Of a stretch of DNA of 64,000 nt, positions 1 to 64,000 are shown one piece after another. A program made the position numbers and the translations under genes. The stretch covers positions 1 to 64,000 of the forward strand of contig SPDT01000015.1 of assembly GCA_008477525.1 (NCBI GenBank), read 5' to 3'. Source of the DNA: Hypomyces perniciosus (taxonomy: Eukaryota > Ascomycota > Sordariomycetes > Hypocreales > Hypocreaceae). The stretch's first letter is position 1. The number at the start of each line of letters is the position of its first letter. The notes beneath the pieces are model-generated. The model saw nothing but the letters and a program-made list of their open reading frames with translations. It did not search any database and was not told the origin of the DNA.

Positions 1-3000
1 AGAACTTATAAATTCTTATATCTCAATAACTATACATGGTTACAGCTATATAGCTTTTACTCTTTACTCTTTTAAAATAATAATTCCTACTATTTACTGC
101 CAGTATTTTCCTTATTATAAATAAAATAATTATATTTAGAGCGGGCTAGCTTTTTATAAATAATAACCTTAATATAATTCTTCTCTCTCCGCGCCTTTTT
201 ATTCTTTATAAAGGATTCCTTTTAAAGTATATTTTAAATAGTCTACTTTTACTAAAGGTGCATTTTATAGATCCTAGCTATAGTGATAAAGTCTTTAATA
301 AAAAAATGCATTTTAGCTCCTAGAAGCTTCTGCTTTTTTTATCAACCTTTTCACTAAAATGGGTCCCTTTTTTTAATTCGCCTTATAAGCATGTAAGCGA
401 TCTTAAGAGACTTAAGGAATAATATCTCTAATAGTAATTAATAACAGTTAAAGAAAGGCTTTAAAAAAAACTTTTATTTCTTGTAACATTCCTGCCTATT
501 TACTATAGCGCTCGCTACTTTTTTAAGGTTATAAGCATTCCTTTTATTATAATCTAATAAAACAAACCTAAGTATTTCATTTTTTTTCTATTAAATGGCG
601 GCACTTTTTAGGATCTAAGTATAGCCTAGTATTAGTAAGGTATATAAAACTCGCTAGACTTTCTTTATATAGTCTTTTTACTAACCTTTAATATAGATTA
701 AGCTATTCTTAAGGTATATAGTATAAAGGTCATTTAAAAAAGGGTATATTAACCAACCTTGTTAATATACTATTAAAATACTATTAGTATACCGTAAATC
801 TAAATCAAAATTACCACCCTGCTCTTATATAGGCTATGCGCTAATTAAATTAGTTTTATTTCTTTTCTATTCTTTCTTTTATAACTTTAATCTTATAAAA
901 TATAGTTATTATATCTAGCTTAATAAACTACTTTTACTTTTATTAAGCTATTAATGGTTTTTCGAAAAAAGGGGAGGGGTAGCGATTTTCACTTGTATAA
1001 ATTGCGTTATAAGGTATAGTAGTTTATACAAAATCTAATTCTTTTTTTAAGTTTTCCCGATAAAAGGATAGGATACAGCAGAGCTACGATTAATTTAAAT
1101 CAATTCTTTTATTCAGTAATTAAAAGGGTCTTCTATAATATTAATATTCTTATAATAATATACTGTAAAGGGGGCTTTAAAAGGAGTTCTAGTTTTTTTA
1201 TGGATTTATCTCTCGGCTTTTGGGGAATTTTGTACATCTACCCTTAAATAAGCAGTATAGTAAAACTTATAGTCCGTCTCTTCTTTTATAGAGAATAGTA
1301 AGAATAGAACGCTTTATATAGTTTAAAGGGGAGATTCCTAGTGATTTATAGGTTTTTTTAGTTAAGTCCTTTTTTAAAATAGTAAATAAGCTAATAGCTT
1401 CAAGAGTTACTTTTTTTTTACTGTTCTTTTAATATAGCGGTATTCTGCGTATAATATTAAAGCCTAGTATAAAGCTAGGCTTTTTTTATCTAGCTTTAAT
1501 ATTCCTAGGCTCCTCTTTATCTGAAATTAAGCTGTAGCTAGCCTTTTTATAGTTAACTTCCCTTTTAGACTATATTAATATATTACCTAGTGTAACTTTA
1601 AGCCTAAGGTTTTACTGATGATTAGTTATAAGCGAGTTTAGCTACTATATAGGCGGTATTAACATTTAATAAGCTATATAGATTTCAGTTAATACTGCGA
1701 TATAGCTGGTTTTTACCTTTTTCTAGATGTTAGTAAATGTTTTAAAAATCTTCCTTTAGTAACTTAATCTGGCAGAAGTATAACTTTTAGGTAAATGAGG
1801 AGTTTATACTAGTATAAAAAAGGTTCAGCTAGTATTAAATAGTGCTGTACTAGTATATACGTATTTTTATTTTAGCTAATAATATTCCTTATATTCGCTT
1901 TTTATTCTCCTCCTTAAACTCCTTGTAATCCCCAGTTTTTTTCCTTATATAGGCTTTACCCTATTTTGCATTAAATCTAATCTTTTAATTTATTGTTAAA
2001 GTTACTGTTTTCCTTACTATTAGTATACTAGTTATTATAGTATTATTAGACTCGCGGTTATCGACTCTAGACTTAATGCAAACCTATGCTTTATAGCCTT
2101 TCTTGCAAAACTAGGCAATATTATCCCCCCTTCCTGTAATAATAAGTATATAGCCTTTTAGGCAATATCTCCTTACTTGTCTAAAGAAAGCTGCATTAAA
2201 CTATTCTTTATATAGTTTTATTTGCCCTTTATTTAGGTATCGCCCTCTTTATTAAACTGCTTATATATAATCCTTTAAAGTGCAATATAGTTAAAGCTTA
2301 TTATATTTTTTCTATTAAAAGTAGCTTATTAAGGCAGCTCCTGTATTCTATTAGTTTAAATCTAATTGTTTAATGCAGCTAGCAATATCCTAGACTTTAA
2401 TAAACTATTCGCTATAGGTAAGCAGCAGATCTATTATTATTAAGCGGAATTATAGTTTTAGAGATATGCTCCTTTAAAGAAAATAATCTTAGTTTAATTA
2501 GCCTAATTATCGCCGCCTACCTTAAAAAGCTTTTATTTAAAGCAGGGAAAGAAAGATAAAAGTAAAGTCTTATCTCTTTACTTAAAAGTATACAGCTTTT
2601 ATATAGTTTAGTTCTAGAGTCTTTAATCTTTATAAATATAGTCTAGGTATTATATAAATTCTGCTAGGTTATAGTTCTTGTTAGTTCCTTTTAATATATA
2701 AAAGGTAGCGACTACCTGTTTAAATATAGTGTCTAAGCAGGAGTTAATAAAGTACTACTATTGTTTATTACTGTTATAGAACTTTTTATTAAGTTTAAGC
2801 TTTTCGCGTATATTTTACGCTTATATAACATACTCCCTTTACTTTCCTGAAAATTTAAATAAATTAAAGGGTAGCTTCCTTTTAACTTTAAGAGCTTATA
2901 TAAACTTTATTATAAAGGTTAATGCAGGCTTTATAATTACAGCCTATATAGGTTTTTGCTTAGGTTACGGAAAGAATAATATCTCGTTTTCCTGGCTATC

Positions 3001-3424
3001 TAGCCTTTAAGTTACTAGTGCTATAAAGTCTAGCTTTCTTATTAGTGCAGCTATTTATTCCTATAAAGGTAGAACAGCTTGCTTAATCTATAACTGTATA
3101 TTATTGCCTTTAGAGGCTTAGTCTCCAAAATTCGCTATTTTCCTTCTACAGTAAAAGTTCTATTATTTACTAGCTAAGTAATAGCTACGCTATAGATATA
3201 TAATAGGTATAGCCTAACTAGAAAGTATACAGTTAAGGCACCCCTGTATTATCTATCTATAGCTAAAGGAAGGAAGCTTTATACTAGCCATATATACGTT
3301 ATATAGTTGTGCGTATAGGGTTATAGCCGAGGTGGTTTCCTAATTAGGTAAGCGGTCTAGTATTGGTTATATTCCGGATTTGGCGTAGTTGTGATTCTGG
3401 GAGACATAGCCTAGCCTATAACAA
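1..3424 (-). pseudogene. Unclassified RIP-decayed coding remnant
   Basis: I do not recognise this element. On the - strand an ATG at 3407-3405 opens a frame that begins MSPRITTTPNPEYNQY and then meets TAG, which RIP could have made from TGG. The frame continues with many TAG and TAA codons in place of likely Trp and Gln. Gln-rich, basic traces recur around 2340-1900 on the same strand, in a different frame from the ATG. The first 130 or so bases (3290-3424) are clearly less AT-rich than the rest. Near the other end are a purine run (964-979) and a 9-bp inverted repeat (993-1001 and 1023-1031), which might mark an element end. It could be a DNA transposon or the edge of a retroelement. No catalytic motif was found, and the extent is a guess. 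Confidence 0.35.
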
Positions 3425-4339
3425 TAAATACTTTAATAAATATACTATTAAACTCTTTTAATTATACTTATATTTATAGTAGGTTTTATAAATATTTTAA
3501 AATCTTTTTTAATTAAATTATATAAATCTTAGTTATAAACTTTTATAACTAGTTTACTTTATAGTTAATAGCTATATTTAATTACTTTAGCTTATAAAAG
3601 TATATTTTTAATAATAGTAATAAGTTTAAATTTTAAAAATTAAATAATTGTTTATTTAATAATCTTTTTATGTATATAGGTTATAAGGTTATAGCTTTAA
3701 AATATTAATTTTATAGTAATTAAATAATTTATATAATTAATTTTAAGTATATAATTATTATATTTTATTTTTTTAATAGTTTTTTCTTTAAAAGGTATTT
3801 ATATATAAAATAAATATTATGTATTATATATAAATTGAAAGATAATTAAACTAATTTTCCTATAAAACTATATTTTAATAATCTTTTATAATTTTTATAA
3901 TTAAATCTACTTTTAAAGTATTTATAAGCTTTAAAATAGTATTTAAAGAGTATTAGTTTTAAGCTTAATTATATTATTTAAAATTACTGCTTAAATTATT
4001 ATTTTAGTTTACTTTACTTTTAGTACTTTATTTTAATTCTTAATGCCTTTAATTCTGCCGTTATTATTATATTATAGCTTAAATAGTATACCCTTTAAGG
4101 CTATAAATATAAGGTTTAAATGCAGTTACTTTTTCTTAATTAACTACTTTAACTAAAGCAATAATAGCTCTTTTTTAATTTAATAATCCACTTTATTAAT
4201 TATTTAAATATACTTTTACTATTTACTAATTATAAAGTTAATAAAAAGAGTTTAGTTAAATAAGTCTTTAATTAAATTAATTGAAATATATTTATTTAAA
4301 GGTTTTTTTAAAGGGTTTATTTTAGCTAGGTTAATAGAA
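3425..4339. other. AT-rich stretch, presumed 3' end of GypB-2
   Basis: No gene is visible. From the distance between the integrase region of GypB-2 and its 5' LTR, and from the length of the complete copy GypB-1, the 3' LTR of GypB-2 should lie near 3650-3850. I could not recognise a 162-bp LTR or the chromodomain there. Either RIP has erased the similarity or the end was replaced or deleted. The stretch is nearly all A and T, with isolated less mutated patches such as 4050-4075. Confidence 0.4.
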
Positions 4340-7158
4340 AGAATTTTAATTACTTTTATTTATAGATTATCTCTTTTATTAATAATTATTTAATCTCTGC
4401 TTATAAAGTATATAATATTGATTATTAATCCCTTTATAGCGATTATTGTAATGTATTTACTCTTTAATTATACTTTTTTATTAATTATAAATTAATATAA
4501 ATCTTGTTTGAATATATTGACTATAGCGTTATATTAAATAATTAATTATACTATAACGGCTTTTAGTTAATTTAAGATTTATTAAAAACGCTTAATTATA
4601 ATACTAACTTTATAAGAATTTCTCTTTTAAGCAGTAAATAAATGTAATAGGTAAAGGTTAAAAGCCTTAATATTAAAATATAAGTAAAAACTATAATTTA
4701 TAAAGAATAGTAAAGTTTTTATTATTTTAAATATTCAATTTTTTAAATAAACTTTATAAAAAATAATTAATTTATTTAATTGTTTTAATAAAAACTTATA
4801 AACTGCTTGAATATTACTTTACCTTTATAGTTAACTATTTAGTCTAGCTATTAATCTTTAAAGAGTAAATTAAAGAATATTTAACGTAGATTTTAAATTA
4901 TTAAAATAGCTGCTTTTAGAATTAAAATATAAACTAAATACTTTAATTTAATATAATTATTTCTAATGCTTTATATAAAGTATAAATATATATAATAAAG
5001 GAATTAATAAATCTTTTAATATTAAATATATAAATAGTAATAAAATGATATATTTGTATTAAATAATATACTATAATAAAGATATTTGTATAAATCAAGC
5101 TTTATTAATTACAATTAAATAATAGTATAATATAGTCTATTAAAATATTACTTTAAGTTTAAAATAGTATTAATAATAGTTTTTAAAATGTTAAAAAACA
5201 GACCTATTTAACTTTATTTAAAAGTATAAGTTATTATGTTTAATACAGGTATTAATATTAGCTAATATTTATAGCTATTAATATATATAATCAAAAAGGT
5301 TTAGTATTTTTATTTATTTTTAAATATCCGTTTAGCTTAAAAAAGTATATTTAATATATTACTTAGATTTTCAGTTTATTTATTAATAAAAATAAAAGTT
5401 ATTTCTAGTAATATATTTAATTATTATAGATTTAAAAGTTTTATATTACTGTATTTAACATATTTTAAATACTTTTAAGCTATTATTAAATAGTAAAGTT
5501 TTAAAGGGCTTATATTATAATATCTATTATATTTAATATGTTATAAACTTTATTAATTATTCTATCAATTAATATTTTTAAATTTAAAATTAAAGTATTA
5601 ATTATTATAGTAAATAGGCTTTTATTATTTATATTCTTTATAATATTAATATAAGTATAAAGATTAAAGTAGGTTTTTACAAATAAAGTTTTCTTTTCTT
5701 TTAATCGGCTATTATCTTAATTTAACTTTATTAAAATATTTTGAGATATTTTATTTAATATATTAAACTTTACTATATTTAATTTGAACTAGTAAATAAT
5801 TTAGAAATTATATTAAAATAAAGACATAGATTACTAAATTTATTTTTAATTTAATCTTTCAATACTTAAAAAATATTTTAAGCTTTTATAGTCTATAATA
5901 ATTTTCAATTTACTTTTTATACTTTAAAGTCAAAGCGCTATTTCTTTCATAATTTAATAATAGCTTATAGTTTTTTATTATAAATCTTATAATTGTATTT
6001 AATAAATAAATACTTTAATAAAAACTAAACTATTAATTATAAAATATTATTTTTATTATATTAAAAAATATTATTAAAGATTTAATTCAAAGTATTTATT
6101 TTTAGAATTATTTTGTTATTATAATTAAAAAGGTAAAGAATAAGGCAGTTATAAATTAAATTTTAAAATAATTAAATATAATAATATAGAATTCTATTTA
6201 AATTTATACTATATCTTCTTTAAAAGGTTATATAAAGGTTTATAAATATTAAAAAAGTCTTTAATAAACAGTTAATAAAAATTTATAAAGCCTAAAAATC
6301 ATTAAGGTTTATAAAGGTTTAAGGGTTCCTTTTAACGTATAATTACAGCTACTTTTTTAAAGTTTATTTTAATATTATAATTTATAATAATTAAATTAAA
6401 ATATTTTATTTTTATCTAAATTTATATTTTTAATATTAATTTAAAGGCCTATATTAATTAATTTATTTATAACTTTTTATATATTATTAATATTCCTTTT
6501 ATATAATTAAATAAATTAAAGTATTATTAAAATAAACTATGTAAATTCTATTAAATAAATTATACAAAATATAATTAATATAGTATTAAAAAAAGGCTGA
6601 TGTATTATAAAGGCTAAAAAGTATAATAAAGGTTTTAAATAACTTGAATTAAATTATAAATATTCTCTTTTATTTATATTCCTTCATAATTTTAAGTTTC
6701 TTGAAAGTAATTATTATATGTACTTGAATATCAAATTTAATACTATATAAAGTATTTAAGATTTCTTATATTAGCGGTAATAGATAATAGTTTTTTATAG
6801 TAATATTGTTAAAGGTTTAATTACTTTAATAAATATAAATGCTTTTTTTAAGTTTTATAGTAAAGATTAAAAGGGTAGTATATTTCACTTTAAATTCTTT
6901 AATTAATCCTTTAAATAAATTTTATTTAATAAATCTTTTATAATATAAAGTTTATTCAATAATATTAGGCAGTTTTTTTAATATAATAATTCATTTTTTA
7001 ATCAAAAGTTTAATTTTATTGTTTTATAATCTTTTAAAGGGAAGTTTATTTGTTAACTATAAAAGGAAGTTAATAATTTTATTTTATAATTAATTAAAAA
7101 GTTTCTTTTAAATATTACTTTTTATTAATTTTAACTTTACTTTTATGAATTTATTAAT
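4340..7158 (-). pseudogene. GypB-2 integrase, RNase H and RT remnant
   Basis: This is the downstream half of a Ty3/Gypsy polyprotein on the - strand, once coding for reverse transcriptase, RNase H and integrase. The RT active site is visible at 6534-6523 as Tyr-Phe-Asn-Asn in the context VYFNNTLIYL, where family members have Y-x-D-D followed by ILIYS or TLIYS. Both Asp codons now read Asn. The stretch from about 4840 down to 4340 matches, base by base with RIP changes, the integrase region of GypB-1 at 57900-58250. The RT site lies 3.75 kb from the outer edge of the 5' LTR once the CopA-1 insertion is removed, the same spacing as in GypB-1. The gene is broken by many stops and split at 7158 by CopA-1. 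It is non-functional. Confidence 0.8.
7154..7158. repeat. Target-site duplication of CopA-1 (TTAAT), left copy
   Basis: TTAAT lies directly before the 5' LTR of CopA-1. The same five bases follow the 3' LTR at 14294-14298. The duplication shows that CopA-1 is a complete, simple insertion into GypB-2. Confidence 0.85.
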
Positions 7159-7424
7159 TGTTTGGTTAAGTAGGCTAGGGCCCTACCACTTATTAGCGCT
7201 AGGGAGCTTTTATTTGCTATATAAGCAGATATAAGCTAATATACACATTGCATAAGCGATATATTAGACTATACAGTCGCTTATAAAGCGCCTATATACA
7301 GCTTCTTCTTTATATTAGCTATATATATATATAGCAAGGCTATTATAGGATATTCTTTTTTATAGAATAAAGCTTTATTTCCTATCTCTCCATACTCTAT
7401 ATAGCTATACCGCGCTTTACTATA
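7159..7424 (+). repeat. CopA-1 5' LTR
   Basis: The LTR is 266 bp. It begins TGTTTGGTTAAGTAGG and ends CGCGCTTTACTATA, where less mutated copies end in CTACA. It keeps the family's hairpin series and the TATATATATATA run. It is the same length as the 3' LTR at 14028-14293. Confidence 0.9.
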
Positions 7425-7439
7425 GTAATAAGCCTAAAT
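7425..7439 (+). other. CopA-1 primer binding site
   Basis: The bases right after the LTR read GTAATAAGCCTAAAT. The better kept version beside CopA-4 reads GTTATAAGCCTAGG. This is complementary, apart from C-to-T changes, to the anticodon arm of fungal initiator tRNA-Met (GGGCTCATAAC), so the primer is probably a 5' half of that tRNA, as known for Copia elements. Confidence 0.6.
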
Positions 7440-7540
7440 AATAATTATTAAAGTTACTAAAAACTTCTATTTTAATATTATATCTCTCTTTATACCCTTT
7501 ACCCTCGCCTTTAAGCTATTAAAGCTATTTTCTATAATAG

Positions 7541-8800
7541 ATAGTATAAGGGATATTGCTTTTATAAAGCTAGAATTAATAGTCTAGTAGATTAAATAGA
7601 TTACTATTTTAATTAACTATATAACCACTACTAGGGTCTAGAATAGGATTAATCTTAATCTTTTTAATTAGCTAAACGACTATTTCCCTACTATTAGGCT
7701 ACTTACTTTAATAAAAGTAAAGGAGTATATAGTATAAAAGTTTAATTTAAATGCCTTTATAGTAAATATCTCTATTTATTATAATAGTATACTTTAAAGG
7801 CATTAGTTTAATATTATATTAAATAAAAGAAAAGGAAAGTTAATAATATAATCCTAAATTAGATTTAGAAAATAATTAACTTTAATATCTATATTTTAGT
7901 TTTAATAGACTTTAAAGCTGCAGCTTTAGCCTTTACTGCTATTAAAGCAGCCTATAATAATAATAAAGACTTTAACGTTAAATTTACTATTTATTAAATT
8001 ATTAAGAAGTTTAAAGACTAATTAACTCCTTATTAGGATATAATATATAAGGAAATATATTTATTTTATTAATATATACTATATAAAGCAGAGCGCGGGA
8101 ATATTAGGCTAAAAGTATAGTATACCTATTAAGCGTATATTTATATAAGTGTAGTAAAGTATAAGCTTTTAAAGGTTATAAGAAAAGCTTTTTAAATAGT
8201 TTTTTTTAAAGCTATTAAAGTATACTTTATTTTAAACTTCACTGCCTATTATTTATACCATATAGATAGCTTAATTAAAAATAGTAAAATAAATAAAATT
8301 TTATTTTTTAATTAAGTTAAATAGCTTTTTTAAAATACTTTAAAGAATATAGAGAATTATACTTATAGCTTTTATGCAATATTTAATAACTGCTTTAATA
8401 ATATATTAAGCAGTAATAATATATATTTAAAGCATCCTATTAATAAAGAGTGCCCTTATAGACCTAATAGGCATACTGAGCCTTTAAACGATTATAGTAA
8501 AGTATATACTGCGCTTACTAAAAGGCTTAATAAAAAAAGGAAATATACTTTTATACTTAAACAGGCTATAGAGATTTGCATATACTAATAAAAAACTAAA
8601 TAATAGGCTATCTGTAAAAAGCTTAGTAAAAGGGGTATTAACGTTACTGCCTTAATATAAAGAGGAATAGCTTTAACTATTATAGCTGCCTTAATCTCTT
8701 TAAGCTTAATCAATAAAAAAGATATAAGCCTTGCAGTATATTTAATAAGTGTATTAATATATATTAATATATAAAATATACTTTACTGCCTCTTTTAAAG
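7541..8800 (+). pseudogene. CopA-1 gag remnant
   Basis: A forward frame from about 7541 reads as gag with RIP stops. It probably began ATG-GAT, now ATA-GAT, followed by residues like SIRDIAFIKLELIV. It runs to a Lys- and Cys-containing stretch near 8440-8640 (around NKECPYRPNRH) just before the protease. Gag would form the particle that holds the element RNA. The start codon and many Trp and Gln codons are lost. The call rests on position between the primer site and protease and on parallel frames in CopA-2 and CopA-3. No convincing CCHC knuckle could be confirmed. Confidence 0.55.
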
Positions 8801-8807
8801 TATCCTT

Positions 8808-10000
8808 TTTAATACATATAATATTATTTATTTTATAAATAGCAGGAACTACTTTATTTCTAGCTCTTTTATCTTAAATATAGAAAAGGACTATATTAAA
8901 AGATAGTGCGCTTTATTAAGCTTTTAGATATAGCTATAGTTAAAGGATTTTATATTAATATTATATCTTTGTTAAAGTTTTGGAAAGTAAAGATTTGGCT
9001 AATAAGGTGTAATAATATACTTTACACCAGCATAGTTAATTTAAATATTATTATAAAGAAGGTAAAGTATAAGTATAATCTTTTATTTTTGTAATATAAG
9101 CCCTTATCGCTTTATATTGCCCCTATCCTTAAATATACTATATTAAACAGCTTTATAGGTCTTTTATTTTTTTTAATGTAAACGATAGTATCTATATAGT
9201 ATTAAAAAGTAGGAGAAGACTAATATATAATCCCCTAATATTATAATATAACTTTAAATAGCTTTAGCATTTACAATTAAGATATTTAGGCCTAGAAGCG
9301 CTTAAAGCGTTTATAAAGAATATAAGGAATATATATATTAAAAGAACTATATATATAGAATGTAAGGCTTATACTTTTATATACGCAAAACAGGTTATCT
9401 TTTACAGACTGTTAAATAAATAAATACTAACACTATTTTTTAAAGTATACTAAGATCTTTAAGACTATCTTAAAGGCTATAATAAAAATAATTAGCTTTT
9501 AATATTTAAAGAAAAATATACTGTATAGCTATATATACACCTTTTATTAAATAAAAAATAAAAAATTATTTTTAGTGCTTTTTTTACCTTTATAAGTATA
9601 GTAAAAATATAATATAATATTTCTATATACTTTTTTAAGCAGGATAATAAGAAAGCTGTAATTGCAGTTAAAAGCTTATTATATTTCTAGATCTAGGCTA
9701 ATATAAAAGGTATTATCCTAAACTTGCCTTTTCCTATATATATAAGCCGAATAGCGCTTTAAAATAAACAGGTTAGGAAGTTATAAATCAATTGATTAAG
9801 ATGCTAAAAGCTATAGGTTTTTCAACTGACTTATAGCCTAGAAGTATAAGAGCTATAGTGTATATTATTAATATAGGTCTTATATATAGCCTTAATATAA
9901 TATTATTTATTAATAAATTAAAGTAATAGTTCCGCGACTTTGCGCCCCTTTTAATAAAAGAGCCTTTTGTAGATTTATAGCTAGATTAAAGTGGGCTTTA
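8808..10000 (+). pseudogene. CopA-1 protease and integrase remnant
   Basis: At 8808 a frame reads FNTYNIIYFINSRNYF. This is the decayed form of a Copia protease site, D-T-G-A followed by hydrophobics and FINSR. A surviving open piece at 8906-9094 (IVKGFYINIISLLKFW and onward) matches the usual protease-to-integrase linker with its GFH-NI-S pattern. From about 9260 the pre-integrase zinc region follows (L-stop-HL-LR-LGLEAL, then ECKAY), and then the integrase core with FKVY-stop-DL near 9435. Integrase would join cDNA to the genome. Stops throughout and a 70-90 bp loss near 8895 make it dead. Confidence 0.75.
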
Positions 10001-10999
10001 TATATATAGCTGCCGCGCCTATATATTAAATAGAGACTGTAAGGCTAGCTGGAAAAAGAGAGAATTTAAAACTAAGCTTAAAGGGCTAATTGGATATTTT
10101 ATTAGCTATACTATAAATAATATATATTATATTTAATTACCCTGCTTAATAAAGGTAATTATTATAAAGAATATATAGTTTAATAAAATTAGCTTTTTTA
10201 ATAGTAATAAAGAGATTGCGAATAAGCTGTTTATAGCTAAATTAAATAAACTGTTTAATAAAGTTAAAGAAAATAAACTGGAATTTAAACTCTTCTTTAT
10301 ATATATTCCTGCAGTAACGAATACCTTTATAGGTAATATAAAAGAAAAGAGTATACTTTTAAGGGTAGTAGAAATATAAAGCGTTAAAGACAGCTTAATA
10401 AACGCTTTAAATAAGCTATTAATAAACTTAAAAGGACCTTTTAGTCTTTAAATATTAAAGGCTACTTTAAAATAGTTAATCTTTATAGATAATACTAGCG
10501 CGCTAATAGGAACCTTAAATAATACTTTAGTAAATAATTTACTTTTCTTTACAGAAAAGGATATAGTAAAAGAATAGCTTTATATATTAAAGGTATATAA
10601 CCTAGCGAAAGAGGATAGTCTGTTAAGGCTAGAAGCAGATTAATATATAAAAGACTCGCTTACTTTTATAAAAGAAAAGTAAACTTTTAAAGAAATGCTA
10701 GCTAGTAATCCTTTAAGCGGCAGAGCAGTAGCTAATACTTATAAAAGCTTAAAACTTTAAAAGAAATAACTTATAAAAAAGGCTAATAAATATCTTTTAA
10801 TATATAAAACTAAAATATATACTTTAAGTACTGCTTTTAAAGATAATAAGCCTGGTATATATTTAATAATTACTAAGCTTTTTAATTTAACGCTATATTA
10901 ACTACTACTTAATTAATAAAAGCTAATAAATAATAAATTAAAAGCGCAAAAATAATATTTACTGTTTTTAATACAGTAATAAACTATAAATCTTCCTTT

Positions 11000-11760
11000 T
11001 AGAAAAGTATAACTTTTAATAAATTAACTGTTTATTAAAAGGATTTAGTAAAACTGCTAAATAATTAAAAGGAGCTTATAAAATACTTAGTTAAAAATAG
11101 GTTTAAGTAAACTGTATATAATAAAATTAATTCTCTATATACAAAAGGGACCTAGTCAAAATATTATATTTAAAGGCAATAATAAAGCTATTATTAATAT
11201 ATTAAGTTTTTACTTATAAATTTAATTAAAATAGAAATTGAGAATATTATAAAGCTTATTTTATACTCTATAAGGATTTATAAAAGCGCTTTATTATAGA
11301 GAGTATATATACAGTTATATTAATAGTATATTCTTTTTATATATTTATTGCTTTTATAGTAAAATTTAACTTTAAGTTAAAGTAGTATAATATTAAAATA
11401 CTTTTCTTAATGCTTTAAAGAATACGAATTTAAAACTAATTGTATATAAGCTTTTTAAGGGTTTTAAGTAGCTGAATATCTATTTAAACCTTGCGAAAGC
11501 TTTATATAGCTTAAAGGATTTACTAAAACTATAGTTTAATAAATTATCTTTAACTTTAAGGCAATCGGGGTTAATTTTAAAGTTTAAAAAACTTTATCTC
11601 TTTTATAATAAAGCTTAAAAGATTTTTATTATATTTTATATAGATAATATTATAGTTATATATTATTATAATAACAAAGCTTTTTACATTTAATTATTAA
11701 ATACTTTAAAAGTAAAGTATAAGCTTTATAGTAAAAGAGATATATAATAGTTTTTAGGAA
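11000..11760 (+). pseudogene. CopA-1 reverse transcriptase remnant
   Basis: The Copia RT core is recognised by its active site at 11637-11648, which reads Tyr-Ile-Asp-Asn inside FYIDNIIVIYYY. The family motif is Y-V-D-D-I. The second catalytic Asp is Asn, a G-to-A change. Upstream stretches around 11000-11600 align with the equivalent parts of the other CopA copies. Among all RT remnants in the window this is the only one that keeps the first Asp. Many stops make it inactive. Confidence 0.8.
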
Positions 11761-12130
11761 TTAAAATTACCTGCAATTATATAGAGTATAAAATATACCT
11801 TTTTTATAAAACCTATCTTAAAAAAATTGTAAAATAATTTCGGCTTAATAAAGGAATATAGTTTCTTATAATTCTAATACCTATTATAAAGTTTTGAAAA
11901 GTATATTATAAATATTATAAGTAATTATTTAGATATATTAAAAGAAAGTGTAATTAGTACTTTATACAGCTATTATAATAAAGCCTAATATAGCTTATAG
12001 CGCTTTAGCTTTATTAAGGTTTTTAATTAACCCTAGTAAAAAGCACTTTAAAGCATTTAACTAGCTAATCCGCTATATGTATATATAGTGTTTTCTAGCT
12101 TTTTAATATAGAGGGCGCAGGGAAATATAG

Positions 12131-12300
12131 GTTTTAACTTCTTTAAGTAACACTTCTTTCGCTAATAATATAAATACTTAGAGATTATTTTAAAGGTATT
12201 TTATTATACTTTTTTGAAGCCTTATCCTATAAAATATAATATACTAAAGTATTATTAATATATTTATAATAAAAGCTAAGCTGCTTGCCTTTATTTAAAT
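12131..12300 (+). pseudogene. CopA-1 RNase H core remnant
   Basis: The frame starting at 12131 reads VLTSLSNTSFANNINT, then a run with RYFIILF and finally IKAKLLAFI. This corresponds to the Copia RNase H pattern with SFADD, then R-S-S-x-GY, then TEAELLA. Asp codons have become Asn and Glu has become Lys. RNase H would remove the RNA template during cDNA synthesis. Its place after RT confirms Copia gene order. Confidence 0.75.
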
Positions 12301-13149
12301 AATAAAAGAGGCTATAGGTTTATATTGCCTTTTCTAAAAAATAAAATTTAACTTTAGCGTTAATTAAAATATTAATTATAATAATTAATTAACTATATAT
12401 TTTATAATTAAAGAGAGGATATAAATTAATATTCATTTACGTTATATTAATATATAACATATATAGCTTTAATAGGAATATTAGAAAAAATTATTTACAG
12501 TTTTTATCTTTTTATTAACTTTATATTTATTAATAGGTTTACTAAAGCTTTTCTATAGCAGCGCTTTAAATACTTTAAAGTATCATTAAACTTAATAGAT
12601 ATATAGTTACTGGAATAGAATATGTGAAAATATAGGAAATTAGTTAATTTTGGCTTATAGGCTATATATTATAACGGGCGTATTTTATTACTGTAATAAC
12701 TATTCTCTAAAAGCTTTTTAGCCTTTATGCGCCTGCGCGCGAAAGGTATTATTATTATTATCGCTGCTCCTTAAAGCAGTAGCCTTTTTAAAGTAAACCG
12801 AGTTCTTTTCCTTTTACAGGTTAAATTAAAGGCGCAATGCCTTCTTATATTAAGTTATTATTTAATTATATAAGCTTATAAGCGTATACAGAAAAGAGAG
12901 TATATTTACTTAATTATCTTTTTTATTCATAGCTTAAAAAAGCTAATATATAATTAATATAAATACTAAATGACTATAAAGTATATAATTAAATAAAGTA
13001 ATATAGGCATATTAAAGAGGAGTTTATTAAAAGGTATATTAATAATTACTATTAAAGTAAATAGTATACTGCTAAAAGCAGGTAATAGAAATATATTAAA
13101 AGAAGTCTCTTTTAGTGGTAATTGCTGACTTTAGATAACCTTTATAAAA

Positions 13150-13540
13150 AAGGGATAATAGTATAGCAGTAAAGGCAGTAGCAGTAGTAGAGGTAAAGGT
13201 AAAGGTAGCTGCGGGAGTAGCTGCAGTAAAAGTAACTATAAAAGTAGCTACTAGATCAGCAGTAGCAGTAATAGGGGCAGGGGCTAGAGTAAAAGCAGCA
13301 GCTGCTTTAACAGTAAGGCGCGCTTTATAAGCAGCTGCAATGGCAGCAGCACAGCGCGCGTTAAAAGCTGCAAAAGCCGCAGTATCCCTTAACTAGGCTA
13401 GATTAGCTGGCGCAGGAGTAGGAACTAGAGTAGGAGCTGGCGCAGGAGTAGAAGCTGGAGCAGGAGCCGGCGCAAGAGTAGGAGCAGTAATAGGCGTGGC
13501 TGTTTGGCTAGCCGAGCGACTAATGCTAGGATAAGCTACT
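13150..13540 (+). other. CopA Ala/Val/Gly-rich tail
   Basis: A low-complexity stretch is unusually GC-rich for this window. In the forward frame of position 13181 it reads alternating Val, Lys and Ala, then an Ala-rich segment (AAAMAAAQRALKAAKAA), then Gly-Ala-Val repeats. It is in the same frame number as the RNase H core at 12131, so it may be a C-terminal extension of pol. Equivalent tracts exist in CopA-2 (27410-27710), CopA-3 (35710-35990) and CopA-4 (36360-36660). Read backwards it gives Pro/Thr/Ala-rich open frames that are only shadows. Its function is unknown. Confidence 0.6.
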
Positions 13541-14017
13541 TTTAGGGGGCAACTACAACTACGCTTTACCGATAAAGTATTTTTCTTTTGCGATTTCGCT
13601 GTTAGCTAATAAATACACAGCGCAAAAGGAATTAGTTAAAAGTGTAAGATTTATAGCAGGAGCTATACTGCTATTACTGTTAATATTAATATTATTGTTA
13701 ATATTAATAATAATAATATTAATAACTGAAAAAGAAAAGCGAGGAATAAGGCTAAAGGGCAGTTAATATACCCATTCTAGCTGTTTAGGATTAATTTACT
13801 TACTTAGGAGCTTTATTATTTAACTTCCTATTATTATAAAATAATAATAGCTATAGCGTTTATATTCCTTTTACCTCTATAATAGAATATTAATATATAT
13901 TTATAATAAAGAGTTTCTAATTAAATAAAAGAGGCTTTAAGAGCGCGGCTAGTTAATTATAATACTATAGATAGGCTAAAGTAGCAGTTAATAAGGTATT
14001 GGGAATAGCTTTATTAA

Positions 14018-14027
14018 CTAGGGGGTA
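14018..14027 (+). other. CopA-1 polypurine tract
   Basis: The bases CTAGGGGGTA stand directly before the 3' LTR. They are the likely primer site for plus-strand cDNA. The same block precedes the 3' LTR of CopA-2 (28198-28206) and, reversed, follows the 3' LTR of CopA-5 (from 29815). Confidence 0.75.
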
Positions 14028-14293
14028 TATTAGGTTAAGTAGGCTAAGGCTTTACCGCTTATTAGCGCTAGGGAGCTTTTATCTGCTATATAAGTAGATA
14101 TAAGCTAATATATATATTATATAAGCGATGTATTAGACTATATAGGCGCTTATAAACCTCCTGTATACTGCTTCTTCTTTATATTAGGTATATATATATA
14201 TAGCGAGGCCACTACAGTATATTCTCTTTTATAAAATAAAGCTTCGTTTCCCATTTCTCTATACTCTATATAGCTGTACCGCGCTCCGCCATA
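14028..14293 (+). repeat. CopA-1 3' LTR
   Basis: This LTR is 266 bp, the same length as the 5' LTR. It begins TATTAGGTTAAGTAGG, with the first TG changed to TA as RIP would do, and ends CGCGCTCCGCCATA. The duplication TTAAT follows. Confidence 0.9.
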
Positions 14294-17254
14294 TTAATAT
14301 TAAAGGTTAATATCCTTTAAAGGTATTTTCTATTATAATAATATATAAAGAAATTATAAAAAGCTATAAAGAATAATATTCATATTCCTATAAAGCTGCT
14401 TTATTTTTATAATATGTTTATAAAAATATTTTCATTAAGCTTTAATAATTAAGATACTTTATATTCCTGCTTATTTATTTTGTATTAAGTTTATTTAAAT
14501 TAGGTTTATATAGTAAATAGATGGGTTTTTATATAATTAAATACATAATATTATAGTAGTTATTTAAATATTTATTAAATTAAGTCGCTTATATAATACT
14601 ATTACTATAGGCTTATTAAATATTAATTTATTTAATTTAAAGAGTTATATTAAATTTTATTAATATAAGAATTAATAGCTATTAGCTATAAATATGATTA
14701 AAACTAATATTAAAGGTTTATATACTATTATTTATACTTTAATTATTAATTCATTATAGTTATTAAATTAATAAATATAATAGTAATTTTGCTATAATAT
14801 TAATATAAAGGTTATATCTAAATCCCTTTTTTTATATTAAAGTATTATTTCTTTCCATATATCTTTAATATAGGCTTAAAATTTAACTTTCTTTTTAATC
14901 CTTTTTTTATTTTTGTTAATATTTCTTTTTACTTTTTACTGCCACTATAAAGTATTTACTTGAAAGGTTTACTTAAAATATTAAGATCATATAAAACAGT
15001 TATTAAGCTACAAATTATTAATATAGTATAGGTTTAAAGGCAATAATTTATTTAATAATATTATAAATTAAAGGTAACTATTAGTATAGGCCAGTTAATA
15101 TTAAAGTTATATTACTATAGCTATAATATTTTAAAAATTAATAGGTTTTAATTTAAAAGATTAATAACAAAGAATATATATAGCTGTTATATTCCATTAT
15201 ACCTATATTTAAAATTATATAGTTAATAAACTATACTACTACTTTACTATTAATTAAAATAAAGCCTTTTAGTTTAAGGATTTATATTATTAAAATTTAA
15301 GACTTTTAAAGGAAGTATTAATCTATAAAGCTGTATATTTAATAGCTACTATTAATAAAGGTTAATATAATTATTCATAAATATATAAAAAATAATATAA
15401 TATAAATATATAGTAATTTACTATTTATAATATTTAAAATTAATAGTCTATTATTAATAACAATTTATTATATTTATAAAGGCATTAAATTTATAGGCGA
15501 TTTTATTATTTTATTGCGCTTTTTAATATAATATTATTAAAAAGCTACTCTTTTCTTTACTTTTTTACATTAAAGGTTATATTTTATATAAATATGTTAC
15601 TAAAGGTAACTAATCTTTTATAAAGCTAGTTTTATTAATATAGTATAGGAATAGGTTTCTATAGTATAATAAGTTATTTCTTTAAGCTAAAAAATACTAA
15701 TACTATAAAAATTAAAAAATAGGAATTTATAATGCTAGTATACTGTTTCTTTAACTTAATAGATATACTTTACTTTACAGTACTATAATACTATTACTTT
15801 AATATATTCTATATTTTAAAAAGCTGCTACTATATCCTTATAAAGTTGAAACTTTTATAATATTATCCTTTTACTTTTTTATATAGTTAGTAACTATATA
15901 TAAACTATTATAATGATAATATAGGTGATAAAGTTATTAATATTTTTTATATTATAAAGTAAAGACTATAGTATTTGATTATATAAAATTGCCTATATTC
16001 TTTTACTTTAAAGGATTTAGTTTGTTTTAAAGTAAAGGTTATTTAAAAGTATAGTTATTATTTAGTTTTTTAAACTTATAATTACCTTGAAATTTAATAT
16101 AATAAATTTACTTTTTAAAGTTATAATAAACTTTGTAATTAAAGGCTTTTTAAATAGGCTAATTATGTTTATTTATAGGCTTATTACTTGTATTAATAAA
16201 GGCAGTAGTTATTTTTAAAATAATTTAAAATAAAACGTATTTACCTTTTAAATATTAATTTTATTTGTTTAAGCTGCTAGTTTATAGAATTTAATAATAA
16301 AGTTTTAAAATAGTTTATTTATTATATAATAAATATTACACTTTTAAGTAATAGATTATAAACGGTTAAAGGTTTTATATTATAAATTTAAAAATTTAAT
16401 AAAAGTTTTACTATTTCTTTATTTTTATATTATATAATTATCGTTTTTTATTATAATAGAGTTAAATAATTTTTATATTAAATTATAAATATTACTATTT
16501 AATTAATTATTAATATAAAAGATATATTTCTAAAAAGTATTAAAATCTTTAATCTTAATTATAATATTATATAATATAATAAAACGCTAATTTAAATACT
16601 TTTATTAATAGGTTTTTATATTTTAATCTTAAATATTAAATTTATTTTTAAAGTTATTAATTTAATACCTTAAAGTATTATTACTGTTAGCTTTAATAAA
16701 TATATTAATTATATTACTTTAGCTTTAAACTTTATATTAAATTACCTTCAGGTTTTTAATAATAGCTATATTTCTATACTATTTTTCTTTTAAAGTTATA
16801 CTAAAGTTATACTTTTAATTTAAAAGTAATTAAAGATAATATTAAAGAATTATTTAAGCTTTAGTATTTAAAGCTATAAAGTTAGGTTATTATTATTATT
16901 ATAAGCTTTTAAAATAGTATAGATATAAGGCTAGTTATAGAAATAATTGGTAAATTCTACCTTTTAATTAAAGTTCCGTTTTATACTTTATATATTTACT
17001 TTAATATTTTAAAGTTAAATGCAGGCTAGGGAATTGAATATAGGCTAAAAGGCTAGGCTATCGCATATTCTTTACTGTAGGGATATAGGCTATTAAGCTT
17101 AAGGTCTTGCTATAGTTAAGGATTAGTAAAATCCCTGTAAAATATAAGGCTTTTTTATAGTATTGCGATTAGGCTATTAGCGACTTTATTAATTTTCTTT
17201 AAGTAGGGTTAAGAGCTAAAGGTAATAGTATAGTTATTATAAAAAGGTATAAAC
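14294..17254 (-). pseudogene. GypB-2 gag and protease remnant
   Basis: This is the upstream half of GypB-2, continuing the - strand Gypsy element interrupted at 7158. The piece from 17230 to 17030, reverse-complemented, matches GypB-1 at 52590-52790 (leader and start of gag) almost base for base apart from C/T and G/A changes. The rest holds decayed gag and protease frames with stops. No intact motif survives that I could name. Size and spacing agree with GypB-1. Confidence 0.75.
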
Positions 17255-17416
17255 TATTATAGTATATAGAATAGTAAGTTAAAGTAATATCTTTATTATA
17301 CTTTAAATAAAGTAAAGAGCCATAAAAATATAGGTTAAAGGTATAGGACCAAGTTATTATATAAGGATATATATAATGTTAATAAGTTATTAAAGGACAG
17401 GCTTAGTACTATAATA
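17255..17416 (-). repeat. GypB-2 5' LTR
   Basis: The 162-bp LTR in reverse orientation matches the two GypB-1 LTRs along its length with RIP changes, including the central blocks around AAGTTATTA and GGTATAGGAC. Its ends read TATTATAGTAT and GTACTATAATA, decayed forms of the TGTCACGGCAC inverted ends. It is followed by TTAA (17417-17420), which may be the 4-bp duplication, but the partner copy was not found. Confidence 0.8.
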
Positions 17417-20400
17417 TTAATATTAATAAGTTTATAAACCAGTTATTAAATTTAAAATAGGCTTAAATAGCTATATTTATTAGCGTTAAGTTATTTTATG
17501 TATAAGACTATATGAAAGTTAAATAAATACAGGAATTTAACTTTCTTAACTATTTAAGTTTGTAGGTAAAGAAATTCTTATATATAGTATATAGTTATTT
17601 TTATAAAAGTTAAAGTAATAAAAATACCTATATTTATTAAAAATATAAATATATTAATATTTAAAGAAATAGATTGATCCTATAAAAATTCACTTTTTTG
17701 AATGATATACTAAAAGCTTAAAGTAATATTTAATTAAAGGTAAAGGCACTTTTTAATATATTTTAAAGTACTATAATTTTAGCTTAAACTGCTTTAATAA
17801 TTGCTAATCCTTTTATAATTATATAACGTATTGCCTTTAAATTAAAGTTTAGGATATGTTTTTTACAGGAAAAGGTATATAAGAAATTATAAATATTTTT
17901 AATATAAAAGTATTATTTACCTGCCTTATAATTATGCATTTATATAAAATTATTATAGTAATAATTATTTAGTTTAATTATTATATTAATATATTATTAT
18001 AAAAAGCTGTTCATATATTAATTAAATTACAGGTAAATTTATAATAGTTAATAGCTATATGAATTTATAATAAAATTAATAGTAAAGTTTTATTTATTTA
18101 AGTTTAAAAGGCTTTTAGTATAGCTTAAAGATATTTAGCTAATATAGTAAAAGAGTAAAGTTTTTAGTTTATTTTTTATAGGCCATAAAAACAAAGTAAA
18201 AGAGTAAAAGTCTTTGTTTAAATAGGATATTATAGTAAAAAAGGAAAATAAATATAATTAAATAATTTTAAAGCAGGATTTAAAGTAAAGGCACTACTTT
18301 AATTATAGCGAAATAGAATTATATTTAAAAAAAATAAAAAAATAAACAAAGGCAGAATACAATATTATTTTTGCCTTTTTATAGGCATAAAGATATAATC
18401 TAATATATAAAAGTAGTTTCTTTATTATATATAAATCACTACTCTTTTAAAGTAACCTTTATAACTTACTTACTTTTTATTTTCTTTTTCTCTCTTTTCT
18501 TTTTTCTTCTCCTTTTAATCCTTTGTTAGTTATTATATAATTATAAAAAGTCCTAGTAAAAAGCCTGTTACTAGTTACCTAATATAGCCGACTTTATTAT
18601 AATACTTATTGCAGGCAAGAAAACCTTTAATAAAATTTCTTTATTTTAAAAAGGTTAGACTTAGCTTTATCTCCCTGCTTAGGCATTCACTTTAAATAAA
18701 GCTTTAATATATAAATATTATTTAATTAATATCTTTGTTTTAACTTTATTTAAATTTAAAAGTATTTCGCTATCTAGATTATACGTAATATTAATATTAG
18801 TTAATTAAACTTATTAATTTATTTAAAAATTGCTTTCTCCTTTTTATTTATACTATCCTTATCTTTATTCTTATTTATAAAAGGTTATACCTTAAAAAAT
18901 ACTTTTAGCGCTATAGTTTTAAAAACTTTTAGTTATATCTTTACAATATTATATACATTATTAAAAGAAGCTCTTTAAGCCTATTTACATTCCAGTAAAG
19001 ATTTTATATATTTATAAATAGTTCTTTTATACTCTTTTTAAGCAGATAAAGTATATTAAAGCCTTATTTATATCATTTTATAGACAATATAATCTTTAAT
19101 TCTATTAAAAGTGCCTTTAAACTTAATTTATTATTATTATAGCTATTAAGAATATATCTTATTCCCTTTTTACAACTATATCTCTATCTTTAATTGCTAA
19201 TAAAAGACTATTTTAACTGCCTTTAATTTAAGGCCTTTTTTTATATTTAATAATATCCTTTTAATTACTAGCTTTAATAAAGTAACTAAAGTATAGCTAC
19301 TACTTTCCTTAAAGAAGATTAAACATATACTTTTATTAAGCCAGTAATCTCTAGCTATTTTAATCTTTTAATAGCGTTTTATTTTATAAAAGACTTTCTT
19401 TATTTTAAAGGAAATAAAAAAGCAAAAAGTTAAGTAATTTAATAGGTTTAAAAGCTTATCTCGGCTTTTATTATTAAAAAATAAACAGTTAATAAAGAAA
19501 AGTATTTAATAAATTACTTAATCTTACAGCTCTTTTCTTTATAGTATATTTAAGTTATATCTTTTATAGGTAAGGCAGTAGACTTTAATTTATAGCTATG
19601 TTTTCCCCTTCAAAAGTAATACCTAGCAGCTATTTTCAAAAATATCACTGCTTATCCTCCCCTATATATCCGTTATATAAAAGTAGTTATCTTAATTTAT
19701 TTTATTCTTTCCAGGAATAGCTACCTTAAAGTATTATAAAAGACTGCGTTTTAAATAAAATATCTTTTTTTTCCTTTAACCTGCAAATATATACTTTAAC
19801 TCTTAGCTAAACTATTTAATTTTATTAACTATATATTCTTTTAATAGTTAAAGGGTTTCTATAAAACTCTTTAAACTTTTAATTATAAATAACTTTAATT
19901 ATTACTCTATTAACTACTTTATCTTTAAATAAACCATTATTTACCTTTAAGCTATTATTTATAAAAGTCTTTTTATTATAGTTCTAGTATTATATTAATA
20001 TTATATAAACTACAATTTTAAAGAGATTTAAAGCTTTTTAATACTTAAATTTATAAAAGTAAAAGCTTAAATTACAAGTAATCCCCTTTTTACTTTTATA
20101 TTAAATTATCGGTTATAAATTCAATGATACTTTGAAAAGAAAAGTATTTTAACTTTTGTGTACTATAAATATATATATTTAATATAATAAATAGGTTTTA
20201 ATAATCAATGTATATAAAGTAAAGATTGAACTATTTAAAGTTTTATTAAATAAATATAATAGTTATATTAAGGTTATAAGGTTTTAAAGGCATTATAAAG
20301 CTTTATATTAAAAAGGTTATTATAGCTTTAAAAATATATAATATAGTAGCTATATTTAATAGTTAACTATAGTTAAAGCTATTAATTATTTTAAAATTAT

Positions 20401-20550
20401 AATTTTTAAAAGTTTAATATTTAATAGTAAAGGTATTTAGTTTATACTAGTATATAGAAAGTTAATAGGGTAAAGGAAAAGTAGTATTTACATTACTTAT
20501 TTCTTTTAGCATTAGCGAATATACTGAGTTTTTATGGTATATATTTTAAG
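17417..20550. other. Unclassified RIP-decayed sequence
   Basis: About 3.1 kb is AT-rich and without an intact gene. On the - strand, long frames with interspersed stops and many Lys, Gln and Leu are visible between about 19560 and 18850, and a short Cys-containing trace lies near 18620. I could not match these to a named domain. The stretch sits between the 5' LTR of GypB-2 and the 3' end of CopC. It may contain the missing 3' LTR of CopC, part of the repeat into which GypB-2 inserted, or both. Confidence 0.4.
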
Positions 20551-20557
20551 GTAGGCG

Positions 20558-20697
20558 GTGTAACTGGTTTTAGCTTAATTATTATTGTTAAGGAGAAAAG
20601 AGAATTCCTAACTTATACCGAGGTTCCTTTAAAACTTAGTCTTAGTATTAGGCCTAATTCTAAGTCTAGTTAAAATAGAAAGGTTATCCAGTTATAC
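20558..20697. mobile_element. Possible 140-bp inverted-repeat element
   Basis: A patch less mutated than its surroundings is bounded by imperfect 10-bp inverted ends, GTGTAACTGG on the left and CCAGTTATAC on the right (one mismatch, explainable by RIP). No target duplication is evident and no second copy was seen in the window. It could be a miniature transposon or a chance inverted repeat in the 3' region of CopC. Confidence 0.3.
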
Positions 20698-20739
20698 TAA
20701 AATCCTTGCTTTTTAGCCTTCCTTTTTACTACTCCCTTT

Positions 20740-21460
20740 AAAATAAATACTATCTTATATAACTTTAAAGTAGATATAGGATCTAAATATAAGAAAATAA
20801 TGAAAATATAATAATAGAAAAAGGATAGTTAATATAGCTAAAAAATAATAATAGAGAAAGGATAGTTAATATAGCTAAAAAAAAAAAAAAGGATAATTAA
20901 GTGCTATAAGAAAGAAAAGGTAAAAACCTTATATATAAGTATTAAGTAAAAGCTTAAGGTTAAAGAGACTTATAAAGTTCCTTTGCTTTAAACTTAAAAA
21001 AGGCTTTATAAGCCTATTAGTAACTATTTTACCAGTTTCTAGATAATTAACTATAATAACGCTATTTTAACCTATTCCTTAATATAATTAAATTATAATA
21101 AATTATATTTGACTTTATAATAAAAGGTAAAGTTATTTAAAGTAGAAATAGTACTTTTATTATAATTAAATAAAGAGATTAGCTGTTTAATAAGTTAATT
21201 TACCTCTTTATATAGGCTAAGAAGCTATTAAATCTCTTTAATAGCTGTTATAAAAGCTATAAAATCTGCTTTTAATGTAAAAAGACAGATAATTAAACCC
21301 TTTTTAATTTTTAGTTAATTAGCTTATTAGTAACCATTATAAGATAGCTATAAATTAATTTCCTTAACTTGTTATCCCTAGTAAAATTATTACTATAGTA
21401 ACTAATAGGTATAGGATTTGATTTTCTAGTATATTAAATAACTATATCTTAAATATTATT
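20740..21460 (-). pseudogene. CopC RNase H remnant
   Basis: On the - strand from about 21455 to 20990 a Copia RNase H reads with RIP stops. First comes YSNNFTRDNKLRK (family pattern YSDADFAGD with RKSTSGY), then LSVFLHCK-like residues, then an SLY-N-KS-TL block, and finally YYN with LR for the KHID-RYH motif. The preceding YLNN-like part, YTRKSNPIPI, continues without a gap on the other side of the CopA-2 insertion. Asp residues have become Asn. The position after RT and the exact joining across CopA-2 make the call firm. No intact 3' LTR could be found beyond it. Confidence 0.75.
20810..20880. repeat. Tandem duplication, period 37 bp
   Basis: Two copies of a 34-bp unit that contains GGATAGTTAATATAGC lie at 20810-20843 and 20847-20880 and differ at one base. 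They are followed by a run of A to 20890. The repeat lies just downstream of the CopC RNase H remnant, near where its polypurine tract and 3' LTR would be expected. Confidence 0.8.
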
Positions 21461-21726
21461 TGTTGGGTTAAGTAGGCCGGGGCCCTACCGCTTATTAGCG
21501 CTAGGGAGCTTGTATCTGCTATATAAGTAGATACAAGCTGACATATACGTCGCGTAAGCGATATGTCAGACTATACAGGCGCTTATAAAGCGCCTATACA
21601 CAGCTTCTTCTTTATGTTAACTATATATATATATAGCGAGGCCACTATAGTATATTCTCTTTTATAGAATTAAGCTTCGTTTCCTATCTCTCTATACTCT
21701 ATATAGCTATGCCTCGCTTTATTATA
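21461..21726 (+). repeat. CopA-2 5' LTR
   Basis: This 266-bp LTR begins TGTTGGGTTAAGTAGGCC. Four inverted repeats follow one another in its first half: 21483-21506, 21507-21539, 21538-21569 and 21578-21594. It ends CTTTATTATA and is followed by the primer site ATTATAAGCGTAGG. Confidence 0.9.
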
Positions 21727-24700
21727 ATTATAAGCGTAGGCAGTAACTCTAACTAAGTTACTAGAAACTTCTATTTAATATTATTTTTTCCTTTATACTT
21801 TTTCCATTATTGCCTTTTATGCTATAGAATTTATTTTTTATAATAGATAATATAGGAGATTTTTGTTTTATAAAGCTAAAATTACTAAGATAATAGATTA
21901 AATAAATAACTGTTTTTATAAATTATATAACTACTGCTAAAATATAAAAAAGGATTTATCTTAATCTCTTTAAAAAGCCTAGTAACTATTTCCTTACTCC
22001 TCTAGTATTTACTTTTACTTAAATAAAGAGGAAAGTAACTAAAGAATTTAAAAGGAGAGTCAAAGTTAATCAAATTACTGCCTATTAAAATAGTTTCCTT
22101 TAAAAGTATTAAAACGCTATTAATATAAATATAGAAAAGAGGAAGGTTAAAACTATAATTTAAAGGTAGATTTAAAAGGCTATTAACTTTAACTTTTATA
22201 ATTTAACTTTAACTAACTCTAAAGCTAAAAATCTATAGTTTACTACTATTAAAGTAGATAATAATAATAGTAATAAAGATAATATATAAACCTAGTTTTT
22301 TATTTGCTAGATTATTAAAAAGTTTAAAAACTGCCTCTCTTTTGCAAGGAAATAATTAAAAAAAAAGTATATATCTTTTATTAATAAATCCTGTATAATA
22401 TTATATATAGGAGTATAAAGCTAGAAGTATAGTATATAAATAAATAATGCGCCTATATATATACTGTTTAGTATAAGCTTCTTAAAACTATAAGAATATC
22501 TTTTTAAATAGCGTTTTTAAAAGCTATTAAAGCTTACTATACTTTAAGCTTTACTTTATATTATTTATATTATATAGATATATTAATTAAAAGCAGTAAG
22601 TTAAAAGAGATTTCTACTTTTAATTAATTTAGTTAACCTGTTTTAAATAATATAAAGAATATAGTAAATAATATTTAAAGCTTATATATAATACTTAAAA
22701 ACTGCTTTAATAATATAATAGTAAATAATAATATAGGTTTTAAGCTAGTAGTTAATAAAGACTATCTATATAATATAGAGAAGTATATTTAAGCGCTAAT
22801 AGAATATAATAAAGTATAAGCTACGTTTACTAGAAAGTTTAATAAGAAAGGAAAGTATAAGCTTTTTTAGGAGTAAGTTAATAAGATTTGCGTGCGCTTT
22901 TAAAAAGATAAATAGGCTACTTTACGCAAAAAGTTTATATAGAAAGGTATAGATTTATTTACCTTAAAGAAAAAGGCATTAACCTATACCTTTAAATAGC
23001 CTTAATTTCTTTAAACTTATTTAATAAAGAAAACCCTACTATATATTTAATAAATGTATTAATATATATAAATATAAGGGATAGACTTTATAAGTTCTTT
23101 TAAAGTATTTTCTTTAATACCTATAGTACTATTTATAAATAGCAAGAATTGCCTTATCCCTAACTCTTTTATTTTAAATATAGAAAATAACTATATTAAA
23201 GTAGGCGTAATTAAGTATTGAATTTTAAAGACAGGATATTATTTAATTCAGAATACTATCTATACCCTATTTAAAGGAATTATATATTTCATTAAGCTTA
23301 TAAATATTGCTATTATAAAAGGATTTTATATTAATATTATATTGGCTTTTAAGCTATATAAAGTAAAGGTTTAGTTAATAGGATATAATAATATACTTTA
23401 TATTAGTATAGTTAATTTAAGCATTATAGTGGCTAAAGTAAAGTATAGGTATAACCTTTTATTTCTTTAATATAAACCTTTATTTTTTTATACTGCTTTT
23501 ATATTTAAATGCTATATTTTAAGCAGCTTAGTAACTTTTTCTTTACTTTTAAATATATATAATAAAGTATATACTATAATAAAGAGAAGAAGATTAATAT
23601 ATAACCCTTTATTACTATACTTTAACTTAAAATACCTTTAGTATTTATAATCTAGGCATTTTAGGTTTATAGCGCTAAAGGCATTAATTAAAAACGCTAA
23701 GTATATAAAAATAAAAGGAATAAAGTATATAGACTATAAGTTTTACACTTTAATATATATATTATAGGTTATTTTATATACACTATTTAATAGATAAGTA
23801 TTAAAACCTTTCTTTACGGTTTACTAGATCTTTAATATTCTTTTTAAATTTATAAATATAATTAAGATATAATATAATATTTTTGTGTATTATATTAAAT
23901 AGGATAATAAAAAAGCTATAATAGCGATTAAAGGTTTAATGTACTATTAGCTTTAAGCGGATAAAGAAGGAATTATTTTTAAGCTTTCTTTTTCCTATAC
24001 TTATAAACTAAATAGCGCATTAAAGTATACAGGTTAAAAAGTAATAACTAAATTAATTAAAATATTTAATTATATTAATCTTTTAAATAACCTATTGCCT
24101 AAAAGCACTAAAGTAATAGTATATTTAATTAATATAAACCCTTTATTTATACTTCAAACAATATTACTAATTCATAAAATAAAGTAATAGTTTTATAATT
24201 TTACGCCTTTTATTATAAAGGAGCTTTCTATAGACCTATAGCCAGATTAAAATAAAATCTATACCTATAGCTGCTGCGCTTATATATTTAATACAGACTA
24301 TAAAGCTAACTAGAATAAAAAAGAATTTAAAACTAAGCTTAAAAGCTTAATTAAATACTTTATTAAATATACTGTAAATAATATATATTGCATTTAGTTA
24401 CTTTATTTAATAAAGGTAATTATTATAAAAAATTTATAGTTTAATAAAAATACCTTTTTTAATAGTAAAAAAGAGATTATAAATAAATTTATTATAGTTT
24501 AATGAAATAAACTATTTAAAAAGGTTAAAAGAAAGGAATTAGGGTTTATACTTTTTTTAATATATATTCTTATAGTAAAACATACCTTTTTAAGTAATAA
24601 AGAAATAAAGAGTTTACCTTTAAAAGTAAATAAGCTTTAAAGTATTAAAATTAATTTAATAACTGTTTAAGCTAAACTATTAATATATTTAAAAGTATCT

Positions 24701-27700
24701 TTTAACATTTAAATATTAAAGGCTACTTTAAAATAGTTAATCTTTAAAAAAACCAGTATATAAACAGGAACTTTAGGCAATGTTTTTATAAACGATTTAC
24801 CCCTTTTTACTAAAAGGGATAAAGCAGAAAAATAGCTTTATATATTAAAGGTATATAATCTAATAAAAAAGGAAAGCCTATGAAAGCTAAAAGCAGACTA
24901 GTATATAAAAGACTCATTTACTTTTACTTTTATAATAAAAGAGTAAACCTTTAAGGAGATGCTAGCTAATAATCCCTTAAGCGGCAAAGCAGTAATTAAT
25001 ACTTACAGGAATTTAAAGCTTTAAAGGAAATAACCTGCGGAAAAGGCTAATAAATATCTCTTAATATATAAAATTAAAACGCGCACTTTAAGCACTACTT
25101 TTAAAAATAATAAGCCTAGTATATATTTAATAATTACTAAGCTTTTTAGTTTAATATTATATTAACTGCTGCTTAATTAATAAAAGCTAATAAATAATAG
25201 TTTAAAAAGCGCAGAAATAGTATTTATTGTTTTTAATATAGTAAGAGACTATAATCTTTTTCCTATAAAAGTATAGCTTTTAATAAATTAACTATTTACT
25301 AAAAGGATTTAGCGAAACTATTAAAAGACTAAAAGGAGCTTATAAAATACCTATTTAAAGATAAATTTAAGGAAACTGCGCGCAATAAAATTAAGTTTTT
25401 GTATATAAAACGAACCTAATAAAAGATATTATACTTAAAAGCAATAATAAAGCTATTATTAATATATTAAGTTTTTATTTATAAGTTTAATTAAAATAAA
25501 AATCTAGAATATTATAAAGTTTATTTTATAGTCTATAAAGATTTATAAAAGCACTTTATTATAAAAAGTATATATATAGCTATATTAATAGCATGTTTAT
25601 TCTATATATTTAGTGCTTTTACAGTAAAATTTAACTTTAAGTTAAAGTAATATAATATTAAAAACACTATTTTTTAATACTTTAAAGGATAAGAATTTAA
25701 AATTAATTATATATAAACTTATTAAAGGTTTTAAGTAATTAAATATCTATTTAAAGTTTATTAAAGCTTTATATATACTAAAGGATTTATTAAAGCTATA
25801 ATTAAATAAACTATCTTTAAATTTAGAGCAATAAAAGTTAATTTTAAGCTTTTAAAAGCTTTATCTTTTTTATAATAAAGCTTAAAAGTTTTTTATTGTA
25901 TTTTATATAAATAATATATGATTATATATTGTTATAATAATAAAGCTTTTTATATTAAACTACTAAATACTTTAAAAGTAAAGTATAAACTTTATAGTAA
26001 AAGAGATATATAATAATATTAAAAAATTAAGATTACTAATAATTATATAAAGTATAAAATATATTTTTCCTATAAAATTTATTTTAAAAAACTTATAAAA
26101 TAATTTAGGCTTAATAAAAAAAATATAGTTTCTTATAATTTTAATACCCATTATAAAGCTTTAGAAATATATATTATAAGCTTTGAAAGTAATTATTAAA
26201 ATATATTAAAAGAAAGTAAGATTAATGCTTTATATAGCTATTATAATAAAGCCTAATATAACTTATAGTACTTTAACTTTATTACAGTTTTAAGTTAACG
26301 TTAATAAAAAGTACTTTAAAGCAGTTAAATAGCTAATTGACTATTTTTATATATAATATCTCTTAACTTTTTAATATAAGGGGTAAAAAGAATATAAATT
26401 TTAATTACTTGAAATAATACTTTTTGATTAATAATATAAATACTTAAAGATTATTTTAAAGGTATTTTATAATACTTTTTTTAAGCTTTATTTTATAAAA
26501 TATAATATATTAAAGTATTATTAATATATTTATTATAAAGGCTAAGCTATTTACTTTTAGTTAAAAAAAAAGGCTATAAGTTTATATTGCCTTTATTTGA
26601 AAATTAAATTTAAATTTAATATTAATTAAAATATTAATTATAATAATTAATTAACTATATACGTTATAATTAAACAAAGTATATAAATTAATATTTCCTT
26701 ATATTATATTAATATAAAATATATAGCTTTCACAGGAATATTTAAAAGTATTACTTATAACTTTTTATTTTTTTATTAACTTTATACTTATTAATAGGCT
26801 TATAAAAACTTTATTATAATAATACTTTAAATACTTTAAAGTAATATTAAATTTAATAAATATATCGTTATTAAACTAAAATATATAAAAATATAAAAAA
26901 CTAGTTAATTTTAACTTATAAACTGTTTATTATAAAGGGTATATTTTATTACTGTAATAATTACTTTTTAAAAGCTTTTTAGCCTTTATACGCTTATATA
27001 TAGAAAGTATTATAATTATTACTATATAAAGCAATAGTTTCTTTAAAGTATATTAAATCTTTTTCTTTTAATAAATTAAATTAAAAATATAATGCTTTTT
27101 ATATTCAATTAATATTTAATTATATAAGTTTATAAATATATGAAAGAAAAATAATATATTTATTGAATTATTATCTTTATTTATCCCTTAAACCAAGTAA
27201 TACATAATTAATATAAATATTAAATAATTATTAAGTATACAATTAAATAAAATAATATAAGTAAGTTAAAAAAGAGTTTATTAAAAAATATATTAATCAT
27301 TACAATTAAAGTAAATAATATATTATTAAAAGTAGGTAATAAAAATATATTAAAAAAAGTCTTTTTTACTAGTAATTATTAACTTTAAATAACTTTTATA
27401 AAAAGGGATAATAATATAGTAGTAAAGGCAGTAATAGTAATAAAAATAAAAGTAAAGGCAGCTATAAGAGTAGTTATAGTAAAAGTAATTATAGGAGTAA
27501 CTAGTAAAGCAGTAATAGTAGTAATAAAAGTAAACGCTAAAGCAGCAATAGTATAGTATATATTAAAAGCTATATAGGTAAAAGCTATAGTAAATGTAGG
27601 ATAGATAAGGTTAAGGTTAATAGGGGTTAGATTAGCTGGCGTAGGCATAAAAGTAAAAGCTGGAGTAAGAGCTAGTGCAGGAGTAGTAATAGGTATAGCT

Positions 27701-28206
27701 GTTTAAAGACAATTAACGCTATAATAAGCTACCTTTAAGGGGCAACTACAACTATACTTTATTAATAAAATATTCTTTTTTTATAATATTGCTATTAGCG
27801 AATAAATATATAGTATAAAGGGAATTAGTTGGAAGTATAATATTTATAATAAAGGCTATATAACTGTTAATATTATTATTAATATTAATAATAATATTAA
27901 TAATTAAAGACAAAGAGTAAAGAATAAAGCTAAAGGCAGTTAATATACCTATTTTCAGCTATTTAAAATTAATTTACTTATTTAAAAAGCTTTATTATTT
28001 AATTTCCTATTATTATAGATTAATAATAGCTATAGTGCTTATATTCCTTTTACCTCTATAATAGACTATTAATATATATTCATAATAAAGAGCTTTTAAT
28101 TAAGTAAGAAAGGCTTTAAAAGTATAGCCAGTTAGTTATAATACTATAGATAGATTAGGATAGCAGTTAACAAGGCATTAGGAATAGCTTTATTAACTAA
28201 GGGGTA

Positions 28207-28470
28207 TATTGGGTTAAGTAGCCTAAGGCTTTACTGCTTATTAGCGCTAGGGAGCTTTTATTTGCTATATAAGCAGATATAAATTAATATATATATTGCG
28301 TAAGCGATATATTAGACTATATAAGCGCTTATAAAGCGCCTATATACAGCTTCTTCTTTATATTAGCTATATATATATAGCGAGGCTACTATAATATATT
28401 CTCTTTTATTGAATTAAGTTTTATTTCCTATCTCCTTATACTCTATATAGCTGTACCGCGCTCTGTTATA
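28207..28470 (+). repeat. CopA-2 3' LTR
   Basis: This LTR is 264 bp. It begins TATTGGGTTAAGTAG and ends CGCGCTCTGTTATA. It is two bases shorter than the 5' LTR because of one TA unit in the TATATA run. A polypurine block (AAGGGGTA) stands before it and TTATT follows. Confidence 0.9.
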
Positions 28471-29550
28471 TTATTTAAATACTATAATAGGTTATAGGCT
28501 ATATTTAAATCCTCTTTATATAGGGTTTAAAATTATTTTATAAACTATTAGATTAAAAAGCTAATATTTAGTTAAATCTATATTATTAAATAAATAATAC
28601 TTTTAATATTAATTTAAAAAAGTTTAGTATTAACTTTATTTAATTTAATTATAGTTTTATTAGTTAAAAGTAAAGGCTATAGGGGTAATTAAATAAACGT
28701 TAAGTCTTAAAGGTTAACAGACTTTATAGCTTTAATAATATACTATTTTTAAAAAAGTTAAAAAGGCCTTTTCTTTTATCTTTAACTATTTAAACTATTA
28801 AAAGAAAAAGGTAAAGCATTTATTTTTTATAGTATAGAGTTTATTAAAAGTTAACTTTAACTAAGGTATAGCGTTTTGATTTAATTTAATAAAAACAAAG
28901 TTATTTATATTAATAATAATAAAAATACTATTATTAAAATTATAGAAAATAAAAGAGTAAAAAATGAAAATATTATATTTTAATTTATTTCTTAAAGCTT
29001 ATAAAGCCGATTACTATTTTTGAAAGGATTATTTAAGGTTATAAAAACCTTTCTATAATTCAATAACTTAATTTAAATTAAGGTTATAACCTACCTTCTT
29101 AAAAAAAAATTTAATCTTAAAGGAAACTTAATTAGTATAGTCTTTAAACCTTTTAAGGAAGTTAAAGAAAATAGTTTCGTTAACTATCCTTTTACAGAAT
29201 ATATTAATAAAGTTAATTTATTTAATTTCCTAGTGATAGATAATAGTTAATATAAAAAGAAGCTGTTAAATAAAAGGAATAGCTATTAAAGTAAATATTT
29301 AATTAACATTTTTTCCTTTTAATTACTAGAAGCCTTTAATAACTAGCCTAAATTTAAATTTAATTATTTTATTATTTTAATCTTTTTTAATCCTTAAAGC
29401 TAATTAATTGATAATAGGATTTCTGCCTTTAAAAAGGCTGTTATATTTAATAACAGTAAAAGTATCTTATGTAATTAATTTATTAAATTTATTATAAATC
29501 GCTTTTAGCTTTTTAATTTTATTAAAACTATAAAGTATTTACTTAAGTAT
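28471..29550 (-). pseudogene. CopC reverse transcriptase remnant
   Basis: On the - strand from 29550 down, a Copia RT is readable through RIP stops. In order there are FKFRLVIKGF (family K-x-K-ARLVAKGF), FTLIAIPF (FAPVA), a block with INFINIF (the D-V-AFL region), GFYNLK-stop-S (YGLKQ) and the active site at 28911-28900. That site reads Asn-Ile-Asn-Asn in IINININNFVFIK, where the family has YIDD or YVDD. The RT begins upstream in the piece right of CopA-5 and its C-terminal end joins the RNase H piece left of CopA-2. It is dead. Confidence 0.75.
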
Positions 29551-29814
29551 TATAATAGAGCGCAGTATAGCTATATAAGGTATAGAGAGATAGGAAAAAA
29601 AACTTGATTCTATAAAAGAGAATATATTATAGTGGCCTCGCTATATATATATATAGCTAATATAAAGAAGAAGCTGTATATATATACTGTAAGCGTTTAT
29701 ACAGTCTAATATATCGCTTATACAATATATATACCAGCTTATATCTACTTTATAAGCAAATAAAAGCTCTTTAGCGCTAATAAGCAGTAAAGCCCTAACC
29801 TATTTAACCTAATA
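29551..29814 (-). repeat. CopA-5 3' LTR
   Basis: This is a reverse-oriented CopA LTR of 264 bp. Its plus-strand left end is TATAATAGAGCGCAG and its right end TTTAACCTAATA. The five bases before it, AGTAT (29546-29550), equal the five bases after the LTR at 47893-48156. That pairing identifies these two LTRs as the ends of one element, CopA-5. Confidence 0.85.
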
Positions 29815-29886
29815 CACCGCCTAGTTAATAAAGCTATTCCTAGTACTTACTTAACTGCTATTTTAATTTATTAATAATATTATAAT
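29815..29886 (-). other. CopA-5 internal 3' end with polypurine tract
   Basis: These 72 bases are the reverse complement of the last internal bases of CopA (compare 13960-14027): the decayed polypurine tract, then GCCTAGTTAATAAAGC and onward. They stop at 29886, where CopA-3 begins. Confidence 0.75.
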
Positions 29887-30164
29887 TGTTAGGTTAAGTA
29901 GGCCGGGGCCCTACCGCTTGTCAGCGCTAGGGCCAGCGCTGGGGAGCTCTTATCTGCTATATAAACAGATACAAGCTAACACACATATCGCATAAGCAAT
30001 ATATCAGACTATATAGGCGCTTATAAAGCGCCTGTATACAGCTTCTCCTTTATATTAGCTATATATATATATAATAAAGCTATTATAGTATATTTTCTTT
30101 TATAGAATTAAGCTTTATTTCTTATCTTTTTATATTTTATATAGCTATACTGCGCTCTGCTATA
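29887..30164 (+). repeat. CopA-3 5' LTR with internal duplication
   Basis: The LTR is 278 bp, 12 longer than the family norm. The extra length is a short duplication: the sequence around AGCGCTAGGG at 29924-29933 is repeated as AGCGCTGGGG at 29936-29945. It begins TGTTAGGTTAAGTAGG and ends CGCTCTGCTATA, followed by the primer site GTTATAAGCTTGAA. The five bases before it are ATAAT. Confidence 0.85.
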
Positions 30165-33100
30165 GTTATAAGCTTGAATAATAACTATTAAAGTTACTAA
30201 AAACTTTTATTTTAATATTATATCTCTCTTTATACCCTTTACTTTAACCTTTAAGCTGCTAATACTATCTTTTATAATAAATAGTATAAAGGATATTGCT
30301 TTTATAAAGCTAAAATTAATAGTTTAATAGATTAAATAGATTACTATTCTTATTAATTATATAACTACTATTAAAGTATAAAATAAAATTAATTTAAATC
30401 TCTTTAATTCACTAAATAATCGTTTCTTTATTTTTAAATTATTTACTTTAATAAAAGTAAAAACAAACTGCAGTTAAAATATTTAATTTTAACCCCTTTT
30501 TAGTAAATATCTTTATTTACTATAATAATATACTTTATAAGTATTAATTCTTTATTGCTAATAATAATAAAAAAAGAAGGTTAAAGTTTTTATTTTAAAC
30601 TAAATTTAAAAGATAGTTAACTTTAGTATTTATACTTTAATCCTAATAAACCTTTAAGCTGCAGCTTTAGCCTTTACTGCTATTAAAGTAGCCTATAATA
30701 ATAATAAAGATTTTAAGATAAAGTTTACTATTTGCTAAATTATTAAAAAGCTTAAAGATTAATTAGTTTTTTGTAAACATATAAGATATAAAAAAATATA
30801 TTTATCCTATTAATATATACTATATAAAGTAAAATATAGGAATATTAGGCTAAAAGAATAGTATCTTTATTAAGCGTATATTTATATAAGCGCAATAAAG
30901 TATAAGCTTTTTAAAGTTATAGGAATAGCTTTTTAAATACCTTTTTTTAAAGCTATTAAAGTATACTTTACTTTAAACTTTACTGCCTACTATTTATGTT
31001 ATATAAATAGCTTAATTAAAAGCAGTAAAATAAAAAATATCTTGTCTTTTAAGTAACTTAACAGGCTATTTTTAAATAATATAATGAATATAAAGAATTA
31101 TATTTATAGCTTTTATATCATATTTAATAACTGCTTAAATAATATATTAAATAATAGTAATATATACTTAAAGCCTTTTATTAATAAAGAGTGCCTTTAT
31201 AAACTTAAAAAGTATATATAGCCTGTAAATAACTGCAGTAAAATATATATTATATTTACGAGAAAGCTTAATAAAAAAGCGAAATATACTTTTATATTTA
31301 AATAAACTGCAGAGATTTATACGCGCCTATAAAAAGATAAATAGCAGGTTACCTATAAAAAGCTTAATAAAAGGGGTATTAACTTTACTGCCTTAATATA
31401 CAAAGGAATAGCTTTAACTATTATAGCTATTTTAATTTCCCTAGACTTAATTAATAAAGAAAACATAAGCTTTACAGTATATTTAATAAATATATTAATA
31501 TATATTAATATATAAAATACACTTTACTCCCTCTTTTAAAATAGATTTTTTAATATATATAGTATTATTTATTTTATAAATAATAGGAATTATTTTATTC
31601 CCTGCTCCTTTATCTTAAATATAAAAAAGGATTATATTAAAGTAAAAAGAGTTAGTTACTTTATAATTAAAAACGGATATTATTTATTAATGGATACTCT
31701 TTATAATCTATATTACAAAAAGGCGCGCTTTATTAAATCGATAGATATAGCTGTAGTTAAAGGATTCTATATTAATATTATATCTTTATTAAAGCTTTAG
31801 AAAGCAGGGATTTGGCTAATAGGATATAATAATATACTTTACATTAATACAGCCAATTTAAATACTATTATAAAGAAAGTAAAGTATAAGTATAATCTTT
31901 TATTTCTTTTAATATAAACCTTTATTGCTTTATATTGCCTTTATCTCTAAGTGTACTATATAAAGCAGTTTAATAGCTGTTTTTATACTCTTTAACGTAA
32001 ACTATAGCATTTATATAGCATTAAAAAGCAAAAACAAGTTAATATATAATCCTTTAATACTATAATATAACTTAAAATAGGTTGAATATTTATAATTAAA
32101 ATATTTAAGCTTAAAAGCGCTTAAAGCGCTTATAAGAAATATAAGGAATATATATATTAAAAGAATTATATATATAAATTATAAGGCGTATACGTTTATA
32201 AATATAAAATAAGTTATCTCTCGCAAACTATTTAATAGACAAGAGCGAAAACTATTCTTTAAAGTATACTAGGATCTTTAAAACTATTCTTAAGGCTATA
32301 ATAAAAATAACTAACTTTTAGTATTTAAAGAAAAATACACTATATAATGATATATATATCTTTTATTAAATAAAAAATAATTTTTTTAATACTTTATTTA
32401 ACTTTATAAATATAATAAAAATACAATACAATATTTCTATATACTTTTTTAAGCAGGATAATAAAGAAACTATAATTGCAGTTAAAAGCTTATTATACTT
32501 TTAGATCTAGGCTCATATAAATAGTATTATCTTAAAACTTGCCCTTTCCTATATATATAAACTTAACGGCGCTTTAAAATAGGCAGGTTAAGAAATTATA
32601 AACAAATTAATTAAAATACTAAAAGCTATAAATCTTTTAATTAATTTATAGCTAAAAAGTATAAAAGATACAGTATATATTATTAATATAAGTCTTATGC
32701 GCGCTTTTAATATAATATCACTTATTAATAAATTAAAGCAATAGTTCTATAACTTTATACCCCTTCTAATAAAAAGGCTTTCTGTAATTAAATTAAATAA
32801 ATTATTTAATAAAGTTAAAGAAAATAAACTAAAATTTAAACTTTTCTTTATATATATTCCTGTAATACAAAACACCTTTATAAGTAATATAGAAAAAAAA
32901 AGTATAGCTTTAAAGGTAATAAAAATATAGAGTATTAAAAATAGTTTAATAAATACTGTAAATAAACTATTAATATACTTAAAAAGACCTTTTAGTCTTT
33001 AAATATTAAAGGCTACTTTAAAATAGTTAATCTTTATGAATAATACTAGCGCATTAATAAAAACTTTAGGTAATACTTTAGCAAATAACCTACCCCTTTT

Positions 33101-36100
33101 TATAAAAAGGGATATAGTAAAAAAATAGCTTTATATATTAAAGGTATATAACTTAATAAAAGAAAAAAGTCTATTAAAGCTAAAAGCAGATTAATATATA
33201 AAAAGTTTATTTACTTTTATAAAAAAAGAGTAGACCTTTAAAGAAATGCTAGTTAATAATCCTTTAAGCAGCAAAGCAGTAATTAATACTTATAGGAACT
33301 TAAAACTTTAAAGGAAATAAACTATAAAAAAGGCTAATAAATATCTCCTAGTATATAAAATTAAAACGTATAATTTAAGTATTATTTTTAAAGATAATAA
33401 GCCTAATATATATTTAATAATTACTAAGCTTTTTAATTTAATATTATATTCACTATTATTTAATTAATAAAAGTTAATGAATAATAAATTAAAAAGTATA
33501 AAAATAATATTCACTGTTTTTAATATAGTAATAAAGTATAAATCTTTTTTTAAAAAAAGTATAGCTTTTAATAAATTAATTATTTATTAAAGAAAATTTA
33601 ATAAAACTACTAAAAAATTAAAAAAAGCTTGTAAAATATTTATTTAAAGATAAGTTTAAATAAACGATATATAATAAAATTAATATTTTATATATAAAAA
33701 GACTTAATAAAAGATATTATATTTAAAGGCAATAATAAAGCTATTATTAGTATATTAAATTTTTATTTAGAAGTTTAATTAAAATAAAAATCTAAAATAC
33801 TATAAAGTTTATTTTATAGTCTATAAAGATTTATAAAAGCACTTTACTATAAAAAATATATATATAACTATACTAATAGTATATTCTTTTTATATATTTA
33901 TTACTTTTATAATAAAATTTAACTTTAAATTAAAGCAGTATAATATTAAAAATACTTTTCTTAATGCCTTTAAAAATAAAAACTTAAAACTAGTTATATA
34001 TAAGCTCTTTAAGGGTTTTAAGTAGTTAAATATTTATTTAAAGCTCGCGAAAGCTTTATATAGTTTAAAGGATTTACTAAAGCTATAGTTTAATAAATTA
34101 TCTTTAACCTTAAAGTAATAAAAGTTAATTTTAAACTTTAAAAAGCTTTATCTTTTTATAATAAAGTTTAAAAGATCTTTATTATATTTTATATAAACAA
34201 TGTTTTAATTATATATTATTATAATAATAAAGTTTTTTATATTAAACTATTAAATACTTTAAAAGTAAAATATAAACTTTATAGTAAAAGAGATATATAG
34301 TGGTTTTTAAAGATTAAAATTATTTATAACTATATAAAGTATAAAATATACTTTTCCTATAAAATCTATTTTAAGAGAATTATAAAATAATTTAAGTTTA
34401 ATAAAAGAATATAGTTTTTTATAATTTTAATATTTATTATAAAGCTTTAAGAAATATATTATAAAGTTTAAAAGCAACTATTAAAATATATTAAAAGAAG
34501 ATAAAATTAATATTTTATATACCTATTATATTCAGGTTTAATATAGTTTATAGCGCTTTAGCTTTATTATAGTTTCTAATTTACCTTAATAAACAGCACT
34601 TTAAAGCAATTAATTAACTAATCTACTATTTATATATATAATATTTTTTAACTGTTGAATATAAAAGGAAAAAAGAAATATAAGTTTAAATTAATTTAAA
34701 TAATACCCTTTTTATTAATAATATAAATATTTAAAGATTATTTTAAAAGTATTTTATTATACTTTTTTTAAGCTTTATCCTATAAAATACAATATATTAA
34801 AGTATTATTAGTATATTTATAATAGAAGCTAAACTGTTTACTTTTATTTAAATAGTGAAAAAGGCTATAAGTTTATATTGCCTTTTCTAAAAAATGAAAT
34901 TTAAGTCTAGTATTAACTAGAATATTAACTGTGATAATTAATAAACTATATCCCTTATAATTAAAGAAAGTATATAAATTAATACTCGCCTATATTATAT
35001 TAATATATAAAATATATAGCTTTAGTAGGAATACTAGAAAAAACTATTTATAGTTTCCTATTTTTCTAGTAACTTTATTCCTGCTAATAGGCTTATTAAA
35101 GCCTTATTATAATATTATATTAAGTATTTTAAAGTATTGTTAAATTTAATGGATATAAAGTTAGTAAAATAAAATATATAAAAATATAGGAAACCAGTTA
35201 ATTCTAGCCTATAGGCTATATACTATAAAGAGTATATTATATTACTGCAATAACTATTTTGAAAAAGCTTTCTAGCCTTTACGCGCCTATATATAAAAGG
35301 CATTATTATTATTATTACTATTACTTAAAGCAGTAGGCTCTTTAAAGTAAATTAAATTCTCCTCCTTTAATATTTTATATTACAAGTATAATACTGTTTT
35401 ATATTAAATTACTCTTTAATTATATAAATTTATAAATATATAAAGAAAAGAAAGTATATCTATTCAATCATCTTATTTATTTATAGCTTAAAAAAGTTAA
35501 TATATAATTAATATAAATATTATATAACTATAAAGTATATAATTAAATATAGTAATATAAGTAAATTAAAAAGGAGTTTACTAAAAGGTATATTAATAAT
35601 TACCATTAAAGTAAGCAGTATACTACTAAAAGCAGGCAATAAAAATATATTAAAAGAAGTTTCTTTTGCTGGTGATTACCGACTTTAAGTAACCTTTATA
35701 AAAAGGGGATAATAGTATAGCAGTAGTAAAGGTAAAAGTAATAGCAGTAATAAAGGTAAAAGTAAGGATAGCTGCAGGAGTAGTTATTAAAGTAGTAGCA
35801 GTAGTAATAAAGGTAGGTGCTAAAATAAAAGTAATAGCTGCCTTAACAGTAAAGTATACATTATAAGCAGCTATAATAGCAGTAATATAGCACGCGTTAA
35901 AAGCAGTAAAAGCTATAGTATCCTTTAACTAAACAGGACTAGCTAGTATAGGAGTAAAAGCTAAAGTAAAAGCAGTAATAAGCGTAGCTGCTTAGTTAGC
36001 TAAATAATTAATACTATAATAAACTACCTTTAGAGGGCGACTATAACTATATTTTATTAATAAAGTATTCTTTTTCTGCGATTTTACTATTAATTAATAA

Positions 36101-36190
36101 ATATATAGTATAAAGGGAATTAATTAAAAATATAATATTTACAGTAAAAGCTATACTACTATTACTATTAATATTAATATTATTATTAAT
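29887..36190 (+). mobile_element. CopA-3, Copia element lacking its 3' end
   Basis: This + strand CopA copy runs from its 5' LTR (29887-30164) through gag, protease, integrase, RT and RNase H to the Ala-rich tail. It then runs into CopA-4 tail to tail near 36190. The RT site at 34190-34201 reads Tyr-Ile-Asn-Asn. Compared with CopA-1 it lacks about 270 bp at 32780 (equivalent to 9975-10240), in the region between integrase and RT. The last 200 or so internal bases, the polypurine tract and its attached 3' LTR are missing. The LTR end at 42720-42789 may be what remains of that LTR or of a sister copy. Confidence 0.85.
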
Positions 36191-39100
36191 GTTAATAATA
36201 TTAATAGTAATATAGCCCCTACTATAAATATTACGCTTTTAATTAATTCCTTTTACACTGCGTGTTTATTAGCTAATAGTAAAATCGCAAAAGAAGAATA
36301 CTTTATTAGTAAAGCGTAGTTATAGTTGCCCCTTAAAGGTAGCTTATCGCGGCGTTAATTGCTCGGCTGGCTAAGCGGCTACGCCTATTACTACTCTTGC
36401 GCCTACTCCTGCGCCAGCTCCTACTCCTGCGCCAGCTAGTCCCGGCCAGTCTAGGTATACTGCGGCTATTACTGCTCTTAACGTGCGCTTAGCTACTGTT
36501 TATAAAGCACGCTTCGCTATTAAGGCAGCTTTATCCTTATTTTTATCAGCTCCTCCTCCTACTACTACTATCCTAGCCCCTGCCTTTATTACTGCTGCTG
36601 CTACTCCTTTTACTACTCCTATTACTGCCCCTGCTACTATACTATTATCCCCTCTTTATAAAGGTTATCTAAAGTCAGCAATCGCTAGTAAAAAAGACTT
36701 CTTTTAATATATTTCTATCGCTTACTTTTAACAGTATACTATTTATTTTAATAGTAATTATTAATATACCCTTTAATAAACTCCTCTTTAACTTGCCTAT
36801 ATTACTTTATTTAATTATATACTTTATAGTTATTTAATATTTATATTAATTATATACTAGCTCTTTTAAGTTATAAATAAAGAGGATAATTAAGTAAATA
36901 TATTTTCTTTTTTTTATATACTTATAACCTTATATAATTAAATAGTAACCTAGTATAAAAAGGCATTATACCTTTAATTTAACCTATTAAAGGAGGAGAA
37001 TTTAATTTACTTTAAAAAGGCTATTACTTTAAGCAGCAGTAATAATAATAATAATGCCTTTTATATATAGGCGCGTAAGGGCTAGAAAGCTTTTAGAGAA
37101 TAGTTATTGCGGTAATAGGATATACTTTTATAGCTGGCCGCCTATAGGCTAGAATTAACTAGTTTCCTGTATTTTTATATATTTTATTCTAATAACTATA
37201 TATCTGCTAAGTTTAATAGTACTTTAAAGTGCTTAAAGCGCTATTATAGTAGGGCTTTAGTAAGCCTATTAGTAAATATAAAGTTAATAAAAAGATAGGA
37301 AACTGTAAATGATTTTTTTTAATATTTCTGCTAAAGCTATATATTTTATATATTAATATAATATAGGCAAGTATTAATTTATATACTCTCGTGAATTATA
37401 AAATATATAGTTAATTAATTATTATAATTAATATTTTAATTAGTGTTAAAGTTAAATTTTATTTTTTAAAAAAGGCAATATAAACTTATAGCCTTTTTTA
37501 TTATTTACGTAAAGGCAAGCAGTTTAGCTTTTATTATTAATATATTAATAGTACTTTAATATATTATATTCTATAAAATAAAGCTTAAGAAAAGCATAAT
37601 AAAATACCTTTAAAATAATCTTTAAATATTTATATTATTAGTAAAGGAAGTATTACTTAAAGCAGTTAAGACTTATATTTCTTTTTTCCCTTTATATTAA
37701 AGAGCTAGGAAACGCTATATATATAAATAATAGATTAGCTAGTTTACTACTTTAAAGTGCTTTTTATTAAAGTTAGTTAAAAACTGTAATAAAGCTAAGG
37801 CGCTATAAGCTATATTAGGCTTTATTATAATAGCTATATAAAGTATTAATTTTACTTTCTTTTAATATATTTTAATAGTTACTTTTAAAGTTTATAATAT
37901 ACTTTTCTAAAGCTTTATAATAAATATTAAAATTATAGGAAGCTATATTCCTTTATTAAGCCTAAATGGTTTTATAATTCTTTTAAAATAGGTTTTATAG
38001 GAAAGGTATATTTTATATTTTATATAGTTTTAAGTAATTTTAATCTTTAAGAATTACTGTATATCTTTTTTACTATAAACTTTATATTTCGCTTTTAGAG
38101 TATTTAGTAGTTTAATGTAAAGAGCTTTATTATTATAATAATATATAATTAAGATATTATTTATATAAAATATAATAAAGATCTTTTAAGCTTTATTATA
38201 AAAGAGATAAGGCTTTTTAGAGCTTAAGATTAACTTTTATTGCTTTAAGGTTAAAGATAGTTTATTAAACTATAGCTTTAATAAGTCCTTTAAGCTATAT
38301 AAGGCTTTCGCGAGCTTTAGATAGATATTTAGCTGCTTAAAACCTTTAAGAGTTTATATATAACTAGTTTTAAGTTTTTATCCTTTAAAGCATTAAGAAA
38401 AGTATTCTTAATATTATACTGCTTTAACTTAAGGTTAAATCTTATTGTAAAAGTAATAAGTATATAGAAAGAATATACTGTTAATATAGCTGTATATATA
38501 CTTTCTATAGTAAAGTGCTTTTATAAAGCCCTGCAGACTATAAAGTAAGCTTTATAGTATTTTAGATTTCTATTCTAGTTAAATTTATAAATAAAAACTT
38601 AATATACTAATAGTAACTTTATTATTGCCTTTAAATATAATATCTTTTATTAGGTTCCTTTTATATATAAAGAGTTAATTTTATTATATATAGTTTACTT
38701 AAATTTATTTTTAAGTAAGTGTTTTATAAGCTTTTTCTAGTCTTTTAGCGATTTCGCTAAATCCTTTTAGTAAATAGTTAATTTATTAAAAGTTATACTT
38801 TTCTAAAAGGAAGATTTTTAATTTATTACTGTATTAAAAATAATAAATACTATTTCTGCACGTTTTAATTTATTACTTATTAGCTTTTATTAATTAAGCA
38901 GCAGTTAATATAATATTAAACTAAAAAGCCTAGTAATTATGAAATATATATTAGGCTTATTATCCTTAAAAGCAGTATTTAAGGTATATATTTTAGTCCT
39001 ATATATTAAAAGATATTTATTAGCCTTTTTTACAGGTTATTTCCTTTAGAGTTTTAAGCTTTTATAAGTATTAGCTACTGCTTTGCCGCTTAAAGGATTA

Positions 39101-42100
39101 TTAGCTAGTATTTCCTTAAAGGTCTACTTTTCTTTTATAGAAGTAGGTAAGTCTTTTATATACTAGTCTACTTTTAGCTTTAATGGATTATCCTCTTTTA
39201 TTAGGTTATATACCTTTAATATATAAGGCTGTTCTTCTGCTATATCCCTTTTTATAAAGAGGGGTAAATTATTTGCTAAAGTATTACCCAGGGTTCCTAT
39301 TAGCGCGCTAGTATTATCTATAAAGATTAACTATTCTAAGGTAGCCTTTAATATTTAAAGACTAAAAGGTCCTTTTAAGTGCGCTAATAGTTTACTTAAA
39401 GTGTTTATTAAACTATCTTTAATACTCTATATCTCTATTACCTTTAAAGGTATACTCTTTTCTTTTATATTACTTATAAAGGTATTCTTTACTGTAGGAA
39501 TATATATAGGGAAAAGTTTAAATTCTAGCTTATTTTCTTTAACTTTATTAAACAGCTTATTTAACTTAACTATAAATAGCTTATCTGCAATCTCTTTATT
39601 ACTATTAAAAAAGCTAGTTTTATTAAATTATATATTTTTTATAATAATTACTTTTACTAGGCAAGGTAATTAAATGCGATATATATTATTTACAGTATAG
39701 CTAATAAAATATTTAATTAGCCCTTTAGGCTTAGTCTTAAATTCTCTCTTTTTCCAGCTAGCCTTGCAGTCTTTATTTAATATATAGGCGCAGCAGCTAT
39801 ATATATAGAGCCTGCTTTAGTCTGGCTATAGGTCTATAGAAAGCTCTTTTATTAGAAGGGGTATAAAGTCGCGGAACTATTGCTTTAATTTATTGATAAG
39901 TAATATTATATTAAAGCTATATATAGGACTTATATTAATAATATATACTGCAGCTTTTATGCTTTTAGGCTATAAGTCGGTTAAGAGACCTGCAGCTTCC
40001 CCCATTTTAATTAACTTATTTATAACTTCTTAACCTACCTATTTTAAAGCACTATTTGGCTTATATATATAGGAAAAGGCAAGCTTTAAGATAATACCCT
40101 TTATATTAGCCTAGATTTAAAAGTATAATAAGCTTTTAACTGCAATTATAGCTTTTTTATTATTTTGCCTAAAAAAGTATATAAAGATATTATATTACAT
40201 TTTTACTATATTTATAAAATTAAACAAAGCATTAAAAACAGTTTCCTATTCTTTATTTAATAAAGGGCGTATATATAACTATATAGTATATTCTTCTTTA
40301 AATACTAAAAGCTAGTTATCCTTATTATAGCCTTTAGTATAGTCTTAAAGATCTTAATGCACTTTAAAGAATAGTTTTAATATTTATCTATTAAATAATC
40401 TGCAAAAGATAACCTATTTCGCGTATATAAAAGTATAAGCCTTATATTCTATATATATAGTTCCTTTAATATATATTCCTTGCATTCTTTATAAGCGCTT
40501 TAAGCGCTTTTAGGCCTAGATGTTTTAATTATAGATGCCAGAGCTATTTAAAGTTATATTATAATATTAGGGGATTATATATTAATCTTCTCCTGCTTTT
40601 TAATGCTATATAAATACTATAGTCTGTATTAAAAAGAATGAAAAGAGCTATTAAACTGCTTAATATAATACACTTAAAGATAAAGGTAATATAAAGTAAT
40701 AAAGGCTTATATTAAAGAAATAAAGATTATACTTATACTCTATTTTCCCTATAATAGTGTTTAAACTGGCTATATTAGTGTAAAGTATATTATTATACCC
40801 TATTAACTAAATCCCTGCTTTCTAAAGCTTTAATAAAGATATAATATTAATATAAAATCCTTTAACTATAGCTATATTTAAAAGCTTAATAAAGTATATT
40901 ATCTTTTAATATAGATTATAAAGAGTATCCTTTAATAGACAATAACCTTTTTTAATTATTAGATAGCTAGCTCCTTTTACTTTAATATAATCCTCTTTTA
41001 TACTTAAGATAAAAGAGTTAAGAATAAAGTAGTTTTTGCTATTTATAAGATAAATAGTATTATATATATTAAAGAGGGTGCTTTAAGAGAAGCAGTAAAA
41101 TATATTTTATATATTAGTATATATTAATATACTTATTAAGTATACTGTAAGGCTTATATTTTTTTTATTAATTAAGTTTAAAGAGATTAAAGCAGCTATA
41201 ACAGTTAAAGCTATTTTTCCTTATATTAAAGCAGTAAGCTTAATACCCCTTTTACTAAACATTTTACAGGTAACCTACTATTTATCTTTTTATAGGCGCG
41301 CGCAAATCTTTATAGCCTGTTTAAGTATAAAAGTATATTTCCCTTTTTTATTAGGCCTTTTAATAAGTATAGTATATACTTTACTATAGTTATTTAAAGG
41401 CTAAGTATACCTTTTAGGTTTATAAAGGCACTTTTTATTAATTGGAGGCTTTAAATGTATATTACTACTGCTTAATATATTATTAAAGCAGTTACTAAAT
41501 ATTATATAAAAGCTATAAATATAGTTCTTTATATTCTTTAAAGTATTTAAAAAAGCGATTTAAATTAATTAAAAGAAAAGATTTTATTTATTTTACTACT
41601 TTTAATTAAGCTATTTATATAATATAAGTGGTTGGCAGTAAAGTTTAAAGTAAAGTATACTTTAATAGCTTTAAGGAAAGCTATTTAGGAAGCTGTTCTT
41701 ATAACCTTTAGAAGTTTATACTTTACTGCACTTACATAAATATACACCTAGTAAATATACTATACTTTTAGCTTAATATTCTCGCGCTTTACTTTATATA
41801 GTATATATTAATAGAATAAATGTATTTCCTTGTATCTTATATCCTCGCAAAAAGCTAGTTAATCTTTAAGCTTTTTAACAATTTAGCGAATAGTAAACTT
41901 AGCATTAAAATCCCTATTATTATTATAAGCTACTCTAGTAGTAGTAGAGGTTAAGGCTGCGGCTTTAAAGTCTATTAAGATTAAAGTATAAATGCCAGAA
42001 TTAACTGTTTTCTAGATTTAATGTAAAATCGCATTACTGGCCTGCCTCTTCTCTTTATTTAAGGTAATATTAAACTAGTGCTCTTAAAGTATACTATTAT

Positions 42101-42442
42101 AGTAAACAGAGATATTTACTATAGAGGCATTAAAACTAAACTGTTATACTATATACTCTTTTACTTCTGCTAAAGTAAATAGCTTAATAGCAGGGAAATA
42201 GTTATTTAGCTAATTAAAGAGATTAAGATTAATCCTATTCTAGACTTTAGCAGTAGTTATATAATTAGTCAGAACAGTAATCTATTTAATCCACTAAACT
42301 ATTAATTCCAGCTTTATAAAAGCAATATCCTTTATATTATTTATTATAAAAGATAGCTTTAGCAGCTTAAAGGCAAGGGTAAAGCGTATAAGGAAAAATA
42401 TAATATTAAAGTAGAAGTTTCTAGTAACTTTAATAGTTACTA

Positions 42443-42456
42443 CCTAGGCTTATAAC
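42443..42456 (-). other. CopA-4 primer binding site
   Basis: On the + strand these bases read CCTAGGCTTATAAC, directly beside the LTR end. This is the best preserved CopA primer site and resembles the anticodon arm of initiator tRNA-Met with the anticodon CAT changed to TAT. See the matching site of CopC at 51600-51618. Confidence 0.65.
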
Positions 42457-42719
42457 TGTAGCGGAGCGCGGTATAGCTATATAGAGTATAGAGAGATAGG
42501 AAATGAAGCTTGATTTTATAAAAGAGAATATACTGTAGTGGCCTCGCTATATATATATATAGCTAATATAAAGAAGAAGCTGTATATAGCGCTGTAAGCG
42601 TCTATACTGTTTGATATATCGCTTATGCGATATATATATTAGCTTATATCTGCTTTATAAACAGATAAGAGCTCCCTAGCGCTAACAAGCAGTAGGGCCC
42701 CGGCCTACTTAACCTAACA
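42457..42719 (-). repeat. CopA-4 5' LTR
   Basis: This reverse LTR of 263 bp is the copy that shows the true family ends. On the element strand it starts TGTTAGGTTAAGTAGGCC and ends GCGCTCCGCTACA, so the LTR has standard TG and CA termini. RIP has changed it little. Confidence 0.9.
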
Positions 42720-42789
42720 CTCTTTTATAGAATCAAGCTTCGTTTCCTATCTCTTTATACCCTATATAGCTATACTGCACTCTGTTATA
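42720..42789 (+). repeat. Orphan CopA 3' LTR fragment
   Basis: Seventy bases equal the last quarter of a forward CopA LTR, from CTCTTTTATAGAATC to CTGTTATA. It begins exactly where CopA-4 ends and stops exactly at an LTR terminus. The sequence beyond it (AAGTT) is internal CopA-5 sequence. It is the remains of the LTR into which CopA-4 inserted. Confidence 0.8.
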
Positions 42790-45700
42790 TAAAGTTAATT
42801 AAAAATTCTAATAAACTTAAAGGATTATATACTATATTAAGCTTTATTATAATGGCTTTATAAAATATAAATTTTACTTTCTTTTAATATATTTTAATAA
42901 TTGCTTTTAAAGTTTATAATATATTTTTCTATAACTTTATAATAGGTATTAAAATTATTAAAAGCCATATTCTTTTATTAAATTCAAATTGTATTATAAT
43001 TTTTTTAAATAGGTTTTATAGGAAAAGTATATTTTATACTTTATATTATTATAGGTAATTTTAATCTTTAAAAACTATTATATATTTCTTTTACTATAAA
43101 GTTTATACGTTACTTTTAAAGCATTTAATAGTTTAATATAAAAAACTTAATTATTGTAATAATATATAATTCAAATATTATTTATATAGAATATAATAAA
43201 GATTTTTTAAGCTTTATTATAAAAGGGATAAAGCTTTTTAAAGTTTAAAATTAACCTTTATTACTTTAAAGTTAAAGATAATTTATTAAACTATAGCTTT
43301 AATAAATCCTTTAGCCTATATAAAACTTTAGTAAGCTTTAAATAGATATTTAGTTATTTAAAACCTTTAAAGAGTTTATATATAATTAGTTTTGAGGTTT
43401 TATCTTTTAAAATATTAAAAAAGGTATTTTGATTATTGTATTACTTTAATTTAAAGTTAAATTTTATTATAAATATAATAAATATATAAAAGAAATATAC
43501 TATAAGTATAAGTATATATATACTTTTTATAGTAAAATACTTTTATAAGTCTTTATAGACTATAAAGTAAACTTTATAGCATTTTAGATTTTTATTTTAA
43601 GTAATTTATAAGTAAAAGCTTAATATACTTGTAATAGCTTTATTATCGCCTTTAAATCTTATATCTCTTTACTAGGTTCCTTTTATAGAAAGAATTAAGT
43701 TTATCATATATAATTTACTTAAATATATTTTTAATAAATATTTTATAAGCTTTTTTAATCTTTTAATAGTTTTATTATATCCTTTTAGTAATTAGTTAAT
43801 TTATTAAAAGCTATACTTTTATAGGAAAAAGATTTATAATCTATTCTTGTATTAAAAGCAGTAAATACTATTTTTATATTTTTTAAATTATAGTTCATTA
43901 ACTTTTATTAATTAAATAGCAGTTAATATAGTATTAAGTTAAAAAGTTTAGTAATTATTAAATATATACTAGGCTTATTATCTTTCAAAGTAATATTTTC
44001 AAGTATATATTTTAATTTTATATAGTAAAATATATTTATTAGCCTTTTTTATATATTATTTCCTTTTAAAGTTTTAACCTTATATAAATATTAACTATTA
44101 CTTTACTATTTAAAGGATTATTAGCTAATATTTCTTTAAACGTTTATTTTTTTTATAAAAATAAATAAATTTTTTATATGTTAGTTTACTTTTACCTTTA
44201 CTAAACTATTATTCTTTATTAAATTATATACTTTTAATATATAAAGTTATTTCTTTACTATATCCCTTTTTATAAAAAAAAGTAAATTATTTATAAAAGT
44301 ATTATTTAAAGATTTTATTAGCGCGCTAGTATTATTTATAGAGATTAACTGTTTTAGGGTAGCCTTTAATATTTAATAACTAAAAGATACTTTTAAGTCT
44401 ATTAAAAGTTTAGTTTAAGTAGTTATTATATTAATTTTAATACTTTAAAGTTTATTTACCTTTAAAGGTAAACTTTTTTTTTATTATTATTTAAAAAGGT
44501 ATTTTTTACTATAGGAATATATATTAAAAAGAGTATAAACTTTAATTCCTTTTCTTTAACGTCTTTAAATAGTTTATTTAATTAAACTATAGTAAACTTA
44601 TCTGTAATCTCCTTTTTACTATTAAAGAAAGTATTTTTATTAAATTATATATTCTTTATAATAATTACCTTTATTAAATAATATAATTAAATATAATATA
44701 TATTATTTATAGTATATTTAATAAAGTGTTTAATTAAGCTTTTAAGTTTAATTTTAAATTCTCTTTTATTTTAGCTAGTTTTATAGTTTTTATTAAATAT
44801 ATAGGTATAGTAGCTATAGGTATAAATCTTATTTTAATTTAGCTATAGGTTTATAAAAAGCTCCTTTATAGGAAAAGGCATAAAGTTATAGAATGATTAT
44901 TTTATTTTATTGATTAATAATATTATTTTAAATGTAAATAAAGGGCTTATATTAATAAAGTATACTGCTACTTTAATGCTTTTAAGCTATAAATTATTTA
45001 AAAGACTAGTATAATTAAATATTTTAATGAATTTATTTATTACTTTTTAACTTATATACTTCAATATATTATTTAACTTATAAATATAAAAAAGGGAAAG
45101 CTTAAGGATAATTCTATTTTTATCTCTTTAAAGCTACTAATATATTAAACTTTTAATTACTATTATAGCTTTTTTATTATTTTATTTAATATAATATATA
45201 AAGATATTATATTGCGTTTTAACTATACTTATAAAGTTAAAAAAAGTATTAACGATAATATTATATTTGTTATTTAATAAGGAGTATATATATAATTATA
45301 TAGTATATTTATTTTTAAATATTAACAGCTAGTTATTTTTATTATATCTTTATAAATAGTTTTAAAGATCCTAGTAAACCTTAAATAAAGGTTTAAATTA
45401 TTATCTATTTAATACTCTATATAAAATAACCTATAATATATATATTGAAGCATAAAATTTACAGTTTATATACTTAATTCCCTTTATCTTTATATTTTTA
45501 GTATTTTTAATTAATGGCTTTAATAGTTTAAAGCGAAAATGCCTAAATCTTAAATATTAAAGGTATTTTAAGTTAAAGTATAGTAGTAGGGGGTTATATA
45601 TTAGTTTTCTTTTCTTATTGTAATATATATTTTATTATATATATTTAAAAGTAGGAAAAGAGTTATTAAGCTATTTAAAATATAATATTTAAATATAGGA

Positions 45701-47127
45701 GTAGTGTAAAGAGATAGAGGTTTATATAAAACAAATAAAAGGTTATATTTATACTTTACTTTAGCTATTATAATGCTTAAATTAACTGTACTAATATAAA
45801 GTATATTATTATATCCTATTAATTAAGTTTAGCTTTATAAAGCTTTAAATCTAATATAATATTAATATAAAATCGTTTCATAAAAGTAATATTAATAAGT
45901 TTAATAAAGTATATAATTCTTTTAAATAAAGTATAGAAAATATTTTTAATTAAGTAATATCCTTTCTTTAAAATTTAGTATTTAATTGCACCTACTTTAA
46001 TATAATTATATTTTATATTTACAATAAACGAGCTAGGGATAAAGTAATTCCTGCTATTTAACAAGTAAATAGTACTGTAAGTATGAAAGAGACTACTTTC
46101 AAAGAGTCTATAAAGTATATTCCTTACATTTATATATATTAATACACTTATTAAATATATAGTAAAGTTCTTTTTCTCTACAATAAATAAATCTAGGGAA
46201 ATTAATACTGCTTAAAGGTATAGGCTAATAGCTCGTTTTTCTAAAGTAAATAAATCTATACTGTTCAATATAAACTTCTCACGTAAAGTAGGCTATTTAT
46301 CTTCTTAAAAGCGCGCGCGAATTTTATTAATTTACTTAAAAAAAAGCTTATACTTTCCTTTTTTATTACAACCTTTAATAAACGCAGCTTATACTTTACT
46401 ATATTCTATTAGCGCTTAGGTATATATCTTTAAGCTATATAGATAATTTTTACTAGCTAATAGCTTAAAGCCTATATTATTATTTAATATTATATTATTA
46501 AAGCAGTTTCTAAGTATTATATATAAACTTTAAATATTATTTACTATATTCTTTATACTATTTAAAAAGAGTTGGCTAAATTAATTAAAAGTAAAAATCT
46601 TTTTTAATTTACTGCTTTCTATTAATATATTTATATTATATAAATAATATAAAATAAAGTTTAAAATATAGTAAACTTTAATAGCTTTTAAAAATCCTAT
46701 TTAAAAAGATATTTTTATAATTTTAAAAAGTTTATATTAAATAGTATATATATAAGCGCGCGATTAATTTATATACTATACTTCTAGCTTTATACTCCTA
46801 TATATAGCATTATGCAGGATTTATTAACAAACGATATATACTTCTTTTTTAATTATCTCTTTATAAAAAGAAAAGCAGTTCCTCAGTTTCTTAACAATCT
46901 AGTAAATAAAGAATTAAGTTTATATATTATTTTTGTTATTATTATTATTATCTGCGTTAATAGCAGTAAACCATAGACTTTTAGCTTTAAAGTTAATTAA
47001 AGTTAAGTTATAGAAGTTAAAGTTAATAGTTTTTTAAATCTACCTTTAAATTACAGTTTTAACCTTCCTTTTCTCTATATTCGCGTTAATAGTATTTTAA
47101 TACTCTTATAATAAACTATTATAGCAG
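42790..47127 (-). pseudogene. CopA-5 gag-pol remnant (downstream part)
   Basis: On the - strand this holds CopA pol from RT back to gag. It starts at a point matching CopA-1 position 12030 and CopA-4 position 37769. The RT site at 43188-43177 reads Tyr-Ile-Asn-Asn. Further right are the integrase linker and protease regions (about 45000-46100) and gag (from about 46200), each parallel to CopA-2. All frames are broken. RNase H and the Ala-rich tail, which should lie to the left, are missing. Confidence 0.75.
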
Positions 47128-47533
47128 TTTGTCGGGGGTAACTGACATGCCCAACGCACCAGCATTTTTTCTTGTTAGCTTACCCGAGAAAGGTTGGCTG
47201 CTTATTTAAGCAGCTACTGGATTAGGAAAGCACGGGAGTATAAAGACATACAGATAGACCTAGTTTAATAAACAATAACCTTCTTCCCCCTTCAACACAT
47301 AACCCCACCTGTGAGAACACAGTCGCTGAGGCGTATGAAGGTAACCGTTGGTTGCTTTTGGCTGCCGGCATCATGATCAAATGATCCGCAGTATCTTTTT
47401 AGCCCCTATATTACTCAATCGCCGCTTCGTGGTTCTGTCAGGAGCGCGGGAACCGCGCTCCATACCAGTCGTTGTGTGTGGGTGTGTGTGTGTGTTGTGT
47501 GTGTGTTTTGGAGTGCCAATTCCCCCTCGACAA
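47128..47533. mobile_element. Unmutated short insertion, solo LTR or MITE-like
   Basis: About 406 bp of balanced base composition with intact CpG and CpA steps sits in the gag region of CopA-5. It begins TTTGTCGGGGGTAACTGAC and ends TTCCCCCTCGACAA, giving near-perfect inverted ends TTGTCG(A)GGGGG. The target duplication is AGCAG (47123-47127 and 47534-47538). The uninterrupted site in CopA-2 (AATAGGCAGTAA, reversed) fits once RIP changes are allowed. Inside are a TATAAAG at about 47241, an AATAAAC at about 47266 and a GT-rich run at about 47472-47512. TG and CA near the ends suggest a solo Gypsy-type LTR. Two extra bases on the left and one on the right of the TG-CA frame leave a small transposon possible. 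I saw no coding capacity. Confidence 0.7.
47472..47512. repeat. GT-rich microsatellite
   Basis: Tracts of GT and TGTG broken by single changes lie inside the short insertion. The absence of RIP decay here matches the rest of that insertion. Confidence 0.85.
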
Positions 47534-47892
47534 AGCAGGCAGTAATTTTATTAGCTTTAGCTCTTTCTTTAAATTCTTTAATTGCTTTCCTTTTTATTTA
47601 CGTAAAAGTAAACAGTAAAAGAGCAGGGAAATAATTATTAGGCTTTTTAAGGAAATTAAAATTAATCCTTTTCTATACTCTAATAATAATTATATAGTTT
47701 ATAAGAACAGTTATCTATTTAATTTACTGCTTTAGTAATTCTAGCTTTATAAAAGGTAAATCTTTTATATTATTTATTATAGGAAATAGATTTTATAGCG
47801 CAAGAGATAATAATAAAAAAGCTATAAGGGAAAAATAATATTAAGTAGAAGTTTCCAGTAACTTAATTAAACTTATTACCTAAGCTTATAAC
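47534..47892 (-). pseudogene. CopA-5 gag start and leader
   Basis: This continues CopA-5 after the short insertion and corresponds to the first part of gag and the leader of CopA-2 (21740-22070 reversed). It joins 47127 without loss once one AGCAG is removed. The primer site next to the LTR is present as CCTAAGCTTATAAC at 47879-47892. Confidence 0.7.
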
Positions 47893-48156
47893 TATAATAG
47901 AGCGCGGTATAGCTATATAGAATATAAAGAGATAGGAAATAAAGCTTAATTCTATAAAAAAGAATATACTATAGTGGCCTTACTATATATATATATAGCT
48001 AATATAAAGAAAAAGCTGTATATATGCGCTATAAGTGTCTATATAGTCTAATATATCACTTACGCGATATATATATCAGCTTGTATCTGCTTTGTAAGCA
48101 GATAAAAGCTCCCTAGCGCTAACAAGCGGTAGGGCCCCGGCCTACTTAACCTACTA
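47893..48156 (-). repeat. CopA-5 5' LTR
   Basis: This reverse CopA LTR of 264 bp has its plus-strand left end at TATAATAGAGCGCGG and its right end at CTTAACCTACTA. AGTAT follows (48157-48161), matching the duplication before 29551. Confidence 0.85.
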
Positions 48157-51100
48157 AGTATTTAAAGGTCTTTTACTGCAGTTAAAAAGGCTAGCTTTCT
48201 AATACTATAATAAAGGAATTAAAATCTATTTATATCTATTAGATCCTTTATAACTGTAAAGTTTTATATAATTAATACAGGAATAAAGGGAATACTAGTA
48301 GGTACTCCGTTTAAAATAAAGTTAAGGAGTAAAGGATTAATATCTTAAAAGTTAAAGATTATTTAATTTTCTCCCTTTAATTATATATTATCCTAACCTA
48401 TAATAAAATTTAAAATTTAAAGCTTAAGAATCTTATCTTTATATAGCTATATAATTAATAATTGACTATATATTTAGATAATATATAAATAAAATAAGTA
48501 TTATTACCTAAAACTATTAATAGTGTTTAATCTTAGTTTTAATGGCTAATTTATAGCCTTTAGCCTTTTATTTTTAAAGAACAAAAACTTTATAATAAAT
48601 ATTAATAATTTTATATCTTTATAAATTAAACTTATAATTTCTGGTAAAGTCTAAGTCTTTATATAATTTTTAATAAAAGGTAAAGTCTTTATTTATAATA
48701 CTGATATAGTTAATTAATTTAAAAAGTGCAGTAATAATAAAATTTTAAAAATAAAATAGTAAATTAACTACTATAATAATAGCATTAAGCCTATTTAATA
48801 AAACTTTAATAAAGTATTCTATTAAACTATTTTATTTATATATATAAAGGCTGCTATAGGAATATATAATTCTTAAGGAAAGAACTAAATTTAAAGTTCT
48901 TAATTAATTTCCTTTTTACTATTATAATGGAATTCCTTAAAATACTAGTTATATTAAGTTTTAAGGCTATTTATAAAGCTTTATATAATAGCTAAAAGGG
49001 TAAATCTATTATAATCTTTTAAAAGGAATCGCTATTTATATCTTGATTTTCTATTAATAATTAAAAGACTAATAAAGGCCTTATTATAAAGCACTAGGTT
49101 TATAGAGGAAGTATTAGCTTTTAAATAATTTAGAAAGGCTAGTGGATTAGTAATTGGCTTTAAATTAAACCCCTTAATAGCTTTTCCTTTATTATATACT
49201 AAGCAGTATAATTTAGTCTCTTTAATAAAATTAAAGTTAACAATTCCTATAGTTATTTTAACAATCTTTTTTAGTAAACTTAAGTTAATATAGCCTAGTC
49301 TTTTATACTATAAAAGGGCTAGCTTTAGTAGCTTATAGTTAAAACTAGTATTATTAGTAATAGTATCTCCCTCTAATTTAATTAACTTAATAACCTTTAA
49401 ATTTTCAGTAATAAAGGATTCCTTAAATATCTACAGCCTGTCCTTTATAAGGGTATCCTCTTTAGGCTTATTCGCCCCTATTTCCTTAGGCAATAAAGGC
49501 ATATAGGGCCCTTATTCCTCTACTTGGCCTAGGGTTTCAGGGAGTTTAGAGACATCCTTTCTATTAGGATTATTCTTCTTTATAAGCCTAAAACTAAATA
49601 TAATTGGTTTTTTTAAAGCTGTTACTTCTAGAATAGCTATATATTCCTTAGCCTTTTCTTTACTAATAGTAGGGATTTAAACCTCAATAGCGCTATAAGC
49701 TCTATAGCTATTTATATAGCTATATAATATAGTATATCCTTTAACTTAATAGTACTTTAAACTATTTATAATGTTTATATCTAGCTATAAATAAAAAAAG
49801 GTATTTAATAATATTATTCTTTTATAGTTATTATCTTTATTAAAGATATTAAAATTAGCTATATTTATCTTTTGCAAGGTAATAAGGCCCCTATCAATAT
49901 AAATAACGCCTAGTTCCCTATTATTAGGTTTATAGTTTATAAACTATTTCCTAGAATTAATTATATAAACTATAGATCTAGTAGTATATAATAGACTATT
50001 TTAAATGAAAGGTTTAAAGGGTTTAGGGTTTTTTTAAGAGTTAAAAGATTTAGAAATTCCTTTCCCTTTTTAGCATTTAAGGCTTATAAAAGGTTTTAGT
50101 TATTATTTAAACTAGTAATAAATTTAATAAAAGATTTTTTAAATAGCATTTCTAAACTATACCTTTTAATAATTAAATTATATATATTAGTAAAAGTATA
50201 ATCCTTTTTAACTTGCTTTAGCTTTAATTCTATTTCTTTTAATTTCCTTTCCTTTTAAAAGAATAAAAGCTAGCTTTTAATCTTTAAATCTAAAAGGTAT
50301 TAATTAATCTTTAAGGGATTTAAAAGGCCTTATAGCCTTATTAACCTTATATATAGTAAAAGATAAATTCCTAGTTTCTTTTAATATATTTATTATAAAA
50401 AACTAAATATTAAAACCTTTAATTAATTGCCTAAGAGTTTTACTAAATTTAATAATTCCTTTAGTTTTGTTAGCCTATTAAAGAAACGCTTTTTTTAAAG
50501 TATTTAAATATTAATTTATTTAATTTAATATATTAATATTAACTTTTAACATAGTTAATTTAATTAATAGGCTATTAAAAGCAGTATTAAATTTAATTAA
50601 AAATCCTTTATAATTACTATAATTTAGTAAATAAAATTCCTTATATAGGGAATCTCTTTATAATATATTAAAGTAGTTTTATTATTTTTTAAATATTAAA
50701 AATACTTTTTTTAAACTTTATATTTAAATACTAAATATAGTAGAAATAATTAATAAACTATCTTTAATTAATATAAATAATAATATTTATTTTAAATTAA
50801 ATAAGGAATTGGTACTTATAAGATTTTCTATAAAAGTATTGTAATCTATAGCCTTTAATAAAATATTTAAAGATTGTTTTTATTAATTAAAGTTATTAAA
50901 ATTTACTAGTTTATAGCTTCCTAAAAAGCTATAGACTTTTTTTAATACCTTTTTAATAAACCTATTATTTAAAGTAAAAACAACAGTTTAAAGTTAAGTA
51001 ATAAATAAAAATAAAACTTAGATTAATATAAAAATAAAAGTAAAAGCTTATATTAATACTAGTATAAAGGCGATAAGATTAATTTCTATTAAATTAATAG

Positions 51101-51599
51101 TTTTAGGTTAAAGATTTAATATAGTAGCAGTTAGGCTAGCTAAAGTATTAAATAACTGCAATATAATAGTATTTTAACCCTTTAACTAAGCCTTTACTAT
51201 TTCAGTGAAAGCCCTTTATACTTAAAGCTCTTATTCAATATTCTATATTTATATAAATAAAACCCTTTACTATTAAAGAGAGCTATTATCTTTAATTAAA
51301 GAAATAAGGCTGCTAGGAGCCTTAATAAGTTAACTTATACTGCTAACATTAAACCTATATCCTATTAAAATAGAGAATATACTTTATAATATATAATAGT
51401 AATAGTAAAAAAAATTACTATAACTGTAATAGTATTTACAGTAAAAGCCTAGGAATAGCTTTTAGTAGCCAAAAAATCCTAGAAGTACTAGTATAAGTAT
51501 TAGAATAAGCACTATAAAAACCCGCTATAAGTGCTGTAATAGCGCTAAAGGAAGTGCTGTAACTATTAGGGTAATCCACTAATCGAGACCTAAAGAAAA
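48157..51599 (-). pseudogene. CopC gag and integrase remnant
   Basis: On the - strand a second Copia family is readable through RIP stops. The pre-integrase region near 49320-49280 reads YKRLGYINLSLL, the decayed form of WHRRLGH-IN. A zinc-binding part follows with LYCLVYNKGKA. The integrase core near 49080-48930 shows LLIINRKSRYK (family LLIIDRKSRYKW) and FHYNSKKEIN (family FHxDNAGEI), where two catalytic Asp residues have become Asn. Gag lies to the right, about 49500-51400, and is not resolved. To the left the frame goes on to RT, which continues at 29550 after CopA-5 is removed. Removing both CopA insertions gives an internal length of about 5 kb, normal for Copia. Confidence 0.75.
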
Positions 51600-51618
51600 C
51601 TCTCCCGGGCTTATAACC
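51600..51618 (-). other. CopC primer binding site
   Basis: On the + strand the sequence is CTCTCCCGGGCTTATAACC. Changing one T back to C gives CCCGGGCTCATAACC, the anticodon arm of initiator tRNA-Met, so the element strand is complementary to a 5' half of that tRNA. The site marks the inner edge of the 5' LTR at 51619. Confidence 0.7.
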
Positions 51619-51906
51619 TATTAAAATAACAATATTATACTAAGCCTTATTTTCTATAGCTTTGAGGAAACTATATATAATGCGGCAATAAAGAAATAAC
51701 TAAAAGTTTACTAGGTAAACAACAAACTAAATAATTGAATTATAATTAATCTAATAGCTAAAAAGCAATAAAATATCTAGTAATATACAGCTATATTATA
51801 GAAGTAATTGTAGAATAATGCTTTATCTTTTATAATCGTCCTCTAACCTACTTATAGGTATATAGTGGCAGAATTAGGTTTATAGCTATATTCCTATTTT
51901 CTGTCA
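51619..51906 (-). repeat. Candidate CopC 5' LTR
   Basis: The inner edge is set by the primer site. It begins TATTAAAATAAC on the + strand, with the terminal CA of the element strand decayed to TA. The outer edge is uncertain. The TG at 51906-51905 on the element strand (TGACAGAAAATAGG) is one candidate and gives 288 bp. No second copy exists in the window to confirm it. Confidence 0.4.
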
Positions 51907-52374
51907 AATTTATTTATATATAAAATCGCTTAAATCGACTTACAGCTATATAAATAGTAAACCATTTTAGTTAAATTTCTTATAATGCCTATAACAATAA
52001 TAATAATAATAATATCCTATTAATATCTTATTATAAAAGTTACTAATCCTAGTAAAGTAAAAGGATATACTATATTAGGTTTAACTATAGTATTACTAAT
52101 AAATATACAGGCTCCCTTATATAGTATTTTATTGCTTTAATAGGTATAGTTTTCTAGCTCCTCTCCTATTAGCAGGTTAAAGAGATACGCGAATCTTATA
52201 TAGTATATTAAGTAACTAAGGTTAACTTTAGCTAAAAGGTTAGCCTTTATTCATTAATAGGCGACTTAGTATTAAACTGCAAGTAAATCCTTTATAAAAT
52301 AAAAAAGTAATAAAGGAAAAAATTAAAAGATTAAGTTTAATATTAGAATTAGTTAAGCTTTTTAATAGCGCAGG
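51907..52374. other. Unclassified decayed sequence left of GypB-1
   Basis: No gene is visible. It contains an AAT microsatellite at 51995-52013. The four bases CAGG at 52371-52374 are the left copy of the GypB-1 target duplication, so this stretch and the sequence from 58964 were once continuous. It may be the 3' end of the LINE to the right. Confidence 0.45.
51995..52013. repeat. AAT microsatellite
   Basis: Six uninterrupted AAT units after a C. A short simple repeat, possibly the tail of a retroelement. Confidence 0.85.
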
Positions 52375-52536
52375 TATTACGGCACTAAACCTGCCCTCTA
52401 ATAACTTATCAGTATCACGTGCATCCTTACATAATGACTTAGTCCTATACCTTTAAACCATATTCTTATAGCTTCTTGCCTTATTTAAGGTATAATAAAG
52501 ATATTACTTTAACCCGCTATTTCGTATACTATAATA
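52375..52536 (+). repeat. GypB-1 5' LTR
   Basis: A 162-bp LTR beginning TATTACGGCACTAAACC, decayed from TGTCACGGCAC, and ending ACTATAATA. It aligns along its full length with the 3' LTR apart from C/T and G/A changes. Confidence 0.85.
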
Positions 52537-52759
52537 GTTTATGCCTTCCTATAACAACTGCGCTGTTACCCCTAGCCTTTAACCCTGCCTAAAAAGAATC
52601 AATAAAGTTATCGACAGCCCAGTCGCAATACTATAAAAAGCCCTATATCTTACAGGAAATTCACTAATCCCTAATTATAGCGAGACCTTAAGCCTAAAAG
52701 CCTATATCCCTGCAGTAAAGAATATACCCTAGCCTAGTTCTTTAGCCTATACCCAATTC

Positions 52760-54490
52760 CCTAGCCTATATTTAACCTAAGAATATTAAAGTAAAAATAG
52801 AAAGTATAGAAAGGGATTTTAGTTAAAAAGCAAGGCTCGCTAATCACTTCTATAACCAGCCTTACATTTATACTATCCTAAAAGCTTATAATAACAATTA
52901 TAACCTAACCCTATAGCTTTAAACACTAAAACTTAAGCAGTTCTTTAATATTATCTTTAATTATTCCTAGAATTAAAAGTATAACTTTAATATAGCCTTA
53001 AAATAAAAGAAGTTTAAAATACTGCTATTATTAAAAACTTAAAGTTTACTTAATGTAAAGTTTAAAGTTAAAGTAATATAATTAATAAGCTTATTAAAGC
53101 TAAAAGTAATAATATTTTAAAGCATTAAACTAATAACTTTAAAGATAAATTTAATATTAAAGATAAAGATATAAAAACTTATTAGTAAAAGTATATAAAC
53201 TAGTATTTTACTATACTATATAATATTATAATGAATACTAAATACTTTAATACCCTTTATGAATATATCCTTTATATTAGCAATTAACTAAATAGTAATG
53301 CCTATAATTTAATATAAAAGGCATTTAACTATATTATAATAAAAAAGGATAACTATATAATATAAAAATAGGGAAATAGTAAAACTTTTATTAAATTCCT
53401 AGACTTATAATATAAAACTCTTAACCTTTCGCGATCTACTGCCTAAGAGTTTAATACCTATTATATAGTAAATAAACTATTTTAAAACTTTATTATTAAG
53501 TTCTATAAACTAGCAGCCTAAGCTGGCAAAACCAATACCTAAAAGGTTAACGCCCTTTACTTTAAAGTATTTAAAGAGATAGCCGCTGCCTTTATTAATA
53601 AAAGTAATAAGCTTATAAATAAGGATAATTAATCTATTTAAAGAACTTTTAATTAGAAAGTTTATAATAACTTTAAAAAGTAAGCCTATTATATTAAACT
53701 TAAAGGTAACTGTAAGTCTACAAAGCTAAATAGTAACTATACTCTTTAATAAACTTTACTTTAAAATAAATTAAACCCTTTAAAGTAAAAAAATATAAGT
53801 AATCTTATATAATTAAATACTATATCTTTTACTTTATAATATAAAAAGTATTAATAACTTTATAACTTATATTACTATTATAGCGGCTAATATATAGTTA
53901 ATAACTGTATAGAAAAGCAGAAAGCTAATACTATAAGACCTTAGAGCTTACAGGGATATAGTGGCAGCTTTATAAAATATAGAATATATTAAAGTAACAG
54001 CACTATAGCGCTTTAAGGCAGGGTATATATCTTAAGCCAGGGAAAAGGCATACTAGTACTATAAGTTTTTATTCCTTAGTTCCCGCAATACTTATACTTC
54101 CTAACCTAAAGAAATAACCTATTATATTACAGGAACTTATTTTTATATTATATTAATAAAACCAGCTTTATTAAAAAATTAGTTACCTTTAGCAATATAC
54201 TTGCCTATAAAGATATAACTTTTAATATAAAAAGGCAAGGAAAAAAGTAGCTTTTTAATAATATTGCGTTAAAAAGCGCAATAGAATATTAAAATAGCCT
54301 ATAAACTTAATGCCTTTATAGATATAATAGATTATTATTAATAATAGACTATTAATTTTAAATACTATAAATAGTAAATTACTATTTATTTATATTATAT
54401 TATTCTTTATATATTTACTAGTAATTATATTAATATTTATTAATAGTAGCTGTTTAATATAAGGCTTTATAGATTAGTATTTTCTTTAAA
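52760..54490 (+). pseudogene. GypB-1 gag and protease remnant
   Basis: Decayed frames with stops cover the gag region from about 52760. Near 54430-54480 a frame reads LIFINSSCLI-stop-GFID, matching the Gypsy protease pattern L-x-D-S-G-C followed by GFID, with Asp changed to Asn and Gly changed to Ser. A possible zinc knuckle near 53870-53920 is too decayed to be sure. Gag would form the particle and the protease would cut the polyprotein. Confidence 0.65.
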
Positions 54491-55599
54491 AGTCTTATAT
54501 CCTAACAATATAATTGCTTAAATTAAAGAGCTTTATTTTAGCTAATAGTAAAGTAGCAGTATAGTTTACTAATTAAATAATCCTAGATATAAGAATAAGG
54601 GAATATAGAGAGCTGTATATATTTTTTATTATTAATCTTTTAGATTAAAACCCCTTTAACTTTAAAATACTATAGCTATAGTAATATAATCTTAATATAG
54701 ACTGGCCTATATTAATAGTTACCTTTAACTTATAATATTATTTAATAAATTATTGCCTTTAAACCTATACTATATTAATAATTCCTAGCCTAATAACTAT
54801 TCTATATAATATTAATATCCTAAGTAAACCCTTAAAGTTAATACTTTATATTACCAGTAAGAAATAAAATAATATATTAAAAAAGATAAAAAAGAAGGTT
54901 AAAAAGAAAATTAAGTTTTAAGCCTATATTAAAAGTATACTAGAAGAAATAATACCTTAACAGGGAGAAAAAGACCTATATATTAACCTTATACTAATAC
55001 TAAAGCAAAATTACTACTATATTTATTAACCTAATAATTATAAAGGATTAGAGACTAAAGTATAAATAATATTAAATAAGCCTTTAATATTAATCTTAAT
55101 AACGCCTATAGCCAATAACTATTAATATTTACACTAATATAACCTAATATAACTCCCTAAACTAAATATATTAATACTTAATAAGCCTGTAGCAGTAGCG
55201 CTATATAAATAACCTAACTTAATAAATATTTAAATATCTACTGTAATATTATTTATCTAGTTCTATAAAGATTTATCTATTTAATATATAAAATTAACTT
55301 AAGTAAACCTAATAAAAGATATATAGGAATAGGAATATAAAGTATATTAATTATTAAAGCTTAATAAAAATACCTTTATAAGTATATTATAAAGACAAAG
55401 TAGCTTTATAGCAGTATAAGTATTATTCCCTATAGCTTTTTATAATTTCTTTATATATTATTATAGCAGAGAGTACCTTTAAGGGATATTAAAGTCTAAT
55501 ATTAATAAATTTATAAAAGTAAAGCCAGAATTAATAGAAAGTAATATTTAAAAGAAACTTTTTAACTAGGTATAAAATAAAATTATTAGCTTCCTCCTA

Positions 55600-56950
55600 T
55601 AATTAATAAATAAGCTTCCCTTTAAAAGATTATAAAACTATAAAATTAAACTTTTATTAAAAAAAGAATTACTATATTAAAAAAACTGCCGAATATTATT
55701 AAATAAACTCTAGGTTATAAGAAAATAGCTAGATAAAAACCTAGCTAAAGGATTTATTAATGAATCTAAAGCGAGATATACTGCCCCCCTATTCTTTACT
55801 ATAAAACCTAAAAGAGGTATCTGCATTTATTAAAACTATTAAAGCTTTAATAATATTACTATAAAAAATTATTACTTATTACTGCTAATTTAGGAGATAT
55901 TAAATGCTTTATATAATATTAGATTTTATATTAAGCTAGATATAATAGCTGCCTTTAATAAACTTAAAATTATAGAGGGATATAAATAAAAGATAACTTT
56001 TATAACCTAGTTTAGGCTATTTAAAACCTTTATTATACCCTTTAATCTTTATAATACTTTAGCCTTTTTCTAATATTATATTAACTATACTTTATATAAT
56101 TTACTTAATAAGATTTATATAGCCTACTTTAATAATATCTTAATCTACTTGGCTATATAAAAGGAATATTAATAATATATATAAAAAATTATAAATAAAT
56201 TAATTAATGTGAGTCTTTAAATTAATATTAAAAAATATAAATCTAAAATAATAAAAATAAAGTACTTTAGCTTAATTATTATAAGTAATAATATTAAAAT
56301 AGACTTTAAAAAAGTGGCTGTAATTATAAATTAAAAGAGACCTTTAAACCTCCGTAAACTTTAATACTTTTTAGGCTTTGTAAATTTCTATTAATAGTTT
56401 ATTAAAGACTTCTCTAATATTTGTAAACCCTTAAACAGCCTTTTAAAAAAAGATATATTATAGAATTAGATAGAACTCTATACTGCTGCATTTAACTATT
56501 TTAAAACCTAGTTTATAACTGCCCTAATCCTTACCTTTTTTAACTATAATAAAAAGATAGTTTTAAAAACAGATACCTTAAACTAGGTATTTAATAATAT
56601 TCTTTTTTAATATAATAAAGATAGTATTTTATAATTAATAATATATTTTTTATTAAAGCATTTACCTATTAAATGTAATTATAAGATTTATAATAAAAAA
56701 CTGTTAGCTATTATTAAACTATTAAAAGAATAGTGCCTTAAGCTTTAAAGTATAGAAAATAAATTTAAGATTATTATAGACTATAAAAACCTAGAATATT
56801 TTATAATTATTAAAAATATTAAATTAAAAATAAATCTATTAATTTAAATTTTTATTTTAATATAATTTCCAGATTATTTATTGACCTAAATTAAAAGCAG
56901 TAAAGCTTAATATATTAAATAAAATATTTTAAAATATTTTAATAAAGTTA
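55600..56950 (+). pseudogene. GypB-1 reverse transcriptase and RNase H remnant
   Basis: The RT site at 56125-56136 reads Tyr-Phe-Asn-Asn followed by ILIYL, from Y-F-D-D-ILIYS. Both Asp codons have become Asn. RNase H starts around 56560 with VLKTDTLN-stop-VFNNIL, the decayed form of the E-T-D-A-S-D motif and the G-G-V-L that follows. The order and spacing are normal for Gypsy. The enzyme cannot be active. Confidence 0.8.
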
Positions 56951-57399
56951 AACTAAAATAATAGCCAATTAAAAAAAGAAAGAGAACTTTACTCCTAGAA
57001 AGCTACTTTTACCCTTATACCTATACTAATATTATAGGAGGTATAGATAATAAAAACCTATTTACTATAATAACCAGCACTTTAATCCTAAACTTAAAGA
57101 TATTAATTAATAAAATAATCGATAAAGCTTATAAAATATTAAATATAGCGAGTATTATAATATAAGCGTTTTAAGACCTAGCTATTTAATAATAGCCTAA
57201 AAGTATTTATAGTAACTTAAAGGCAGCGATATAAGACTTTTAAATCTACAGCAATTAAATATATTACCAGGAATAACTTTTCCTTTTATTAATAGATAAA
57301 GCGAAAATATAAATTATATATTAAATATATTTTTTAAGCTAAAGGGATATTTAAAATAAGTAAAAACGCTAAACCTCTTTAACTGTATATATTAATAGC

Positions 57400-58600
57400 T
57401 ATAAATATTAGCTAATATTAATACTTTTATTAAAGGTTATAACCTATACTTTTAAATAAAGTTAAATAAGTTTACTCCTTTAAGATTTTTAAAACTATTG
57501 CTAGTACTATTTTAAGCTTAAAGTAATATTTTAATAAACTATATTACACTACTGCCTAACTATAACTAATAAAGCTTAATCTATAAAAATATCTTTATAG
57601 TAATATACCGCTTAATAAAAATATACTATTTTATTACTACCTATATACTTAATACTAAAGAACTTACTAATACTTTTATTTTATATATTTATATTTTATA
57701 TAAAGCCCTAGAAATAATTATATTAAACTAAAGTACCTAGTTTATATTTAAATTTTAAAAGTAATTATTTTAATAATTTAAAATTTACTTTAAATATTCT
57801 TTAACCTATTATCTAAAAATTAATAGCTAAACTAAATAATTAAATACAGAGGTAAAGCAGTATTTTAAGCAGTTTATAAGTTTTTATTAAAATAATTAAA
57901 TAAATTAATTACTATGTATAGAGTTTATTTAAAATAATAGGAACTTTACTATTCTTTGCAAATTACAGTTTTTACCTGCACTTAAAAGTTAAGCCTTTAA
58001 ACCCCTGCCTATTAAACTTATTTATCGCTTAAAAGAAAAGTTTCTATAAAGTAAATACTATAGTTAAGTATTTCTGATAAATCCTAAATTAACTAAACGC
58101 CTTTACAGTATAATTAATCGCTTAATATAAAGCTACAGCCAATATATTAAAAGAGGACTTATACTAATTTGCAGTTAGCGAAAAAGTATAGTTAAAGACT
58201 AAATACCTTAAAATAAACCGCTTAATAAAAAAGGGAGATAATAAATAGGTAGGGCTATATAAAATCCTTAATATATACCCTTAAGCTTATTAACTTAAAC
58301 TCCTTAACTATATCTACATTTTCCCTATATTCTATAACTCTCTCTTTAAACTACTAGCAGTCAATAAAGTAGGCTAATAAATATATTTGCCAGGATAAAA
58401 CGCTATTAATAAATAAAAGAATAAAAATATACAGGGATAAGTCCTTAAAAGAGATAATAAAATAAATAAAGTAGTAGAAAAGTAGGAATTTAATAAAATC
58501 CTTAACTACTATAATAAAGATAGCCTATACTATTATATAGCCTAGAAACACTATACACTAAACTAGTAACCCGTAAAGGATCTAAAAGGACAAGACACTG
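57400..58600 (+). pseudogene. GypB-1 integrase and chromodomain remnant
   Basis: A zinc-binding trace lies near 57530-57600 (YI-N-Y, then CQ-like residues and Q-SK). Integrase then continues, and at about 58250 the C-terminal module reads GLYKILNIYP-stop-AY-stop-L, the family GP(Y/F)KIL motif. From 58477 a chromodomain reads EK-stop-EFNKILNYYNKDSLYYYIA, parallel to WEVEEIL followed by YLVKW. The chromodomain would direct integration to heterochromatin, which fits the setting. Stops replace Trp codons. Confidence 0.75.
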
Positions 58601-58797
58601 CCCTTGTAAAATACTATATAAAAAACCCCAATAAGCCTAGCCCGCCTGCCTAGGTTAAAAAAAAGAAAATAACCGATTAGCTAGACCCGCGATACAGCAG
58701 CCGCTTATAATAGAATTAATATAATAGGAGGATTAGAATATATATAGTCTTAGAATAGCCATTTAAGGGCAAATAGAGCTTAAAAAGGGGGGGGTAC

Positions 58798-58959
58798 TGT
58801 CATGGCACTAAACCTACCCTTTAATAACTTATTAGCATTACGTGCATCCTTATGTAATAACTTAGTCCTACACCTTTGAACCACATTCTTATAGCTTCTT
58901 GCCGTATTCAAGGCATAATAAAGATATTACCTTGACCCGCTGTTCCATGTGCCGTGATA
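58798..58959 (+). repeat. GypB-1 3' LTR
   Basis: This 162-bp LTR begins TGTCATGGCACTAAACC and ends GTGCCGTGATA, so the termini form an 11-bp inverted repeat apart from single RIP-type changes. CAGG follows. Confidence 0.9.
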
Positions 58960-59399
58960 CAGGTATATTTTAATAAAAAAGTTAAACGCTTGCGTTATTT
59001 AAAAGAAATAGTTATAGTTAAAACCTAGTAAATAAAAAGTTATTTTATAGATTAAAGGGGCTAGTCTTTATTATTATATTTTACTAATCTTTTTATAATA
59101 AAAGATATAATTATATACTTTTTTTTACTATAGCTATAAATTATTAATATATTTTTATATTAAAAGTACTTATAATACTATGTAAAGTCTTTATACTAGG
59201 ACTTAGCAGCTAATAAGTAATATAGTTCCCTTTATAGAATTATAAGTTCTTTAAGGTATTTTCAATTGGCTATTAATTTAAATAGGCGATATATATTAGG
59301 TATATTCTCTTTTTACTAGTTTTTAAACTTAGTTTTTAGTTTTACTTTAACTTTTTGTTAAAAGAAAGCAAATATAAATATTATATTAAATAACTTTAG

Positions 59400-59880
59400 T
59401 TATTTATAGCCTAATTTCCCCAATTAGTTTATAACTTTATTACCTTATATCCTTTAATAGTTAAAGTATTATTAAATATATATATTTTTATTATATATAC
59501 TCTTTAATCTTTAAAATTTAATAAAGATTTCTTATAATAAATTTAAGGGTATACTTTTTAAATAATATATTACAGCTATATTATTTAGGCAGACAGTAAT
59601 ATCCATTATATTATTATTATAGGCTAAGGCAGCTTTAAGTCTTTTTAAAGCTTTAGTTGCCTTACTGTTAAATACTTTTATTAGGCTAAGTTAACTATAT
59701 CCTATTAAAACTTTTTTATTATCTCGCTATATTTAAAAGCTATAGCTAATAGCTTTTATAGTAAAGTATAAGCTGTCTGTAAATACTATTATACTTGAAA
59801 GGCTATTATAGCTATTTAATTATTAAATTCTTTAATAGCTTTAACTTTATTATTTAAGTAAAGGGTTTAAGTTTTGGTTA
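59400..59880 (-). pseudogene. LINE RNase H remnant
   Basis: On the - strand near 59660-59580 a frame reads KATKALKRLKAALAYNN, then MDITVCLNNIAV. This is the decayed form of the LINE RNase H pattern in which an Ala-rich helix is followed by VCLDN. Near 59450 GNKVT-L-KLGYK corresponds to the GNE-AD-LAK motif at the domain's end. An Asp has become Asn. Confidence 0.7.
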
Positions 59881-60349
59881 ATTTAGGGAAAAGGGCTAGT
59901 TTTAGGTAACTTTTAGTAAATTATATAGTTTATTATAACCTTATTATAAGCATTATTATAGCTTATTTATATAGTCGTTAATTTACTTAGGTTTTATAGA
60001 TAAAAGGATATTGATTATTTAATAATAGTAGTTTAATTGTAAATTAAAGCTTTTATATATTAAAGAGTTATATTATTAAAGGGATTTTGCTTTCTTTATA
60101 TAAGATTAGTATAGGAGTTATCTTGTATATTAAAAGGATAGCTTTTATAGCTGTTTTAAGGATTAAAGTTATATAGTTAAAGAAGTATTATATTTAATAT
60201 ATATCTAGGCCTTTATACTATACCTTTAACCTATAGTAGAATATTAGTTTTATATATATATAGACTATTTATTATATAAAGTATAAAGCAGCCTTTTAAA
60301 TAAAGTTTAAGATATTATATAATATATTTATTACTATATAGGCCTTTAT

Positions 60350-61560
60350 AGCCTATTTTTTAATATATATTTAAAAGTTAAGCTTTTAATTAAAGAAAAC
60401 GCTTAGCTATTTAATTGCCCCCTTTTTAACTATAGTTTTTAGGATATTATTATATATTATTAATAGGTCATTTTACAAGTAGCGTTTTAAAAAGTATATT
60501 ACTTTTATTTTTTTAAGATTAAATAATATTATATTATCTCTGCCCTATTATTAAAGCTTTTAAACTGCAGCTATAGTTTAGGCTATTATTTAATTAAAGG
60601 AGTTGCCAATAAATAAAAATACTAAATTATTTATATAGCTAAACCTTTATAGTTTGCTATAAAGGAATTATTTAATAGCTATTATTTATAGTTAAGTAAA
60701 GGCAGTAAATAAATAATATATTAAGACTATATAAAGTAAAAAAAGAATTAAAGAGATTAATAATCTTTAAAGGAGACTATAGTTTAAAGGGAGCAGTTAA
60801 GTTATTATCTTTTATAGTTTTACTTTAACTTTATATTTTATTATAAAAGAGAAGGCTAATTTAGCTATATAATTAAGCTAGCTTTATTTTTATAGTTAAA
60901 GGGTTAATCTATTAATAACAATTATATTACAAGCCCTTTAAATATTAACTGTTATAAAGGTAGTTACTTTATTATTATAAAACGCCAGTTTAACTTTAAA
61001 GATTAAAGCTATAATTAAATGAATACTAAATGTCTTTACCAAATCGTTAGTTTATTTAATATATAATATTTATTATATAACTGCAGTATATATAATTCTT
61101 TATATAATAAAGCATTTAAGTCTTTTATTTAAGTAAAAGAAGAGAGAGATTAGCCTTTAAGCTTTAAAAAATAATAAATCTCCTTTCTTTAATTTAAAGA
61201 TTATTACTGTTTTAATTAACTTAAAGGCTAATAAATAGTATTTAATTTTAAGGCAGATTTTATAAAGGGAGTAAATATATTCTTTCATTCTTAGGCAGTA
61301 AAGCTATCAAAGGTTTATTATAATATTATTAATATTTAAGGATCTATTTTTTATATATATTATAGCTACCATTACTTTATTTAATAAAACTATTAAAGGG
61401 AGTTTAATCTACCATTATTAATTAATTAAAGACTATAAGTCTTTAATATTATTAGCTATTATATATCTTTTAAATATAGTATTATAAAAGGCAGTAGCCT
61501 TTTCTTTTTAAAAAGTAAAGATTTAATTGCTAATTTATAATAGTAGTAGTTAAAAGATTA
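60350..61560 (-). pseudogene. LINE reverse transcriptase remnant
   Basis: In order on the - strand are IKNRSLNINNI near 61370 (family N-x-SPG-DGI), LAFKLIKTVIIFKLKKGD near 61240 (AFK-A-TV-I-KP-K), KA-stop-RLISL near 61150 (AYRPISL) and VTTFITVNI-stop-RACN near 60950 (V-D-x-GAFD). The active site at 60647-60636 reads Tyr-Ile-Asn-Asn and is followed by GRDNIILFNLKKIKVIYF, which fits the WG-x-N-x-FDPKKTEV block well. Both catalytic Asp residues are lost. Confidence 0.8.
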
Positions 61561-61899
61561 GCGATAGTTTTGCCTAGTAGGCTATATAAAAAATATCTTT
61601 ACTTTCTTTAATAGTATTAATTATATTTTACTAGTATACCCTTTTAATATTTTTTACTGACTTTTTAAAGGACTTTTTAGTATTATAAAGATAAGTATTT
61701 AATAGTATAGCTATAGTTCTTTTAGCAGTTAAAAAAGCTTAATAACTCTTTTTATATTTAGCCCTTTATTATAGTTAAAAAGGTAGATAATTTAATAGTT
61801 AGTTTATTATTTTAATTAATTTATAAAGGAGTAAAAGTAAAGTATTAACTGCTTAATCTACAGCTATTATTATTAATTAAGAAGGGGGGAGGAGTTGAG

Positions 61900-62700
61900 T
61901 CCCTTTTTTAATTAATATTTAAAACCAATTTTTATTATTATTTCCTTTAACCTTTACTCTTTTAAAAAGTATTAGGCAGTAGGCTAAGGCTAGGATTATA
62001 ATATTTAAAGTAGTATAGTTAATGCTAGTAAGTAAATATTTTTCTAGTATAGCTTTTATTAATCAGATATTAAAGAATATTAGGTTAATTATATTGCTAA
62101 GTATATATATTAAGGCATTTAGTATATTAAAGAGACAGAGGCTAACTTTAAAGGCCTAGTTAACTATTAATACTTTTTAATTTTAGTTATTAATTGCCTA
62201 CTATAAAGAGTATATTATATTAAAGTCCCCTACTATTATATAGTTTTAATAATTTACTATATAAATAAAGTTATAAAGGCTTTAAATATACTGTATTCTC
62301 TGTAAAGGTTAATAGTTATAATTCTATTAATACCGACCTATAAAAGGTTTTAAATAGTTTTAATAAATAGTTACTTTATTAAAATCCTTACTCTTATCTT
62401 TATATATATAAAGATTTAAGGTTAAGTATTATAGTTAATCTAGGTTATTATTAGAGAAAAGGGTTAAAATTCTTTATATATTACTATATAATAGCAGTCT
62501 TTTTAAGTAATATTTATATATAGTTTTTATGTTATAATAATATTATAGCCCTCTTTAGCTATAAAGGTAAAAGCAGTATTATATATTAGCTTTACTTTAT
62601 TAATATTAACTTAAAATATCCTTTAAGTTTTACTATTTTTAAAATTTAAGTTTAATCTTTTAAAATTCATTTAAGTTACTATAGGTTACTATCTTTAAGT
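61900..62700 (-). pseudogene. LINE endonuclease remnant
   Basis: On the - strand near 62660-62540 a frame reads FKNSKT, then NINKVKLIYNTAFTFIAKEGYNIIIT. This matches the start of the LINE apurinic-type endonuclease (N-x-x-K-x-x-A-hydrophobic, then EP). Further on, a YREYS-like trace and a GTLI segment stand where the GDFN motif is expected, at about 62230. The enzyme would nick the target for reverse transcription. Confidence 0.55.
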
Positions 62701-64000
62701 ATTACCTTTTCTTTATTACTTAAGACTATAATAGCCTTTTTACTGCTATTATATATAATTATAAAAAGATATTAATAGTTATTATATTTGAGGCAGTATT
62801 TAAAGGCTTAAAGGCAGGGGGGTAAATCTATTAAAAATTCTCTGCCTTTTACTACTATACTTTTTATAATTTTATATTTAAAGGGTATACTAGCTTTTTA
62901 TAACTGCAGAAAAGTTTAGTTAAATATTATTAATATATAGCTTTATAGTTTTAAGCAGTTAATATATTAAATATTTAATAAATAAACTTATATTTTATAT
63001 TTAAAACTACTATAAAGGCAGTATTTAAATCTCCTTTTATATATTTATTAAAAGTAAATGTCCTAGCAGTTCTTATACTATATTAAAAGGTTAATCTTTT
63101 ATCTTAATTTTACTATTTTATTAAAAATTCAAAAAAGTAAACCTTTTATTAAATAGTTTTAAAAAGAAAAGCAGTATTATTTTCCTTTATTAATCTTTAT
63201 ATAATTATTTCAAGAATTAAATACTAACTAAATTTTAGCCAGTTTATACTTTCGCTTTTAGCTTTATAGCTTTAAAAAAGTCTACTTTTATATTATTAAA
63301 AAAGCTTATAATTCTCTTTAAGCAGCTTAAAATTATATATATAAACTATTATTAAGCTACTTTAACCTTTATAGCGCCTAAATAGGCATTAATCTCTTTC
63401 TTTTTATTAAAGAGCTATTATTTAAGCTTTTAATTAACTAAGGTTATTAATTAACCTATTTTTATTAATAATATTTAAAACACTATATGAAGTCTTTTAT
63501 TAATAATTCCGATACTTATTATATAAATATAATATACTTTATATTACTATATTATTTATCCTAGGTCTAGTTTAATAAAGACTTATAGGTTTACTTTAAC
63601 GCTAATTAAATAGATTCCTATTTTATATAGCCTAGAAGCTATAATAGTATATATTTAAAAGTATATCTAATATAATGCATTAAGTAGGAGGCTAATATAT
63701 ACTTTATTAATATAAAAGTCTTAAATAGCTTTAAGCTATAATTTAGTAATAATACTATTACTGCTATAATAATTCATAAAACCTTAGGTTATTTAAATAG
63801 TGATATTATATCTTTTTCCTGCTAAAAGTTAAGCTATAGTGTTTTTAAATACTCTATAAACTATATAGAAAACAGCTATATAGTCTTTAAATAAGGCCTA
63901 GCTATTAGCTTTAATACTTTTTAAGGCTTTAAAAGTATTAATTTTAGTATTTAATTTTATAAAAAAGGCTAAAAGCGAATTTAGTAAACTAGATTAAAGA

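Follow-up and report, generated by a model that had tools for sequence, protein, structure and literature searches.

A nearly RIP-free 407-bp insert in RIP-mutated DNA of Hypomyces perniciosus: a probable solo LTR of a Ty3/gypsy-type retrotransposon

Introduction

In a window of 64,000 nucleotides of Hypomyces perniciosus DNA (contig SPDT01000015.1, positions 1 to 64,000), which is the whole stretch analysed here, a RIP-mutated repeat at 45628..48151 (its left limit being the start of the query) is interrupted by a short, nearly unmutated sequence. What is this insert, and how did it stay clean inside DNA that did not? The analysis points with high confidence to a solo LTR, left by a Ty3/gypsy-type retrotransposon of 12.1 kb; it would have formed before RIP and lies near the length limit of RIP. 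Unmutated islands within RIP-mutated DNA are accordingly not necessarily genes or active transposons.

Limits, ends and composition of the insert

The insert occupies 47128..47534 and is 407 bp long, its final base being 47534; the preliminary description had stopped one base short, at 406 bp and position 47533. It runs from TTTGTCGGGGG to CCCCCTCGACAAA and is read as a solo LTR of Ty3/gypsy type from its matches in the genome and its presence as a direct repeat in 12.1-kb elements. The + strand is the sense strand of the window LTR, since RNase H precedes integrase in that direction. The 5′ terminal inverted motif TTTGTCGGGGG (47128..47138, +) includes TGTCG, which fits the gypsy end pattern TGTNR given in an excerpt of PMC2836005 but is offset by two T, and the 3′ terminal inverted motif CCCCCTCGACAAA is located at 47522..47534 (+). 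The inverted ends reported earlier are present, and are read here as TTTGTCG(A)GGGGG. By motif, TATAAA at 47239..47244 (+) is a possible LTR promoter box and AATAAA at 47267..47272 (+) a possible poly(A) signal. Two internal inverted repeats were found, GGAGCGCGGGAACCGCGCTCC with 9-bp arms (47441..47461, +) and GCTGCTTATTTAAGCAGC with 7-bp arms (47197..47214, +). An Rfam scan of the whole window gave no matches at gathering thresholds.

The GC content of the insert is 0.48 versus 0.209 in the 64-kb window, and the observed/expected ratios are 1.17 versus 0.33 for CpA and 1.26 versus 0.32 for TpG, in agreement with the normal base composition first ascribed to it. Intact CpG had also been named as a distinguishing mark; here there is little difference between insert and window (0.77 versus 0.72), and it is CpA and TpG that separate them. 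The claim that no other stretch of the window has a normal composition holds for GC and dinucleotides jointly and fails for GC alone, given 13151-13550 (GC 0.50, TA/AT 3.62) and 36301-36700 (GC 0.455, TA/AT 2.67). With slightly wider limits (13151-13650 and 36251-36700) these two stretches have a GC content of 0.45-0.50 and TA/AT ratios of 2.6-3.6, and by TA/AT both look RIP-mutated.

Target-site duplication and shifted LTR ends

The insert is flanked by GCAG on the left (47124..47127) and on the right (47535..47538). An exact 4-bp duplication was found in 27 of 30 aligned solo LTRs from the genome, versus 200 of 2000 random pairings of left and right flanks from different loci. All 30 solos start with TTT and finish with AAA (TTTG in 28, CAAA in 29). 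The A counted as the fifth base of an AGCAG duplication in the preliminary description therefore belongs to the element, and the duplication is reduced to the 4-bp GCAG. TG and CA had been placed two and one bases inside the duplication, respectively; the distance at the TG end stands, and the CA end is also two bases in. Since TT and AA intervene, the LTR does not start with TG and finish with CA exactly at the duplication. LTR elements with other terminal bases exist, however, as stated in an excerpt of PMC5659011, and TTTG...CAAA is therefore regarded as a variant pair of ends that leaves the Ty3/gypsy membership intact. The duplications are within the 4-6 bp of Ty3/gypsy elements in the same 27 of 30 solos and in eight of the nine full-length copies described below.

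TA is at the centre of the duplication in 26 of the 30 copies, and in 23 of the 27 whose duplication is exact; the window TA frequency, by arithmetic from the window composition, is about one dinucleotide in five. The GCAG of the window copy is one of the four exceptions. These mostly identical, TA-centred duplications suggest insertion into DNA already made TA-rich. The proposed arrival of the insert after its host copy had been mutated is thus plausible for the family; the window copy, sitting on GCAG, lends it no such support, and arrival after RIP of the host copy cannot be inferred from the absence of RIP alone. Retroviral integrases trim two bases, and the integrase of this element may likewise trim two, from ends two bases longer than TG...CA. 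With its LTR ends shifted by two bases, the element offers a variation on integrase end processing that can be tested.

The host repeat and its empty site

Five copies of the host repeat are present in the window in both orientations (7164-8900, 21466-23569, 29882-31995, 40627-42716 and 45628-48151), and the other four are 72-84% identical to the interrupted copy at 45628-48151. The paralogue at 21466..23569 on the - strand (84% identical, alignment of 2119 columns) has an uninterrupted, empty site, as it aligns straight across the insertion point from 23569 to 21466. The three further window copies also span the insertion point, where their joint is poorly aligned. Elsewhere in the genome three more solo LTRs (L011, L017 and L025) are located inside copies of this host repeat, a placement that is perhaps due only to its abundance and TA-richness. 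Two other solos, L004 (G000:C8:1557827) and L018 (G000:C8:1594280), sit within pol of other gypsy elements, and the pol on both sides of each is 42-58% identical to that of the intact gypsy family treated below.

Copies in the genome and the full-length element

The genome is placed in the Hypocreales by RPA2, whose best named matches, 90-91% identical, are to Trichoderma, Drechmeria and Metarhizium. When the best 40 of 338 candidate matches to the insert were scored, they were 93-100% identical to it, the window copy included, and 39 of the 40 covered the full 406-base query. Both exact ends at the spacing of the insert occur 56 times in the genome (control 0). The search of the assembly for other copies, as advised in the preliminary description, also yielded at least 185 LTR-length copies with a RIP-tolerant pattern (control 0), a lower bound because the pattern demands an intact TAACT. 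Among the 168 of these 185 matches that were listed, 117 LTRs are unpaired and 51 were assigned to full-length copies. The length of the solos is nearly constant among copies.

Unpaired exact ends were often spaced about 12.1 kb apart, and in all nine elements examined (E1-E9) the 407-bp sequence was found direct-oriented at both ends. Eight of the elements are 12.06-12.14 kb long and one, with additional internal sequence, is 19.1 kb; fungal gypsy elements are usually shorter than 12.1 kb. A longer element with the insert at both ends had been named beforehand as the sign of a solo LTR, and these nine provide it. The MITE-like family offered as the other option is not borne out: a MITE is a short non-autonomous element that has nothing but its terminal inverted repeats in common with its mover, and here the full 407 bp is the LTR of the 12.1-kb elements. 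The 4-bp flanks match in eight of the nine full-length copies; those of E1 (G000:C8:2221296-2233403), CTAG/ATAT, are the only unmatched ones, and E1 is perhaps an ectopic recombinant.

The nine full-length copies are RIP-mutated, with a GC content of 0.20-0.28 across the element. One copy has RNase H (E 1.2e-05) upstream of Integrase_H2C2 (E 4e-04), both under the curated cut-offs, and another has two RNase H matches, one of them above the Pfam cut-off. The best protein relative of a read-through pol stretch is 1270 aa long (E 1.2e-114) and carries RT, RNase H and integrase zinc domains. Genome scans with RVT_1 (150 of 221 candidates scored) and rve (31 of 31 candidates scored) gave no match in E1-E8, and the class assignment therefore rests on RNase H, Integrase_H2C2 and the protein relatives. 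RT/RNase H is placed upstream of integrase by the RNase H and Integrase_H2C2 matches together with the protein relative, and RNase H followed by integrase is, as judged from domain matches, the Ty3/gypsy order. Two bases past the 5′ LTR is a TGG in two of the nine copies, a TAG in six and a TAA in one, the pattern expected from RIP of TGG; a guessed tRNA acceptor/T-stem pattern for the primer gave no matches in a search for the tRNA gene. A purine run precedes the 3′ LTR, and reads AGGGAGGG in five of the nine full-length copies.

RIP load of solo LTRs and of LTRs in full-length copies

RIP-type changes were counted relative to an actual solo, L002, by which measure the window copy has 2. The mean number per LTR was 6.7 (0-15) in 29 solos versus 46.8 (27-72) in 12 LTRs from full-length copies of the same subfamily (p 6e-7); over all 18 LTRs of full-length copies, including the six of E3, E4 and E9 that were set apart as other subfamilies, it was 55.3. 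Transversions are not produced by RIP, and averaged 0.66 per LTR in solos and 0.33 in the same-subfamily LTRs of full-length copies (p 0.54); because they do not differ, age does not appear to be the cause of the gap in RIP load, the counts being small. The share of changed CpA sites was 8.4% in solos versus 51% in the LTRs of full-length copies. Changes at CpA, the RIP context, made up 153 of the 194 RIP-type changes in solos, so that the solos have been spared rather than immune. Because the 30 solos are those that best matched a clean query, the sample favours clean copies; in the wider listing 17 of the 117 unpaired LTRs had at least six of ten sites changed. With this bias towards clean solos and with few transversions, the solos bear less RIP than the same sequence of equal age in long repeats. 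The earlier suggestion that the insert is too short for RIP gains support from this same-subfamily comparison (46.8 versus 6.7).

Mutation falls towards the outer ends of the full-length copies. Along the nine 5′ LTRs, 8-11% of C/G sites were changed in the first hundred bases, which are at the outer edge, and 42% at 351-400; along the nine 3′ LTRs the share went from 53% (1-50) down to 14-18% (301-400), the intervening bins being irregular. The gradient is inflated at the outermost bases, because the nine copies were chosen by their exact outer ends. No monotonic course was seen for CpA sites outside the selected ends: positions 113-204 were highest in every group, and in the 5′ LTRs only the outermost stretch was clearly spared. 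In the wider listing, of ten diagnostic sites near the LTR start an average of 2.08 were changed in 25 5′ LTRs, where these sites are outer, and 5.77 in 26 3′ LTRs, where they are inner; the 117 unpaired LTRs averaged 2.58, no different from the outer ones (p 0.64).

Origin of the insert

Movement as a MITE or other short cut-and-paste TIR element driven by a transposase, for example of Ginger type, would account for inverted ends, a 4-bp and mostly TA-centred duplication and a nearly constant length, and an excerpt of PMC2836005 gives TGTNR ends, 4-bp duplications and AT-rich targets for Ginger2. It is nevertheless very improbable, as the whole 407 bp is direct-oriented at both ends of nine out of nine 12.1-kb elements, the interiors of which show RNase H and integrase domains. 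Less improbable, though still unlikely, is a solo LTR that is clean solely through being younger than the last RIP episode, its length being irrelevant. Unmutated long repeats do exist in this genome, in the form of the unrelated intact gypsy family (19 copies, the 10 fetched being near-identical). The full-length copies of the present family, however, match the low transversions of the solos and yet have seven times their RIP-type changes, and all 26 of the scored pol places of the family contain stops.

The insert could also derive from recombination between two LTRs already mutated by RIP, with retention of their lightly mutated outer parts. The outer parts are less mutated than the inner ones, and a crossover would unite them. 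When all crossover points were considered in nine mutated elements, at best 22-53 RIP-type changes were left, whereas none of the 29 solos had more than 15. As the crossover minimum of 22 exceeds the solo maximum of 15, the measured solos are not from such mutated LTR pairs, and arose before heavy RIP or escaped RIP altogether. In the 17 solos with at least five changes, the density of CpA changes was only slightly higher in the middle half (68/476) than outside it (65/595), which also speaks against this origin. More mutated solos could arise in this way, the measured ones being biased to clean copies; for the insert we consider it improbable.

Integration of the element makes the 4-bp duplication, which is usually TA-centred. 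In the favoured reading, a solo LTR formed before RIP, integrase would have joined ends that extend two bases beyond TG...CA. The two LTRs would then have recombined, with loss of the interior, to leave one LTR between the original duplications, and this recombination would have preceded RIP of that copy. At 407 bp, about the shortest length for RIP, the solo could have stayed nearly clean, while RIP mutated the greater part of each full-length copy and affected the outer edges less. According to excerpts of PMC3562529 and PMC4522978, RIP works above about 400 bp, and repeats of less than 400 nt often escape it according to an excerpt of PMC10823647. The insert is at, not clearly below, this limit, which comes from other fungi.

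A further proposal, which we put forward tentatively and somewhat doubt, is that RIP in this fungus reads homology poorly over roughly the outermost hundred bases of a shared tract, so that mutation density declines towards repeat ends, and that a TA-preferring integrase favours the TA-rich DNA made by RIP. If so, a repeat consisting mostly of edge zone, such as a 407-bp solo LTR, would be nearly RIP-proof, and RIP would create a safe landing ground for a TA-preferring element.

Activity of the family and an intact gypsy family

The genome was searched for pol with the protein of the relative, P0001, and 37 of 202 candidates were scored; the 55 listed rows include another, intact gypsy family. 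All 26 scored pol places of the present family contain stops. Five of these lie inside E2, E5, E6, E7 and E8, and the other 21 were assigned to the family on the basis of similarity and, in part, of where the LTRs lie. As the scored places carry stops and intact copies should score highest, no live source is seen in this assembly, and the idea that the family may still be moving finds no support among the candidates scored.

The different Ty3/gypsy family was found at 19 places with unbroken pol frames (18 of 1254 aa and one of 1147), in a genome that is heavily mutated by RIP. Ten places were fetched (L051-L060), and their first 2876 sense bases are identical to those of L051, except that L056, L057 and L058 each show a single difference. 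Either this family represents a very recent burst, or RIP is inactive now in the lineage; with 19 intact copies of this family, RIP may not act now. In addition, four RVT_1 matches of equal score (G000:C8:21738, C17:21715, C17:102689 and C17:135277) have four TGA each as their only stops, and may represent DNA that uses the mitochondrial code, or copies derived from it.

Comparison with known systems

In titles and abstract openings from a partial coverage of the literature, no fungal TTTG...CAAA LTRs or RIP-escaping solo LTRs are named, and the part of PMC9910759 consulted has nothing on either. Short repeats under the RIP limit, such as the MITEs in excerpts of PMC4522978, PMC10823647 and PMC4994206, resemble the insert in having little or no RIP on account of their length; here, in contrast, the same sequence can be compared in long copies, where it is mutated, and alone, where it is spared. 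Ginger1 and Ginger2, as described in part of PMC2836005, share gypsy-like ends and 4-bp duplications with the present family, and Ginger2 an AT-rich target, but these have terminal inverted repeats and move as DNA, whereas direct LTRs and an RNase H region are found here. An LTR family of M. graminicola, compared by its description in an excerpt of PMC4522978, is likewise fungal, with a 4-bp target-site duplication, two solo LTRs and a RIP-active host; it has 515-bp LTRs, the duplication ACTT and a length of 5.5 kb, with one complete copy and minimal RIP.

The closest likeness is to Ty3/gypsy elements in general, in the direct LTRs, RNase H followed by integrase, the TGTCG/TGTNR end, the short target-site duplication, and the candidate primer site and purine run adjoining the LTRs. 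The family differs from them in its TTTG...CAAA ends, two bases beyond TG...CA, and in its mostly TA-centred 4-bp target. One genome offers the 407-bp sequence both alone and inside 12-kb repeats, so that the effects of homology length and of distance from the repeat edge on RIP can be measured with no need for transgenes. Solo LTRs of Ty3/gypsy elements are already known as a class, and what is specific to the present case is the shifted ends, the mostly TA-centred target and the paired RIP comparison.
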